From assembly GCF_021298855.1 (NCBI RefSeq), contig NZ_JAJTHI010000014.1, positions 1-53,480 of the forward strand: 53,480 bases of DNA. Direction: 5' to 3'. Under the pieces are notes generated by a model. That model ran no database searches. It had not been told where the DNA came from and saw nothing but the letters and a program-made list of their open reading frames with translations. The stretch's first letter is position 1. Every line of letters starts with the position of its first letter. The translations under genes were made by a program, and so were the position numbers. Positions 1 to 53,480 of the stretch are shown here, piece by piece. The DNA comes from Gemmatimonas sp. Lineage in GTDB: Bacteria > Gemmatimonadota > Gemmatimonadetes > Gemmatimonadales > Gemmatimonadaceae.

Positions 1-110
1 CCCCCGACCCCGACACGCCTCCCGCGCCGCCGTACCGCCCGCGCCGAGACCCCGACCCGGACCCAAACGCGACCCGGGCCGCGCCACGACCCCGACCGCT
101 CGTGAGACCC

Positions 111-170
111 CGACCGCAGTGGCAGTACCCCGACTGCCGTGGCAGTACCAAAACCGCAGTGGCAGTACCC
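111..170. repeat. 20-bp tandem repeat, three copies, in a CCCCGAC-rich stretch
   Basis: Three consecutive 20-bp units (111-130, 131-150, 151-170) share the core GCAGTGGCAGTACC with few changes. The preceding 110 bases and the 20 after them are built largely from the short word ACCCCGAC, so bases 1-180 as a whole are low complexity. I see no convincing gene here on either strand. The block lies just past the terminator of the minus-strand OmpA-like gene, so it is an intergenic repeat, but what lies to the left of the window is unknown. Confidence 0.8.
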
Positions 171-241
171 CGACCCCAACCACCCCCGACCGCCGTTCAA
201 TCCCGGAGGCCAACCCCGTTCGCGACCCGGGCGAAAAGCAG

Positions 242-271
242 AAAGGCCCCGCGAGCAATCGCGAGGCCTTT
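242..271 (-). terminator. Rho-independent terminator of the OmpA-like gene
   Basis: AAAGGCC pairs with GGCCTTT and CGCGA pairs with TCGCG around a GCAA loop, with a single c/a mismatch between the two stem segments. Read on the minus strand the stem is followed by CTGCTTTT, a short T-rich tail, about 25 nt past the stop codon of the gene ending at 296. Confidence 0.8.
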
Positions 272-295
272 CCGGTCAGCCGCAGAAGGCTGGTG

Positions 296-1885
296 TTACT
301 TGAGGTCCTTGAAGCCGAGACGGCCGTTGCGCTCGTCTGCCGAGCGGCAGCCCGTCGGCGCGTTCTTGCCGTCGAGCAGCTGCCAGATCTCGACGCGGCG
401 GTTGTCCGCCTGCGCCGCACGGTCGCCGCGGGCAATGCGGCCCCGGTTCGCCGGCGGCGGCTCGCTCTCGTCGGCTCCCGCCGTCGTCACGAGGCACTGC
501 TCGCCGAAGCTCGACCACACGATGCGGTCCTTCAGCATCGCCGCATCCTTGCCGGCCAGACGCAGCAGCTGCTTCATCACCGCTTCGGCGCGCTTCTTCG
601 CCAGCGCGCTGTTGTACGCTTCCGAGCCGTAGCGGTCCGTGTGCCCCTCGATCGAGATGCGCAGCGACGGGAGACGCTTCATGGCCTCGATCACGACCTT
701 GAGCGTGTCGTTGCCCGCCTTGAGGACCGTCGCGCGATCAAAGTCGAACAGCGCGCGGTCGAGCGCCACGCTCACCGCCTTCGGCGCCACGCACTCCACC
801 GACGCCGTCTCGCTCTTCGAGCTGCCGTAGGCGCTCTTCGACGCCGTGATCGTGGTGCTGCCACCGGCGTTGCACGTCACCGTGCCGTTGTTCACCGAGG
901 CGATCGACGCGTTGGCCGAGCTCCAGGTGATCGCGCCGAGGTCCACGTTGTCGGCGTCGACCGCCTTGGCCGTGAAGCCGAGCGTCTTGCTGACATCCGT
1001 CGAACCGCTCTTCGGCGTCAGCGTGAGCGTCCACGCCGGCGGTGGCACCGTGACGGTGGCCGACGCCGAGCGCTGCAGCTTCTTCTGCGTGCCCGTGCAG
1101 GTGATCGTCGCCGTGCCGTACTTGACCGCCGTCACCTTGCCGGTGTTGTCCACCGTGGCCACCGACGCGTCGCTCGACGTGCAGGCAAGATCCTTCACGT
1201 TGCGCAGCTGGATCATCTTGCCCTTCGCATCCGCCGCGCTGAGCGCGAACTGACGGTCGGCGCCGCGGTTCACCGTGGCGCTGGCCGGGTCGATCTTGAG
1301 CGCCCAGTCGAACTTCTCGACCGTCGCGCAGCCGCCGCGCAGGGCGTAGGTCACGCCGGCCCGGATGCCGAGGTTGCGCGACGTGCCGGTGAGCTCCTGC
1401 TCATTCGGCGACGGGTTGCGGTCCATGATGCCGTCGATGCGCGCGCCCCACTTGCCGCTCGAGCACAACTTCAGGCCGGCGAGCGCCGAGAAACCGTCCT
1501 CGAACTCGTTGGCCGTGGAGCGGCCGTCGTAGATCGAGTTGACGTAACCGGCACCCAGCACCAGCGCCGCCTTCTTGGACGAGGTCAGAGGCAGCGTGAA
1601 CGTGCCGAGAATACGGGCCGGACGATAGGTGATGTCCTCGAACGGGGTGCGGGTGGCCTTGGTCGAGCCGATTTGCACGTCGCCCTGCACCCCGAACCAC
1701 TTGTAGACGGAAGCAGTGAACATGCCGCCGACCGCCGCGACGTTGTCCATCTTGATCTTGTCGTCGAGTCTCGTGAACTGACCGAATGCCCCGATCTCGA
1801 TCCGTTCACCAAGGCCCTGAGCGTGGGCCGTCGGCACCGCCGCGACCGCCGCGAGCAGCGAAAGTCCGACCAGCTTGTTCTTCAT
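296..1885 (-). CDS. OmpA-family outer-membrane protein with Ig-like (Big_2) domains
   Basis: 529 aa. Residues 1-22 are a classic signal peptide ending AHA before QG. Residues 25-185 are rich in alternating hydrophobic and aromatic residues and probably form a small outer-membrane beta-barrel. Residues 195-280 and 285-365 look like two bacterial Ig-like domains, with phrases such as SVATVDNTGKVTAVKYGTA. Residues 375-503 are an OmpA C-terminal peptidoglycan-binding domain, with FDFDRATVLKAG, the hallmark IEGHTDRYG and NRRVEI near the end. I chose the ATG at 1885 because AGAGG precedes it and the signal peptide starts there, although the frame is open to 1987. The likely role is to link the outer membrane to the cell wall; Ig-like inserts could carry surface or adhesive functions. 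The order barrel, Ig, Ig, OmpA is certain from sequence; the function is family knowledge. Confidence 0.88.
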   Translation of the reverse strand: MKNKLVGLSLLAAVAAVPTAHAQGLGERIEIGAFGQFTRLDDKIKMDNVAAVGGMFTASVYKWFGVQGDVQIGSTKATRTPFEDITYRPARILGTFTLPLTSSKKAALVLGAGYVNSIYDGRSTANEFEDGFSALAGLKLCSSGKWGARIDGIMDRNPSPNEQELTGTSRNLGIRAGVTYALRGGCATVEKFDWALKIDPASATVNRGADRQFALSAADAKGKMIQLRNVKDLACTSSDASVATVDNTGKVTAVKYGTATITCTGTQKKLQRSASATVTVPPPAWTLTLTPKSGSTDVSKTLGFTAKAVDADNVDLGAITWSSANASIASVNNGTVTCNAGGSTTITASKSAYGSSKSETASVECVAPKAVSVALDRALFDFDRATVLKAGNDTLKVVIEAMKRLPSLRISIEGHTDRYGSEAYNSALAKKRAEAVMKQLLRLAGKDAAMLKDRIVWSSFGEQCLVTTAGADESEPPPANRGRIARGDRAAQADNRRVEIWQLLDGKNAPTGCRSADERNGRLGFKDLK

Positions 1886-1969
1886 GGCGTCCTCTGGGTT
1901 AAGCCTGAGTAGCGGGCCGTCGTGGCCCGTGCTCGCCCGACGGCACTTCACCGTGGGAGAGCACTCCAA

Positions 1970-1986
1970 TAGTAAGTGATGTAGCA
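1970..1986 (-). promoter_or_regulatory. Possible promoter elements of the OmpA-like gene
   Basis: On the minus strand TGCTAC (1986-1981) and TACTAT (1975-1970) are two overlapping -10 candidates about 90 nt before the start at 1885. No good -35 box is visible, so this is weak evidence. The rest of 1886-2091 shows nothing recognisable. Confidence 0.25.
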
Positions 1987-2046
1987 CACCGGCGATACGT
2001 CACGCCAGCTTGACGTTCGGACTTCTTGACCGTCACAGATAAGCCT

Positions 2047-2065
2047 GTTTCCGTCTCGCGGAAAT
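2047..2065 (-). terminator. Weak hairpin after the E1 gene
   Basis: TTTCCG (2048-2053) and CGGAAA (2059-2064) form a 6-bp stem with a 5-nt loop, 27 nt past the stop codon of the E1 gene. There is no T-tract, so termination here is only a suggestion. Confidence 0.3.
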
Positions 2066-2091
2066 CCCCCGTGGCCATGACCGTTGGCCCC

Positions 2092-4233
2092 TCAGGTCGC
2101 GAGCAGCGCCGCCAGCCGCTCGCGAATGCGCGCCGCCGTGGGCACGACCGCGTCGAGCAGATCCGGATGGTACGGCACCGGGATGTCGCGCGGGGCCAGC
2201 CGTTCGACCGGCGCGTCCAGGTACCAGAAGGCCTCCTGGGCCAGCGTCCCCGCGATTTCCGCTCCGAACCCGGCCGTGAGGCTGTCCTCGTGCACGATCA
2301 GGCAGCGCCCGGTCTTCCGGACGCTCGCCAGCACCGCCTCGCGATCCCAGGGCGAAATGGTGCGCAAGTCGAGCAGCTCCACCGCCCCCGGCTGCGCCAG
2401 CTGCGCCACCGCGTCCACGCACCGGTGCACCATGGCTCCCCACGTCACCAGCGTGATCTGGTCGCCTTCCTGCACCACGCGCGCTCGGCCCAGCGGCAGC
2501 ACGTAGTCGTCACCGGGATACCGTGCGCTGCCATCGCCCGTCATGAGCAGCGACCGGTGCTCGAAGAAGATGCTGGGGTTGGGGCTGCGCATCGCCGCGC
2601 GCAGCAGCCCCACGGCGTCGGCCGCGTTGGAGGGCATGATCACCTGCCACCCATACGCGTGTGCGAATCGCACTTCGTCGCTCAGCGAATGCCACGGGTC
2701 GCCCACGTCCTTGCCGAAGCCACCAGGCATGCGCACCACGATCGGGGCGGCAAATCGATTGGCCGTGCGCCAGCGCATCGTGCCGCAGTTGTTCAGCTGC
2801 TCCGCCGCCGGATCGGCGTACTTGCGGAACTGGATCTCGGCCACGGGCACCAGGCCGCCAATGGCCATGGCCACCGCGCGGCCAATGATCCCCTCTTCGC
2901 TCAGGCTCGTATCGAAGACGCGGGTGGCACCGAACTGCTTCTGCAGCCCCTCGGTCACGAGGTGCACGCCACCCTTGCGCCCCACGTCCTCACCAAACAC
3001 GACCACCTTGGGGTTGGTGGCGAGCTCGTGCCGCAGCGTACGTCGGATGGCTTCGGCGAAACGCAGCAACTCGCCCCCCTCCTGCGGCACATCCGTGCCG
3101 CCCAGCGCGGCGCGTTCGGCGCGCGACAGACCACCCATGGCCTCGGTGGGCGCGTGCTCGTCGGCAAAGACATGCTGCGCCACCGTGCGGGGATCCGGGT
3201 TCCCGCGGGCACGCGCCGCCTCGAGCGCCACCTGCACGTCACGCGCGACGTCCCCCTCCAGCGCGGCCCACTCACCGGCGCTCATGACCGCCGGCACGAG
3301 ATACTCGCGCAGCCGGGGGAGCGGATCGCGCGCCAGATCCGCCGCGATCTCCTCGTCCGTGCGATACCCCTTCTGGTTGTCCGGCCCCGAGTGGCTCGAC
3401 AGCCGCGGCACCGTCAGGCGCACCAGCGCGGGGCCGCCGCCGCCGCGCACATGCGCCACTGCGTCGGCCAGCTTCTCCGACGCATCGTGCGGGTCGCAGC
3501 CATCGCCATTCAGCACGCGCAGGTTGGTGAACGACGCCAGATTGCGCGCGATGTCGCCCCCCGGGGTCTGCATGTCACCGCGCACACTGATGCCGAGATC
3601 GTTGTCCTCGATGTAGAACAGCATGGGCAACGACAGCGTCGTGGCCATGGTGAGCGCGGCCCAGAAGCCGTTGGTGGCCACCGATCCGTCGCCGCCCAGC
3701 GCCACGCTCAGGCAGTTCGCGTAGCTCGCGTCGGCCAGGGTATCGCGATGGTACACGATGTTCTGCGCCCACCCGGCCGCCGGCGTGTACTGCGACCCCA
3801 CATCACCAGCCATGGGAAGCACCGTGCACCCGGAGGGATTGGGCAGGTTGCACACCACGCCAATGTCGCGGCCGTCGCTGAAGCCCCCCGCACGTCCGAG
3901 CGGACTCCCCAACGCATCTTCGATGCTGAGCCCCAGCGAGAGCAGGAGGGGGCGCGACCGGTAATAGGCGCCCGCGCCATCGTGCGCGCCGGTGAGCAGC
4001 GATCCCAGAATGCTCTGCGCCATGTCGTGGCCGCGCGCCGAGAACTGGTAGAGCACCAGATGCTCGCGCGGAACGGTCGCCCGCTGCTTGTTGGTCTGCT
4101 CCTCGACATCGTCGAGCGCGCGCGACACCAGCGTGTGATAGGCAATGCGGCGCCAGTCGAACCCGGCGCGGGGAGTCACGGCGGGCGGGGCGCTCTCACG
4201 GGGCACCGCTCGCACGGCAGTCTTGGCAGGCAT
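2092..4233 (-). CDS. Fused alpha-beta E1 of a 2-oxoacid (branched-chain type) dehydrogenase
   Basis: 713 aa. The N-terminal half (about 25-350) is an E1 alpha domain with the thiamine-diphosphate motif starting GDG at 181-183 and ending in IEDND (208-212). The C-terminal part, from about 385, is an E1 beta domain with VVVFGEDVGRKGG, EEGIIGRAVAMAIGG, RMPGG and FFEHRSLL. Alpha and beta subunits are usually separate genes; here they are one chain, an arrangement known in several Bacteroidetes-like lineages. E1 decarboxylates a 2-oxoacid and passes the acyl group to lipoyl-E2; the E2 and E3 genes are not in the window, so they must be elsewhere. No Shine-Dalgarno precedes the ATG; GATTAC lies 6 nt upstream, compatible with a leaderless mRNA. 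Substrate (branched-chain, pyruvate or aryl-pyruvate) cannot be read from the sequence. Confidence 0.9.
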   Translation of the reverse strand: MPAKTAVRAVPRESAPPAVTPRAGFDWRRIAYHTLVSRALDDVEEQTNKQRATVPREHLVLYQFSARGHDMAQSILGSLLTGAHDGAGAYYRSRPLLLSLGLSIEDALGSPLGRAGGFSDGRDIGVVCNLPNPSGCTVLPMAGDVGSQYTPAAGWAQNIVYHRDTLADASYANCLSVALGGDGSVATNGFWAALTMATTLSLPMLFYIEDNDLGISVRGDMQTPGGDIARNLASFTNLRVLNGDGCDPHDASEKLADAVAHVRGGGGPALVRLTVPRLSSHSGPDNQKGYRTDEEIAADLARDPLPRLREYLVPAVMSAGEWAALEGDVARDVQVALEAARARGNPDPRTVAQHVFADEHAPTEAMGGLSRAERAALGGTDVPQEGGELLRFAEAIRRTLRHELATNPKVVVFGEDVGRKGGVHLVTEGLQKQFGATRVFDTSLSEEGIIGRAVAMAIGGLVPVAEIQFRKYADPAAEQLNNCGTMRWRTANRFAAPIVVRMPGGFGKDVGDPWHSLSDEVRFAHAYGWQVIMPSNAADAVGLLRAAMRSPNPSIFFEHRSLLMTGDGSARYPGDDYVLPLGRARVVQEGDQITLVTWGAMVHRCVDAVAQLAQPGAVELLDLRTISPWDREAVLASVRKTGRCLIVHEDSLTAGFGAEIAGTLAQEAFWYLDAPVERLAPRDIPVPYHPDLLDAVVPTAARIRERLAALLAT

Positions 4234-4272
4234 AGAGCGGTAATCTGCCAGCGCGCGCCCCCGGATGGGAGT

Positions 4273-4548
4273 TTACCCGGTGACCGACCCCAGGTCGGGG
4301 ACCACCGCGCCAAGGCCCATGAGCGTCAGACGGGCCACCGCGGTGATGGCCGGAATCCCCACGCCGATGGCGATGAGCAGCAGGTTCACGGCGAGCCAGA
4401 GCGCCGTGTAGCGCTGCACCAGCTCCCGGTCCCGACGCGTGAGCAGGAGCGCAACCGACGCCGCGTTCAGCACCAGCAGGGCGCCCAGCGCCCAGGCGAA
4501 CACGGTCCAACCCAGACTGCCCAACCAGTGCGCCAGCGACGTGAGCAT
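4273..4548 (-). CDS. Small two-helix membrane protein, unknown function
   Basis: 91 aa. Two strongly hydrophobic segments, about residues 12-36 and 48-75, are joined by a charged loop RRDRELVQRY. This could be an integral inner-membrane protein. The ATG at 4548 has GGAG eight nt upstream, which I prefer over the longer open frame to 4644. It lies 39 nt before the E1 gene on the same strand and may be co-transcribed with it, and it is divergent from paaG. I recognise no family. Confidence 0.6.
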   Translation of the reverse strand: MLTSLAHWLGSLGWTVFAWALGALLVLNAASVALLLTRRDRELVQRYTALWLAVNLLLIAIGVGIPAITAVARLTLMGLGAVVPDLGSVTG

Positions 4549-4644
4549 GTGCGGTTCTCCAGTGGAGGTGGGACCACCAGCCGATTGTTCGGTGGGAACC
4601 GCGATGGCTCGATAGGGGGCCGTCGGCGCTCCCCGGACCCCCAT

Positions 4645-4658
4645 GCTACTTTTGTCCT
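4645..4658 (+). promoter_or_regulatory. Candidate extended -10 element of the paa operon
   Basis: TGCTACTTTTG contains an extended -10 (TG-n-TACTTT, hexamer 4647-4652) and also fits the Bacteroidetes -7 consensus TAnnTTTG (4647-4654). The start codon follows six nt after the hexamer and no Shine-Dalgarno is present, so transcription probably begins at or next to the ATG. In the same 110-bp divergent gap CCGA-TTGT-TCGG at about 4583-4594 is a small dyad that could be an operator. Confidence 0.5.
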
Positions 4659-5456
4659 ATGACCTCCCCCGCTTCCACGCTCCTTGTTGCCCGGGCGAAC
4701 GGCGTCCTCACGCTCACGCTCAACCGCCCCGACGTTCTCAACAGCTTTACCCGCAGCATGGCGGCCGCCCTGCAGGCGGCGCTCGCCGAGGCCGCCGCCG
4801 ATGACGCGGTACGGGCCGTGGTCATTACCGGCGCGGGGCGCGGCTTCTGTGCCGGCCAGGACCTCGCCGAGGCGCTGCCGCGCGATGGCGGCCCGATCCC
4901 GGATATCGGGGAGATCGTCGCCGAATGCTACAACCCCATCATTCGCGCCATTCGCACGCTGGAGAAGCCGGTGTTGTGCGCGGTCAACGGCATCGCCGCG
5001 GGCGCCGGCGCCAACCTGGCCTTCGCCTGCGATCTCACGATTGCCGCCGACAGCGCGAGCTTCGTGGAGAGCTTCGCCAAGCTGGGGCTCATTCCCGACA
5101 CCAGCGGCACCTTCTTCGTGCCGCGCCTGGTGGGGATGCAGCGCGCCACGGGCATGTTCTTCCTCGCCGAAAAGATGCCGGCGGCGAAGGCGAAGGACTG
5201 GGGGCTCATCTGGGACGTGGTCCCTGCGGCCGAGCTCATGGCCACGGTCACGCAGCTCGCCGAGCAGCTCGCCGCGCAGGCCACGCGCGGCTTCGGACTG
5301 ACCAAGCGCGCACTCAATGCGAGCTTGGCCAACGGTCTGGACGCCCAGCTCGAGGTGGAAGCGCAGGCCATGCACGAGGCCGGCCGCACCGCCGACTACG
5401 CGGAAGGGGTGCGCGCGTTTCTCGAGAAGCGGGCCCCCGTCTATCAGGGGAAGTGA
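4659..5456 (+). CDS. paaG: PaaG, ring 1,2-epoxyphenylacetyl-CoA isomerase
   Basis: 265 aa, the usual length for this crotonase-family enzyme. It shows GRGFCAGQDL (60-69), the oxyanion-hole segment VNGIAAGAGANLAFACDL, and LIPDTSGT with Asp147, matching the catalytic Asp found in PaaG isomerases. PaaG turns ring-1,2-epoxyphenylacetyl-CoA into the oxepin form and later also shifts a double bond in the opened chain. It is the first gene of the paa operon and its stop overlaps the next start (TGATG). The general enoyl-CoA hydratase family is certain; PaaG rather than PaaF rests on the GLIPD motif, the C-terminal ADYAEGVRAF segment and the gene order. Confidence 0.9.
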   Translation: MTSPASTLLVARANGVLTLTLNRPDVLNSFTRSMAAALQAALAEAAADDAVRAVVITGAGRGFCAGQDLAEALPRDGGPIPDIGEIVAECYNPIIRAIRTLEKPVLCAVNGIAAGAGANLAFACDLTIAADSASFVESFAKLGLIPDTSGTFFVPRLVGMQRATGMFFLAEKMPAAKAKDWGLIWDVVPAAELMATVTQLAEQLAAQATRGFGLTKRALNASLANGLDAQLEVEAQAMHEAGRTADYAEGVRAFLEKRAPVYQGK

Positions 5457-6652
5457 TGGCGGCGGCAACGATTGGTGTCGTTGGCGCCGGCGCCATGGGG
5501 GCCGGCATTGCGCAGGTGGCGGCCGTGCACGGACACCCGGTGCTGCTCGCCGATGCCCTGCCGGCGGCGATGGCCCGCGCGCGCACGGGGCACCAGAAGG
5601 CCATGGCCCGCGAGGTGGACAAGGGGCGGCTCTCGCGTGAGGCGGCCGACGCCGTCCTCGCGCGCCTCACGTACGTGGAAGGCGTGAGCGCCGAGCTGCT
5701 GGCCGCGTTCGCGCCCTGTGACCTGGTGATCGAAGCCATCGTCGAGAAGCTGGACGCCAAGCAGGCGCTGCTGCGCACGCTCGAGGGGATCGTGGCCCCG
5801 GCCGCCGTCCTGGCCTCCAATACGTCGTCGCTGTCCATTGCCGCGCTGGCCGGCGCGTGTACGCACAAGACCCGCGTGGTTGGCGTGCACTTCTTCAATC
5901 CGGCGCCGGTGATGCCGCTGGTGGAGATCATCCCCGCCATCAGCACCGCACCCGACGTGACGGCTCGCGCCACGGCGTACGCCGCCGGCTGGAAGAAAGT
6001 CACGGTGCTGGCGTCGGATACCCCCGGCTTCATCGTGAACCGCGTGGCACGCCCCTTCTACGGCGAATCGCTGCGGCTGCTCGAGGAAGGCGTGGCCGAC
6101 TGCGCCACCATCGACTGGGCCCTGCGCACGGTGGGCGGTTTCCGCATGGGTCCCTTCGAGCTCATGGACTTCATCGGGCACGACGTGAACTTCGCGGTCA
6201 CACGCTCGGTGTTTGACGGCATGTTCCATGACCCGCGCTACCGCCCGAGCCTGCGCCAGCAGCGGCTGCTCGAAGCGGGATGGCTGGGTCGCAAGTCGGG
6301 GCGCGGCTTCTACGACTATGCCGAAGGCGCCATCACGCCGGCGCCCGTGGAAGACCCCGTGCTGGCGCAGGGAATCGCCGATCGGGTGCTCGCCATGCTC
6401 GTCAACGAAGCCGTGGAGGCCGTCCACCTCGGCATCTGTACCGTGGCCGACGTGGAACTCGCCATGACTACGGGCGTGAACTATCCGCGCGGCCTGCTGG
6501 CCTGGGGCGACGAGATCGGGGCCGCCACCGTGCTGGCCCGGTTGCAGGCGCTCCAGTACGAAACGGGTGACGATCGCTATCGCCCCAGCGTGCGGCTGCG
6601 CCGTGCCGTGCAGGCCGGCGTGCCGCTGGGCGATCCGCGGCGGTACCCGTGA
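5456..6652 (+). CDS. paaH: PaaH, 3-hydroxyadipyl-CoA dehydrogenase
   Basis: 398 aa. The N-terminal NAD-binding domain begins with GAGAMG (10-15); SNTSSLSI (121-128) and GVHFFNPAP with catalytic His145 follow. Two C-terminal 3HCDH-type helical segments follow at about 185-285 and 300-385. It oxidises 3-hydroxyadipyl-CoA to 3-oxoadipyl-CoA, the substrate of the next gene. The ATG shares a base with the stop of paaG, which argues for translational coupling. E. coli PaaH is about 475 aa, so this form is shorter, with a reduced linker and second C-terminal domain. The frame is open far upstream inside paaG but that part has no homology. Confidence 0.88.
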   Translation: MAAATIGVVGAGAMGAGIAQVAAVHGHPVLLADALPAAMARARTGHQKAMAREVDKGRLSREAADAVLARLTYVEGVSAELLAAFAPCDLVIEAIVEKLDAKQALLRTLEGIVAPAAVLASNTSSLSIAALAGACTHKTRVVGVHFFNPAPVMPLVEIIPAISTAPDVTARATAYAAGWKKVTVLASDTPGFIVNRVARPFYGESLRLLEEGVADCATIDWALRTVGGFRMGPFELMDFIGHDVNFAVTRSVFDGMFHDPRYRPSLRQQRLLEAGWLGRKSGRGFYDYAEGAITPAPVEDPVLAQGIADRVLAMLVNEAVEAVHLGICTVADVELAMTTGVNYPRGLLAWGDEIGAATVLARLQALQYETGDDRYRPSVRLRRAVQAGVPLGDPRRYP

Positions 6653-6716
6653 CAGCGCGTTCGGTTCACTACGCCACCCGCCCGCACGTGCCGGGTGCCC
6701 ATTTCGGATGATCCCC

Positions 6717-7946
6717 ATGAGCAGACAACAGGCCTACCTCATCGACGGCGTGCGCACGCCCATTGGCAACCTCGGTGGAGCGCTGGCCCCGGTGCGGGCC
6801 GATGATCTGGCGGCCCACGCCATCTCGGCGCTCCTCGATCGCGTGCGTGCGCACGCGCCGCAGTTCGACGTGGCGGGAATCGCCGATGTCATCCTGGGGT
6901 GCGCCAATCAGGCCGGTGACGACAACCGCAACGTGGCGCGCATGGCGGCACTGCTGGCCGGTGTGCCGGTCACGGTGCCCGGCGAGACGGTCAATCGCCT
7001 GTGCGCATCGGGGCTGTCGGCGGTGGCGGGCGCGGCACGTGCCATTCGCGCCGGCGAGGGCGATCTGTACGTCGCCGGCGGCGTGGAAAGCATGACCCGC
7101 GCGCCGTACGTGCTGAGCAAGGGCGCCACGCCATTCGCGCGCGACGTGCAGCTCTTCGACACCAGCCTCGGGTGGCGGTTCGTGAACGCGCGCATGAAGA
7201 GCCTGCACGGCACCGACAGCATGGGCGAGACGGCGGAGAACGTGGCCGCCCAGTATGCGGTGAGCCGCGCCGATCAGGACGCGTTTGCCGTACGCTCGCA
7301 GCAGAAGGCGGCCGCGGCCCGCACCGCGGGCCGCCTGGCCCTCGAGATCGCGCCGGTGAGCATTCCCCAGAAGAAGGGCGATGCGCTGCTCGTGTCGCAC
7401 GACGAGTTCCTGCGCCCCGACACGACGCTGGAAACGCTCGGCAAGCTCAAGCCGGCCTTCCGGCACGACGGGCAGGGCAGCGTGACGGCCGGCAATGCCA
7501 GTGGGCTCAACGACGGGGCGGCGGCGCTGCTGCTGGCCGGTGAGGCGGCGCTGTCGCGCTTCGGCCTCGCGCCCCTCGCGCGCGTGGTGGCGAGTGCCGC
7601 GGCCGGCGTGGAGCCGCGCATCATGGGCATGGGCCCCGTACCCGCTACCCGGTTGGTGCTGGAGCGCGCCGGGCTCGCGCTCGACCAGATGGACGTGATC
7701 GAACTCAACGAAGCGTTCGCCGCGCAGGGGCTCGCCTGTCTGCGCGAACTCGGCGTGGCCGATGACGATCCCCGCGTGAACCCAAACGGCGGGGCCATTG
7801 CACTCGGGCATCCCCTGGGCATGAGCGGCGCGCGTCTCGCGCTCACGGCCGCGTACCAGCTGCGCGAAACCGGCGGCCGCTATGCGCTGTGCACCATGTG
7901 CATCGGCGTGGGGCAGGGGTTTGCCGTCGTGCTCGAACGCGTCTGA
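6717..7946 (+). CDS. paaJ: PaaJ, 3-oxoadipyl-CoA/3-oxo-5,6-dehydrosuberyl-CoA thiolase
   Basis: 409 aa thiolase. The nucleophile is Cys96 in NRLCASGLSAV, followed by GGVESMTRAPYV, NPNGGAIALGHPLG and the C-terminal CTMCIGVGQG with the second catalytic Cys. It cleaves 3-oxoadipyl-CoA to succinyl-CoA and acetyl-CoA and shortens the C8 ring-opening product. I start at 6717, five nt after GGATGA; ATG 6708 would add only three residues. It begins 64 nt after paaH and ends 10 nt before paaY. A related beta-ketoadipate thiolase (PcaF) would look similar; the paa context decides. Confidence 0.88.
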   Translation: MSRQQAYLIDGVRTPIGNLGGALAPVRADDLAAHAISALLDRVRAHAPQFDVAGIADVILGCANQAGDDNRNVARMAALLAGVPVTVPGETVNRLCASGLSAVAGAARAIRAGEGDLYVAGGVESMTRAPYVLSKGATPFARDVQLFDTSLGWRFVNARMKSLHGTDSMGETAENVAAQYAVSRADQDAFAVRSQQKAAAARTAGRLALEIAPVSIPQKKGDALLVSHDEFLRPDTTLETLGKLKPAFRHDGQGSVTAGNASGLNDGAAALLLAGEAALSRFGLAPLARVVASAAAGVEPRIMGMGPVPATRLVLERAGLALDQMDVIELNEAFAAQGLACLRELGVADDDPRVNPNGGAIALGHPLGMSGARLALTAAYQLRETGGRYALCTMCIGVGQGFAVVLERV

Positions 7947-7956
7947 GAACCCCGGC

Positions 7957-8592
7957 ATGATCTACGCGTTCGAGGACTTCATTCCCGTGGTGCACGAGAG
8001 CGCGTTCGTCCACCCGCAGGCTGCCGTGACCGGCAACGTCATCATCGGGCGCGACGTGTACCTGGGCCCCGGGGCCGCCATTCGTGGCGACTGGGGCGGC
8101 ATCGTCATCGAGGACGGCTGCAATGTGCAGGAGAACTGCACCATTCACATGTTCCCCGGTGTCGTGGTGACCCTCGAAACCGGTGCGCACATCGGTCACG
8201 GCGCCATCGTGCACGGCGCCCGCATCGGGGCGAACAGCCTCATTGGCATGAACGCCGTGATCATGGACAACGCCGTTGTGGGACAGGGGTGCATTGTGGG
8301 CGCCCTCTGCTTCGTTCCCACCGACATGGTGATTCCCGACCGCAAGGTCGTGGTGGGGAACCCGGCGAAGATCGTGAAGGACGTGAGCGACGACATGCTC
8401 GCGTGGAAGAGTGACGGCACCGCGCTGTACCAGCAGTTGCCGAGTGCCATGCGCGCCAGCTGGCGCGCCGTAGATCCGCTGCGCGAGGTACCGGCCGACC
8501 GGCCGGTGCAGTCCGCGATGCTCAGGAACTGGAAGGACACGCAGCGTCAGGCGCCGGCGATGTCCGAGACCACCCGTACGGAGACTCGATGA
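7957..8592 (+). CDS. paaY: PaaY, hexapeptide-repeat thioesterase of the paa pathway
   Basis: 211 aa. It is a left-handed beta-helix protein of the gamma-carbonic-anhydrase type: repeated hexapeptides run from about residue 15 to 135, with the metal-binding histidines in NCTIHMF and GAHIGHGAIVHG. The C-terminal VVVGNPAKIVKDVSDDML and DGTALYQQLP match PaaY. PaaY hydrolyses dead-end ring-hydroxylated CoA esters that arise when the ring-opening step stalls, which frees CoA. It overlaps paaZ by four nt (ATGA). The C-terminal tail is slightly longer than in the 196-aa E. coli protein. No strong ribosome site is visible. Confidence 0.87.
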   Translation: MIYAFEDFIPVVHESAFVHPQAAVTGNVIIGRDVYLGPGAAIRGDWGGIVIEDGCNVQENCTIHMFPGVVVTLETGAHIGHGAIVHGARIGANSLIGMNAVIMDNAVVGQGCIVGALCFVPTDMVIPDRKVVVGNPAKIVKDVSDDMLAWKSDGTALYQQLPSAMRASWRAVDPLREVPADRPVQSAMLRNWKDTQRQAPAMSETTRTETR

Positions 8593-10661
8593 TGTTCATC
8601 CTGCAGAATTTTGCGCTCGGTGAGTGGGTGGAGGGGACCGGCCCCAAGACCGATCTCATTCACGCCGTGACCGGTGAGAAGATCGGTGAGGCGTCGAGCC
8701 ATGGCCTCGACTTCAAGGCCATGCTGCAGTACGCGCGCCGGGTCGGCGGGCCGGCGCTGCGCGCCTACACCTTCCACCAGCGGGCGCTGATGCTGAAGCG
8801 CATCGCCATCGCGCTCATGGAACGCAAGGAAGAGTTCTATCCGCTCTCCTCCATGACGGGGGCCACGCGCACCGATTCGTGGGTGGACATCGAGGGCGGA
8901 ATCGGCACCTTCTTTGCTTACGCCAGTCGCGGCCGCCGGGAGTTCACCAACGAGCGCTTCCACGTGGAAGGGCCCACCGAGCCGCTCTCCAAGCACGGCA
9001 CGTTCGTGGGCCGGCACATTCTCGTGCCCATGGAAGGGGCGGCGGTGCACATCAACGCCTTCAACTTCCCCGTCTGGGGCATGCTGGAGAAGCTGGCCCC
9101 CGCGCTGCTGGCCGGGGTGCCGTGCCTCGTGAAGCCCAGCACCACCGGCAGTCATCTCACGCACGCGGTCTTCAAGGCCATCCTCGACACCGGCGAGTTG
9201 CCCAAGGGGGCGCTGCAACTCATTTGCGGTGAGGCGCGCACGCTGCTCGAGCACGTGGAGGAGCAGGATATCGTGGCCTTCACCGGCTCGGCGGCCACCG
9301 GACAGAAGCTCAAGAGCGCGCCCGGCATTCTGCAGCATTCGGTGCGCTTCAACATGGAAGCCGATTCGCTCAACTGTTCCATTCTCGGCCCCGACGCCGT
9401 ACCCGGCACCGAGGAGTTCGACCTCTTCATCAAGGAGGTCACGCGCGAAATGACGTCGAAGGCCGGGCAGAAGTGCACCGCCATTCGTCGCACGATCGTC
9501 CCCGCCGGACTCGAGGAGGCGGTGATCGCCGCGCTGGCCAAGCGCCTTGGTAGCACGACCATTGGCGACCCCACCGCCGAGGGGGTGCGCATGGGGCCGC
9601 TCGCGTCGCGCGCACAGGTGAAGAGTGTGGCCTCGAGCGCCGAGGCCATTCGCGCGGCGGCGGAGCGCGTGTACGGGGGTGGCGATTTCGCCGTGGTCGG
9701 TGCCGACCGTGAGAAGGGGTCGTTCTTCGCACCGGAGCTGCTGTACTGCGCCGATCCGCTCAACCGGCTCGAGCCGCACGACATCGAAGCGTTCGGCCCC
9801 GTGAATACGGTCATGCCGTACCGCGACCTTGGCGAGGCGGTGCAGTTGGCGCGCATGGGACGCGGTTCGCTGGTGGGGTCGCTCATCACGCATGATCCGA
9901 AGGTGGCGCAGGAGGTCATCCTCGGTGCCGCCTGCTTCCATGGGCGCATGTTGGTGCTCGATCGCACCAGTGCCAAGGAGAGCACCGGGCACGGGTCACC
10001 GCTCCCCAATCTGGTGCACGGGGGCCCCGGCCGTGCCGGTGGCGGCGAGGAGATGGGTGGCGCGCGCGGCGTGACGCACTACCTGCAGCGCGTGGCGCTG
10101 CAGGGGAGTCCCAGCATGATCACCGCCATTACCCGCGAGTGGACGAAGGGCGCCGAAGAGAAGCAGGATGCGGTGCATCCCTTCCGGAAGACCTTCGATG
10201 AGCTCGAGGTCGGCGACACGCTCATCACGAAGACGCGCACGATCACGCTGGAGGATGTGGAAGCGTTTGCGAAGCTCAGCGGCGATACGTTCTACGCGCA
10301 CATGAACGACGAGGACGCGCGCAGCAACGGCGTCTTCGAGGGGCGCGTGGCGCACGGCTATTTCATCGTGTCGGCCGCGGCCGGCCTGTTCGTGGACCCC
10401 GACCTGGGGCCGGTGCTCGCCAACTACGGCCTCGAGAAGCTGCGCTTCACGAAGCCCGTGTATCCTGGTGACACCATTCACGTGCGCCTCACGGTGAAGC
10501 AGAAGACCGCCAAGGACACCCCCGAGGGCACCATTCCGCAAGGTGTCGTGGAGTGGGATGTGGAGGTCATCAACCAGCACGGGGAGCCGGTGGCGGTCTA
10601 CTCCATCCTCACGCTCGTGCGGCGCCGCGACGGCGCGACGATGTCGCCGCAGGCCGCCTGA
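8589..10661 (+). CDS. paaZ: PaaZ, bifunctional oxepin-CoA hydrolase / aldehyde dehydrogenase
   Basis: 690 aa. The aldehyde dehydrogenase domain (about 1-520) carries Glu257 in NMEADSLN and Cys296 in GQKCTAIRR, one position from the E. coli pair. The MaoC-type hydratase domain (about 535-680) has the active-site pattern SGDTFYAHMN with Asp566 and His571, then GRVAHGYFIVS. The hydratase opens the oxepin ring and the dehydrogenase oxidises the reactive semialdehyde at once, with NADP. Both active sites look intact. The gene starts inside the stop of paaY and is the last recognisable paa gene; the MATE transporter follows after 14 nt. Confidence 0.94.
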   Translation: MMFILQNFALGEWVEGTGPKTDLIHAVTGEKIGEASSHGLDFKAMLQYARRVGGPALRAYTFHQRALMLKRIAIALMERKEEFYPLSSMTGATRTDSWVDIEGGIGTFFAYASRGRREFTNERFHVEGPTEPLSKHGTFVGRHILVPMEGAAVHINAFNFPVWGMLEKLAPALLAGVPCLVKPSTTGSHLTHAVFKAILDTGELPKGALQLICGEARTLLEHVEEQDIVAFTGSAATGQKLKSAPGILQHSVRFNMEADSLNCSILGPDAVPGTEEFDLFIKEVTREMTSKAGQKCTAIRRTIVPAGLEEAVIAALAKRLGSTTIGDPTAEGVRMGPLASRAQVKSVASSAEAIRAAAERVYGGGDFAVVGADREKGSFFAPELLYCADPLNRLEPHDIEAFGPVNTVMPYRDLGEAVQLARMGRGSLVGSLITHDPKVAQEVILGAACFHGRMLVLDRTSAKESTGHGSPLPNLVHGGPGRAGGGEEMGGARGVTHYLQRVALQGSPSMITAITREWTKGAEEKQDAVHPFRKTFDELEVGDTLITKTRTITLEDVEAFAKLSGDTFYAHMNDEDARSNGVFEGRVAHGYFIVSAAAGLFVDPDLGPVLANYGLEKLRFTKPVYPGDTIHVRLTVKQKTAKDTPEGTIPQGVVEWDVEVINQHGEPVAVYSILTLVRRRDGATMSPQAA

Positions 10662-10675
10662 CGGCCGGCGCTCCG

Positions 10676-12088
10676 GTGGCTGCCGCTCCATCCACCACCG
10701 CCACACGGCGCATCGATCGGTCCCTCGTCGAGGGGCCGATTGGTCCGGCCGTGTGGAAAGTGGCGTGGCCCACCGTGCTGCAGAACGTGATCAGCGGGGT
10801 GCAGGGGATGATCGACCACGCGCTGGTGGGGCACTTCGTCGGCTTCGCCGGCAACGCCGCCATTGGCGTGGGCTTCCAGATCTTTCTGGTGGTCATGGTG
10901 TTCGTGTCGTCGCTGTTCAGCGGCATGGGCGTGCTGGTGGCCCGATTTGCCGGTGCCGGTGACGAGGCCGGGGTCAACCGCGCAGCGTCGCAGGCGTTTC
11001 TGCTGGCGCTCGTGCTGTCGCTGGGCGTGCTCGCCCCGCTGGGCTATCTGCTGGCGCCCACGCTGCTTGGCCTCGTGAAGGCGGCGCCCGACGTGCAACG
11101 CGAGGCGCTGCCGTACCTGCGCATCATGTTCGTCTTCGGTTTCGGCATGATGATGTTCTTCATGCTGGGCGGTGCGCTGCGCAGTGCCGGTGACGCCAAG
11201 ACGCCACTGCGTCTCGGCGTGGCGCTCACGGTGGGCAACATCGTCTTCAACGTGCTGCTCATTCGGGGGTACGGCCCCTTCCCCGAAATGGGGACCGCCG
11301 GCGCCGCCGCCGGCATCATGATTTCGAGTGCCCTCGTCGCCGTCTACGCCGTGGCCAAGCTCTTCAGCGGCGCCTGGATCATCGACTTCCGTGGCATGTC
11401 CTGGAAGCCCGACTGGGAGATCATTCGCGCACTCTTCCGGTTCGGCCTGCCCACGGGAGTGCAGGGCATTGCCATGAACATTGCCGGGGTGCTGCTGCTG
11501 CGCTTCATCGGCAGCACGGCGCAGAGCGCCGAGGCGCAGGCCGCGTATGCCGTGGGCTATACGGAGCTCTTCTCACTGGTCACCTGGACGTCCGTGGGGC
11601 TCATGGGGGCGGCCGCCACCGTGGCCGGCCAGAATCTCGGAGCGGGCCATCCGGAGCGCAGTCGCGATGCCGTACGGGTGGCGGCGCGATTCGGGCTGGC
11701 CATGGCGATCGTCGTGGGGCTGCTCTTCGTCACCATCCCCGATCTCCTGCTCGGGCTCTTCGGCATGACGGAACCCGAGGTGCTGCGCATCGGGCGCGAA
11801 CTGCTGCGCGTCCTGAGTGTGTCGGGGCTCTTCATCACGGTGGCGCTCACCTTTACGGGTGGCTTGCAGGGCACCGGGGATACGCGCAGCCCACTGTACA
11901 TCACGCTCGTGTCGCAGTTCGCGCTGCCCATTGGCTTCCTGTCCGTCATGGAGGCCACGCGACCGTTGGAGACGTGGCACATCTGGCTGGCCATTCTCAT
12001 GGGACATGCGACCCGCTGTCTGCTCAGCGTCTGGCGCTTCGAGCAGGGCAAGTGGCGCAGCATCGAACTCGGCGTGCGTTCCCGATAA
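10676..12088 (+). CDS. MATE-family multidrug exporter
   Basis: 470 aa from the GTG at 10676. About twelve hydrophobic helices and the MATE phrases PTVLQNVISGVQGMIDHALVG, GFQIFLVV and TFTGGLQGTGDTRSPLYI are seen. The family exports cationic or hydrophobic compounds in exchange for Na+ or H+. It starts only 14 nt after paaZ and is probably in the same transcript. The start is uncertain: the frame is open well inside paaZ, there is no Shine-Dalgarno, and the GTG gives a normal MATE length. The substrate is unknown; a toxic by-product of the paa pathway is my inference from position. Confidence 0.82.
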   Translation: MAAAPSTTATRRIDRSLVEGPIGPAVWKVAWPTVLQNVISGVQGMIDHALVGHFVGFAGNAAIGVGFQIFLVVMVFVSSLFSGMGVLVARFAGAGDEAGVNRAASQAFLLALVLSLGVLAPLGYLLAPTLLGLVKAAPDVQREALPYLRIMFVFGFGMMMFFMLGGALRSAGDAKTPLRLGVALTVGNIVFNVLLIRGYGPFPEMGTAGAAAGIMISSALVAVYAVAKLFSGAWIIDFRGMSWKPDWEIIRALFRFGLPTGVQGIAMNIAGVLLLRFIGSTAQSAEAQAAYAVGYTELFSLVTWTSVGLMGAAATVAGQNLGAGHPERSRDAVRVAARFGLAMAIVVGLLFVTIPDLLLGLFGMTEPEVLRIGRELLRVLSVSGLFITVALTFTGGLQGTGDTRSPLYITLVSQFALPIGFLSVMEATRPLETWHIWLAILMGHATRCLLSVWRFEQGKWRSIELGVRSR

Positions 12089-12142
12089 GGCAACGGCCCA
12101 CCGCGACCGGGCGGATGGCGATCGTGGACGTCCTGCCGACGT

Positions 12143-12952
12143 CTACTTTCGCCGCGGCTCGCGCCCCGAGGTCGTCCAGATCACGATCACGCCGCACCCC
12201 GAGTTCTGGCCGGCGAACTCCCCCGGGACGTCGCTGACGCCCGTGTACACCTCGAGCCCCACGATGTCGCGAATGGGGATGGTGGGGCCGAAGGCGTTGT
12301 CCACGCGCTCGTCCACCACGTATTCCGGCGCGCACCCCATGGGCGCGCGCACCATCTGGGCGCGGCACGTGCCGCCGGCACAGTTGAAGCGCAGCCCGCG
12401 CATGCCGCGCATCGCGTCCTGCAGCGTGTAGTACTGCCCCGCCTCGAGCTCGGCCCGCGTGCGATACTGTCCCCGCCCGGTGGCGCGGCGGCGTTCGAAG
12501 TCGGCGTAGCGACGCCCCGCCGACGCGTCAGCGGTCACCCCCACACCGGGCAGCGCCTGCACGCGGGCCGTATCGGCCACGCTGCGCGCCGCGCTGTCGG
12601 CGAGCACCGCCGCACGCGCCACTTCGGTGGGTTCGAGCTCCAGGTCGCGTTCCATGCGTTCGCGTGCGGCAAACGCCAACGACAGCGACCCCCGCGCATG
12701 CCCCGGCGCGCTCACCAGAAAGCGATGGATGCCGACGGCGAGCCCGCGCACCTCGAAACGCCCGAGCGAGTCGGTGCGCGTGGCCTGGCCGGTCGTGACT
12801 ACCGTGACCGTCGCCGCCGTCAGGGGGCGGCCGGACACCGCATCGAGTACCCGCCCCGCGAACGTCGCGGTCGTTTGGGCCGCCAGCGGGGGACTCCCCA
12901 CGCACAGCAGCAGCGCCAGTGCCACCGCCAGCGCCCCAGCGGTGCGAGGCAT
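12143..12952 (-). CDS. Secreted carboxypeptidase-regulatory + TonB-plug protein without a barrel
   Basis: 269 aa. A signal peptide (1-26, ending LAAQ) leads into a CarboxypepD_reg domain (about 28-105: GRVLDAVSGRPLTAATV, SLGRFEVRGL). The C-terminal 110 residues resemble a TonB-receptor plug: QDAMRGMRGLRF, then EYVVDERV in place of the usual I-VDG-, and DIVGLEVYTG. No beta-barrel follows; the chain ends 30 residues later. Four cysteines (in RFNCAGGTCRA, MGCAPE, NSGCGV) suggest disulfides in the periplasm. It is divergent from the SusC gene and convergent with the MATE gene. Such barrel-less plug proteins recur in Gemmatimonadetes-like genomes; their role is not known to me. The frame is open to 13009, but the signal peptide sets the start. 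Confidence 0.75.
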   Translation of the reverse strand: MPRTAGALAVALALLLCVGSPPLAAQTTATFAGRVLDAVSGRPLTAATVTVVTTGQATRTDSLGRFEVRGLAVGIHRFLVSAPGHARGSLSLAFAARERMERDLELEPTEVARAAVLADSAARSVADTARVQALPGVGVTADASAGRRYADFERRRATGRGQYRTRAELEAGQYYTLQDAMRGMRGLRFNCAGGTCRAQMVRAPMGCAPEYVVDERVDNAFGPTIPIRDIVGLEVYTGVSDVPGEFAGQNSGCGVIVIWTTSGREPRRK

Positions 12953-13034
12953 TCGTCGCTGCCCACGTTCGGTGTCAAAATGGATGAGTTCGCCGATCAA
13001 CATGAGCATCGCTCAGGACCTTGGTTGTAAAACA

Positions 13035-13080
13035 CGAGTGAAACACTCGGGACGAAACGCAGGAAAATGCGTTTCGACCC
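13035..13080. promoter_or_regulatory. Two adjacent inverted repeats between the divergent plug and susC genes
   Basis: First dyad: CGAGTG-AAA-CACTCG, perfect (13035-13049). Second dyad: GGGACGAAACGC (13049-13060) against GCGTTTCGACCC (13069-13080), 11 of 12 pairs, 8-nt spacer. They share one base and have no T-tract on either side, so they look like operators or leader hairpins rather than terminators. They lie about 110 nt before the SusC start and 85 nt before the plug-protein start, so they could control both. Confidence 0.6.
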
Positions 13081-13186
13081 TTGGCAACATCGTGACACTC
13101 GCAGCAAAATGGGACAAGCGGTACTACCGGTCGTTGTGCCGCATTACCACGGGACAATCCGCCGTCCCAACGAAATAGGAGCGTAC

Positions 13187-16100
13187 ATGTTTCATCGTGT
13201 GCGACGGTATATCGCCGCCGCTTTCCTCATTCTCATACCCGGGACAACGGCAACGGCGCAACAGCCCGCCACCGTCTCGGGGCGCGTCACTGCCGCCGGC
13301 GCCCCACTGGGCGGGGCCCAAGTCGGCATCGTCGAACTCGGCGTCGGCAGCGTGACCGATGCGCAGGGGCGCTTCACCTTTACGGTGGACCCGGCGCGCG
13401 CTGGAGGGAAGCAGGTCACCGTGCTGGCGCGCACCATTGGCTATCGGCCGGTCAAGCATCTCGTCACGCTCACCGCGGGACGCATCGAGCAGAACTTCGA
13501 CCTCGAAAAGGATGTGCTCAACCTCGAGGCCGTGGTCACGACGGGCGTCTCCGACGCCACGTCGCAGAAGAAGACCACCTTCGCCGTGGCCGCAGTGACC
13601 AACGCCCAGATCAAGGAGGCCCCCGCCTCCTCGCCGCTCGGCACGCTGAACGGCCGCGTGGCTGGCGCGAGCGTGACGGCAGTGAACGGCGAGCCCGGCT
13701 CGGCTCCCCGCATTCGCCTTCGTGGCCCCACGTCGCTCACCGGGTCGCAGGATCCGCTCATCATCGTGGACGGCACCATCAGCCGCATTTCCCTCGCCGA
13801 CATCAATGCCCAGGACATTGAACGCATCGAGGTCATCAAGGGGGCGGCGGCCAGCTCGCTGTACGGCTCCGACGCGGCGAACGGCGTGGTGCAGATCTTC
13901 ACCAAGCGCGGCGCGACGCTGGCCACCGGTCAGACCCAGATCACCGTGCGCAACGAGTTCGGGTCCAACGACCTCCGCAAGACGATCCCCAACAACTTCT
14001 CGCATCCCTACAAGGTCGATGCCCAGGGGAACTTCCAGCGCGACGCCAACGGCAACCGCATCCAGGAAGACGACCGCATCTCGGACAACTCCTACCCGGT
14101 CATCTACGATCAGCTGGGCGAGGTGTTCCGCAGTGGCCAGTTCATGACCAACTACATCTCGGTCGGCCAGCGCAACGCCAACTCGAACTTCAATGCGTCG
14201 TTCGAGAACTCGAGGGACCAGGGCATCGCCAACCTGCTCAGCGGATACAACCGCCAGAACTTCCGTCTCAACCTGGATATGGAGCTGCACCCCAAGCTCG
14301 ACTTCCAGACGGGTGCGTTCTACGGACAGTCGAAGGCCGACCAGGCCGAGGATAGCTCGGGCGACGCCTTCTTCGGGCTGCGCTTCCTCGAGCCCAACAT
14401 CGACCTGCTGGCCAAGAATCCCAACGGCACGCCGTATCTGGCCGCCATCCGCCAGTCGCCGGCCTCGGGTAACGTGAGCAATCCGCTCTACAACTGGTCA
14501 AACATCCAGAACAGCAACGACCGGGCCCGCTTCACCGGCCTGCTCAAGGTGCGCTATCGCCCCACCACGTGGCTCACCGCCGAGGCCAACACCAACTTCG
14601 ACCGCGGTTCGCGCAACTTCCGCTCGTTCGTCCCGCTGGGCTACATCGGCTCCACGGGTACCGTGAGCAAGGGGTCCATCTCCAATCAGGAGATCGTCAC
14701 CCGTGCCTACAACCTGGGCAGCACGCTCACGGCGGTGAAGAACTTCTCGTGGTTCACCAACACCACCAAGCTGGCGTGGGTCTACGAGGACCAGGAGAAT
14801 ACCCAGACGACGGTGCGCGCGACCGCGCTCACCGTGCCGCGCGTGACGGAATTCACGGCGGCCTCGCGCGACCCGGACAATCCGGTCATTCCCGGATCGT
14901 TCTCGCAGCCCATCCGCAACCAGAACTTCTTCGCCATCACCACCTTCGACATCAAGGACAAGTACATCATCGACGGGCTGATCCGTCGTGACCAGTCGTC
15001 CCTGTTCGGCGAAGACCAGCGCTCCCGCACCTTCAAGCGCCTCTCCGGCGCCTGGCGCGTGTCGGAGGATATCACCCTCCCGGGGGTGAACGAGTTCAAG
15101 CTGCGCGCCTCGTACGGCGAGGCCGGCCTGCGTCCGGTGTTCGACGCCCAGTACGAGCAGTTCGCCATTCAGGGCGGCAGCCCGGTGAAGATCACGCTCG
15201 GCAACCCCAACCTGCGCCCGGCCTTCTCGCGCGAAATCGAGGGGGGCTTCGACCTCACCTTCGCCAAGAACTTCCAGCTGCAGTACAGCTACTCCAGCAA
15301 GATCACCGACGACCAGATCCTGAACGTGCCCGTGTCGTCGGCCACTGGCTTCCGGAACCAATGGCTCAACGCCGGTTCCCTGGAAGGCAAGACGCACGAG
15401 GTGCTGCTGAGCGCCGTGCTCGCGTCCAAGAAGGATTTCCTGTGGAGCGTGAACATCGCCGGCGACCGCACGCGTCAGAAGGTGCGCAGCCTCGCGGTGC
15501 CGCCGTTCCTCGTGGGCCCCGTGGCGAACACCACGATCTTCCGGCTTGCGGCCGGCCAGCCGTTCGGCATCATCTACGGCAGTTCGTGGGTGCAGACGTC
15601 CGATCAGCTCGCCTCCATGATCGCCGCACGGCGCCTGAGTGGCACCGCGGCCGATTACGTGCAGAACGAGGAAGGCTACTTCGTGTCGCGCGCCGACTGG
15701 CGCACCATTCGCGAGCGCCCCATCAAGTTCCTCGACGCCGACGGCAATGCCCTGCGCCAGATCGGTGACGTGAACCCCGACTTCAACCTGAACTTCAACA
15801 CCCAGCTCAACTGGAAGAAGTTCTCCGTCACCGCCGTGGTGAACTGGGTACAGGGCGGACAGATCTACAACTACACGCGTCAGTGGCCGTTCTTCGACCA
15901 GCGCGACCCGGCCTTCGACCAGCGCGGCAAGCCCGAGGTGGAGAAGAAGCCCACCACGTACTACGCCACGTTCTACAACAACTTCGATCCCAACACCTAC
16001 TTCGTGGAGGACGGCACCTACGTGCGCCTGCGCGAGCTCGCCGTGAACTACGAGATCCCGCGCGCCTTCACCAGGCGCCTGGGCATGGGCACCGACCGGT

Positions 16101-16267
16101 CGGCCCGCTTCGGCATCGTGGGACGCAACCTGCTCACGAGCACCAAGTACAGCGGCTACGATCCCGACGTGTCCGGTGGTGGTGCCAATCCCTTCGCCTA
16201 CCGCGTGGACTACTTCACATATCCCATCTTCAGGACGTTCACGTTCATGCTGGAGCTCGGTCTGTGA
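13187..16267 (+). CDS. SusC/RagA-family TonB-linked outer-membrane transporter
   Basis: 1026 aa. A signal peptide (1-24) is followed by a CarboxypepD_reg domain (27-108), a TonB-box-like LEAVVTTG (113-120), and a plug domain (130-240) with RIRLRGPTSLTGSQDPLIIVDG and the SusC signature ERIEVIKGAAASSLYGSDAANGVV. The rest is the 22-strand barrel, ending in the aromatic-rich FTFMLELGL. AGGAG six nt before the ATG at 13187 sets the start. These proteins import large nutrients (glycans or peptides) under a SusD lid, powered by TonB. The SusD partner overlaps the end by four nt. Substrate is unknown; the surrounding peptidases favour peptides. Confidence 0.93.
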   Translation: MFHRVRRYIAAAFLILIPGTTATAQQPATVSGRVTAAGAPLGGAQVGIVELGVGSVTDAQGRFTFTVDPARAGGKQVTVLARTIGYRPVKHLVTLTAGRIEQNFDLEKDVLNLEAVVTTGVSDATSQKKTTFAVAAVTNAQIKEAPASSPLGTLNGRVAGASVTAVNGEPGSAPRIRLRGPTSLTGSQDPLIIVDGTISRISLADINAQDIERIEVIKGAAASSLYGSDAANGVVQIFTKRGATLATGQTQITVRNEFGSNDLRKTIPNNFSHPYKVDAQGNFQRDANGNRIQEDDRISDNSYPVIYDQLGEVFRSGQFMTNYISVGQRNANSNFNASFENSRDQGIANLLSGYNRQNFRLNLDMELHPKLDFQTGAFYGQSKADQAEDSSGDAFFGLRFLEPNIDLLAKNPNGTPYLAAIRQSPASGNVSNPLYNWSNIQNSNDRARFTGLLKVRYRPTTWLTAEANTNFDRGSRNFRSFVPLGYIGSTGTVSKGSISNQEIVTRAYNLGSTLTAVKNFSWFTNTTKLAWVYEDQENTQTTVRATALTVPRVTEFTAASRDPDNPVIPGSFSQPIRNQNFFAITTFDIKDKYIIDGLIRRDQSSLFGEDQRSRTFKRLSGAWRVSEDITLPGVNEFKLRASYGEAGLRPVFDAQYEQFAIQGGSPVKITLGNPNLRPAFSREIEGGFDLTFAKNFQLQYSYSSKITDDQILNVPVSSATGFRNQWLNAGSLEGKTHEVLLSAVLASKKDFLWSVNIAGDRTRQKVRSLAVPPFLVGPVANTTIFRLAAGQPFGIIYGSSWVQTSDQLASMIAARRLSGTAADYVQNEEGYFVSRADWRTIRERPIKFLDADGNALRQIGDVNPDFNLNFNTQLNWKKFSVTAVVNWVQGGQIYNYTRQWPFFDQRDPAFDQRGKPEVEKKPTTYYATFYNNFDPNTYFVEDGTYVRLRELAVNYEIPRAFTRRLGMGTDRSARFGIVGRNLLTSTKYSGYDPDVSGGGANPFAYRVDYFTYPIFRTFTFMLELGL

Positions 16268-17862
16268 GCCCCCTCAATCCGAAGTTCGCCTTCTCGACCC
16301 GCCACGCGGTCGGCATCGCCCTGGGGGCGCTCCTGCTCACGGCGTGCAACTCGCTCGATGTCGAGAACCCCAACGCGCCGGACGCCAACCGGGCATTGGC
16401 CGATCCGGCGGCCATCGAGGCCGTCGCCGGCGGTACCCTGCGCTCCTGGTTCAATACGTGGGACGGCATGGAGGGCGGTGGGCCACTCGTCACCATGTCG
16501 CAGACCTACTCGGCGTCGTGGAACAACTTCAACATGAACTTCTACAGCTCGATCGACGCGGACGGCACGCGCAACACGCGCGCGTACCAGAACGATCTCG
16601 CGTCGGCCGGCCGTACCACCATGATCGCGTACTGGGAGGGATACTATTCCACCCTCTCGTCGGCGGTGGACGTCCTCACGGCCATCCGCAAGAACAACCT
16701 GGTCATCAGCAACGCCGGGAACACCCGACGAGCCGAGACCATCGCCCAGTTCATGCACGGGGCAGCGCTCATGGGGATCGCGCTCAACTACGACAAGGGC
16801 TACGTGATCGACGAAACGAGCGATCTGGCCACTCTCGCGTACAAGAGCCGCAAGGAAGTGCGTGACGCTGCCGTCGCGTCACTCGAACGGGCGGCCACAC
16901 TCGCCGCGGCCAACCAGTTCACCACGCCCTCGGGCTGGACCAACGGGACAGCGTACACGAACGTGCAGATCGCCCAGCTGGCCCGCACCATGGCGGCCAT
17001 GACGCTGGCCTACTATCCGCGAACGCCGGCCGAGAACGACCAGGTGGACTGGGCCAAGGTGTCGCAGCTGGCGTCGCAGGGGATCTCGTCGACCGGGAGC
17101 GGCTTCGACTTCATCTTCACCGGCGACGGCTGCAACTCGTGGTGTCACGAAATCCTCTACTGGTTCAATGCCTTCGACGGCGGGCGCGTGAGCACCCGTG
17201 TGGGGGCGCTGCTCGATCCGGCCACGCAGCGGCATCCGTACCCCAACGGCGGCAACCCACGGCCCAATTCGCCCGATCGGCGCCTGGGTGACGGCTCCTT
17301 CGGTCCTGACGACGACGATTTCGCCGGCTACTTCGGGACCAATCCCAAGACGGCACGTGCGGGAACCGACTTCGTGTACTCGCGCGAAGAGATCTTCCGT
17401 CCCGATCGCGGCATGTACCACCAGTCGAACATCGGTCACATCCGCTACGACCGCAGCGGCGAGCAGTCGCCGAACGCGATCTACGGCGGCTTCGGTGTAG
17501 CGCCGGTGATCTCGCGGCACCAGAACGATCTGCTCTGGGCCGAGGCGGAACTGCGCCGGTCGGGGGGCAACCTGGCCACCGCCGCATCGCTCATCAACAA
17601 GACGCGGGTGGACCGTGGCGGTCTCGCGCCTGCCACGGCCGGGGAAGGGGCGCCGTCACTCATCGCCAAGCTCATCTACGAACAGGAAGTGGAATTGCTT
17701 GGCCTGGGGCCCGTGTCGTACTACCAGCGGCGCCGGGTGCCCAACGGCCTGCTGCCGGGAACGCCGCGCGAAATGCCGGTGCCGGCAAAGGAGTTGGGTG
17801 TGAAGGGGGATCCCTTCTACACCTTCGGCGGCAGCAACCCGGCCAGCAGCAACACGCCGTAA
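16264..17862 (+). CDS. SusD/RagB-family substrate-binding lipoprotein
   Basis: 532 aa from a GTG that overlaps the SusC stop (GTGA), with GGAG nine nt upstream. The lipobox LLTAC gives lipid-modified Cys28, followed by the typical SusD phrase LDVENPNAP. Tetratricopeptide-like helices fill the middle; near the end are ISRHQNDLLWAEAELR, LINKTRVDRGGLAPAT and KLIYEQEVELLGLGP, a pattern common to SusD/RagB proteins that report as RagB/SusD family. It acts on the cell surface as the lid over SusC. The stop is followed by a strong terminator, so SusC and SusD form a two-gene unit. Confidence 0.9.
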   Translation: MSPLNPKFAFSTRHAVGIALGALLLTACNSLDVENPNAPDANRALADPAAIEAVAGGTLRSWFNTWDGMEGGGPLVTMSQTYSASWNNFNMNFYSSIDADGTRNTRAYQNDLASAGRTTMIAYWEGYYSTLSSAVDVLTAIRKNNLVISNAGNTRRAETIAQFMHGAALMGIALNYDKGYVIDETSDLATLAYKSRKEVRDAAVASLERAATLAAANQFTTPSGWTNGTAYTNVQIAQLARTMAAMTLAYYPRTPAENDQVDWAKVSQLASQGISSTGSGFDFIFTGDGCNSWCHEILYWFNAFDGGRVSTRVGALLDPATQRHPYPNGGNPRPNSPDRRLGDGSFGPDDDDFAGYFGTNPKTARAGTDFVYSREEIFRPDRGMYHQSNIGHIRYDRSGEQSPNAIYGGFGVAPVISRHQNDLLWAEAELRRSGGNLATAASLINKTRVDRGGLAPATAGEGAPSLIAKLIYEQEVELLGLGPVSYYQRRRVPNGLLPGTPREMPVPAKELGVKGDPFYTFGGSNPASSNTP

Positions 17863-17882
17863 GCCGGTTGCTGATGCTAGGT

Positions 17883-17924
17883 CGTGGCCAGGGAGCGCGG
17901 TGCTCTCTGGCCACGCGCCGTTTT
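17883..17924 (+). terminator. Rho-independent terminator of the susCD pair
   Basis: A 14-bp stem, CGTGGCCAGGGAGC (17883-17896) with GCTCTCTGGCCACG (17102 bases further excluded; right arm 17902-17915), contains one G-T pair and a 5-nt loop. GCGCCGTTTT follows on the plus strand, 60 nt from the susD stop codon. Confidence 0.85.
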
Positions 17925-17983
17925 CCGGCGGCCATGTTCGCCGCGACGTCGCACTCACCCACCGCGGGCCCCACACGTGGCAG

Positions 17984-17995
17984 TATGATTGAGGC
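17984..17995 (+). promoter_or_regulatory. Candidate -10 box next to the start of the lipoprotein gene
   Basis: TATGAT (17984-17989) is a near-consensus -10 hexamer and the ATG follows exactly six nt later, which predicts a transcript starting at or within a base or two of the start codon. No Shine-Dalgarno is present upstream. No convincing -35 box is seen. Confidence 0.45.
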
Positions 17996-18019
17996 ATGTT
18001 GAGAGGCATGTTGAGAGGC
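17996..18019 (+). repeat. 12-nt direct duplication containing the start codon
   Basis: ATGTTGAGAGGC occurs twice in tandem (17996-18007 and 18008-18019), giving MLRGMLRG at the protein start. A third, degenerate copy (ACGATCAGGGGC) follows. Each copy carries a start codon in the same frame. Confidence 0.85.
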
Positions 18020-19021
18020 ACGATCAGGGGCGTGTTGGCCCGCCGGTTTCCGCTCCTCGTTCCGCCACTGTTGGCCGCCTGCGGCGCCAACGACCGGTCG
18101 GCCGGCCACGAGGGCGTCAGTGCGCTGCAGGTGAAAGAGGCCCCGTTGCCATTGGTGCTCTCACCCCCTGATGGCGCTGGTGCGCAGCGTGGCCGTGCTG
18201 CGGGTGCGCCGGCCGTACAGCTGGCCATCGTGCCCCGATCCACCAACGACACGGATGCCGACGCGCGGCTGTGCGCCGTAATGGCCGGTGCATCGCAGTG
18301 GTCGGTCGCGCTTCCGTTCCCGTGGCCCGTGGACAGCGTGGCCCCCCGCCTGCTGCGACGTGTCGTGCGACGTGGCGATGTCGAGGGCCTGCGGTTCGTG
18401 GTGCCCGGTGTTCGCGCCCAGTATGTCTTCGAAGGGTTCACACGCGACGGATCGCGGCGCGTGAGCCTGCGTTGGCCGGTCTCCAGTGACCCCGCGTCAC
18501 CTGTGCCGGTTGGCGCACCCGACAGTGTGATCGAGGCCGCGTTGCGACCCCACCCGGCGCTGCTCGATTCCACGGTGGGCGCCCTGCGTTTCGCGCCGTC
18601 CGTCGAAAGTGGTTGGCCCACGAAGCCCACGGATACGGCGCCGCTGGTATCCCAGGCGGTCACCGATGATCCGCCACTCCCCGTGCACCGCATGGAACTG
18701 CGTCACGCCTGCCCGCAGGCGACGTACCTGCTTCCCATGCTGGCGCGGGCCGATCACACCGTGCGCGTTCCCGTCGATTCGGGCGACCGCCTTACGGCAC
18801 ACGCCACCGTGCCGAACGGAACGCTGCGCCTGCAGTTCGATGAGGCACCGCCCGCCGGCGTGCCAGTGCCGGCTCAGAGCACGGCGCGCACCGACATCGA
18901 GGCGACGTCCACCGGGGTCCTCACCCTGCGCGTGCAACTGCAGGTACTCCCCAAGGTGCAGGCGGCGCGTCAGACCGTATATCTCAGCGTGCAACGCTCA
19001 CGTCCTGCGTCGCGTCCGTGA
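17996..19021 (+). CDS. Putative lipoprotein of unknown function
   Basis: 341 aa. Basic n-region, hydrophobic stretch VLARRFPLLVPPLLAAC and lipobox LAAC give lipid-anchored Cys29. The mature part is proline- and valine-rich, with no domain I recognise; the C-terminal third (TYLLPMLARADHTVRVPVDSGDRLTAHATVPNG is its core, abbreviated here by position 235-270) looks beta-rich. Start could be 17996, 18008 or the GTG at 18032, because the first codons are a tandem duplication. The last bases overlap a possible GTG start of the S9 peptidase, so the two are probably one unit, downstream of but separated by a terminator from susCD. Confidence 0.65.
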   Translation: MLRGMLRGTIRGVLARRFPLLVPPLLAACGANDRSAGHEGVSALQVKEAPLPLVLSPPDGAGAQRGRAAGAPAVQLAIVPRSTNDTDADARLCAVMAGASQWSVALPFPWPVDSVAPRLLRRVVRRGDVEGLRFVVPGVRAQYVFEGFTRDGSRRVSLRWPVSSDPASPVPVGAPDSVIEAALRPHPALLDSTVGALRFAPSVESGWPTKPTDTAPLVSQAVTDDPPLPVHRMELRHACPQATYLLPMLARADHTVRVPVDSGDRLTAHATVPNGTLRLQFDEAPPAGVPVPAQSTARTDIEATSTGVLTLRVQLQVLPKVQAARQTVYLSVQRSRPASRP

Positions 19022-19080
19022 CCTCCTCGCCACGTCCTGTCATGCGTCCTTTCCCCGTTGGCTTCGGAAGCGCCCGCCGA

Positions 19081-21384
19081 ATGCAAGCCTCCCCTCGTCA
19101 TGCGTGGTGGTGCACCTGCACTCTGGTGGCGCTGTCCACCGGGCTGCTGGCGTCGCTGCCACATACGGCCATCGCGCAAACTGTGCCCACACCCATGGCG
19201 GGCCAGAGCATCGAGCCCTGGTTGGCCCCCCCCTCACCGCTCACGCTGGCCTCTGCGAAGCGTACCGACCGGCTCGCGTTCATGGTGTACGAGCGGGGGC
19301 AGCGCAACGTGTACACGGCCGCGGCGCCCGACTTCACGCCGCGCGCGCTCACGCGTTTCCTCGACGACGACGGCATCGATCTCACCGATGTGAAGATCTC
19401 CGACGACGGGCGCGTGGTGGTGTTCGTGCGTGGCACGGCGCCCAACCGCTGGGGGTGGGTCGCCAACCCCAACCACGATCCGGCTGGTGGTGATCGGGCC
19501 ATCTGGGCCGTCCTGACCGCCGGTGGCCCGGCATGGCGGGTAGCCACGGGCGCGTCCCCCGAGCTCTCACCGGACGGACGCTGGGTGCTGTTCACACGCG
19601 ACGGACAGATTCATCGCGCCCGGGTGTCGCGCGCGCGGCCGCTGGCGCCCTCGGACACGGGTGGCGCGCCACTCATTCGCCTGTGGGGGCGCAACGGGTC
19701 GCCGCGCTGGTCGCCCGACGGCAAGCGCATTGCCTTCGTGAGTGAACGCGAACACCACAGCTTCGTAACGGTATACGATGTCGCCTCGCGCACCGTGCAG
19801 TATGTGGCGCCGGGGGTGGACTGCGATGGCGCGCCGGTCTGGTCACCCGACGGGCGGTACCTCGCCTTCTCGCGCACACCGGGTACCCCCTTCGGCCTGC
19901 AGCGTCGCACGCCACCGGGCAATGCCAATCCCGCCGTGGGGTGCGGCACCGGCTTCGGCGCGCCGGCGTCCACGCCGGTCACCGAGGGGCAGGCGAATCT
20001 CGTGCGAGCACCCGGGTTCTTCACGTCCATGCTGCCGGGGGGATATCGTCTCGCGCTCATGGTCGCCGACGTGGGCGGGGCCAGGAACATCACGTCTCCC
20101 CTCGTGATGGCGCAGATTCCCGCGCGCGAAGTCTGGCACAACGCGGTGGGCGATTCGGTGTTCACGTCGCTGGCCAACATGACCTGGGCCGGCAACGCCA
20201 TTGCCTTTCCGGTGAACGTGCCCAAAGACGAGTGGGAGCGCTGGTACGCGGTGCCCGCCACGGGGGGCACGCCGGTACGCCTCACCACCACCGACGGGCT
20301 CATTGAAGACGCCACGAGCGTGGCCTGGTCGCGTGACGGCGGGCGCACCATGTACTACACCACCAATGCGGGGGACATCGAGCGCCGCCACATCTGGGCC
20401 GTTCCCAGCGATGGGGCATCGCCGCCGGTGCGCATCAGCAGCGGCGACGGCGTGGAAACCCACCCGCAACCGCTGGCGAGCGGCAGGCAGGTGGCGGTGC
20501 TGTACTTCGGCGCGCGTACGCCGGCCTCGGTGGCGCTGGTCCCCGCGAGTGGCGGGGCACCGCGCATCATCTACCCCACGCTGCCGCGCGACTTCCCCAC
20601 CAGCGCCCACGTGACGCCGGAGATCGTGAAGACCCGCGCCGAGGATGGCCTCGAAATCAGCAACCAGCTCTTCCTGCCGCGCGACCTCAAGCCGGGGGAA
20701 AAGCGGCCGGCCATCGTGTTCGTGCACGGTGGTCCGCGCCGGCAGATGCTGCCGGCGTACCATTACATGCAGTTCTATCACTGGTCCTACGCGGCCAACC
20801 AGTGGCTGGCCGATCAGGGGTACGTGGTGCTGTCCATCAACTACCGGCGCGGCGTGGGCTACGGCAAGAGCTTCCGCGATGCCCCCAACGCGCGTGACCG
20901 TGGCAACAGCGAGTACCTCGACGTGGTGGCGGGCGCCAAGTACCTGCAGCAGCGGCCCGATGTGGACGCGGCGCGCGTGGGCATCTGGGGGCTGTCGTAC
21001 GGCGGGCTGCTGGCCGCGCAGGCGCTGGCGCGCCACAGCGACATCTTCGTGGCCGGTGTGGACATGGCCGGCGTGCACCACTACGACTACGCGCTCGACA
21101 GCACCAGCTCCGGCTTCCGCTCGGCGGCCATCGGCGCCATCGACACGTGGAAGAGTCCGGTGTTCCTCGTGCACGGCGACGATGACCGCAACGTGGACTT
21201 CGCGCAAACCGTGGGGCTGGTGCAGCTCCTCCGTGCGCGCAACGTGTACCACGAACTCATGGTCGTGCCCGACGATCTGCACGAAAGCATGCTGCACGCC
21301 AACTGGATCGACACCTTCGACCGCATGGGCGTGTTCCTCAAGCGGTTCGTGTGGAATCGCGAGACGCCACCGGCGCTGCGCTGA
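19081..21384 (+). CDS. Secreted S9-family prolyl-oligopeptidase-type peptidase
   Basis: 767 aa from ATG 19081. A signal peptide of about 33 residues ends AIAQ. Residues 60-500 form a TolB/DPP4-like beta-propeller with repeated SPDG-type turns (ELSPDGRWVLF, WSPDGKRIAFVSE, WSPDGRYLAFSR). The C-terminal alpha/beta-hydrolase domain has the triad Ser639 (GLSYGG), Asp702 (DDRNVD) and His734 (DDLHES). Such enzymes cleave short peptides, often after proline, in the periplasm. The frame opens at a GTG (19018) that overlaps the lipoprotein gene by four nt; I prefer 19081 for signal-peptide geometry, with GGAAG 10 nt before it, but 19018 or 19042 are possible. Confidence 0.88.
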   Translation: MQASPRHAWWCTCTLVALSTGLLASLPHTAIAQTVPTPMAGQSIEPWLAPPSPLTLASAKRTDRLAFMVYERGQRNVYTAAAPDFTPRALTRFLDDDGIDLTDVKISDDGRVVVFVRGTAPNRWGWVANPNHDPAGGDRAIWAVLTAGGPAWRVATGASPELSPDGRWVLFTRDGQIHRARVSRARPLAPSDTGGAPLIRLWGRNGSPRWSPDGKRIAFVSEREHHSFVTVYDVASRTVQYVAPGVDCDGAPVWSPDGRYLAFSRTPGTPFGLQRRTPPGNANPAVGCGTGFGAPASTPVTEGQANLVRAPGFFTSMLPGGYRLALMVADVGGARNITSPLVMAQIPAREVWHNAVGDSVFTSLANMTWAGNAIAFPVNVPKDEWERWYAVPATGGTPVRLTTTDGLIEDATSVAWSRDGGRTMYYTTNAGDIERRHIWAVPSDGASPPVRISSGDGVETHPQPLASGRQVAVLYFGARTPASVALVPASGGAPRIIYPTLPRDFPTSAHVTPEIVKTRAEDGLEISNQLFLPRDLKPGEKRPAIVFVHGGPRRQMLPAYHYMQFYHWSYAANQWLADQGYVVLSINYRRGVGYGKSFRDAPNARDRGNSEYLDVVAGAKYLQQRPDVDAARVGIWGLSYGGLLAAQALARHSDIFVAGVDMAGVHHYDYALDSTSSGFRSAAIGAIDTWKSPVFLVHGDDDRNVDFAQTVGLVQLLRARNVYHELMVVPDDLHESMLHANWIDTFDRMGVFLKRFVWNRETPPALR

Positions 21385-21403
21385 CGGCGGGGAGCAGCTC
21401 GTC

Positions 21404-21482
21404 GGAGACGCGGAGATACGGAGCAGGGCACATCCGCTTTGCAGCGCGCTGCCACTCCGTGCCTCCGTACCTCCGTGCCTCC
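21404..21482. repeat. Purine-rich repeat in inverted orientation between convergent genes
   Basis: The left arm (21404-21423) is three copies of an 8-bp GGAGnyrC-type unit; the right arm (21463-21482) is its reverse complement with 17 of 20 positions matching, separated by 39 nt. The block fills most of the gap between the S9 gene and the gamma-glutamyltransferase gene, which point at each other. It probably folds in transcripts from either side and may end transcription both ways. Confidence 0.7.
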
Positions 21483-21501
21483 CACGATCAGTTCCTCTCG
21501 C

Positions 21502-24435
21502 CTAGCGCACCGCCCCCGCCGCGCCCGCCCGTCGCGGGTCGGCGCCGGCGGTCACGGTGCCGCGCCCCAGGCGAATGGCGGCGCCGTAGCCCTCGCGCAG
21601 CTCGCCGCGCGCCGACACGAAGGTGAGGTCGTAGCCCAGAGTGCGCAGGCGGTTCACCACCTGCGGCGCGAAGCCGTCTTCGAGTTGCAGGTTGAACGGC
21701 GGCGACGCGGCCGCCCCGCTGCCTGGAGGGGCGCCGCCTCCGCCGGGCAGGAAGCGTGGCAGCTCGAGGGCCGCCTGCGGACCAAGCCCGAAGTCCAGCG
21801 CGCCAATGAGTGACTGGTACACGGCGCTGGTGATCCACGCGTTGCCGGCCGCGCCCACGGCAAACACGGGGCGCGAACCCTCGAAGGCAATGGTTGGTGC
21901 GAGCGTGCTGCCGTGACGCGCGAAGGGCAGGCGTGATCCGTACTGGGTGGGGTCGGTGCCGTAACTCGTGAGCTTGTCATTGCTCAGGAAGCCCAGCCCC
22001 GGGGTCACGTAGAAGTTGCCGCCCCACGTCCCCAGCGTCTGCGTCACCGCCACGGCGTTCCCGTCGGCATCGGCCACCGTGTACGCAGTAGTGCCCGCGG
22101 CATGGCACACGGTCATTTCGCGCGCGTGCTCGTCGCCGCAGGGGCTGGCGTCATCGTGGGCGGCGGCGTCGGCGTACGCCGCATCGCCGGCGCCTTTCTC
22201 CCCTGCCGGCGGCGGCGCGGTCGGCCGATTGCGCAGGCACTCGAGGGTATCGCCGCGCACCAGGCGCGGGGTGAGCGCCCGATCGGCGTTGTAACACTGC
22301 CACCGCACCTTGGCCGTGTCCTTGTCCACGATGCTGGCCACGTCCACCGGCCACATGGCCGGATCGGCAATGCGATTGCGTGATGACGGCGTGAGGAACC
22401 ACGCGGAAAGCATCGCGTGCAGCGTGGCGGCATCGTCGGTGTACACCCGCGGCGACGGGAACTGCTCCAGCAGGTTGAGTCGCGCCACGAGGTCGGCCCC
22501 GCCGCTCACCGGCGGCGCCCCCGAGCACAACCGATAGCGACGGTACGTGCCGCACACCGGTTCGCGCTCGTTGGCGAAGTAGCGCGCCAGATCGCTCACC
22601 TTCATGGCGTTCCCCTTCGCGCGCAGATCCCCGGCGTACCTGGTGGCCACCTCGCCCTTGTAAAAGCCGTCTGCCCCCTTGGCGGCAATCTGTTCCAGCA
22701 CCCACGCCAGATCGGGGTTGCGAATGGTGTCGCCGCGCTGCAGCGGCTCACCGTTGCGGAAGAACAGCGCTCGGCTGCCCTCGTACTTGGCGAAGTGTTC
22801 GCGCTCGGTGGCCAGCGTGGTGGCCAGACCGTCACTCACCGCATAGCCGGTGCGGGCCGCGCGAATGGCCGGCTCCAGCAGCGCCGCCCACGGTACCTTG
22901 CGGCTGCCGTAGCGTTGCCACGCGAGATGCATCCCCGCCACCGTGCCCGGCACATTCACCAGCACCGGCCCGTCGCTCGGATACCGCCCGTTCACCAGCA
23001 ACGACGTATTCGACAGCCCCCCCTCTTCGGGCACGCGACTCATGAACTCGATGAGGGTGGGCTGCTTGCCCTTGAGCGCAATCACCATTTCGCCGTAGCC
23101 CCCAATGCCGCTGGCGTCGGGCTCCACCACGCCCAGCGCAAAGCTCACGGCCACGGCGGCGTCGATCACGTTGCCGCCGCGTCGGAACATCTCCAGCCCC
23201 GCCTCGGTCGCCACCGGGTGCGCGCTGGAGACGGCAGCGCGGCCGGAGGCGTCGGCGCGCAACGGGGGCCGCGCCGCCAGCAGCGCGTGAATGGCTGCGT
23301 CACGTGCGCTGTCGGTGGGCGCGGCGATGGCCTGCGGCCGGAAGCGGGCGCGAGCCTGCTGCCATGCGGCGCGCGAGGCGGCGGGCGCTTCCGCACCGAA
23401 GTAGAGCCGCGCACTGCGCTCCCACACCCGATCGAACGCCGCCGCGTTGGCGGCCGCACGATCGATGGCCACCGGTCCTGCCACCGCGATCTGTCCAACG
23501 TCCGGCGCCAACGGTGCCGGCAGCCGGATCATGCGCGGGGCGGCAAGCCCCTGCTGCTGCACGGTCCGCTCGTGCGCACTGCGATCCACCCCGCGATCGG
23601 GGTCGCCATTGTAGCCAACGGTCACGTCACGCACTTCGGCGATCGTCACCAGGATGCCGTCCGGTGACCAGTCGAGCTCCCCGTGACGACGTGACAGCAG
23701 GTTGGTGTAGCTGGTGCCGCTGGCGGGCACGATCACCACGCCGGTGCGGGTGGAGACTGCCACGCGCTGCCCGTCGGGCGACAGCGCCATGTCTTCAATA
23801 CCGGCGTCGCTGAACACCACGCGGTCGTTCACGATCACGCTGCGGGTGGTCTCGGTGAACACGATGTACGCCGCCACCGAGCCGTCGGCGCTCAGGCGCG
23901 GCCGCTTCTCCGTCTGCTCCCGCTTGCTGAGCCGGCGCTCGGTGGTACTGCCGGCGTCGATCGTCCAGATGCGCGACTCGTTACCGAGGCCGCGCTGAAA
24001 GAGCAGGCGCCCGCCGGCCGCCACCGGCGACACGTCATGCGCCGTGCTGGTCGTGACACGCCGCGTGGCGCCCGTCAGCTGTCGCCCATCGGGGGCAACG
24101 GTGCGGGCGAGAATGTCGTACTGGCCCAGCGAATCACTGGCCCAGTACAGCGTATCGTGCTGCCACGTGGGGTCACGATGATAGGCGCTGCCGCCGGTGA
24201 GGCGTGTGGCCGGCTCGCCCGCCCGCTGCGCGTACAGTTGACCGTCACGCTGGAACACCAGCACCCCGGCGAGCGATGCCGCTGGACGACGGGCTTCCAC
24301 GACCAGCGAATCGGCGGTTGGGGGCTGCTGGCGCGCCGGAGGAACGCCCTGCGCCTCCGCCAACGAGGCCGCAGCGGCGCACAGCGTCAGCATGAACGGG
24401 GCAGCGGCCTGCACTCCACCGGGGAAGCGCCGCAT
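21502..24435 (-). CDS. Secreted beta-propeller / gamma-glutamyltransferase fusion
   Basis: 977 aa. A signal peptide (about 1-28) is followed by a TolB-like beta-propeller (about 50-330; for example MALSPDGQRVAVST, ELDWSPDGILVTI). From about 395 the chain is a complete gamma-glutamyltransferase: AVSSAHPVATEAGLEMFRRG, GGNVIDAAVAVSFALGVVEP, GIGGYGEMVI, FMSRVPEE, and the autocleavage site with Thr782 in GTTAYTVADADGNAV. The family splits itself before that Thr and transfers or hydrolyses gamma-glutamyl groups from glutathione or peptides. A normal enzyme is about 580 aa; the extra 380 N-terminal residues are the propeller. The ATG at 24435 overlaps the stop of the upstream cyclophilin gene by one base; a GTG at 24438 is the alternative. 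Confidence 0.88.
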   Translation of the reverse strand: MRRFPGGVQAAAPFMLTLCAAAASLAEAQGVPPARQQPPTADSLVVEARRPAASLAGVLVFQRDGQLYAQRAGEPATRLTGGSAYHRDPTWQHDTLYWASDSLGQYDILARTVAPDGRQLTGATRRVTTSTAHDVSPVAAGGRLLFQRGLGNESRIWTIDAGSTTERRLSKREQTEKRPRLSADGSVAAYIVFTETTRSVIVNDRVVFSDAGIEDMALSPDGQRVAVSTRTGVVIVPASGTSYTNLLSRRHGELDWSPDGILVTIAEVRDVTVGYNGDPDRGVDRSAHERTVQQQGLAAPRMIRLPAPLAPDVGQIAVAGPVAIDRAAANAAAFDRVWERSARLYFGAEAPAASRAAWQQARARFRPQAIAAPTDSARDAAIHALLAARPPLRADASGRAAVSSAHPVATEAGLEMFRRGGNVIDAAVAVSFALGVVEPDASGIGGYGEMVIALKGKQPTLIEFMSRVPEEGGLSNTSLLVNGRYPSDGPVLVNVPGTVAGMHLAWQRYGSRKVPWAALLEPAIRAARTGYAVSDGLATTLATEREHFAKYEGSRALFFRNGEPLQRGDTIRNPDLAWVLEQIAAKGADGFYKGEVATRYAGDLRAKGNAMKVSDLARYFANEREPVCGTYRRYRLCSGAPPVSGGADLVARLNLLEQFPSPRVYTDDAATLHAMLSAWFLTPSSRNRIADPAMWPVDVASIVDKDTAKVRWQCYNADRALTPRLVRGDTLECLRNRPTAPPPAGEKGAGDAAYADAAAHDDASPCGDEHAREMTVCHAAGTTAYTVADADGNAVAVTQTLGTWGGNFYVTPGLGFLSNDKLTSYGTDPTQYGSRLPFARHGSTLAPTIAFEGSRPVFAVGAAGNAWITSAVYQSLIGALDFGLGPQAALELPRFLPGGGGAPPGSGAAASPPFNLQLEDGFAPQVVNRLRTLGYDLTFVSARGELREGYGAAIRLGRGTVTAGADPRRAGAAGAVR

Positions 24436-26381
24436 CACGACGCCCCGCGCGTGAAGGGACGTGCGGGGAGCGCCGTACGCACGATTCGCACCGACTCGAT
24501 CACGTCGCCTTCCTGGATGCGGTCCATCACATCGAGCCCCTGCAGAATGGCCGCGAACACGGTGTAGTCGAAATCGAGGCGCACGTTGTCGATGAGGTTG
24601 AAGTAGATCTGCCCGTCGCCCGTATCGCGCCCGCGCGTGGAGATACCCAGCGTGCCGCGCCGGTTGCTGGCGCCCACCTCGTCACGCATGAAGTACGACG
24701 TGGCCGGATCGTATTCGTCGGCCCCGGGGCTGCCCCCCTGCACCACGAAGTTGGGCACTACCCGGTGCAGCGTGCGCCCCGCAAAGTCGCCCCGTGCGGC
24801 CAGGCGCACGAAAGACACGACCGCCATGGGGGCACTGTCGGGCAGCAGGGCGAGGGTCATGCGCCCCTTGCCCCGAATGGTGAGCTCCACGGTCGCGCCG
24901 TGCAGCGCGCGCAGCTCCGCCTCGCCCACGAACGGCGGTGGCACGTACGGATCGGCGGTTGCACTCCAACCGGGCAGTGCCTCCGCCGCCAGACGCTGGA
25001 TCTCCGGATCAGCATCGCGCACCCACTGCCCGAGCCACAGGCCACTCACCGGCGGGTGCACGTCGCGGAAGCGCACGAGGTAGCGCAACAGCGCCACACG
25101 CGGATCGCGCCAGGTCACCGGCTGCGCACGGCTGATGCGTTCGAAGGCGCGCGCTGCGGCATCGGCGTGCCGCGTGTCCAGGGTCCCGCCGTCGGCCGCC
25201 TTACTCAGGAAGCTGGCGCCGGCCAGCACGAGACCGGCATGATCGCGGCCAAGTGCACGGACCGCGTCGTCCGCCGTCACGATCGCTTCGAGTTGCACGT
25301 TGGGGTTCGGGTCGCGGGCGAGGAGCCGCAGCGTGGCACTGTCACGCGCCACCATCGCCGCGCGCGCCGCCCACGCCCGCGCCTGCCACACCGGGTCGCG
25401 CGACAGGCGGGCGAGGTGGCCCCGCGCGCTGTCGGCGTTCACCCGCACCAGCGCCGCCACGGCGTGGGCGCGCGTACGCCAGTCGCGCTGTGGCTGCAGC
25501 AGCGGGCGCAGCAGCGCCAGCGCATCGTCGGCGCGGCTCAGGCGATCGATGGCCATGAGGCGCACATGCTCGTTGGTATCACGCAACGCGGTGGTCAGCT
25601 GCGCCGTGGTGAGCGGCACCGAAGGGCGCAGCATTTCCATGCGCACCAGTGGCGACGGATCACGCAGGGCGTCGGCAGTGGGTTGGACGAGCACGGCGAC
25701 GCGGCGCACCTGCGGGTCCGGGTCGGCGCGCAGCGCCGCCAGCCAGGCGGCCGACGGGGTCGAGCCGGCGGGGCTGGCCAGCAGGGCCGCGTGGCGGGCC
25801 AGCGCGATGAGGAGTGACAGCGCACCGTCTGCCTCACCGCGTGGCTCCTGCAGCCGCTCCAGCATGCTCGTGACCGAGTCGGCGGGAGCCAGGGCGCGGC
25901 GATGCCGGCGATAGAACACCTCGAGTCCGCGGGCAGCACCACGACGTACGACGATCGCGTCGTCGCGCAGTCCGGCGGCAATACGGGCCTCCCATTCAGC
26001 CGTCGCCGGCACTGACCGCCCCATCGTGGCGTAGGCGGCGGCGCGCACGGTGGCATCCGGTTCCTGGCGTGAGGCCGACAGCACACTCCAGCCAACCCCC
26101 GGCACCCGCATCTGCGCGCTCGCCAGCAGCACCTCGCGACGTACCGACGCGGCCGGCGACTGCAGCAGCGGCATGAGCTCCCCCATCAGTGCCTCGCGCT
26201 CCATGCGCCCCACGGCACGCACCGCCAATCGCTGGACGATGGTATCCCCCCGCTGCAGCGCGGCGCGCAACGTGGACAGGTCGGCCCCGCGTGTGTGTTC
26301 GGCGCGCAGTACCTCGTACGCGGTGGGGGAAGGCGGCGCCGCCGTGGCACCCTGAAGCAGCAGGAAGGCGAATGACCACAT
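24435..26381 (-). CDS. HEAT-repeat protein with C-terminal cyclophilin peptidyl-prolyl isomerase
   Basis: 648 aa. Residues 1-16 are a short hydrophobic leader (MWSFAFLLLQGATAA), probably a signal peptide. About 30-450 is a run of HEAT-like helical pairs, with phrases such as DPDPQVRRVAVL, DTNEHVRLMAIDRLS and DADPEIQRLAAEALPGW. About 485-640 is a cyclophilin domain: TLHRVVPNFVVQGGSP, GTLGISTRGRDTGDGQIYFN, VFAAILQGLDVMDRI. It should catalyse proline isomerisation on periplasmic proteins, with the HEAT part as a docking scaffold. The frame opens at 26534, but the upstream part overlaps the divergent M28 promoter region and lacks a signal peptide, so I start at 26381. It is the first gene of a two-gene unit with the gamma-glutamyltransferase. 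Confidence 0.85.
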   Translation of the reverse strand: MWSFAFLLLQGATAAPPSPTAYEVLRAEHTRGADLSTLRAALQRGDTIVQRLAVRAVGRMEREALMGELMPLLQSPAASVRREVLLASAQMRVPGVGWSVLSASRQEPDATVRAAAYATMGRSVPATAEWEARIAAGLRDDAIVVRRGAARGLEVFYRRHRRALAPADSVTSMLERLQEPRGEADGALSLLIALARHAALLASPAGSTPSAAWLAALRADPDPQVRRVAVLVQPTADALRDPSPLVRMEMLRPSVPLTTAQLTTALRDTNEHVRLMAIDRLSRADDALALLRPLLQPQRDWRTRAHAVAALVRVNADSARGHLARLSRDPVWQARAWAARAAMVARDSATLRLLARDPNPNVQLEAIVTADDAVRALGRDHAGLVLAGASFLSKAADGGTLDTRHADAAARAFERISRAQPVTWRDPRVALLRYLVRFRDVHPPVSGLWLGQWVRDADPEIQRLAAEALPGWSATADPYVPPPFVGEAELRALHGATVELTIRGKGRMTLALLPDSAPMAVVSFVRLAARGDFAGRTLHRVVPNFVVQGGSPGADEYDPATSYFMRDEVGASNRRGTLGISTRGRDTGDGQIYFNLIDNVRLDFDYTVFAAILQGLDVMDRIQEGDVIESVRIVRTALPARPFTRGAS

Positions 26382-26479
26382 GGGAGTATCCGGGAAGAAA
26401 GAAATGCCTGCGCCAATATGCCCGGCGCGCCGACCGCGCGGTACTTTCCGGAACTGCCCCGATCCCTCCGGAGACTCCC

Positions 26480-28288
26480 ATGTCATTCCCCCGACTTTCA
26501 CGCATTGCGCTCGGTGCGTGCCTGCTCCCCGCATTCGCCGCGACCGCCTCGTCGCAGGGCGCGTCGCGGGTCAATCGCTTCGGCAATCCCGAGAAGCTCA
26601 AGCCAGCGCCCACCACGGCACAGATCACGCCGCGCGATCTGCAGATTCGCCTCTACCAGTTTGCCGACGATTCCATGATGGGGCGTCAGGTGGGGCGGGT
26701 GGGCAATCGCAAGGGCACCGACTTCATCGCCGCCGAACTCAAGCGACTCGGCCTCGTACCGGGCGGCGTGAACGGGACGTACTTCCAGAATCTGCCGTTC
26801 CATCTGCGCAAGTTCACGGAACACTCGCGCGTGACGGTCGACGGCAATCCGATGGCGTGGAACACCCATGTGGTGGCGGTGCCGGGGCTGCGGGCACCGC
26901 GCCCGGTGAACGATGCCGAGGTCGTGTTCGGTGGCACGCAGGGCGATACGACGTTGCAGATCCCCGCCAGCGCGGCGGTGGGCAAGTTCGTCGTGCTGCT
27001 GCCGCAGCCCGGCGGGCGTGGCGGGCAGGGGCAGGGGTTCGCGGTGCGACCGGGGTTCACGCCGCCCCCCTCCCGCTTCGCCGACGCGGCGGCGGTGGCC
27101 ATCGTCGATCTCGACAACCTCTCCCCCGCGCAGCGCGTGGCCATCAACGAGCCCACCGTCGCGCAGCAGGTTGCCCCGCCGCGTGGAGCCGCGCCGGCCG
27201 GTGCCGGCGCCGTCTCACCGGCGGATTCGCTCGCGCTGCTCCGGCGCGAGCTCTCGGCGGCGCAACCGCAGGGCACCTTCCGGCTCACCCGCGAGGGAGC
27301 GGCGCAACTGTTCAAGGGGCAGCCCGTCGAAGCGCTCGCCCCCGGTGCGCGCGGGGGCGTGGTCACGGCGTCACTCGACTTCGTGGAGTTGCCCACCGAC
27401 TGGGCGCGCAATGTCATCGGGATCATCCCCGGCAGCGATCCTGTACTCAAGGCGCAGTATGTCGCCATTGGCGCCCACAACGATCACGTGGGCTTCACCA
27501 CACCGGTCGACAAGGACTCCCTCAAGGCGTTCAACGATGCGCGCAATCGTCTGCTGCTCGCCAATGACATGAAGCCGCTGGGCCCCGAGCAGATGGCGCA
27601 GATCCGCGTGAACATGGACAGCATCCGCCGGGTGCATCCCACCCCTCGACTCGACTCCATCAACAACGGGGCCGACGACGACGGCTCGGGCTCCATGGGC
27701 GTGCTCGAGATTGCCGAAGCGGTCATGGCCATGGCCGTGAAGCCCAAGCGCTCCCTGATCTTCGTGTGGCACACCGGTGAGGAAGCCGGGCTGCTGGGCG
27801 CGGCGCACTTCACGCGCCACCCCACCGTGCCCATCGATTCCATCGTGGCCCAGCTCAACATCGACATGATCGGCCGTGGGCGCGCCGAGGACCTGCCGGG
27901 TGGCAGCGACGACTATGTGGCCGTTATCGGCTCGATGTTCGACTCGAAGGATCTGGGCGAGACCGTGGCGCGCGTGAACACCAGGCAGCCCCGGCCGCTC
28001 GCCCTCGATTACAAGATGGACGAGCCCATCGCCTGGGCCGGGTACAACAACATCTACGCGCGCAGCGATCACTTCCGCTACGCGCAGCAGGGCGTGCCCA
28101 TCGCCTTCTTCTTCACGGGGCTGCATGGGGACTACCACCAGCGCACCGACGAGCCGGAGTGGATCGACTACCCGCACTACGCGCGCATCACGAACTACAT
28201 TCGCGACATCGCCGTGGACGTGGCCAACGGTCCGCGCCCGCGCCTGAACGGCACGAAGCCCGCCAAGCCCAAGGTCATCGTGCCGTAG
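26480..28288 (+). CDS. Secreted M28-family zinc aminopeptidase with PA-like insert
   Basis: 602 aa. Signal peptide 1-25 ends ASSQ. Metal-site motifs are in order: GAHNDHVGF, NNGADDDGSGSMGVLEIAEA, HTGEEAGLLG, NIDMIGRG and GDYHQRTDE. Between about 130 and 320 is a region with a protease-associated (PA) domain feel and a proline- and alanine-rich linker. M28 enzymes remove N-terminal amino acids using two zinc ions. The ATG at 26480 has GGAG eight nt upstream; the frame continues to 26189 but that part runs across the divergent gene. It is convergent with the second S9 gene and ends at a large hairpin. Confidence 0.9.
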   Translation: MSFPRLSRIALGACLLPAFAATASSQGASRVNRFGNPEKLKPAPTTAQITPRDLQIRLYQFADDSMMGRQVGRVGNRKGTDFIAAELKRLGLVPGGVNGTYFQNLPFHLRKFTEHSRVTVDGNPMAWNTHVVAVPGLRAPRPVNDAEVVFGGTQGDTTLQIPASAAVGKFVVLLPQPGGRGGQGQGFAVRPGFTPPPSRFADAAAVAIVDLDNLSPAQRVAINEPTVAQQVAPPRGAAPAGAGAVSPADSLALLRRELSAAQPQGTFRLTREGAAQLFKGQPVEALAPGARGGVVTASLDFVELPTDWARNVIGIIPGSDPVLKAQYVAIGAHNDHVGFTTPVDKDSLKAFNDARNRLLLANDMKPLGPEQMAQIRVNMDSIRRVHPTPRLDSINNGADDDGSGSMGVLEIAEAVMAMAVKPKRSLIFVWHTGEEAGLLGAAHFTRHPTVPIDSIVAQLNIDMIGRGRAEDLPGGSDDYVAVIGSMFDSKDLGETVARVNTRQPRPLALDYKMDEPIAWAGYNNIYARSDHFRYAQQGVPIAFFFTGLHGDYHQRTDEPEWIDYPHYARITNYIRDIAVDVANGPRPRLNGTKPAKPKVIVP

Positions 28289-28306
28289 GGACACAACAGC
28301 ACGGAA

Positions 28307-28376
28307 GCAGGGGGCAGAAGACAGGGGGCAGGAAGCAGAACCGTCTGCTCCCTGCCCCCTGCTTACTGCCCCCTGC
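28307..28376. repeat. Large inverted repeat of GGGGGCAG units between convergent genes
   Basis: Left arm 28307-28339 and right arm 28344-28376 are 33 nt each, match at 29 positions and leave a 4-nt loop. Each arm is itself a direct repeat of a CAGGGGGCAG word. The structure begins 19 nt after the M28 stop and ends 27 nt before the S9 stop, so it can serve both genes as a terminator or RNA 3-prime end protector. CCACCTG is repeated just after it. Confidence 0.9.
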
Positions 28377-28403
28377 CACCTGCCACCTGCTCGCTTCGGC
28401 TCG

Positions 28404-31064
28404 CTACATCGCCTTCGGCGCCTTCGGCTGGTTGGCGTTCTTCACGTACTTGTCCAGCCACGCCACCCAGCGGGCCCACTGGTCGAGCACCGTCTCGCGC
28501 GCGATCGGGCCGTGGTCCTCGTACGGGTACATGTACAGCGACGTCGTCTTGCCGAGGCCCATGAGCGCGTGATACATGCGCACCGAGTTGATGGGGTCGG
28601 TGCCCACGTTCTGGTCCTCGGTGCTGTGGTACATGAGCAGCGCGCCGTTCAGCTGGTCGGCGTACAGGAAGGGTGACATCTCCAGGTACGTCTGCCGTCC
28701 CTGCCACAGGTCGCGCCGCTCGCTCTGGAAGCCGTTCGGGGTGAGCGTGCGGTTGTACGCGCCATCGCCGGCAATGCCGGCCTTGAAGAACGGCGTGTGC
28801 ACCATGGCATTCACGGTGCTGAACGCCCCGTAGCTGTGTCCGCCGAGGCCAAGGCGATGGCGGTCGATGATGGCGAGGGTGTCGAGCGCGTCGATGATGG
28901 CCGATAGATTATTGCGCAGATCCACGACGTAGTTGTCGTTCGGCAGTTGCCCTTCGCTGGCGAAGATGGGGGCGTCGGGTTCCACCACGGCGTACCCCTG
29001 TGTGACCAGGAAGGCGAGCGAGCGCGGCCCGTAGGTGGGAAAGCGGCGCTCGCGCGCGGCGTTCTGCGACGCGGCGCGGTCGTAGCCGGCCTGATTCTCG
29101 TACTCGTACGGATAGAACCAGAACATCGCCGGCAGGCGCGTGCCCTCCTTGTAGCCGGCCGGCAGCGTGACCTTCACGTTGAACTGGAAGCCATCGGCAC
29201 GGCGGGCGATCACCGTCTTCTTCACCGCCGCCGACAGCTCCGGCATAAGATCCACGTTGCTCGTGAGCGGCTTCGCGTCCTTGCTGGCCAGCGTCAGCAC
29301 GTACGACTGCGGTACCATGCTGGCGCTCTCGCGCTGAATCACGGCCTTGGAGAAGTCGTCATCGAGTGGCGCCGAGATGGTCTCCACGAGGCTCGCCTCG
29401 CTTTCGTACAGGCGCGCGATGCTGCCCGTCTTGATCTCGATCTTCTCCACCCACGTGTTCTGCACCGTGGCGCTGTCGGCGGCCGAGCCGATGCGGAAGA
29501 CGAACTTGCCATCGGTGGACACCACCACCACCGGTGCCCCCTTCCTGCCGGGGCGGGTGACGAGACCGTCGGCGTTGCGGCCGCCGAAGCCGCCACGCAC
29601 CTGCGTGGTGTCGGCGCCGCGCCGCGGCGTGACCACCGTGTACTTGGTGTTGTTCTCGGTGAGGAACACCGCCTGCTCGAACGTGCCCCCCGTGCCCTGT
29701 TCGGTCACGAAGAGAATGGTGCCGGCGTCATTGAAGCGCGTGGCCGTGATGCGGTTGGCGGTTTCGTAGAGCACCGCGGCGCTCGTCGAGTCGAACGGGG
29801 CCTTCCAATGCATGAGGCGGTCGTTGCGGCGCCCTGTCGCCGCGCTGTCGCCGCGGGCGGCCGGGGCACCGGCGGGCGCGTTGCCGGCGGCGCCGTTGCG
29901 ACGCGCCGCCACGGGCGCCACCTGCAGGTAGAGCAGCCCCGGCGCATTGGGGTGCCACTTGAGGTCGCGCTTGCTGGTGTCCACGGCCGTGCGGCCACGC
30001 GTCGCGGCATCACCAGGCTCCTCGCCGGTCCGCATGGCGCGCTTCGCCACTTCGCGCACCACCGCGCCGGTGGCATCGAGGACCACGTCACGCGTGCCGA
30101 ACTCGTTCACCTGCAGCACGTACGAGAAGGGCTTCTCCACGTACGTGACCTTGAAGTACTGCGCATCGGGGGAGGCGTCGATCCCGCGGATGTAGCCGGG
30201 CGCGCCGATCTTTCGCACCGCGCGGGTCTTCGTGTTCACCACGGCCAGCTGGCCGTTCATGTGATAGGCCAGCAGCTCCTTTTCGTACGGCGTCATGACG
30301 AGGTCGGCGTACGTGCGCGTCTTGAGCTTGGCGCCCTCGTTCACGCGGACCATGGGCCCGCTCGCGAGGACCGGCTCCTTGGGTTCGGGGCCGCGGCCGT
30401 CGGGCACGAGCACCGTGATCAGCGACTGGCCGTCGGCCGTCCATTCGGGCGCCGTGACCGCCGTCGCGAGCACCGTGCGCGGCGACGCGGCGCGCGCCTT
30501 GCCGGTGGCAGCATCAGCCACCCACAGCTGCGTCGCGTCGTCGTACAGGGCGAAGAAGGCAATCTCCTTGCCATCGGGCGACCACGTGGGTGCGGCCACG
30601 CGCGCGCCCGCGGGAGCGTTCACCGTGACCTTGCGGCCGGTGCTCCACTCGGTGACCTCGAAGCCCACGCTGCTGCGCATGGTGAGCGCCCGTTCGCGGT
30701 TGGCGAGGTGGTCCACCTGGAATCCGCCCAGGTTGTGGTGCGCCTTCCCCACGTACTTGAGCTGCGGTAGGCCGTCACTGAGCGGCCGCATGAAATACTG
30801 ACGGGCGCCGGGACTCGGGTTCGTGAAGCTCACGTTCCGGTCGCGAGGCGTCGTGACGAGCCTGGTGATCGCCTCGGGGGGCGTCACGTAGCCTTCGTCG
30901 GCGATCAGCTCGCCCTTGGCACCCGTGGCGCTTGCGGCGGGGCCGGCACTGTTGGTGGCGCCGCCGGTGTTCTGCGCGGCCAGCGGCCGGACGGCCGCAA
31001 ACGGGAGCGCCAGCAGGCCCGAGAGGGCGAGCAGGCGCAGGGACTCGATGGAGGGCTTCGGCAC
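28404..31064 (-). CDS. Secreted S9-family (S9C-like) peptidase
   Basis: 886 aa from the GTG at 31064, which has GAGG nine nt upstream and puts a signal peptide (ends PLAAQ, about residue 29) at the N-terminus. Residues 80-600 are a beta-propeller; a disordered alanine/glycine-rich insert is at about 395-425. The catalytic domain has Ser744 (GGHSYGAFS), Asp817 (STEDQNVG) and His851 (YEDHGP). This resembles plant-type glutamyl endopeptidases of the S9 group. The open frame runs to 32150 with no homology, so the longer start is rejected. It is divergent from the 162-aa gene; TTGGCG and TAAGCT about 20 nt apart at 31122-31093 on the minus strand are possible promoter boxes. Confidence 0.88.
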   Translation of the reverse strand: MPKPSIESLRLLALSGLLALPFAAVRPLAAQNTGGATNSAGPAASATGAKGELIADEGYVTPPEAITRLVTTPRDRNVSFTNPSPGARQYFMRPLSDGLPQLKYVGKAHHNLGGFQVDHLANRERALTMRSSVGFEVTEWSTGRKVTVNAPAGARVAAPTWSPDGKEIAFFALYDDATQLWVADAATGKARAASPRTVLATAVTAPEWTADGQSLITVLVPDGRGPEPKEPVLASGPMVRVNEGAKLKTRTYADLVMTPYEKELLAYHMNGQLAVVNTKTRAVRKIGAPGYIRGIDASPDAQYFKVTYVEKPFSYVLQVNEFGTRDVVLDATGAVVREVAKRAMRTGEEPGDAATRGRTAVDTSKRDLKWHPNAPGLLYLQVAPVAARRNGAAGNAPAGAPAARGDSAATGRRNDRLMHWKAPFDSTSAAVLYETANRITATRFNDAGTILFVTEQGTGGTFEQAVFLTENNTKYTVVTPRRGADTTQVRGGFGGRNADGLVTRPGRKGAPVVVVSTDGKFVFRIGSAADSATVQNTWVEKIEIKTGSIARLYESEASLVETISAPLDDDFSKAVIQRESASMVPQSYVLTLASKDAKPLTSNVDLMPELSAAVKKTVIARRADGFQFNVKVTLPAGYKEGTRLPAMFWFYPYEYENQAGYDRAASQNAARERRFPTYGPRSLAFLVTQGYAVVEPDAPIFASEGQLPNDNYVVDLRNNLSAIIDALDTLAIIDRHRLGLGGHSYGAFSTVNAMVHTPFFKAGIAGDGAYNRTLTPNGFQSERRDLWQGRQTYLEMSPFLYADQLNGALLMYHSTEDQNVGTDPINSVRMYHALMGLGKTTSLYMYPYEDHGPIARETVLDQWARWVAWLDKYVKNANQPKAPKAM

Positions 31065-31163
31065 GGCGTACGGCCTCGAAACGGAGGGGGACGGGGTGGG
31101 GCTGCCCACATAGCTTACAGCACTGTCCCGCGCTTGTCGCCAATTCCTGCAGGAGCATGTCGC

Positions 31164-31652
31164 ATGACCCAACCGGCCGGCACCCCGGAACCCGGCGCCT
31201 CCCCCGCCATCGGCGCCACCACCGAGAGTAACGGGGCACTTCCCGTGGAGACACCGCCCGCCTCCCCGGCGCTCAGGGAGCGGCTGGAGGTGGCGCGCAC
31301 CCTGCTGCTCAAGGTGCACCGTGCCCTGCTGGAAGCCGAACGGGTACGCTACGAGAAGGCACGCGGACGGATCGCCAACAACAGCGCCTTCCTCCAGTTG
31401 GTCATCAACGACCCGTGGTTCGACTGGCTGCGCCCCATGGCCCAGATGGTCCTGCTCATCGACGAGCGGGCCTCCGACCGGAAATCGCCACTGGGCGAAG
31501 AGGAGGGGCAGGCACTGCTCGACCGCGCCCGGGGACTGCTGCGGGCCGATCCGGAGGGGGACGCCTTCCAGCGACTCTACGCCGAAGCGCTGCAGCACTC
31601 CCCCAGCCTGGCCGTGCTGGCAAGGCAGGTTTCCACGCTGCTGGCCGGGTAG
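31164..31652 (+). CDS. Conserved-looking hypothetical protein (FLQLVINDPWFDWLRP type)
   Basis: 162 aa, soluble, no signal peptide. After a disordered proline-rich N-terminus (1-38) comes a helical domain: LLKVHRALLEAERVRYEKARG, then NNSAFLQLVINDPWFDWLRPMAQ and LLIDERA. I have seen the INDP-F-WLRPL pattern in many unnamed bacterial proteins but know no function. AGGAG eight nt before the ATG at 31164 makes the start clear. It is divergent from the S9 peptidase and not clearly tied to its neighbours. Confidence 0.7.
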   Translation: MTQPAGTPEPGASPAIGATTESNGALPVETPPASPALRERLEVARTLLLKVHRALLEAERVRYEKARGRIANNSAFLQLVINDPWFDWLRPMAQMVLLIDERASDRKSPLGEEEGQALLDRARGLLRADPEGDAFQRLYAEALQHSPSLAVLARQVSTLLAG

Positions 31653-31780
31653 CCGCCCGCCGCCAACAGCCATAATTCGCGCCCCGAACCCGGCACCCGA
31701 AGCTGATGAGGTACGGCCAGCGGGTTTGAGTGGCGGGTATTGGGTGCACCCGTTCCGGGGGCTCCGATTTCGGGGACGGG

Positions 31781-31813
31781 ACGGACCGGTGGTCTGGACC
31801 TTGGCCGGTCCGT
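31781..31813. promoter_or_regulatory. Inverted repeat before the S41 peptidase gene
   Basis: ACGGACCGG (31781-31789) pairs with CCGGTCCGT (31805-31813), perfect over 9 bp with a 15-nt spacer; with one bulged base the pairing extends by GGG/CCC. It ends 17 nt before the start codon. It could be an operator or a hairpin in the leader. Confidence 0.45.
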
Positions 31814-31829
31814 GCCCCATGCTACAGGT

Positions 31830-33017
31830 ATGCACCGCGCAGGGCACTCCCTGGCTGCGGGCGTGCTCGCGCTGCTGGCGACCGCGACCGTGGCAACCTC
31901 CTGCGTGCGCCCGCCGGCACCGTCCCCGCCTGGTCCGGCCCCGCACGTCGCGCCGCAGGGCGCCCCGTACGTCGCGCAGTTCGATTCGCTCTGGTCGCGC
32001 TTCGAGGCCGTGTATCCCTCGTTCGCGTACAAGCAGATCGACTGGCGCGCGCAGCGGGCGCGTTTCCGGCCACGTGCCGAACGCGCGCGCTCCCAGGATG
32101 AATTGGTCGCGGTGCTGCTGGCCATGCTCGCACCGCTGCGCGACCTGCACATCTGGCTCGTGGATCCGCGCGGGCAGGTGGTGCCGTCGTACAAGCCGTC
32201 ACGCGTGGTGAACTTCGACCAGCGACGCTGGACGCAGGCGCTGCGCGACGCCAACTACCTCGTGCGCGCCCCGGCGGTGGGTGATGGCATGGTGGGAGGC
32301 TATGCCTACTTTCATATCGGCACCTGGAAGGCGCCGCTCGACGATGACCTGCTGGAGAGCATGCTGCAGCGTGCGCGTGATGCGCAGGGACTCATCATCG
32401 ACGTGCGCACCAATGCGGGCGGCAGCGATGCGCTGGCGCTCGCCTTTGCCGGCCGATTCACGCGCAAAGCGTTTGCCGCGTCGTACGTGAGCATCAACAC
32501 CGACCCCCGTGTCACCGGGGTGGAGATGCCCCTCGCGCGCACCATTGCCCCCAAGGGCGGATGGCAATTCACGCGGCCCGTCGTGGTGATCAGCGGCCGC
32601 GGGGGATTCAGCGCCACCGAGAGCTTCGTGGCGGCCATGCGCACGCTGCCGCAGGTCACGGTCATTGGCGACACGACTGGCGGTGCCTCGGGCAACCCGG
32701 CCACGTACGCGCTGGGGAACGGCTGGCAGCACACCGTGCCGCGCTGGCTCGAGTACGGCCCGGACCGGCAACCCATCGAGTGGCGCGGCGTGGCCCCGCA
32801 TCTCGTCATTGCCTGGAACCCGTCCCACTACGACAGCACGCGCGACCCGCTCATCGATGCGGCCGTGGGACTCCTCGGCGAGCGCACCGGAGTCTACCGC
32901 ATTGCCCCGGCCCTTGGCGAACCGGCCACCGCGCGACAGCTGGAGGGGAACATCGACCGGCCGTCCGACGCGCGCGATCGCGTCCCGCCGCGCGACACGT
33001 TCGCGCCGCCACGCTGA
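31830..33017 (+). CDS. S41-family peptidase, probable lipoprotein
   Basis: 395 aa. The N-terminus has a signal sequence ending VATSC, giving lipid-modified Cys25. The helical N-domain of tail-specific peptidase relatives spans about 45-105 (SLWSRFEAVYPSFAYKQIDW). The catalytic S41 domain follows: GLIIDVRTNAGGSDALALAFAGRF (positions about 190-213), then the serine in GGFSATESF and VIGDTTGGASGNP. No PDZ domain is obvious. No Lys of the CtpA Ser/Lys dyad is seen at the usual place, as in several S41 branches that use a different base. The start is weakly supported: no clear Shine-Dalgarno. It lies 45 nt before the oxidoreductase gene. Confidence 0.8.
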   Translation: MHRAGHSLAAGVLALLATATVATSCVRPPAPSPPGPAPHVAPQGAPYVAQFDSLWSRFEAVYPSFAYKQIDWRAQRARFRPRAERARSQDELVAVLLAMLAPLRDLHIWLVDPRGQVVPSYKPSRVVNFDQRRWTQALRDANYLVRAPAVGDGMVGGYAYFHIGTWKAPLDDDLLESMLQRARDAQGLIIDVRTNAGGSDALALAFAGRFTRKAFAASYVSINTDPRVTGVEMPLARTIAPKGGWQFTRPVVVISGRGGFSATESFVAAMRTLPQVTVIGDTTGGASGNPATYALGNGWQHTVPRWLEYGPDRQPIEWRGVAPHLVIAWNPSHYDSTRDPLIDAAVGLLGERTGVYRIAPALGEPATARQLEGNIDRPSDARDRVPPRDTFAPPR

Positions 33018-33062
33018 GCGGCGCGGCCGTCCATGATTCACGAGGGGCGTCTGGAAGCGGCG

Positions 33063-34232
33063 ATGACCAACGTGCCCGTATGGGATGACGGCGCGTGGGT
33101 GCCGCTGCCATCCCTCCAGGGCAACGTGAGCGCCGACGCGTGCGTCATCGGCCTCGGGGGGTCGGGGCTGACGCTCATCGGTGAACTGCTGCGCCGCGAC
33201 GAGCGCGTCATTGGCCTCGACGCCACCGATGTGGGCGCTGGCGCCGCCGGCCGCAACGGTGGCTTCCTGCTGGCGGGCACCTACGACTTCTACCACGACG
33301 CCGTGGCCCGGCACGGCCACGAGCGGGCACGCGCCATCTACGGCGCCACGCTCACGGAAATGCAGCGGCTGGCCGCAGGGGCGCCTGGCACGGTGCGCTT
33401 CGTCGGGTCCAAGCGCATCGCCGCCACCTCGGCGGAGATCGAGGACTGCCGCGTGCAGTACGACGCGCTGCGAGCCGACGGTTGGCCCTGCGAGTGGTAC
33501 GAGGGGGCCGATGGGACGGGGCTCTTTCTCCCGACCGACGGCGCCTTCGATCCCCTCATGCGCTGTCGCGTGCTGGCCCGAGCCGCGCGCAATGACGGGG
33601 CCACGCTCTTCGCCCGCACGCCGGTCACCGCCATCCACGGGACCGCCGTGATCACGCCGCACGGGACCGTGCATGCGGGGCGTGTGTTCGTGGCGGTGGA
33701 TGGCCGACTCGAGCAGCTGGTACCGGAAGTGCGCGACCGCGTGCGCACGGCGCGCCTGCAGATGCTGGCCACGGCCCCTACCGCCGAGATCACCGTGCCG
33801 TGCCCCATGTACTACCGCGACGGGTTCGAGTACTGGCAGCAGTTGCCCGATGGGCGGATCGCGCTCGGTGGGTTTCGGGATAAAGGTGGCCCTGGTGAAT
33901 GGACCACTGATGCGACGCCATCAGCGGTCGTGCAGGCGCATCTCGAGCGCTTCCTGCGCGACACACTCGCGGTGCGGGCGCCCATCACGCATCGCTGGGC
34001 GGCGTCGGCCGGCTACACCTCCACCGGGCTCCCCGCCATTGAGCAGGTGCGCTCCAACGTCTGGGCGTTGGGAGGGTATTCCGGTACGGGAAATGTCATC
34101 GGTGCCCTCGCCGCCCGGGCGGTCGCCGCCGCCGCGATCGATGGGGACCTCACCCAGGTACGCCGGCTCCTTGGGGAGGCGTGGTCGCCGGAGGTGCCCG
34201 TGCCTGACGTCCGTCCCGTCGTGGCGCCATGA
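33063..34232 (+). CDS. FAD-dependent oxidoreductase of the DAO (glycine/D-amino-acid oxidase) family
   Basis: 389 aa. The FAD-binding Rossmann motif is ACVIGLGGSGLTLIGELL (about 27-44), followed by GLDATDVGAGAAGRNGGFL, the second flavin contact typical of DAO-family enzymes. WAASAGYTSTGLPAIEQV and GYSGTGNVIGALAARAV near the C-terminus close the flavin site. It should oxidise an amine or amino acid, but the substrate is open. I prefer 33063, where GGAAG lies six nt upstream, to the ATG at 33033. Cytoplasmic. It sits between the S41 gene and the ABC genes. Confidence 0.82.
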   Translation: MTNVPVWDDGAWVPLPSLQGNVSADACVIGLGGSGLTLIGELLRRDERVIGLDATDVGAGAAGRNGGFLLAGTYDFYHDAVARHGHERARAIYGATLTEMQRLAAGAPGTVRFVGSKRIAATSAEIEDCRVQYDALRADGWPCEWYEGADGTGLFLPTDGAFDPLMRCRVLARAARNDGATLFARTPVTAIHGTAVITPHGTVHAGRVFVAVDGRLEQLVPEVRDRVRTARLQMLATAPTAEITVPCPMYYRDGFEYWQQLPDGRIALGGFRDKGGPGEWTTDATPSAVVQAHLERFLRDTLAVRAPITHRWAASAGYTSTGLPAIEQVRSNVWALGGYSGTGNVIGALAARAVAAAAIDGDLTQVRRLLGEAWSPEVPVPDVRPVVAP

Positions 34233-34377
34233 TCGCTCCCCGTTCCCACGGGTGAGTCGCGCGAGGAATGGGCGGCGGCGCGTTTCGGTCCCACGCGGCG
34301 TGAAACCAGCGCACGGACGGACACGTAACGACCCGAAACCGTGTGCTACCCCCCCACCTAGCCAGGTACATCCGCGA

Positions 34378-35274
34378 ATGACACTGCGCATCGACGCCAT
34401 CGCCAAGACCTACCCCAACGGGGTCCGGGCGCTCCACAACATCTCGCTGACCATCCCCCCCGGCATGTTCGGGCTGCTGGGCCCGAATGGCGCCGGCAAG
34501 TCGTCACTCATGCGCACCATCGCCACGCTGCAGCCCCCCGACTCGGGGAGCATCCGGTTCCGGGATGTCGACGTGTTGCGTGAACCGGAGCGACTGCGGG
34601 CCCAGCTGGGTTACCTGCCGCAGGAGTTCGGGCTCTATCCCAACATGCCGGCCGAGGCCATCCTCGACCACTTCGCCACCCTCAAGGGGGTCGTGAACCC
34701 CGGAGAGCGCAAGGATCTGGTCGCGATGCTCCTGCAACAGGTCAATCTGTACGACGTCCGCAAGAAGAGCGTCGGCGGGTACTCGGGCGGCATGAAGCAA
34801 CGGCTGGGCATCGCCATCGCCCTCGCCGGCAGCCCCAAGCTGCTCATTGTGGACGAGCCCACGGCGGGGCTCGATCCCACGGAGCGCAATCGCTTTCTCA
34901 ACCTGCTGGCCGACATCGGGGAGGATGTCGTGGTCATTCTCTCCACCCACATCGTGGAGGATGTGCGCGAGCTCTGCTCGCAGATGGCCATCATCAACAA
35001 GGGACAGGTGGTGGTGCAGGGGGAGCCGGAACGGATCATCGACGAGGTGCGCGGACGCATCTGGCGCCGCACGGTTCCGCGAGCGCAGACGGAGGCCTAC
35101 CGGCAGCAGTATCAGGTCATTTCCACGCGCCTTGCCGCCGGCAACACCGTCCTGCACGTGTACGCCGAGACCAATCCCGGTGACGGCTTCGTGGCCGTGG
35201 AGCCCGATCTCGAGGACGTGTACTTCCACCGGCTGGCCGAAGCCGCCGGTGGCCGCGTGCCGGTGGAGGCCTGA
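34378..35274 (+). CDS. ABC transporter ATP-binding protein
   Basis: 298 aa. Walker A GPNGAGKS (35-42), signature YSGGMKQR (135-142), Walker B LLIVDEP ending at D159-E160, and the switch His191 in STHIVED are all intact. The C-terminal 90 residues are an accessory domain (RIWRRTVPRAQTEAYRQQY). It powers the permease-M1 fusion encoded next, with which it shares a TGATG stop-start. The frame is open back into the oxidoreductase gene, so the ATG at 34378 is chosen because homology begins there. TGCTAC at 34344-34349 may be part of its promoter. Confidence 0.92.
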   Translation: MTLRIDAIAKTYPNGVRALHNISLTIPPGMFGLLGPNGAGKSSLMRTIATLQPPDSGSIRFRDVDVLREPERLRAQLGYLPQEFGLYPNMPAEAILDHFATLKGVVNPGERKDLVAMLLQQVNLYDVRKKSVGGYSGGMKQRLGIAIALAGSPKLLIVDEPTAGLDPTERNRFLNLLADIGEDVVVILSTHIVEDVRELCSQMAIINKGQVVVQGEPERIIDEVRGRIWRRTVPRAQTEAYRQQYQVISTRLAAGNTVLHVYAETNPGDGFVAVEPDLEDVYFHRLAEAAGGRVPVEA

Positions 35275-38200
35275 TGTTCGGCCCCCTCTTCGCGTTCGAG
35301 CTCCGAAGTCACTTCCGGCGCCCGGTCACGTGGCTGTACGTGGCCATCGTCTTCCTGCTGGCCTTCTTCGCTCTCAGCACCGACGCCATCACCGTCGGCT
35401 CGGCGCTGGGCAAGGTCAAGAAGAACAGTCCCTATCAGCTGGCCCAGCTGTACGCCATCCTGCTGGCCATTGGGCAGATCATCACCAGTGCGCTGGTGGG
35501 CACCACGGTCCTGCGCGACTACGACACCGGCGTCCATGAGCTGCTGTTCACGACCCGGATCTCGCGCGGGGCCTATCTGGGCGCCAAGTACCTCGCCGCG
35601 TTCCTGGCCATGCTGCTGGTCTTCGCGGCATTGCCGCTGGGGGCCCTGGTGGGGTCGGTCATGCCGTGGACCGATGCCGAGACGCTGCAGGCCGTGCGGC
35701 TCTGGAACTACATCCAGCCGTTCCTGCTGTTGGGCGTCCCCGGGGTCTTCTTCCTGAGCAGTCTGCTCTTTGCCGTGGGATCGCTGACCCGCAGCAACTT
35801 TGCCGTGTACGTGGCGGGGATCCTGCTGCTGGTGGGGTACTCCATTGCCGATGACCTCGTTCGCCAGCTTGACCGCGACATGCTGGCGAACCTCATCGAT
35901 CCCTTCGGCGTCCGCTCGATCGACCTGGTGACCCGCTACTGGACCCCGGCCGAGCGGAATGCGCAGACGCTGCCGGTGGCCGGGTTCATTGGCGCCAACC
36001 GGGCGCTCTGGTCGGCGGTCGGGGCGGTGATGCTGGCGCTGGCGTTCCGGTTCGTGAAGCTCGAAAAGGAGGCGGCGGTGTCGTCGCGCCGCCGTACCCG
36101 GCGAGGCGACCAGTCTTCGACGCCGGCCACGGGCCCCGTACCGGCGACGGTCTCGGCGGCGGCCCCGCCAGTCGCCGGTCGTTCCTACGCGCCGCCGACG
36201 ATCGCCGCCGGCTGGCGCAGCGTGACGGCGTTTCACGCGCACTCGCTCCTGCGGTCGATCCCGTTCCTGGCAATCACCGCCATCGGCTTCATCAACGTCA
36301 TGATGAATGCGTGGTATGCCGATCAGAACGGACAGAGTCGCAGCTGGCCCATGAGTTGGCTCATGGCCGAATCGTCGGTCGTGAGCGGCACGCTGTTCAT
36401 GATCGTGCTGCTCACCTTCTTCGCCGGCGAGCTGGTGTGGCGCGAACGGCAGGTGCGGCTCGATCAGGTACTCGACGCCTCGCCGGTGCGCGACTGGAGC
36501 GTGCTGCTGGGCAAGTACTCGGCCATGATGCTGCTCCTGCTGGCCTTCACCACCGTGTCGATGCTGGGCAGCATGGCGGTCCAGATCCTCAAGGGGTACC
36601 CGGTCATCGACTTGAAGGTCTATGCGTTGTACGTGTACCTCACCGACTTCCCCGGCTGGTTCACGATGACGGCGTTGGCCTTCCTCGTGCAGTCACTTGT
36701 GCCCCGGAAGGCGCTCGGCCACGTCATCATGATCCTGATCTGGGCCGGCAACATCGTCACGATCAACCTCGGCTACAACTACCGCCTGCTCCAGTTGGGG
36801 ACGTCGCCGGCGATGACCTGGTCGGATCTCAACGGGGTGGGGCCATACCTGCGCGCCTATCCGGCGGTGCAGGGCTTCAACCTCGCACTGGCCGTGCTGC
36901 TGCTGGGGCTCACTATGCTGGTCTGGCAGCGCGGCGCCGAGGTGATGCGGTTCGTCCGGCGCTCCCGGGGGCGGTGGCAGGGGACCACGCGCTGGCTGAC
37001 GGCCAGTGGCGCCGCCGGGGCCACGGCGGCGGCGGGGGTGTTCTACTACCACGCCAGCATCGAGAACGTCTACACCACCCGCAAGGAAGGCGAGCGTCAG
37101 CAAGTGGCGTACGAGCGCACGTGGCGCCGGTACGAAACGCTCCCGGTACCGCGCGTGGTGGGGATTGCGCTCGATGTCGATCTGGAGCCCACGGCCGGGA
37201 AGGCGCGTGTCGGGAGCCGCTTCACGCTCGTCAACCGGCTGTCGACGCCCATCGACACGATCCTGGTGAATGTGGCGTCCGATGCGCCGGGGCTTGCAGT
37301 GTCGCTCGACTCACTCACCTTCGACCGGCCGTTCACGATCCTGAAGGCCGACACGACCTGGGGGGTGCGCCTGGTGCGGCTGGCGACGCCGCTCGTGGCG
37401 GGCGATTCCCTGCGGGTCCGGTCGGTGCAGCGCTTCCGCGTGCGGGGCTACCCCAGCGGTGAACCGGATGTCTCGCTGGTCCACAACGGCACCTTCTTCA
37501 ACCGCGACAAGTTCCCGACGTTTTTTTACGCCCAGAACAGCGAATTGCAGAGCGATGAGCTCCGCCGCAAGTACGGGCTGCCGCTCCAGCGGCGCGGCAA
37601 GCCGCGGACCGACAGCGTGGCGCTCTACCGCCAGTCGTTCCTGAGCGATGCGGACCTGGCCACGTTCGAGGCGGTGGTGAGTACCGATCCCGACCAGATC
37701 GCCATGGCCCCGGGCTATTTGCTGCGCGAGTGGACGCGCGACGGTCGACGCTACTTCCAGTATCGCATGGATGCGCCGATCGACAATTTCTTCTCGGTGC
37801 TGTCGGCCCGGTGGACGGTGACCAAAGACCAGTGGCAGAACGTCGCCATCGAGGTCTATCACCATCCGGGGCATCGCTTCAACATCGAGCGCATGATCGA
37901 GGCGTCGAAGGCGTCACTCGCCTTCTACTCGCAGGAGTTCGGGCCCTACCAGCACCGCCAGCTGCGCATCCTCGAGTTCCCGCGCTACGCGGGGTTCGCG
38001 CAGTCGTTCCCGAACACGGTGCCGTACTCGGAAGCCATCGGCTTCGTGGCCCGCGTCGACACCACCGACGTGGAGGACACCGACCTGCCGTACTTCGTCA
38101 CGGCCCACGAGATCGCGCACCAGTGGTTCCCGTACCAGCGCATGGCCGCTGACGTGGAAGGGTCGCAGATGCTCTCCGAGTCGCTGTCGGAGTACGCGGC

Positions 38201-38885
38201 GCTGGTCATTACGGACCGCGCCCACGGGCGGGCGTTCACGCAGAAGTTCCTGCGGAGCGAGCTTGAGACGTATCTCCGCGGACGAGCATCCGAATCCAAG
38301 GGGGAGCGCCCGCTCACGCGGGTCGACCTGCAGAGCTACATCTGGTACCAGAAGGGATCGCTGGCGCTCTACGCGCTGCGCGATCTGATCGGTGAGCGGG
38401 CGCTGCATGGGGCAATCCGGGCCTACCTCGACGAGGGGCGGTTCAAGGGCCCTCCCTACGCCACCACCTTCGACTTGATGCGCCACCTTCGCGCGGCCAC
38501 CCCGGACTCGCTCCAGTCGGCGGTCGACGACTACTTCGACACGATCACCCTTTGGGACGTGAAGACCGACAGTGTGGTGACCACACCGCTGCCGGGCGGC
38601 CAGTTCAAGGTCACGGTCATCGGGACCGCCGCCAAGTTCCGCGCCGATTCGCTGGGTACCGAAACGCCCGTGCAGCTCAACGACTACATCGACGTGGGCC
38701 TGTTCGATGCGCCCCGGCCGGGTGCCCGCCTGGGAGAGGCGATCGCCATTCGCAAGGTGAAGGTCACCAGCGGTTCCGTCCGCGCCGAGTTCACCGTGCC
38801 CCGCAAGCCGGTGCGCGCCGGCATCGATCCCTACAACCTCCTCATCGATCGCGTGCCCGGCGACAACAGCCGCGACGCCAAGTAG
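35274..38885 (+). CDS. ABC permease fused to an M1-family aminopeptidase
   Basis: 1203 aa. Residues about 15-265 hold six membrane helices of an ABC-2-like permease; a basic linker (265-320: SSRRRTRRGDQSS) follows; about 325-570 holds a second set of six. After a last helix near 585-600, residues 610-1195 form a gluzincin domain with HEIAHQW (His945, Glu946, His949) and SESLSEY, where Glu969 can complete the zinc site, 19 residues after His949. The peptidase half should be outside the membrane. GGAGG before the overlapping TGATG makes coupling to the ATPase likely. Similar fusions are known in Bacteroidetes-like genomes. Substrate unknown; processing or export of peptides is an inference. Confidence 0.9.
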   Translation: MFGPLFAFELRSHFRRPVTWLYVAIVFLLAFFALSTDAITVGSALGKVKKNSPYQLAQLYAILLAIGQIITSALVGTTVLRDYDTGVHELLFTTRISRGAYLGAKYLAAFLAMLLVFAALPLGALVGSVMPWTDAETLQAVRLWNYIQPFLLLGVPGVFFLSSLLFAVGSLTRSNFAVYVAGILLLVGYSIADDLVRQLDRDMLANLIDPFGVRSIDLVTRYWTPAERNAQTLPVAGFIGANRALWSAVGAVMLALAFRFVKLEKEAAVSSRRRTRRGDQSSTPATGPVPATVSAAAPPVAGRSYAPPTIAAGWRSVTAFHAHSLLRSIPFLAITAIGFINVMMNAWYADQNGQSRSWPMSWLMAESSVVSGTLFMIVLLTFFAGELVWRERQVRLDQVLDASPVRDWSVLLGKYSAMMLLLLAFTTVSMLGSMAVQILKGYPVIDLKVYALYVYLTDFPGWFTMTALAFLVQSLVPRKALGHVIMILIWAGNIVTINLGYNYRLLQLGTSPAMTWSDLNGVGPYLRAYPAVQGFNLALAVLLLGLTMLVWQRGAEVMRFVRRSRGRWQGTTRWLTASGAAGATAAAGVFYYHASIENVYTTRKEGERQQVAYERTWRRYETLPVPRVVGIALDVDLEPTAGKARVGSRFTLVNRLSTPIDTILVNVASDAPGLAVSLDSLTFDRPFTILKADTTWGVRLVRLATPLVAGDSLRVRSVQRFRVRGYPSGEPDVSLVHNGTFFNRDKFPTFFYAQNSELQSDELRRKYGLPLQRRGKPRTDSVALYRQSFLSDADLATFEAVVSTDPDQIAMAPGYLLREWTRDGRRYFQYRMDAPIDNFFSVLSARWTVTKDQWQNVAIEVYHHPGHRFNIERMIEASKASLAFYSQEFGPYQHRQLRILEFPRYAGFAQSFPNTVPYSEAIGFVARVDTTDVEDTDLPYFVTAHEIAHQWFPYQRMAADVEGSQMLSESLSEYAALVITDRAHGRAFTQKFLRSELETYLRGRASESKGERPLTRVDLQSYIWYQKGSLALYALRDLIGERALHGAIRAYLDEGRFKGPPYATTFDLMRHLRAATPDSLQSAVDDYFDTITLWDVKTDSVVTTPLPGGQFKVTVIGTAAKFRADSLGTETPVQLNDYIDVGLFDAPRPGARLGEAIAIRKVKVTSGSVRAEFTVPRKPVRAGIDPYNLLIDRVPGDNSRDAK

Positions 38886-38900
38886 CGAAACGCGTGTCAG

Positions 38901-38922
38901 CCGGGGGGCGGCCGCCCCCCGG
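38901..38922. terminator. Perfect 22-bp GC palindrome after the permease-M1 gene
   Basis: CCGGGGGGCGG is followed directly by its reverse complement, giving a perfect palindrome 15 nt after the stop codon. It would make a very stable hairpin, but no T-tract follows, so it may be a pause, a 3-prime end block or a protein-binding site. Confidence 0.5.
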
Positions 38923-38959
38923 AGGCAGCCCCCCACGCACACCCTCTCCGAGAACCCGA

Positions 38960-39673
38960 ATGCATCACGATCCGGAATCCCCGCTCGACGACCGTCGCCG
39001 TTTCCTCGCTCGCGCCGGGGCCATGGTCGGCGCCTCAACGCTCGGCGCCTCAACCCTGCGCGCCGCACCACCGGACACGCCGAGCGCAGCACCGCGCGCC
39101 ACCGCCGGCGACCCACTGGTACACGCCGCCGATGCGTGGATGAACGCGTTGCCCAGCGGGCATCGAATGGTGTGGGACGCGTTCACTACACCAGGTGCCG
39201 TGAACGCCGGTCGCTTCTGCGGCAACTGGTTTGCCAGCAACGGCAGCGGCTACGATCTCAAGCCATCGCAGCTCGGCGCCATTATCGTGTTGCGCTCGCT
39301 GGCGACCGTGTTTGCATTTGCCGATGCCATGTGGATGAAGTACCCGCTGCTCGGCCAGCAGCTGCGCACCATGGACCCAACAACCAGCAAGCCTTACTCC
39401 ATCAATCCCTTCCTGCACCCCGAGCGCGGGGACAGCCCGGCGCAGGGGGTCTCCTGGACGCCGCTGGTCGCGCAGGGCGTGCATTTTGCGGTCTGCGCCG
39501 GGACGACCGCTGGGCTGGTGCAGGCCATCGCCGCCTCCCAGTCGCTGCCACCCGACGATGTCCTCGCCGATCTCGTGGCCAACCAAATTGGGAATGCACA
39601 CCAGATGGCGACTGGCATTGTTGCCGTTGGTCGCGCGCAGGAGAAGGGATTCACCTACGGCGGCGGGGGCTAG
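38960..39673 (+). CDS. Tat-exported DsrE-like protein
   Basis: 237 aa. A twin-arginine signal (DDRRRFLARAGAMVG, 11-25) implies export of a folded protein. The mature part has IIVLRSLATVFAFADAMWMKYP and, near the end, VHFAVCAGTTAGLVQAI with one cysteine (about residue 178) at the position where DsrE-family proteins often carry one, and a final MATGIVAVGRAQEKGF. These features resemble DsrE/DsrF-like sulfur-relay proteins that occur as Tat substrates. It starts 75 nt after the permease gene beyond a palindrome, so it is probably a separate unit. Family call is from pattern memory; no search was run. Confidence 0.6.
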   Translation: MHHDPESPLDDRRRFLARAGAMVGASTLGASTLRAAPPDTPSAAPRATAGDPLVHAADAWMNALPSGHRMVWDAFTTPGAVNAGRFCGNWFASNGSGYDLKPSQLGAIIVLRSLATVFAFADAMWMKYPLLGQQLRTMDPTTSKPYSINPFLHPERGDSPAQGVSWTPLVAQGVHFAVCAGTTAGLVQAIAASQSLPPDDVLADLVANQIGNAHQMATGIVAVGRAQEKGFTYGGGG

Positions 39674-39734
39674 CCTCCTCGGCGGCTCCTGTGGCACCGC
39701 AAGATGGCGTGAACGGGCAGCAGAATGACGAATT

Positions 39735-39775
39735 CGGGCATAGGCGCAATACCGTCCGTGCGATCACTATGCCCG
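39735..39775 (+). promoter_or_regulatory. Inverted repeat covering the promoter/start region of the hydrolase gene
   Basis: CGGGCATAG (39735-39743) is the exact reverse complement of CTATGCCCG (39767-39775), and the start codon begins one base later at 39777. The arms are 32 bp apart centre to centre, about three helical turns. CACTAT (39765-39770), a -10-like hexamer, overlaps the right arm. No Shine-Dalgarno exists, so the element could be an operator around a leaderless promoter or a hairpin hiding the start. Confidence 0.65.
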
Positions 39776-39776
39776 T

Positions 39777-41216
39777 ATGCCTATCTCACCTTTCTTTCGA
39801 TCCCAGCGCCTCGTAACAGGCATGGCTCTTGGGACCAGCATTCTCGCCTGCGACAGGGACGGCGCTGTCGGCCCCACTCCCGATGAATCGGGACGGTTCG
39901 TGGCTTCGGCCTGCCCGAAGCCACTGCCGCCGGGGCTCACCGAAGGGACGACCGTGCGCTGCGGAACACTCACGGTTCCCGAGAATCACGCCGTACCCAA
40001 CGGCAAGACGATCCAACTGTCCGTCCTCATCCTCAAGGGAACGACCACCGTCACCAAGGATCCGATTGTCCACCTGCAAGGAGGGCCAGGTGGCAACTAC
40101 GGCAACTACGCCTCGGTCCTCGGCGGGGAGTTCGGCCTCGGGACCTCGCGGGCAACTGGCCGCGAGGTCGTCTTCTTCGATCAGCGCGGCACCGGCGAAT
40201 CGAAGCCGTCGCTCACGTGCAAGGACAACGAAGACATTCCGGCGTGCCTGAGACGGCTTCAGGCGGCGGGTAGTGATCTCGCGGCGTACAATTCCGAGGA
40301 GAGTGCGCGAGACGTAGAGACGCTGCGCAAGGCGCTCGGCTACGAGAAGCTCAACTTGTACGGCCAGTCATACGGGACGGTCCTGGCGCAGACCGTGATG
40401 CGGCTGTTCCCCAGCTCCGTGCGGACCGCGATGCTGGAAGGTGTTTCGTCAATTCCGTTCGACGCCCAACTCCCCAGCTCACCGAAGGCCCTCGAGTCAG
40501 CGCTCGGGCGCGTCTTCGAGGAATGTGCCGCCGACGCTGCCTGTAGGGCGGCGTACCCGTCGCCCGCCAGGGATCTCGATGACATCGTGCGCGCAGCGGC
40601 GACGGCGGGCGAGGACCCGTCGGGTATCGTGCGTGTGCTCACCGCGCTGACCCAGTTCGCTCAAGGCGCGTCCTACGTCCCGTACGCGCTGCGCGCCCTC
40701 GCCACGGGTGACCAACAGAAGCTCGCGGCGCTCGTGCCAGTGCTCGAGCAGGCCGAGGATTATGAAACGGCGGTTCAGCAGACCCTCGCGCTGGGCGCCT
40801 TGATCGCGGTGAATTGCTACGACTACGGGCCACTCGCCACGACCGCGCGGTGGAATGCCGTCAACGGCGGCGCGCGCCCCGCATTCCGCACCGCCATTCC
40901 CGAACAGCCGCTCCCGTGCGCGCTGCTGCCGACGTCGAGGGTCTCCGAGGCCCACCGGAGCCCGTTCGCCAGCAGCATTCCGACGCTGTTGATCAGCGGC
41001 TCGCACGACAGCAACACACCCAAGGAGACCGCCGACGCGCTCGCGCCGTCGCTCAGCAAGGCCTACAAGGTGGTGGTCCCGGGTTGGGGGCACGTCCTGT
41101 TGGCCTTCGGCGAGACGTGCAGCACGAACATCTTCCGCGAGTTCATCAGGGACCCGGCGCGGGTGCCAAACACATCGTGTCTCGCGGCGACCAAGTTCCC
41201 GACGACCATCCCCTGA
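39777..41216 (+). CDS. Lipoprotein alpha/beta hydrolase of the proline-iminopeptidase/TAP type
   Basis: 479 aa. Signal peptide with lipobox ILAC (Cys25). The core has HLQGGPGGN (oxyanion region), VVFFDQRGTGES, Ser198 in GQSYGT, Asp411 in GSHDSN and His439 in GWGHV, a complete Ser-Asp-His triad. HGGPG/DQRGTG motifs are typical of proline iminopeptidases and of tripeptidyl aminopeptidases, which release short N-terminal fragments. Extra cysteines (in NEDIPACL, ECAADAACRA, CYDYG) may form disulfides, as expected for an exported enzyme. It fits the secreted-peptidase theme of the window. Its base composition is a little less GC-rich than its neighbours, judged by eye. Confidence 0.85.
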   Translation: MPISPFFRSQRLVTGMALGTSILACDRDGAVGPTPDESGRFVASACPKPLPPGLTEGTTVRCGTLTVPENHAVPNGKTIQLSVLILKGTTTVTKDPIVHLQGGPGGNYGNYASVLGGEFGLGTSRATGREVVFFDQRGTGESKPSLTCKDNEDIPACLRRLQAAGSDLAAYNSEESARDVETLRKALGYEKLNLYGQSYGTVLAQTVMRLFPSSVRTAMLEGVSSIPFDAQLPSSPKALESALGRVFEECAADAACRAAYPSPARDLDDIVRAAATAGEDPSGIVRVLTALTQFAQGASYVPYALRALATGDQQKLAALVPVLEQAEDYETAVQQTLALGALIAVNCYDYGPLATTARWNAVNGGARPAFRTAIPEQPLPCALLPTSRVSEAHRSPFASSIPTLLISGSHDSNTPKETADALAPSLSKAYKVVVPGWGHVLLAFGETCSTNIFREFIRDPARVPNTSCLAATKFPTTIP

Positions 41217-41240
41217 GCACTCCGTGCGCGAGGGGACTCT

Positions 41241-41273
41241 GCGGCCCGTGCATCCCCGGGGGGCACGGGCCGC
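41241..41273 (+). terminator. Strong hairpin after the hydrolase gene
   Basis: GCGGCCCGTGC (41241-41251) and GCACGGGCCGC (41263-41273) form a perfect 11-bp stem with an 11-nt loop, 25 nt past the stop. There is no T-tract. Confidence 0.6.
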
Positions 41274-41368
41274 CGGGGAGCGGCCGCAACGCCGACTCAA
41301 GTGCGTTGCCCCACGCGCCGAAACTCCCCCGCTGAACGGGCCGCTGTGCGTCACTCGGATGGTTCGGC

Positions 41369-41399
41369 TTGCCGCATGCGGAGGCCCCGTTGCTAGATT
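41369..41399 (+). promoter_or_regulatory. Candidate promoter of the AraC-type regulator
   Basis: TGCTAGATT (41391-41399) is an extended -10 with hexamer TAGATT, and TTGCCG (41369-41374) is a -35-like box 19 bp upstream. This is the best-looking promoter in the window; it would give a leader of about 110 nt. Confidence 0.5.
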
Positions 41400-41515
41400 C
41401 TCGTATCGGGCCTTACGGGGGACATGGTGGGGGCATGCAGCGGTAACAACGTTGGGCGGTATGGCGCTCCGGCATGGTGGAGCATCCGGGCGAGCGTGGT
41501 GGAAGGCGCGTGGCG

Positions 41516-42505
41516 GTGAACAGTGGTGGCAACTCGGTCGTGTCGCTCGCCAAGTTCGCGTCGGTGTTGCGTGCGGCCGAGGAGGTGGGGCTGGACGTGA
41601 GCCTTGAGCGGACCACGCTCGGTATCGCTGCCGATGATGACGCCGACCGTGTTGGCTTCCTGCCGGTCGAGGCGTACTTCGCCATGTGGGAAGGATTGAT
41701 GCGCCGGCACCACGATCCTGCTCTGCCGACGCGGATCGCCCAAGTGCCGGTGGAAACGTACGGCCTCATTGGCTTCATGGCGATCACGAGCCAGACGCTG
41801 GGCGAATCGCTGGAACGTGCCATTCGCTTCCAGCGGCTGTGGGGAAGTCTGGACCAATGGTCACTTCCGGAGTACCTCGAGGATCGGGTCGTACTCGGCT
41901 GGAGATCGAGCGGTCCCGATGTGCGACTCGGAGTTCGCGCGGCCGCCGAGTACGCGGCGGCCAGCATGTGGGCGGGGCTGCAGGCCGTTGTCGGTTCGAT
42001 GCTGCCCGCTCGAAACGTCGAGTTCTCGCACCCGAGGCCTCGTGACGTGACGGCGCACGCGGCGCTCTTCGGGGTTGCGCCCACCTTCGGCGCGGCGCGG
42101 ACGGCGATCGAGTTCGACCGTACCGTACTCTCCGTGTCGCTCCCCAAGGCCATCCCCCGGCTGTCGTCCCTGCTCGAACAGCAGTGTGTCACGCGGCTCA
42201 CCCACCCGCCTTCCCCATCGCCGACTCTCATCCGCGCCAAAACCGTGCTTCGGCAGGCAATGCTGCACGGCGTCAAGCCGTCCGCGTCACTCCTGGCCAA
42301 GCAGCTCAACATGAGTCACCGCACCTTGCTGCGTCGGTTGGCGGACGAGGGACAGACGTATCGCAGTACGCTTGATGAAGCCCGGCAGGATCTCCTCCGC
42401 AGCGATCGCGGCGACACTCGCATGACGACGACGCAGCAGGCGGCGTTGCTCGGCTTCTCCAGCGTGAGCGCCTACCATCGGGCTCGCCGGCGGTGGGGGG
42501 GCTAG
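41516..42505 (+). CDS. AraC-family transcriptional regulator
   Basis: 329 aa from GTG 41516, which has GGAAGG nine nt upstream; ATG 41474 in the same frame would add 14 residues. The N-terminal 190 residues resemble the arabinose-binding-type ligand domain of the OruR/ArgR-like branch (FLPVEAYFAMWEGLMRR, VETYGLIGFMAITSQTLGESL). The C-terminal HTH_18 domain has LLAKQLNMSHRTLLRRLADEG and a second helix-turn-helix ending in FSSVSAYHRARRRWGG. Usual relatives extend about ten residues past this point (typically a G-SP-YR tail), so the protein ends slightly early. Its target is unknown; the lipoprotein hydrolase and HDOD genes are neighbours. Confidence 0.85.
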   Translation: MNSGGNSVVSLAKFASVLRAAEEVGLDVSLERTTLGIAADDDADRVGFLPVEAYFAMWEGLMRRHHDPALPTRIAQVPVETYGLIGFMAITSQTLGESLERAIRFQRLWGSLDQWSLPEYLEDRVVLGWRSSGPDVRLGVRAAAEYAAASMWAGLQAVVGSMLPARNVEFSHPRPRDVTAHAALFGVAPTFGAARTAIEFDRTVLSVSLPKAIPRLSSLLEQQCVTRLTHPPSPSPTLIRAKTVLRQAMLHGVKPSASLLAKQLNMSHRTLLRRLADEGQTYRSTLDEARQDLLRSDRGDTRMTTTQQAALLGFSSVSAYHRARRRWGG

Positions 42506-42542
42506 GGGAACGTCATCGGAGTGCCGTGAGGCGATAGGGGGG

Positions 42543-42605
42543 CCTCGCCCGGCCCCACGGCGAGGGAGGGCGTCATGGCCCCCGGTCCCTACGGAAGACC
42601 GGGGG
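42543..42605 (+). promoter_or_regulatory. Two tandem hairpins before the first HDOD gene
   Basis: CCTCGCC (42543-42549) pairs with GGCGAGG (42559-42565), and CCCCCGGTC (42579-42587) pairs perfectly with GACCGGGGG (42597-42605). They begin 37 nt after the AraC stop and lie about 115-180 nt before the HDOD start. The first could end the AraC transcript; no T-tract follows either. No known riboswitch consensus is recognised in 42506-42721. A GATACT hexamer at 42709-42714 lies seven nt before the next start codon. Confidence 0.4.
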
Positions 42606-42721
42606 GGAGCGCGAGCCGTCCGCTGTGCTGCCGGTGTTCACGGCGGGGTGCCCATCTGGGAGGCGCCAGCGCCGTATCGGGGGGCTCAACTCCTGGCCCG
42701 CGGCGGACGATACTCCCCTCA

Positions 42722-44251
42722 ATGCAGGATATTGCCACCTATGCTCTCGTCGATCCCGACCCGTTTCCGGATGCCTCGAGCGACCTTGCCGTGCGTACGC
42801 GTCTGGCGCGCATCATGGCAGGGGGGGATTTCCCCCTGCTGTCCCGGAAGGTGGCCGAGGCGTTGGGGACGGTCGACCACGCCGAATGGTCGCTCCAGCA
42901 GCTCACCGAGGTCGTTCTGCGCGAGTACGGTCTGGCGATGAATGTTCTGCGGGCGGCCAATACCGCCCAGCACCGTCGGGGTGGACTGCCGACGGAGAGC
43001 GCCACCCAGGCCATCATGATTCTGGGGGTCCAGGCCGTCCGTCAGATGGCTGGCAGCATGGTGCTGTTCGCGCATTTCCGCCGTCGCTCCCCTGAGCTTC
43101 GCCGGCTCATGGAGGACGCCCTGCTGAGCGCGCATCATGCGCGTGCCATTGCGACGCAGGTGGGCTTTGAGGATCCCGAGCTGGCCCAGTTGTGCGGCAT
43201 GTTCCGGAATCTTGGTGAGGTGCTCGCCGCCTGTTACTTCCTCGACGAGTACCAACGGATCCGGGCGCTGGTGCGCGATGACGGGCGCAGTGAAGCCGAG
43301 GCGCTGCGGATGGTGCTCGGGTGCAGTTATGCCCATCTCGGGAGCGCCGTGGCCGCGGAATGGGCCCTGCCGGCGGTGATCGGCCAGTCGATGCGCGTGA
43401 TCAACGGGGAGGTGCGCGCACGTCCCGCGCTCATTGCCGACTTCAGCGGCGCCCTCACGCAACTGCTGTATCGCCCGGCGGAGGGCGCCCGTGCCGGCGC
43501 CGGGCTCGACGCCTTGCTCGACCTGCACCAGCCCACGCTGGGCATCACGCGCCCGCAAGTGGCCAGGGTCGTGGCCGAGGCCTTGACCGAAACGCACGCC
43601 GTCTTCCACGAAGACCTGGATTTGGGCGACCCCGAGCGCGCACGGGATCTGCGTGCGCTCCGGGAGGCTGCGCATGGCGTGTTCGGCAGCGCCGTGATGC
43701 TGCCGGAGGCCGACGAGCCACTCCGCCGCCCGCCCCCCGATCTCTCGTCACGCAGTCGGCTCCTGCGTGACTTGCAGCAGACGGTCATCGCCCAGTCGGG
43801 GGCGACCATTGGCACCGTCATCTTGCAGGCGCTTGAAGTGCTCGTACGCAGCGGCCCCTTCGACCGGGCTGTGGTGAGCTTCTTCTCGTCCGACTTCTCG
43901 CGCCTCGAGGCGCGCTCCGGGTTGGGAATGGGCGTCGAGGCGCTCCTGCCGCGCCTGGTTTACTCCGCCGGCGCGCTCAACGAACCGTTGGTGGCCCTCA
44001 CCCACCATCGGCAGCCTCTCTACCTGCCCGCCGACCGGGCCCTGACTCCCGCGGAGCGGCGGTGGGCGCAGGACGTCGGTGTTGCCCAATTCGGTATCCT
44101 TCCCCTGGTAGTGTTCGGCAAGGTGATTGGCAGTATCTTTTTCGGGCGGGCCGAATCGGGGCCCGTGCCCGACCGCTCGACCCTCCGGTTTGCGCAGGCC
44201 GTGGTAGACCTTGTGGTGGAGGCCATCGCGCGCCGTCGACTCTCGTCTTGA
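42722..44251 (+). CDS. HDOD-GAF signalling protein 1
   Basis: 509 aa, cytoplasmic. The HDOD domain (about 30-225) is recognised from DFPLLSRKVAEALGTVDHAEWS, the segment VLREYGLAMNVLRAANTA, IMILGVQAVRQMAGSMVLF and LCGMFRNLGEVLAACYF; as usual for HDOD, catalytic HD residues are absent. The C-terminal part (about 370-505) looks like a GAF sensor (GPFDRAVVSFFSSDF, FGILPLVVFGKVIGSIFFGRA). It probably senses or relays a small-molecule signal rather than hydrolysing a nucleotide. The start has no Shine-Dalgarno. It begins an operon with a small protein and a paralogous HDOD-GAF protein. Confidence 0.82.
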   Translation: MQDIATYALVDPDPFPDASSDLAVRTRLARIMAGGDFPLLSRKVAEALGTVDHAEWSLQQLTEVVLREYGLAMNVLRAANTAQHRRGGLPTESATQAIMILGVQAVRQMAGSMVLFAHFRRRSPELRRLMEDALLSAHHARAIATQVGFEDPELAQLCGMFRNLGEVLAACYFLDEYQRIRALVRDDGRSEAEALRMVLGCSYAHLGSAVAAEWALPAVIGQSMRVINGEVRARPALIADFSGALTQLLYRPAEGARAGAGLDALLDLHQPTLGITRPQVARVVAEALTETHAVFHEDLDLGDPERARDLRALREAAHGVFGSAVMLPEADEPLRRPPPDLSSRSRLLRDLQQTVIAQSGATIGTVILQALEVLVRSGPFDRAVVSFFSSDFSRLEARSGLGMGVEALLPRLVYSAGALNEPLVALTHHRQPLYLPADRALTPAERRWAQDVGVAQFGILPLVVFGKVIGSIFFGRAESGPVPDRSTLRFAQAVVDLVVEAIARRRLSS

Positions 44252-44268
44252 AGCACCAAGGACGTGGC

Positions 44269-44580
44269 ATGAGTGAATTGATTCAGGTGCCGGTGCCGTC
44301 GCCGACGGCCACCTTGGAGGAGCGGGGCGCCGTGCTGCGGGTGACCTGCCCGCAGGATGGCGCGCTGGAATTGCGCGTCGATGAAGGGTTCGTGTTTGCG
44401 CGGTACCTGAACCGCGAGCCGCAGCGCTGGACCAGCGTGAGTCCCGCATCGGTCATCGCGGTGTTCGCGCAGAACTCGCCGGTGGGAGCGTTCCTGCGCC
44501 GACAGGGGGCCTCCCTGTTGCAGCAACTCCTTGTCGATCTCGCGTCGGCCCCCAGCAACCCCGCCGAGTCGGCGGAATGA
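44269..44580 (+). CDS. Small protein of unknown function between two HDOD-GAF genes
   Basis: 103 aa, no membrane segment. AAGGA seven nt before the ATG and the four-nt overlap with the next gene (ATGA) argue that it is real. Recognisable phrases are GAVLRVTCPQDGALELRVDEG and SPASVIAVFAQNSPVGAFLRRQG. I know no family. Its position between paralogous signalling genes suggests it binds one or both of them. Confidence 0.65.
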   Translation: MSELIQVPVPSPTATLEERGAVLRVTCPQDGALELRVDEGFVFARYLNREPQRWTSVSPASVIAVFAQNSPVGAFLRRQGASLLQQLLVDLASAPSNPAESAE

Positions 44581-46178
44581 CTGCGCCGGTCGGCGACCCG
44601 ATGCCGCACGACGGCCTCTCGCCGGAGGCCGAGGCCTTCATGCGCACGGTTGGCGCGGCCTCGAACCTGCCAATGTTCGTGCAGAATGTGCGCGCCATTG
44701 GCCAGATGGCCAGCAACCTCGAGTCACGGATGGCCCTGCTCGAAAAGGCGATCATGCAGGATGTGGCACTCGCCGCCAAGGTCCTCAAGATCGCCAATGC
44801 CATGACCGGTACGCCGGGGGGCGATGCGTCCAACCGGCAGCAGATCACCTCCGTGAAGCAGGCGATCATGCTGCTCGGGTACGATCGGGTCCACTACCTG
44901 TCGTCGGCGACCAGCGTGTTCGGACAACTCGAACAGGATGCGCCCGCGGTCCGTGATCTGCTGGTGGAGTCCGTGATCACCGCCAATCATGGACTGCAAC
45001 TCTCGCTCGCAGCGGGGTGGGCCAAACCCGAGCTGGCCTACCTGTGTGGCCTGTTCCGACGGTTGGGTGAAGTGCTCGTAGCCTGCTACCGGCCCCAGCA
45101 GTACCTCACGTGGCTCGAACGGTCGCAGCGGGAGAAGTCGCCCCGCGAAGGGGATGAAGCGGCCGTGTTCTCCTTCACCTTCGAGGAGGTGGGCGTGGCG
45201 CTGGCGCGGCGTTGGGGCATGCCCCCTGATGTCGCGCGTACCATGCGCCCCTACCGCGGCCTCTCGGACGGCGACCACACGCTGCACCTGATCACGCAAT
45301 GCAGTGCCGAGGTGACGCGCGCGCAGTTCGGCGCGGGTTCGTCGGACAATGAGGAGGCACTGGCCGCCTTGCGTGCCGACTGGGCGCATCGACTTTCATT
45401 GTCCATTCAGGAGATTGCCGACCTGCAGGAGGCGGTGATGCAGGAGGCGGGACCTACGCTGCGCGCCATGCGCGTGGATGTGGACTCCTGGGTCCGCGAG
45501 CGGCGTGATGTCCAGGCCGCGGCGAGAATCCGGCGGGAGCAGCACGCCGCGGGCGCTGGCGACTCCAATGGCGAGGCGGCAACGCTCGCGCGACTGGGCG
45601 AAGAACTGCAGTCACGGGACGACGACACCGTGACCGAGGCGAGGTTGCGGGCGGCGGTCCGTGCGCTGGTGGAGCGCCGGCGGGATGCCACGGTGGCCAA
45701 CGACGTGGGACTGGTGACGCAGGCCACCCTGCGGGCCGCGCACGAGACCGGGTTCGAGCGAGGCGTACTGGGGATCAGCACCGAGGACTTCAAGTTCGTG
45801 CGGGGTCGTGTCGGCTTCGGGAACGGCAGCCCGGAGCTCGTGCGCAATTTCGTGGTCCGGCCCTCTGCCGCCGTCGGTCCCGTCGGCGCAGCCCTGCAGT
45901 CGCGCACCGACCTGTTCGTGCAGCTCATGGGGGCGGACGCCAAGCTCTACGGCCGTGATCGGCTGATCCGCGAATTCAATCCCAGCCAGTTCGTCCTGCT
46001 GCCGCTGGTGCTGGAGGACCGGCTCCTGGGCTGCCTCTACTTCGACAGCGTCCACGAGTCGATCGAGGCCACGGATACGGCGCGGCGGCTCATGCAGCAC
46101 CTGCGGGATCAACTGGTGGCGGCGTTTGCGCGGCACCGCGCGGCGGCCAGCGGGCCGACGGAAGGGGCCGGGGACTGA
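44577..46178 (+). CDS. HDOD-GAF signalling protein 2
   Basis: 533 aa. The HDOD domain (about 20-230) has LPMFVQNVRAIGQMASNLESRMALLEKAI in its first helices, ALAAKVLKIANAM, AIMLLGYDRVHYLSSATSVF and LCGLFRRLGEVLVACYRP. A charged helical linker (about 300-355, RERRDVQAAARIRREQHA) precedes a GAF-like domain (360-520, FVLLPLVLEDRLLGCLYFDSV). The domain order and the LCG-FR-LGEVL-ACY phrase are shared with the protein encoded two genes upstream, so the pair arose by duplication. It begins within the stop of the small gene. Confidence 0.82.
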   Translation: MTAPVGDPMPHDGLSPEAEAFMRTVGAASNLPMFVQNVRAIGQMASNLESRMALLEKAIMQDVALAAKVLKIANAMTGTPGGDASNRQQITSVKQAIMLLGYDRVHYLSSATSVFGQLEQDAPAVRDLLVESVITANHGLQLSLAAGWAKPELAYLCGLFRRLGEVLVACYRPQQYLTWLERSQREKSPREGDEAAVFSFTFEEVGVALARRWGMPPDVARTMRPYRGLSDGDHTLHLITQCSAEVTRAQFGAGSSDNEEALAALRADWAHRLSLSIQEIADLQEAVMQEAGPTLRAMRVDVDSWVRERRDVQAAARIRREQHAAGAGDSNGEAATLARLGEELQSRDDDTVTEARLRAAVRALVERRRDATVANDVGLVTQATLRAAHETGFERGVLGISTEDFKFVRGRVGFGNGSPELVRNFVVRPSAAVGPVGAALQSRTDLFVQLMGADAKLYGRDRLIREFNPSQFVLLPLVLEDRLLGCLYFDSVHESIEATDTARRLMQHLRDQLVAAFARHRAAASGPTEGAGD

Positions 46179-46318
46179 GCGCCGGCGTCCGCCGGCCGCG
46201 CGCGCGCGCCGAGTGCGGCTTCGGGCGCGGGGAAACTGGCGGACATCGCCACCCCTGGCGGCGGACGCGCAGTACATTGTCGGAGTTGCCGCTCCGGTCA
46301 CTCCGCCTCTCCCGCCCT

Positions 46319-46810
46319 GTGCCTTCGTCCCCCCTCCTGCGCCCGGCCACGCCGGCCGATGTCCCCGTCATCCGTGAGCTGATCGAGGGGCTCGCCGAGT
46401 ATGAGCAGCTGCGGCATGCGTGCCAGGCGACCGACGCCCTGCTGCAGGCATCGCTCTTCGGCGAGCGACCGTACGCCGAGGTGGTGCTGGCCGAGTGGGA
46501 AGGGCAGGTGGCGGGGTTCGCGCTGTTCTTCCACAACTTCTCCACGTTTCTGGCGAAGCCGGGGATCTATCTGGAAGATCTCTTCGTGCGTCCCGCGCTC
46601 CGGGGGCACGGCATTGGCACGGCGCTGCTCGTGCATTTGGCGCACGTGGCGGTGCAGCGCGGTTGCGGACGACTCGAATGGTCCGTGCTGGACTGGAACG
46701 TGGATGCCATTCGGTTTTACGAGAAGCTGGGCGCACGCGCCCAGGATGCATGGACCGTTTACCGTGTCACGGGCGAGGCCCTGACGCATCTTGCCTCTGG
46801 AGTGAGCTGA
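46319..46810 (+). CDS. GNAT-family N-acetyltransferase, spermidine/diamine-acetyltransferase-like
   Basis: 163 aa from the GTG at 46319. LRPATPADVPVIRELIEGLAEYE is the N-terminal GNAT fold; acetyl-CoA-binding motif A is DLFVRPALRGHGIGTALL with R-G-H-G-I-G; SVLDWNVDAIRFYEKLGA is motif B. The closest pattern I know is SAT1-like (diamine or thialysine acetyltransferase). The frame opens with TTG at 46277, and neither start has a good ribosome site. It ends one base before the TIM-barrel gene, so it is likely the first gene of that operon. Confidence 0.8.
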   Translation: MPSSPLLRPATPADVPVIRELIEGLAEYEQLRHACQATDALLQASLFGERPYAEVVLAEWEGQVAGFALFFHNFSTFLAKPGIYLEDLFVRPALRGHGIGTALLVHLAHVAVQRGCGRLEWSVLDWNVDAIRFYEKLGARAQDAWTVYRVTGEALTHLASGVS

Positions 46811-46811
46811 C

Positions 46812-47687
46812 ATGACGCACCCTGCTCCGCTGTCGCGCCGCGAAGTCCTGCGGCTTCTCTCGGCTGGTGTTGCCGGCAGCGCACTGCTGCCGCATCTCGC
46901 GCAGGCCGCGTCCGCGGCGGCGCCCACTGCCACCGTACTGCCCCGCATCGAGCGGATGGGGCTGCAGCTGTACACCGTGCGGGCCGCGCTGGCCAAGGAC
47001 ATCGAAGGCACGATTGCCGCCATTGCGAAGATCGGCATTACGGAGCTCGAGTTCTTCAATCCGTTCGGCAAGGACGTGGCGTGGTGGAACGCGCTGCTCA
47101 CGAAGCACAACCTCACGGCACCCTCCAGCCACGAAGCGCTCCCCAAGACCGACAACGACTGGGGTCCCATCTTCGACCGCGCCCACGGCATGGGACACAA
47201 GCTGGTGGTGGTGCCGTACGTGGGCGATGAGTACCGCGGCAGCAAGGCCAACTGGCAGCGGCTCGCCGAGCGACTGGATACGGGCGCCCAGAAGGCCAAG
47301 GCGGCGGGGCTGCAGTTCGCGTATCACAACCACGACTTCGAGTTTGCGCCGGTCGACGGCACGACCGGCTACGAGATCATCACCACGCAAACCGATGGCA
47401 ACGCGGTGAAGCTGGAGCTCGATCTGTACTGGACCGTGAAGGCGGCCCAGGACCCGCTGGCCCTCGTGAAGCGCTGGCCCAATCGTATCGTGGCCGTGCA
47501 CGTGAAGGACGCGGGTCCCGCCCCCGAGCGCAAGATGACGGAAGTGGGCGCGGGCACCATCGACTTCAAGACCATTCTCGCCACGGGGCGCACGCAGGGG
47601 TTGCAGCACTGGTTCATCGAGCATGACAACCCCACCGATCCCATTGCGTCCATCACCGCCAGCGCCGCGGCGCTGAAGACGCTCTGA
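46812..47687 (+). CDS. Tat-exported TIM-barrel protein (sugar-phosphate isomerase/epimerase family)
   Basis: 291 aa. The twin-arginine signal is SRREVLRLLSAG (8-19), ending AQA near residue 32, so the barrel works outside the cytoplasm. The AP-endonuclease-2/xylose-isomerase-like fold is seen from MGLQLYTVRAALAKD, with metal-ligand regions FAYHNHDFEF, KLELDLYW and VAVHVKDAG, and EHDN near the end. Members of this superfamily include 3-keto-glycoside lyases/hydrolases and C-glycoside deglycosidases as well as sugar epimerases, so the name alone does not fix the reaction. A strong ribosome site (GGAGTGAG) precedes the ATG. A GMC oxidoreductase follows after 43 nt. Confidence 0.85.
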   Translation: MTHPAPLSRREVLRLLSAGVAGSALLPHLAQAASAAAPTATVLPRIERMGLQLYTVRAALAKDIEGTIAAIAKIGITELEFFNPFGKDVAWWNALLTKHNLTAPSSHEALPKTDNDWGPIFDRAHGMGHKLVVVPYVGDEYRGSKANWQRLAERLDTGAQKAKAAGLQFAYHNHDFEFAPVDGTTGYEIITTQTDGNAVKLELDLYWTVKAAQDPLALVKRWPNRIVAVHVKDAGPAPERKMTEVGAGTIDFKTILATGRTQGLQHWFIEHDNPTDPIASITASAAALKTL

Positions 47688-47730
47688 TTCGCCAAGAGTT
47701 CGCTCTGACCCCCTCCCTGGAGTGATCCGC

Positions 47731-49521
47731 GTGTCCGCTCGCCGTTCGAAGGTGGCTCCGCAGTACGATGTAATCGTGGTGGGCTCGGGTGCCGGTGGCG
47801 GCATGGCCGCCTACCAGCTGTCGGTACAGGGACTCAAGGTGCTGTTGCTCGAGGCCGGTCGCGATTACGACCCGGTTACCGAGACGCCCATGTTCCAGAC
47901 GCCCAAGGATGCGCCGCTGCGTGGCGCCGGTGGCGCGGACAAACCGTTCGGCTTCTACGATGCCACGGTGGACGGTGGCTGGCGGGTGCCGGGGGAGCCG
48001 TTCACCACGGCGCCCGGCTCGCAGTTCCAGTGGTGGCGGGCGCGCATGCTGGGCGGCCGCACCAACCACTGGGGGCGCATTTCGCTCCGCATGGGCCCGT
48101 ACGACTTCAAGCCCAAGTCGCGCGACGGACTCGGCGAAGACTGGCCCATGACGTACGAGACGATGGCGCCGTACTACGACAAGACCGAACTGCTCATTGG
48201 CGTGTACGGTGGGGAGGAGGATCTGGAAAACACGCCGCGGTCGTCGCCCGGCGTGCTGCAGCCGCCGCCGGCCGCGCGCACGTATGAACTGCTCACCAAG
48301 CAGGCGTGTGATCATCTCAAGATCCCGGTCATTCCCGCGCACCGCGCGGTGCTCACCAGGCGTCAGGACTCGGCGCGATTGCCGCAGAAGCTGCATCCCG
48401 GGAATCGTCTCGCGCAGCGCGTGCTCAAACAGAGCATGGACCAGCGCATGGCCTGCTTCTACGCCACCGACTGCGGGCGCGGGTGCAGCATCAAGGCCAA
48501 CTTCCAGAGCACCACGGTGCTCATTCCGCCCGCCATGGCCACCGGGAACGTCACGCTCATCACTGACGCCATGGTGCGTGAGGTGACGGTGGACAAGCAG
48601 GGACGCGCGAGCGGCGTGCACTACATCGACAAGCTCACGCGGGTGGATCATCACGTGACGGCCAAGGTGGTGGTGCTGGCGGCCAGCGCGTGCGAGACAT
48701 CGCGCATCATGCTCAACAGCAAGAGCGCGCTCTTTCCCAATGGCATCGCCAACGGCAGCGGCGTGGTGGGCAAGTACCTCATGGATACGGTCGGTGCCGG
48801 CCTGTCGGCGCAGATCCCGCGGCTCGAGGGGCTGCCGCCCATCAACGAAGACGGGACGGCCGGCATCCACATGTACATGCCCTGGTGGTTGTATGGCGAC
48901 CAGGCGTCGGGCAAGATGAGCTTCGCGCGCGGCTATCACATCGAGTTCGGCGGCGGACGCAGCATGCCCGGCCCCGGGATCTTCGGCGGCCTCGAATCGT
49001 TCACCGGCGGCGCGTACGGCAAGAAGTTCAAGGAAGAGGCGCGCCGGTACTACGGCTCGTTCATGTGGTTCGATGGTCGCGGTGAGATGATCCCCAACGA
49101 AGACTCCTACTGCGAAATCGATCCGGTCGCGGTGGACCAATGGGGCATCCCGGTGCTGCGCTTCCACTGGAAGTGGTCGCAGCACGAAATCGATCAGGCC
49201 GCGCACATGCACAAGACGTTCGCCGAGATCATTGCCCAGATGGGTGGCACGGTGCAGGGCACGGTGCAGACCGACGGCAACAAGGCCATTGCCGCCGGCG
49301 GGTCCATCATCCACGAGGTGGGGACGGTGCGCATGGGGACCGATCCGAAGAAGTCGGTACTCAACGAGTTCGGTCAGGCGTGGGAAGTGAAGAATCTGTT
49401 CGTCACCGATGGCGCCACCTTCGTGTCGAACGCCGACAAGAACCCCACCCTTTCCATCCTCGCGCTGGCGTGGCGCAGCTGCGATTATCTGGTGGATGAA
49501 CTGAAGAAGGGGAACATCTGA
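47731..49521 (+). CDS. GMC-family FAD oxidoreductase (gluconate/glucoside dehydrogenase large-subunit type)
   Basis: 596 aa from GTG 47731, eight nt after GGAG; GTG 47722 is an alternative. The FAD motif is GSGAGG (18-23), and GRTNHWGRI is the GMC flavin segment. The C-terminal part has HEVGTVRMG, typical of the gluconate-2-dehydrogenase/LacA branch, and NADKNPTLSI, whose His and Asn close the active site. A cysteine-containing DCGRGCSIKANF segment is also typical of this branch. It carries no signal peptide, but the next gene encodes a Tat-bearing small subunit that can carry it out. It probably oxidises a sugar hydroxyl, possibly C3. No cytochrome subunit is nearby. Confidence 0.88.
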   Translation: MSARRSKVAPQYDVIVVGSGAGGGMAAYQLSVQGLKVLLLEAGRDYDPVTETPMFQTPKDAPLRGAGGADKPFGFYDATVDGGWRVPGEPFTTAPGSQFQWWRARMLGGRTNHWGRISLRMGPYDFKPKSRDGLGEDWPMTYETMAPYYDKTELLIGVYGGEEDLENTPRSSPGVLQPPPAARTYELLTKQACDHLKIPVIPAHRAVLTRRQDSARLPQKLHPGNRLAQRVLKQSMDQRMACFYATDCGRGCSIKANFQSTTVLIPPAMATGNVTLITDAMVREVTVDKQGRASGVHYIDKLTRVDHHVTAKVVVLAASACETSRIMLNSKSALFPNGIANGSGVVGKYLMDTVGAGLSAQIPRLEGLPPINEDGTAGIHMYMPWWLYGDQASGKMSFARGYHIEFGGGRSMPGPGIFGGLESFTGGAYGKKFKEEARRYYGSFMWFDGRGEMIPNEDSYCEIDPVAVDQWGIPVLRFHWKWSQHEIDQAAHMHKTFAEIIAQMGGTVQGTVQTDGNKAIAAGGSIIHEVGTVRMGTDPKKSVLNEFGQAWEVKNLFVTDGATFVSNADKNPTLSILALAWRSCDYLVDELKKGNI

Positions 49522-50207
49522 TGAGCGACGAGAGCACGAACCCGGCAGGCGGCGTGGGTCGCCGCGATGCGCTCAAGGTCATGGCGGCAGCCGCAGTCGT
49601 CCCCATGTTGCCCGACGCAGCCGTGGCGGAGCCGGCGCCGGTCTCACGCGAGCCGTTGCCGTTGCTCGACGAGCAGCAGCGGCCGGTCAAGCGCAAAGGT
49701 CCGCGCGGAACGCCCAGTGACCCCGTGCTGCAGGTGGCCAAGGCCGACTGGCCCATGAAGTTGTCGCTCCGTGAGCTCACGACACTGAGCGCGCTGTGCG
49801 ACATGATCATCCCGGCCGACGCCAAGAGCCCATCCGCCTCGGCGGTGGGGGCACCAGGGTACATCAACGAGTGGGCCAGTCGTCCTGGCGGCGAGGCCTC
49901 GCTCGTGCGGGTGCGTGGCGGGCTGGCATGGCTGGATCGCGAGAGTCAGGCGCGCTTCGGTGCGCGTTTTCACCTCGCCACCAACGCGCAGCGCACCGCC
50001 ATCTGCGACGACATTTGCTACCTGCCCAAGGCGAAGCCCGAGCATCAGTTCGCCGCACAGTTCTTCGATACGATCCGTGATCAGACGGCCACGGCATTCT
50101 ACACCACACCGGCCGGCTGGAAGGATCTGGGCTATATCGGCAACGTGGCCCTCCCCACGTTCGCGGGGCCGAACGCGGCAGTCCGCAAGCAGATCGGTGT
50201 CGAGTAG
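49521..50207 (+). CDS. Gluconate-2-dehydrogenase subunit-3-like protein with Tat signal
   Basis: 228 aa. The twin-arginine motif GRRDALKVMAAAA lies at 13-25. The mature protein has LSLRELTTLSALCDMIIPADAKSPSASAVG, then GAPGYINEW and the C-terminal GWKDLGYIGN, all familiar from gluconate-2-dehydrogenase gamma-type subunits. Such subunits bind the GMC catalytic subunit and bring it through the Tat pore. The start overlaps the GMC stop by one base (TGATG) with AAGGGGA upstream, so the two are made together. Confidence 0.88.
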   Translation: MSDESTNPAGGVGRRDALKVMAAAAVVPMLPDAAVAEPAPVSREPLPLLDEQQRPVKRKGPRGTPSDPVLQVAKADWPMKLSLRELTTLSALCDMIIPADAKSPSASAVGAPGYINEWASRPGGEASLVRVRGGLAWLDRESQARFGARFHLATNAQRTAICDDICYLPKAKPEHQFAAQFFDTIRDQTATAFYTTPAGWKDLGYIGNVALPTFAGPNAAVRKQIGVE

Positions 50208-50239
50208 ATCCCGTCCTCCCCTCCCGCCGGAGTTTTCGC

Positions 50240-51823
50240 ATGGATGACGTGCGTGTAGTGCGCAGTCCGTACCCCGACGTCGATATCCCCGACCTGCCGC
50301 TCGTGCCGTTCGTGATGCACCGGGCGGCCGCGCATCCGGACAAGCCGGCCATCATCTGCGCGGCGACCGGTCGTCAACTGACCTACGGCGAGCTGGATCG
50401 TGCCATCCGGCAGGTCGCGGCGGGGCTGCATGCCAAAGGCATTCGCCAGGGCGACGTGGTGGGACTCGTGAGTCCCAACCTCCCGGACTTTGCGGTGGTC
50501 TTCTATGCCGTGACCGTTCTCGGCGCGATCTGCTCCACGGTGAATCCCATCGCCACTGCCGAAGAGATTGGCGCGCAGTTCGCCGACAGCGAAGCCGTGA
50601 TGCTGGTGACGATCGCCGACTTGTACGAGAAGTGCTCGGCGGCCGCGCGACTCGCCAGTACGGTGCGCGAGATCGTCGTGCTGGGCACCACCCCACCCGG
50701 TGCCACGGCATACGCCGCGCTCTTCGCGCACGGGGACACGCCGCCGGCCGTCGCCATCGACCCCGCCAATGATGTGTGCGCCCTGCCGTATTCGAGCGGC
50801 ACGTCGGGGGTCCCCAAGGGGGTCATGCTGACCCATCGCAACCTTGTCGCCAACCTGCTGCAGTGCGAAGCCGCCGGCGTGGGCATCCGTCCCACCGACA
50901 CGGTGATCGGTGTGCTGCCCTTCTTCCACATCTACGGCATGGTGGTGGTGCTGGGGGGCACGCTGCGGCAGGGTGCGACCATCGTGAGCCTGCCCCGTTT
51001 CGATCTGGAGCAGTTCCTGGGCACGATTCAGCAGTATCGCGTGAGCTACATGAACCTCGTGCCGCCCATCATTCTCGCCCTGGCCAAGCATCCGCTGGTC
51101 TCGTCATACGATGTGGGGAGCGTCCGCACCATCATGAGCGGCGCCGCCCCCCTCGGTGCCGATCTCGCCGATAGCTGTGCCGCACGGGTGGGGTGCCTTG
51201 TGCGCCAGGGATACGGCCTCACCGAAACGAGCCCGGTGACGCACTTCCATCCCTTCACCGGCGAGCGTGTGGATGGCGGGTCGGTGGGCCCCGGGGTGCC
51301 CAACACCGAATGCCGTCTCGTGGACAGCGACACGGGCCTGGATGTCGCGCCGGGTGAGCGGGGGGAACTCTGGATTCGCGGACCGCAGGTCATGAAGGGG
51401 TACTTCAACAAGCCGGAGGCCACCGCGGCGTGCCTCACCGCCGATGGATGGTTCAAGACCGGCGATGTGGCCGTGGTGGAGGAGGGATGGTTCCGCATCG
51501 TCGATCGCGTGAAGGAGCTGATCAAGTACAAGGGGTTGCAGGTGGCGCCGGCGGAGCTGGAGGCACTGCTGTTGTCCAACCCGCATGTGGCCGACGCGGC
51601 CGTGATTCCCGTGCCGGATGAGGACGCCGGCGAAATCCCCAAGGCGTTCGTGGTGAAGCGAGGGGAGATCGACGCCGAGCAGGTCATGGCGTGGGTGGCC
51701 GAGCGGGTGTCGCCCTACAAGAAGGTGCGGCAGGTGGAGTTCGTGGAGGCGATTCCCAAGTCACCCTCCGGCAAGATCCTGCGCCGGGTACTGGTCGAGC
51801 GGGAACGGGCGCGCGCTGGGTGA
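50240..51823 (+). CDS. 4-coumarate-CoA-ligase-like acyl-CoA synthetase
   Basis: 527 aa. ANL-superfamily motifs are complete: AMP-binding YSSGTSGVPKGVMLTH, GYGLTETSPV, GELWIRGPQVMKGYFN, GWFKTGDV, DRVKELIKYKG and the C-terminal PSGKILRR with catalytic Lys. LPFFHIYGM and the general layout match plant and bacterial 4-coumarate/cinnamate-CoA ligases more than PaaK or acetyl-CoA synthetase. It activates an aromatic or medium-chain acid with ATP and CoA in the cytoplasm. GGAG nine nt before the ATG fixes the start. It follows the sugar-dehydrogenase genes by 32 nt and probably shares their transcript. Confidence 0.88.
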   Translation: MDDVRVVRSPYPDVDIPDLPLVPFVMHRAAAHPDKPAIICAATGRQLTYGELDRAIRQVAAGLHAKGIRQGDVVGLVSPNLPDFAVVFYAVTVLGAICSTVNPIATAEEIGAQFADSEAVMLVTIADLYEKCSAAARLASTVREIVVLGTTPPGATAYAALFAHGDTPPAVAIDPANDVCALPYSSGTSGVPKGVMLTHRNLVANLLQCEAAGVGIRPTDTVIGVLPFFHIYGMVVVLGGTLRQGATIVSLPRFDLEQFLGTIQQYRVSYMNLVPPIILALAKHPLVSSYDVGSVRTIMSGAAPLGADLADSCAARVGCLVRQGYGLTETSPVTHFHPFTGERVDGGSVGPGVPNTECRLVDSDTGLDVAPGERGELWIRGPQVMKGYFNKPEATAACLTADGWFKTGDVAVVEEGWFRIVDRVKELIKYKGLQVAPAELEALLLSNPHVADAAVIPVPDEDAGEIPKAFVVKRGEIDAEQVMAWVAERVSPYKKVRQVEFVEAIPKSPSGKILRRVLVERERARAG

Positions 51824-51928
51824 TGCCGGCGGGCGGCGCGTGCCCTGTGCGCTTCGGGGCGCCCGGTGGTAGGTTCGACCGTGGCTCGTGTTCCACCCTC
51901 CTCGAACTCCCCCGAACACCCGATCGCA

Positions 51929-53164
51929 ATGTCTGGTCATCGCCTCGGTATCGGATTCATCGGATCCGGCTTCAACGCGCGTTTTCACATGCAGAGCTTC
52001 CGCCATGTGCGCGACGCCGACGTGCTCGGCGTGTGGAGCCCCAATGCCAGGAACGCGGCATCGGCCGCGACGTATGCGCGCGAGCTGGATGTCGGCGAGG
52101 CCAAGGCGTACAAGACCATCGCCGACATGGTTGCCGATCCGCACATCGACGCGATCTGGTTGAACGGTCCCAATCACGCGCGCATCGAGAACGTCGAGGA
52201 GATCGTGCACGCGGTCACCAGCGGCAAGGGAACGCTCAAGGGCATCGCCTGTGAGAAGCCGCTCGGGCGCACGGTGGCGGAGGCCAAGCACATCCTCAAG
52301 CTGGTGGAGAAGGCCGGTATCATGCACGGCTACCTCGAGAACCAGTTCTTTTCACCGCAGGTGAGTGCCGGCCACGACATTCTGTGGAAGCGGGGCGCGA
52401 CTGCCACCGGGCGCCCGTACCTGGCGCGAGCGGCCGAAGAGCACAGCGGTCCGCACGGCCCGTGGTTCTGGAACGGCGTGCAGCAGGGCGGTGGCGTGCT
52501 GAACGACATGATGTGCCACTCGGCGCTCGTCGTGCGCCAGCTGCTCTCCGAGCCGGGCAAGCCGCTGGGCGATCTCAAGGTCAAGCGCATCACGGGGCAC
52601 ATCGCGTCACTCAAGTGGACGCGCAAGGAATACGCGGCGCAGCTCAAGCGCGACATGAAGGTGGACTATCTCAAGGCGCCATCGGAGGACTTCGCGAGCG
52701 TCCACATCGAGTTCGAGACGCCGGAAGGCCGGATCGCCATTGGCGAGGCCACCACGTCGTGGAGTTTCGTGGGCCCCGGCCTGCGTCTGAGCGCCGAGTT
52801 GCTCGGCCCCGAGTACTCGATGAAGTGGAACAGTCTCGACAGCGGGCTCAACCTGTTTTTCTCACGCGCCGTGAAGGGAAAGACGGGCGAAGACATCGTG
52901 GAAAAGCAGATGGCGGAGCAGGGGCAGATGCCGGTGGTGGTGAACGAAGCGATTGCCTACGGCTACGAAGCCGAGAACAAGCATTTCGTGCGGGCCTTTC
53001 TGGGCAAGGAGAAGCCGCTGCTCACCTGGCACGACGGACTGGACGTGGTACGCATCCTCATGCATGCGTACAAGAGCGCGGAATTGGGCAAGACGCTCGA
53101 GTACAAGGAGCACGGCGTGGACAAGTTCGTGCCGCAGGTGGGGCAGGGGACGTGGAGGCCGTAG
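51929..53164 (+). CDS. Gfo/Idh/MocA-family NAD(P)-dependent oxidoreductase
   Basis: 411 aa. The Rossmann motif is GIGFIGSGFNARFH (7-20), and CEKPLGRTVAEAKHIL contains the family EKP signature. The C-terminal half-barrel includes EEHSGPHGPWFWNG, GGGVLNDMMCHS and a GEATTSWSF segment. These enzymes oxidise or reduce sugar hydroxyls, typically at C2, C3 or C5. No signal peptide, hence cytoplasmic. The ATG at 51929 lacks a clear ribosome site; ATG 51866 in the same frame would add a non-homologous leader. A 105-nt gap separates it from the ligase gene. It fits the sugar-oxidation theme of the cluster. Confidence 0.88.
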   Translation: MSGHRLGIGFIGSGFNARFHMQSFRHVRDADVLGVWSPNARNAASAATYARELDVGEAKAYKTIADMVADPHIDAIWLNGPNHARIENVEEIVHAVTSGKGTLKGIACEKPLGRTVAEAKHILKLVEKAGIMHGYLENQFFSPQVSAGHDILWKRGATATGRPYLARAAEEHSGPHGPWFWNGVQQGGGVLNDMMCHSALVVRQLLSEPGKPLGDLKVKRITGHIASLKWTRKEYAAQLKRDMKVDYLKAPSEDFASVHIEFETPEGRIAIGEATTSWSFVGPGLRLSAELLGPEYSMKWNSLDSGLNLFFSRAVKGKTGEDIVEKQMAEQGQMPVVVNEAIAYGYEAENKHFVRAFLGKEKPLLTWHDGLDVVRILMHAYKSAELGKTLEYKEHGVDKFVPQVGQGTWRP

Positions 53165-53195
53165 CAGGCGCTGGGGCGGCCTGAGACGGGTCAGC

Positions 53196-53270
53196 TGCAG
53201 GTGGTTCAACCGCGGACGGCTTTACTGCAGACGGTTCAACCGCAGACGTTTCAATCGCAGACGGCAGACG
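53196..53270. repeat. 15-bp tandem repeat, five copies
   Basis: Consecutive 15-nt units begin at 53196, 53211, 53226, 53241 and 53256 with consensus YGCAGACGGTTCAAC; the last unit and the next 30 nt slide into repeats of CAGACGG. The repeat starts 31 nt after the Gfo/Idh/MocA stop, and nothing suggests that it is translated. Together with the hairpin at 53312 it fills the gap before the convergent gene. Confidence 0.85.
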
Positions 53271-53311
53271 GCAGGAACCACAGTGCGCAGACGGCAGGGA
53301 TGCGGAAGGGG

Positions 53312-53339
53312 CGGGCGCGACCGCTGTGCGGCGCGCCCG
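53312..53339. terminator. Bidirectional hairpin between convergent genes
   Basis: CGGGCGCG (53312-53319) pairs with CGCGCCCG (53332-53339), and inside it CCGC pairs with GCGG around a TGT loop, with one bulged A, for 12 bp in all. ATTTCC follows on the plus strand and CCCCTTCC on the minus strand. It lies 24 nt past the minus-strand stop. Confidence 0.6.
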
Positions 53340-53362
53340 ATTTCCGTTGGTGGTGCGCGCGG

Positions 53363-53480
53363 CTATGGCTTCCCGCGCTGGCGCAGATGGTGCGCGCGGA
53401 GGGCGTGCAGCATGCGGCGGATCTGGCTTACCTCGTCGAGCGTGGCGTTCACCTGCGGCAACCCCGGCACCAGTCGGCGC
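53363..53480 (-). CDS. C-terminal end of a minus-strand gene cut by the window edge
   Basis: Reading the minus strand from 53479 gives 38 codons to a TAG at 53363-53365. The peptide has the look of a real coding end: LPQVNATLDEVSQIRRML then a basic tail ending RQRGKP. It is helical and basic; nothing more can be said about the protein. The hairpin and repeats just beyond its stop support a gene end here. Confidence 0.55.
   Translation of the reverse strand, partial: RRLVPGLPQVNATLDEVSQIRRMLHALRAHHLRQRGKP

Follow-up and report, generated by a model that had tools for sequence, protein, structure and literature searches.

RESULTS

Two word hairpins between convergent genes

The window, that is, the whole stretch of DNA analyzed, is contig C15 (53,480 nucleotides) of a draft genome of the genus Gemmatimonas (4.09 Mb, 91 contigs, 68% GC). 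We call this genome the source genome, and its relatives are labeled G001 and so on. Two gaps of the window in which a plus-strand and a minus-strand gene meet at their 3' ends hold the hairpins termed here block 1 and block 2. The features are as follows.

19042-21384, plus: S9 family peptidase gene, converging on block 1 (Pfam Peptidase_S9, 6.1e-31)
21391-21495, no strand: block 1, a family C repeat-word hairpin (inverted repeat score 15.5; RNA fold z -4.3 on both strands)
21397-21407, plus: left conserved end of family C, GCTCGTCGGAG (shared with other copies of the family)
21407-21423, plus: left word array of CACGGAG type, period 8 (sequence; pattern match at C15:21398-21423)
21455-21479, minus: right word array, three times CTCCGTGC (sequence)
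21479-21489, minus: right conserved end of family C, CTCCCACGATC, a degenerate inverse of the left end (sequence compared with other copies)
21502-24438, minus: gamma-glutamyltranspeptidase gene, converging on block 1 (Pfam G_glu_transpept, 1.8e-103)
26189-28288, plus: M28 peptidase gene, converging on block 2, start uncertain (Pfam Peptidase_M28, 9.3e-35)
28307-28339, plus: left arm of block 2, GGGGGCA and GGAAGCA words, period 7 (33-nt arms, 88% complementary)
28344-28376, minus: right arm of block 2, TGCCCCC words (inverted repeat search)
28377-28391, minus: extra right-arm words of block 2, twice CACCTGC, beyond the best-paired part (sequence; alternative pairing)
28404-32150, minus: S9-type peptidase gene, converging on block 2 (Pfam Peptidase_S9, 7.2e-19)
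53257-53345, plus: partial family A element, its left side only, with GGCAGAC words and the first of the GC palindromes (CAGACGGCAGGAACCACAG at 53265-53283; sequence)

The block 1 gap (21385-21501) lies between the stops at 21384 and 21502, and the hairpin fills nearly all of its 117 nt, with 6 nt left to each stop codon. The block 1 word unit is 8 nt long, and the RNAs of the two strands fold at -59.1 and -64.7 kcal/mol (z -4.3 each). The block 2 gap (28289-28403) lies between the stops at 28288 and 28404. Its arms pair at 29 of 33 positions around a 4-nt loop, exactly as an earlier note on this DNA had claimed, and its RNAs fold at -71.7 and -81.1 kcal/mol (z -8.4 and -7.9). The z values come from 200 dinucleotide shuffles, none of which folded as well as either block. 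That note had also described both gaps as convergent and holding different degenerate repeats, each arranged as an inverted repeat, and we could confirm the coordinates and the word types (CACGGAG and GGGGGCA). Comparison of the window with Rfam gave no match to a known RNA family.

Giant hairpins occupy two of the three convergent gaps of the window. The note saw no such block between divergent or co-directional genes; however, a third word element, the partial family A element, starts at 53257 behind a plus-strand gene (its right part is not present before the contig ends), and co-directional gaps contain shorter hairpins at 17883-17915, 38901-38922, and 41241-41273.

Strong hairpins follow gene 3' ends

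We called genes with our own codon-model caller on 1.79 Mb (44%) of this one draft genome; gene starts are uncertain in these calls, and the borders of convergent gaps are certain. Every gap of 30 to 400 nt was assigned its best ungapped inverted repeat (match +1, mismatch -1.5, loop at most 40 nt), and a score of at least 12 was counted as strong. Strong inverted repeats were found in 43 of 98 convergent, 47 of 343 co-directional, and 4 of 127 divergent gaps (convergent versus divergent, odds ratio 24, P = 1.7e-14), and each length class followed this pattern. The same count over 400 kb of G015, a relative with about 91% DNA identity, gave 10 of 22, 9 of 84, and 0 of 25, respectively (P = 1.2e-4). 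A scan of this kind had been proposed in the earlier note, which would have been contradicted by equal frequencies across gap types. Its class of elements at convergent ends is borne out as an enrichment in both genomes, but the placement "only between convergent genes" is not: co-directional hairpins lie a median of 30 nt past the upstream stop, 35 of 47 are closer to that stop than to the next start, and large word hairpins account for three of the four exceptions in divergent gaps. Hence, strong hairpins track gene 3' ends in the source genome and in G015, and the rule is better stated as "behind genes," with convergent gaps offering two such ends.

Could these be chance inverted repeats in GC-rich intergenic DNA? 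A GC content of 68% eases the formation of short stems, but no dinucleotide shuffle of the 568 gaps reached a score of 12, and the blocks fold at z values of -4.3 to -8.4, which rules out chance for all practical purposes.

Arms are built of short words, and several families are dispersed

The arms of long hairpins match themselves at a lag of 7 nt (0.458) and of 14 nt (0.403), compared with 0.288 and 0.296 in other intergenic DNA. The best period was 7 in 17 of 47 long hairpins and 8 in 5 of 47, against 0.2 and 0.1 with shuffled arms. The source genome uses many word vocabularies, among them GGCAGAC, GGGGGCA/GGGAGCA, CACGGAG (8 nt), GGGTTTC, TTGAGGG, and ACTACAA.

Four dispersed families (A to D) were found in the source genome. 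Family A elements (about 30, of roughly 150 to 250 nt) have outer word arms and two inner GC palindromes. Family B ends in TGACAAGGGAGG and CCTCCCTTGTCA, often with GC palindromes outside, and family C, made of 8-nt words, ends in GCTCGTCGGAG and CTCCGACGAGC; these two families have 14 to 16 motif matches. Block 1 is a copy of family C, further copies of which lie at C17:9007-9123, C20:34823, C20:113188, C45:7383, C58:10212, and elsewhere. Families A, B, and C have long nonrepeat parts and ends in common at many loci.

The two blocks are two element types, the first dispersed and bounded by terminal inverted repeats, the second vertically shared and lacking such ends. Block 1 belongs to a many-copy, dispersed intergenic palindrome, as a REP or REPIN would; dispersal was not seen for block 2. 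Terminal inverted repeats of the kind expected of MITEs are present in families B and C and absent from block 2, which uses the words common in family B without the family B ends. Block 2 may be a hairpin that grew locally and not a dispersed element. On inspection, CGTC occurs inside the family C end GCTCGTCGGAG, where it does not terminate a short palindrome, and no GTAG tag was noted in families A or B.

Orthologous gaps lack, replace, or expand the words

Judged from exact or near-exact motifs, family A is confined to four genomes (53 matches in the source genome, 17 in G015, 3 in G003, 1 in G028, and none in 26 other Gemmatimonas genomes), as are families B and C. G003 includes DCZC01000003.1, from Gemmatimonas sp. 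UBA2094.

At the block 1 site, of the 18 Gemmatimonas genomes that retain the S9 peptidase and gamma-glutamyltranspeptidase genes as a pair, 15 have a gap of 0 to 33 nt and no strong hairpin between them; one of the 15, G003, retains a 32-nt relic of half an element. The G015 gap is occupied by a 99-nt hairpin whose words differ (ACTCACA/GTCGTGAGT), and G021 has a 91-nt unrelated tandem array of 16-mers with no hairpin. At the block 2 site, GGGGGCA-type words are common to the source genome, G015, and G003. The G003 orthologue is a perfect hairpin between AAAACG and CGTTTT. The G015 orthologue has about 12 copies of GGAAGCA in one enlarged arm, while the other is still TGCCCCC-like, which on its sequence reads as slippage without preserved pairing. 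G001, G022, and G004 carry GTAAGGTGAA hairpins with scores of 33 to 58 at this site; a loop-limited GTAAGGTGAA pattern matched nothing because the real loops are longer, whereas the bare word did match. The same three genomes have 13, 10, and 5 GCGTAAGGTGAA words, respectively, compared with none in the source genome. The block 2 site is free of strong hairpins in G005 and G012 and holds an extra gene in other genomes. The note had suggested that such repeats may also spread by slippage; change by slippage gains support from the G015 arm, and the comparison of repeats between strains, which had likewise been proposed, reveals orthologous gaps with no hairpin, with other words, or with one arm expanded.

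Between the source genome and G015, the median gap identity is 59% for convergent, 82% for divergent, and 88% for co-directional gaps, with similar flank identity. In this small sample, all five hairpin-bearing convergent gaps have a hairpin in both genomes. This pairing speaks against our preferred explanation (see Discussion) in that it fits selection for form equally well.

Purely local growth, in which a small terminator hairpin was enlarged in situ by slippage and strand switching with no dispersal, would account for the word period of 7, the one-arm expansion in G015, the block 2 position common to three genomes, and the hairpin-free 16-mer array of G021. It is contradicted for families A, B, and C by the long nonrepeat parts and ends that they share at many loci, and we consider it very unlikely.

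The two arms of a copy agree in families A and B

Arm complementarity is higher within copies than between them in family A (0.90 versus 0.81, P = 0.0002) and family B (0.82 versus 0.72, P = 0.003), in a test for which arms were set by hand and some copies were omitted; family C gave no such signal (n = 5, P = 0.27). One objectively defined pair of positions in family A, with three letter types, matches between arms in 14 of 18 elements (7.5 expected, P = 0.0014). The same pair is mismatched in all four comparable two-arm elements of G015. The agreement fits arm-to-arm copying as well as selection for pairing, and the data do not separate the two; subfamily structure could be an additional source.

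A tyrosine transposase gene is flanked by other words

REPIN-like or TIR-type miniature elements could be mobilized by an IS200-like tyrosine transposase (RAYT or TIRYT). The source genome has one Y1_Tnp gene (C30:74525-74860), which lies between inverted arrays of 12-mer words, GGGGTCAGGGCT and AGCTCTGACCCC, that agree with the GGGGWSAS motif reported for TIRYT ends (PMC3733652), and RAYT-like genes with GGGGTCAG words are found in G015, G008, G017, and others. However, hairpin families A, B, and C are built of words other than the GGGGTCAG words around this sole Y1_Tnp gene. Copies of A, B, and C persist in G028, which is one near-complete contig, and G001, G004, and G022 carry word hairpins, in each case with no Y1_Tnp match. 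Nor did the 1.79-Mb sample contain, within 4 kb, a longer element with family B ends and an internal gene. No mobilizing enzyme could be linked to these families, and the gaps are too rearranged for target-site duplications to be discerned. We regard mobilization by such a transposase as distinctly unlikely.

The two blocks lack U-tracts

Both blocks form the GC-rich stem-loop of an intrinsic terminator, and neither is followed by a T-run on either strand. Tails with at least four T in 8 nt follow 11.7% of long-arm hairpins, compared with 22.3% of short-arm hairpins and 3.4% of random 8-mers, so that 88% of long-arm tails have fewer than four. A putative role of the blocks in termination or 3'-end protection is plausible. 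The earlier note went further and proposed elements that stop both transcripts or protect both 3' ends. As a rival explanation, these would be dedicated bidirectional terminators or 3'-end protectors whose structure is maintained by selection despite a drifting sequence. The convergent enrichment in two genomes, the hairpins in all five shared convergent gaps despite the low gap identity, the perfect G003 hairpin with its AAAACG/CGTTTT flanks, and the agreement of arms within copies are consistent with this proposal. A terminator required at convergent ends is hard to reconcile with a gap of 0 to 33 nt and no strong hairpin between the same two genes in 15 of 18 genomes, with the missing U-tracts, and with the many copies in co-directional gaps; moreover, family copies share sequence, and thus their sites were not each built by selection. 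We therefore consider dedicated terminators unlikely.

DISCUSSION

Our analysis suggests that both blocks belong to a broader class of palindromes whose arms are tandem arrays of degenerate 7- to 8-nt words. We think it probable, though far from certain, that these are REP/MITE-like palindromes of repeated words, which gather behind genes and are remodeled by slippage, and not conserved bidirectional terminators. Against this reading stand the failure to tie a mobilizing enzyme or target-site duplications to the families, the lack of conserved ends in block 2, the absent within-copy signal in family C, the mismatched family A pair in G015, and the five convergent gaps with hairpins in both genomes. 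The lineage has several families unrelated in sequence, some with conserved terminal inverted repeats, which build up just past stop codons, most clearly where two 3' ends meet. The multicopy dispersal, the 3'-end bias, the restriction to a few relatives, and the absence or replacement of words in orthologous gaps are observed. We hypothesize that copies arrive by REP/MITE-like transposition or copying. Replication slippage would then alter the number of words; a 7-nt expansion of one arm is seen in G015. Hairpin-templated strand switching or selection for pairing might keep the arms alike, as they are within copies of families A and B.

Why do such hairpins collect behind genes? Most likely, they are tolerated there and may bring a mild, REP-like benefit to RNA 3' ends through pausing, Rho-dependent ends, or shielding from 3' exonucleases. 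The REP hairpins of E. coli stabilize RNA 3' ends without termination (summarized in PMC13289151).

Several known systems resemble the Gemmatimonas elements in part. The inverted heptamers of Xanthomonas (GGGAATC) and Nostoc (GGGGA(C/T)T) are likewise intergenic 7-nt words close to stop codons and scarce between divergent genes, with about 70 inverted pairs per genome, potential stem-loops, in Xanthomonas (Rehm et al. 2015, PMC4692102). The tandem 7-nt unit, the inverted pairs, and the avoidance of divergent gaps all recur in Gemmatimonas, with an 8-nt unit in block 1. However, Rehm et al. described one word per genome, whereas Gemmatimonas has several unrelated vocabularies per genome, some conserved element ends, swapping of words within a given gap, and a marked excess in convergent gaps. 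REPs, BIMEs, and REPINs, with GTAG- and CGTC-tagged families (Di Nocera et al. 2013, PMC3733652), offer a second comparison. REPs are also dispersed intergenic palindromes near 3' ends, mainly in convergent and co-directional gaps, with several families per genome, but they are 20 to 40 nt long, end in a conserved tetranucleotide, and lack tandem words, in contrast to the word-repeat arms and lengths of about 100 to 250 nt found here. The Y1_Tnp gene between inverted repeats with GGGGTCAG, fitting GGGGWSAS, resembles TIRtrons and TIRYT inverted repeats (PMC3733652), but we found no tie between it and families A to D. The triplex-forming BoxC and PIT (TMECO) elements are conserved intergenic hairpin-like repeats in unstable regions, too, and earlier tests found no terminator activity for them (cited in PMC4666352); they are a near-identical motif in E. 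coli, whereas ours are word arrays. The TAACTGA heptamers of Beggiatoaceae and cyanobacteria also form intergenic arrays, but mostly as direct repeats upstream of start codons (PMC4679880) and not as hairpins behind genes.

REPs at convergent genes and inverted Xanthomonas heptamers are thus known; new are the many word families per genome and the replacement of words at fixed gaps. In the open-license literature we found no paper on Gemmatimonas repeats of this kind. One and the same gap can hold different words in species about 90% identical, and sequence-conserved searches would therefore miss a frequent type of 3'-end hairpin. The birth, symmetry upkeep, and replacement of palindromic repeats become testable in this system, as does the question of whether convergent hairpins without U-tracts influence termination or the stability of RNAs in Gemmatimonadota. 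Convergent-gap enrichment by itself does not establish a terminator function.

A bolder reading, which we hold possible but would not favor, is that a general mutational process of 7-nt slippage and arm-to-arm copying continually makes new hairpins behind genes, each lineage with its own vocabularies, such that a given convergent gap would exchange its words and retain nothing but the fold. If true, conservation of form without sequence would mark out 3'-end elements that are widespread in several phyla and have been overlooked. A search for GGGGGCAG paired with CTGCCCCC across 60 genomes yielded chiefly unrelated short stems. A pattern scan of genome contigs across phyla, in which gap types came from crude open reading frame picking and the pattern itself favors terminators, placed 21 of the matches listed in convergent, 28 in co-directional, and 5 in divergent gaps, compared with 102, 235, and 100 among all gaps of the stretches concerned. 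Most of the matches listed were ordinary short stems; those with word-like arms included other Gemmatimonadota (L177, L218, L234, L239, and L242), Nostoc, and Deltaproteobacteria.

Repeat arrays in relatives and around the transposase gene

The word arrays differ between Gemmatimonas genomes. At C58:22409 the flanks are 97% identical in the window's own genome and in G015, a relative at ~91% DNA identity; the former has a short GGACGCA x4 array, whereas in G015 the site is ~150 nt longer, and the additional sequence contains GGTGGCA words as well as a long hairpin. This difference represents a recent gain or loss. In another Gemmatimonas genome (G021), the S9 peptidase/gamma-glutamyltranspeptidase gap (L348), orthologous to the block 1 site, holds CGTCTTCCCGCCGTAC units in a 91-nt tandem array, and this array has no hairpin.

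The sole Y1_Tnp (IS200-like) gene of the own genome is bordered on either side by inverted 12-mer arrays (GGGGTCAGGGCT / AGCTCTGACCCC), which match the motif GGGGWSAS published for TIRYT transposases (PMC3733652).

L301 = C30:74525-74860, minus strand, Y1_Tnp gene

Inverted word-like arrays also occur beyond the phylum of Gemmatimonas (e.g., CAGTTGTCAG / CTGACAACTG and GCACCCTGCACCCTG), among the matches listed in these stretches:

L179, L194, L247, L257, Candidatus Thiosymbion and similar
L181, L217, L261, Deltaproteobacteria and similar
L193, L237, Nostoc

Contig ends and other elements

Family A elements lie at or near contig ends of the own genome (C19:115, C45:78, C74:115, C46:54506, C36:8331), which suggests that these repeats interrupt the draft assembly; hence, their copy numbers may be undercounts. 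The window ends in a third word block, in which the usual right part of the family A element does not appear before the contig is cut off (53,480).

53215-53480, GCAGACGGTTCAACC-like tandem units, then a family A element (left part)

Some of the window's co-directional gaps hold strong but shorter palindromes, which are possibly ordinary terminators.

38901-38922, palindrome
41241-41273, palindrome
17883-17915, palindrome

Separately, a cobalamin riboswitch (Rfam RF00174, 115 bits) was found at L068:19505-19704, minus strand.
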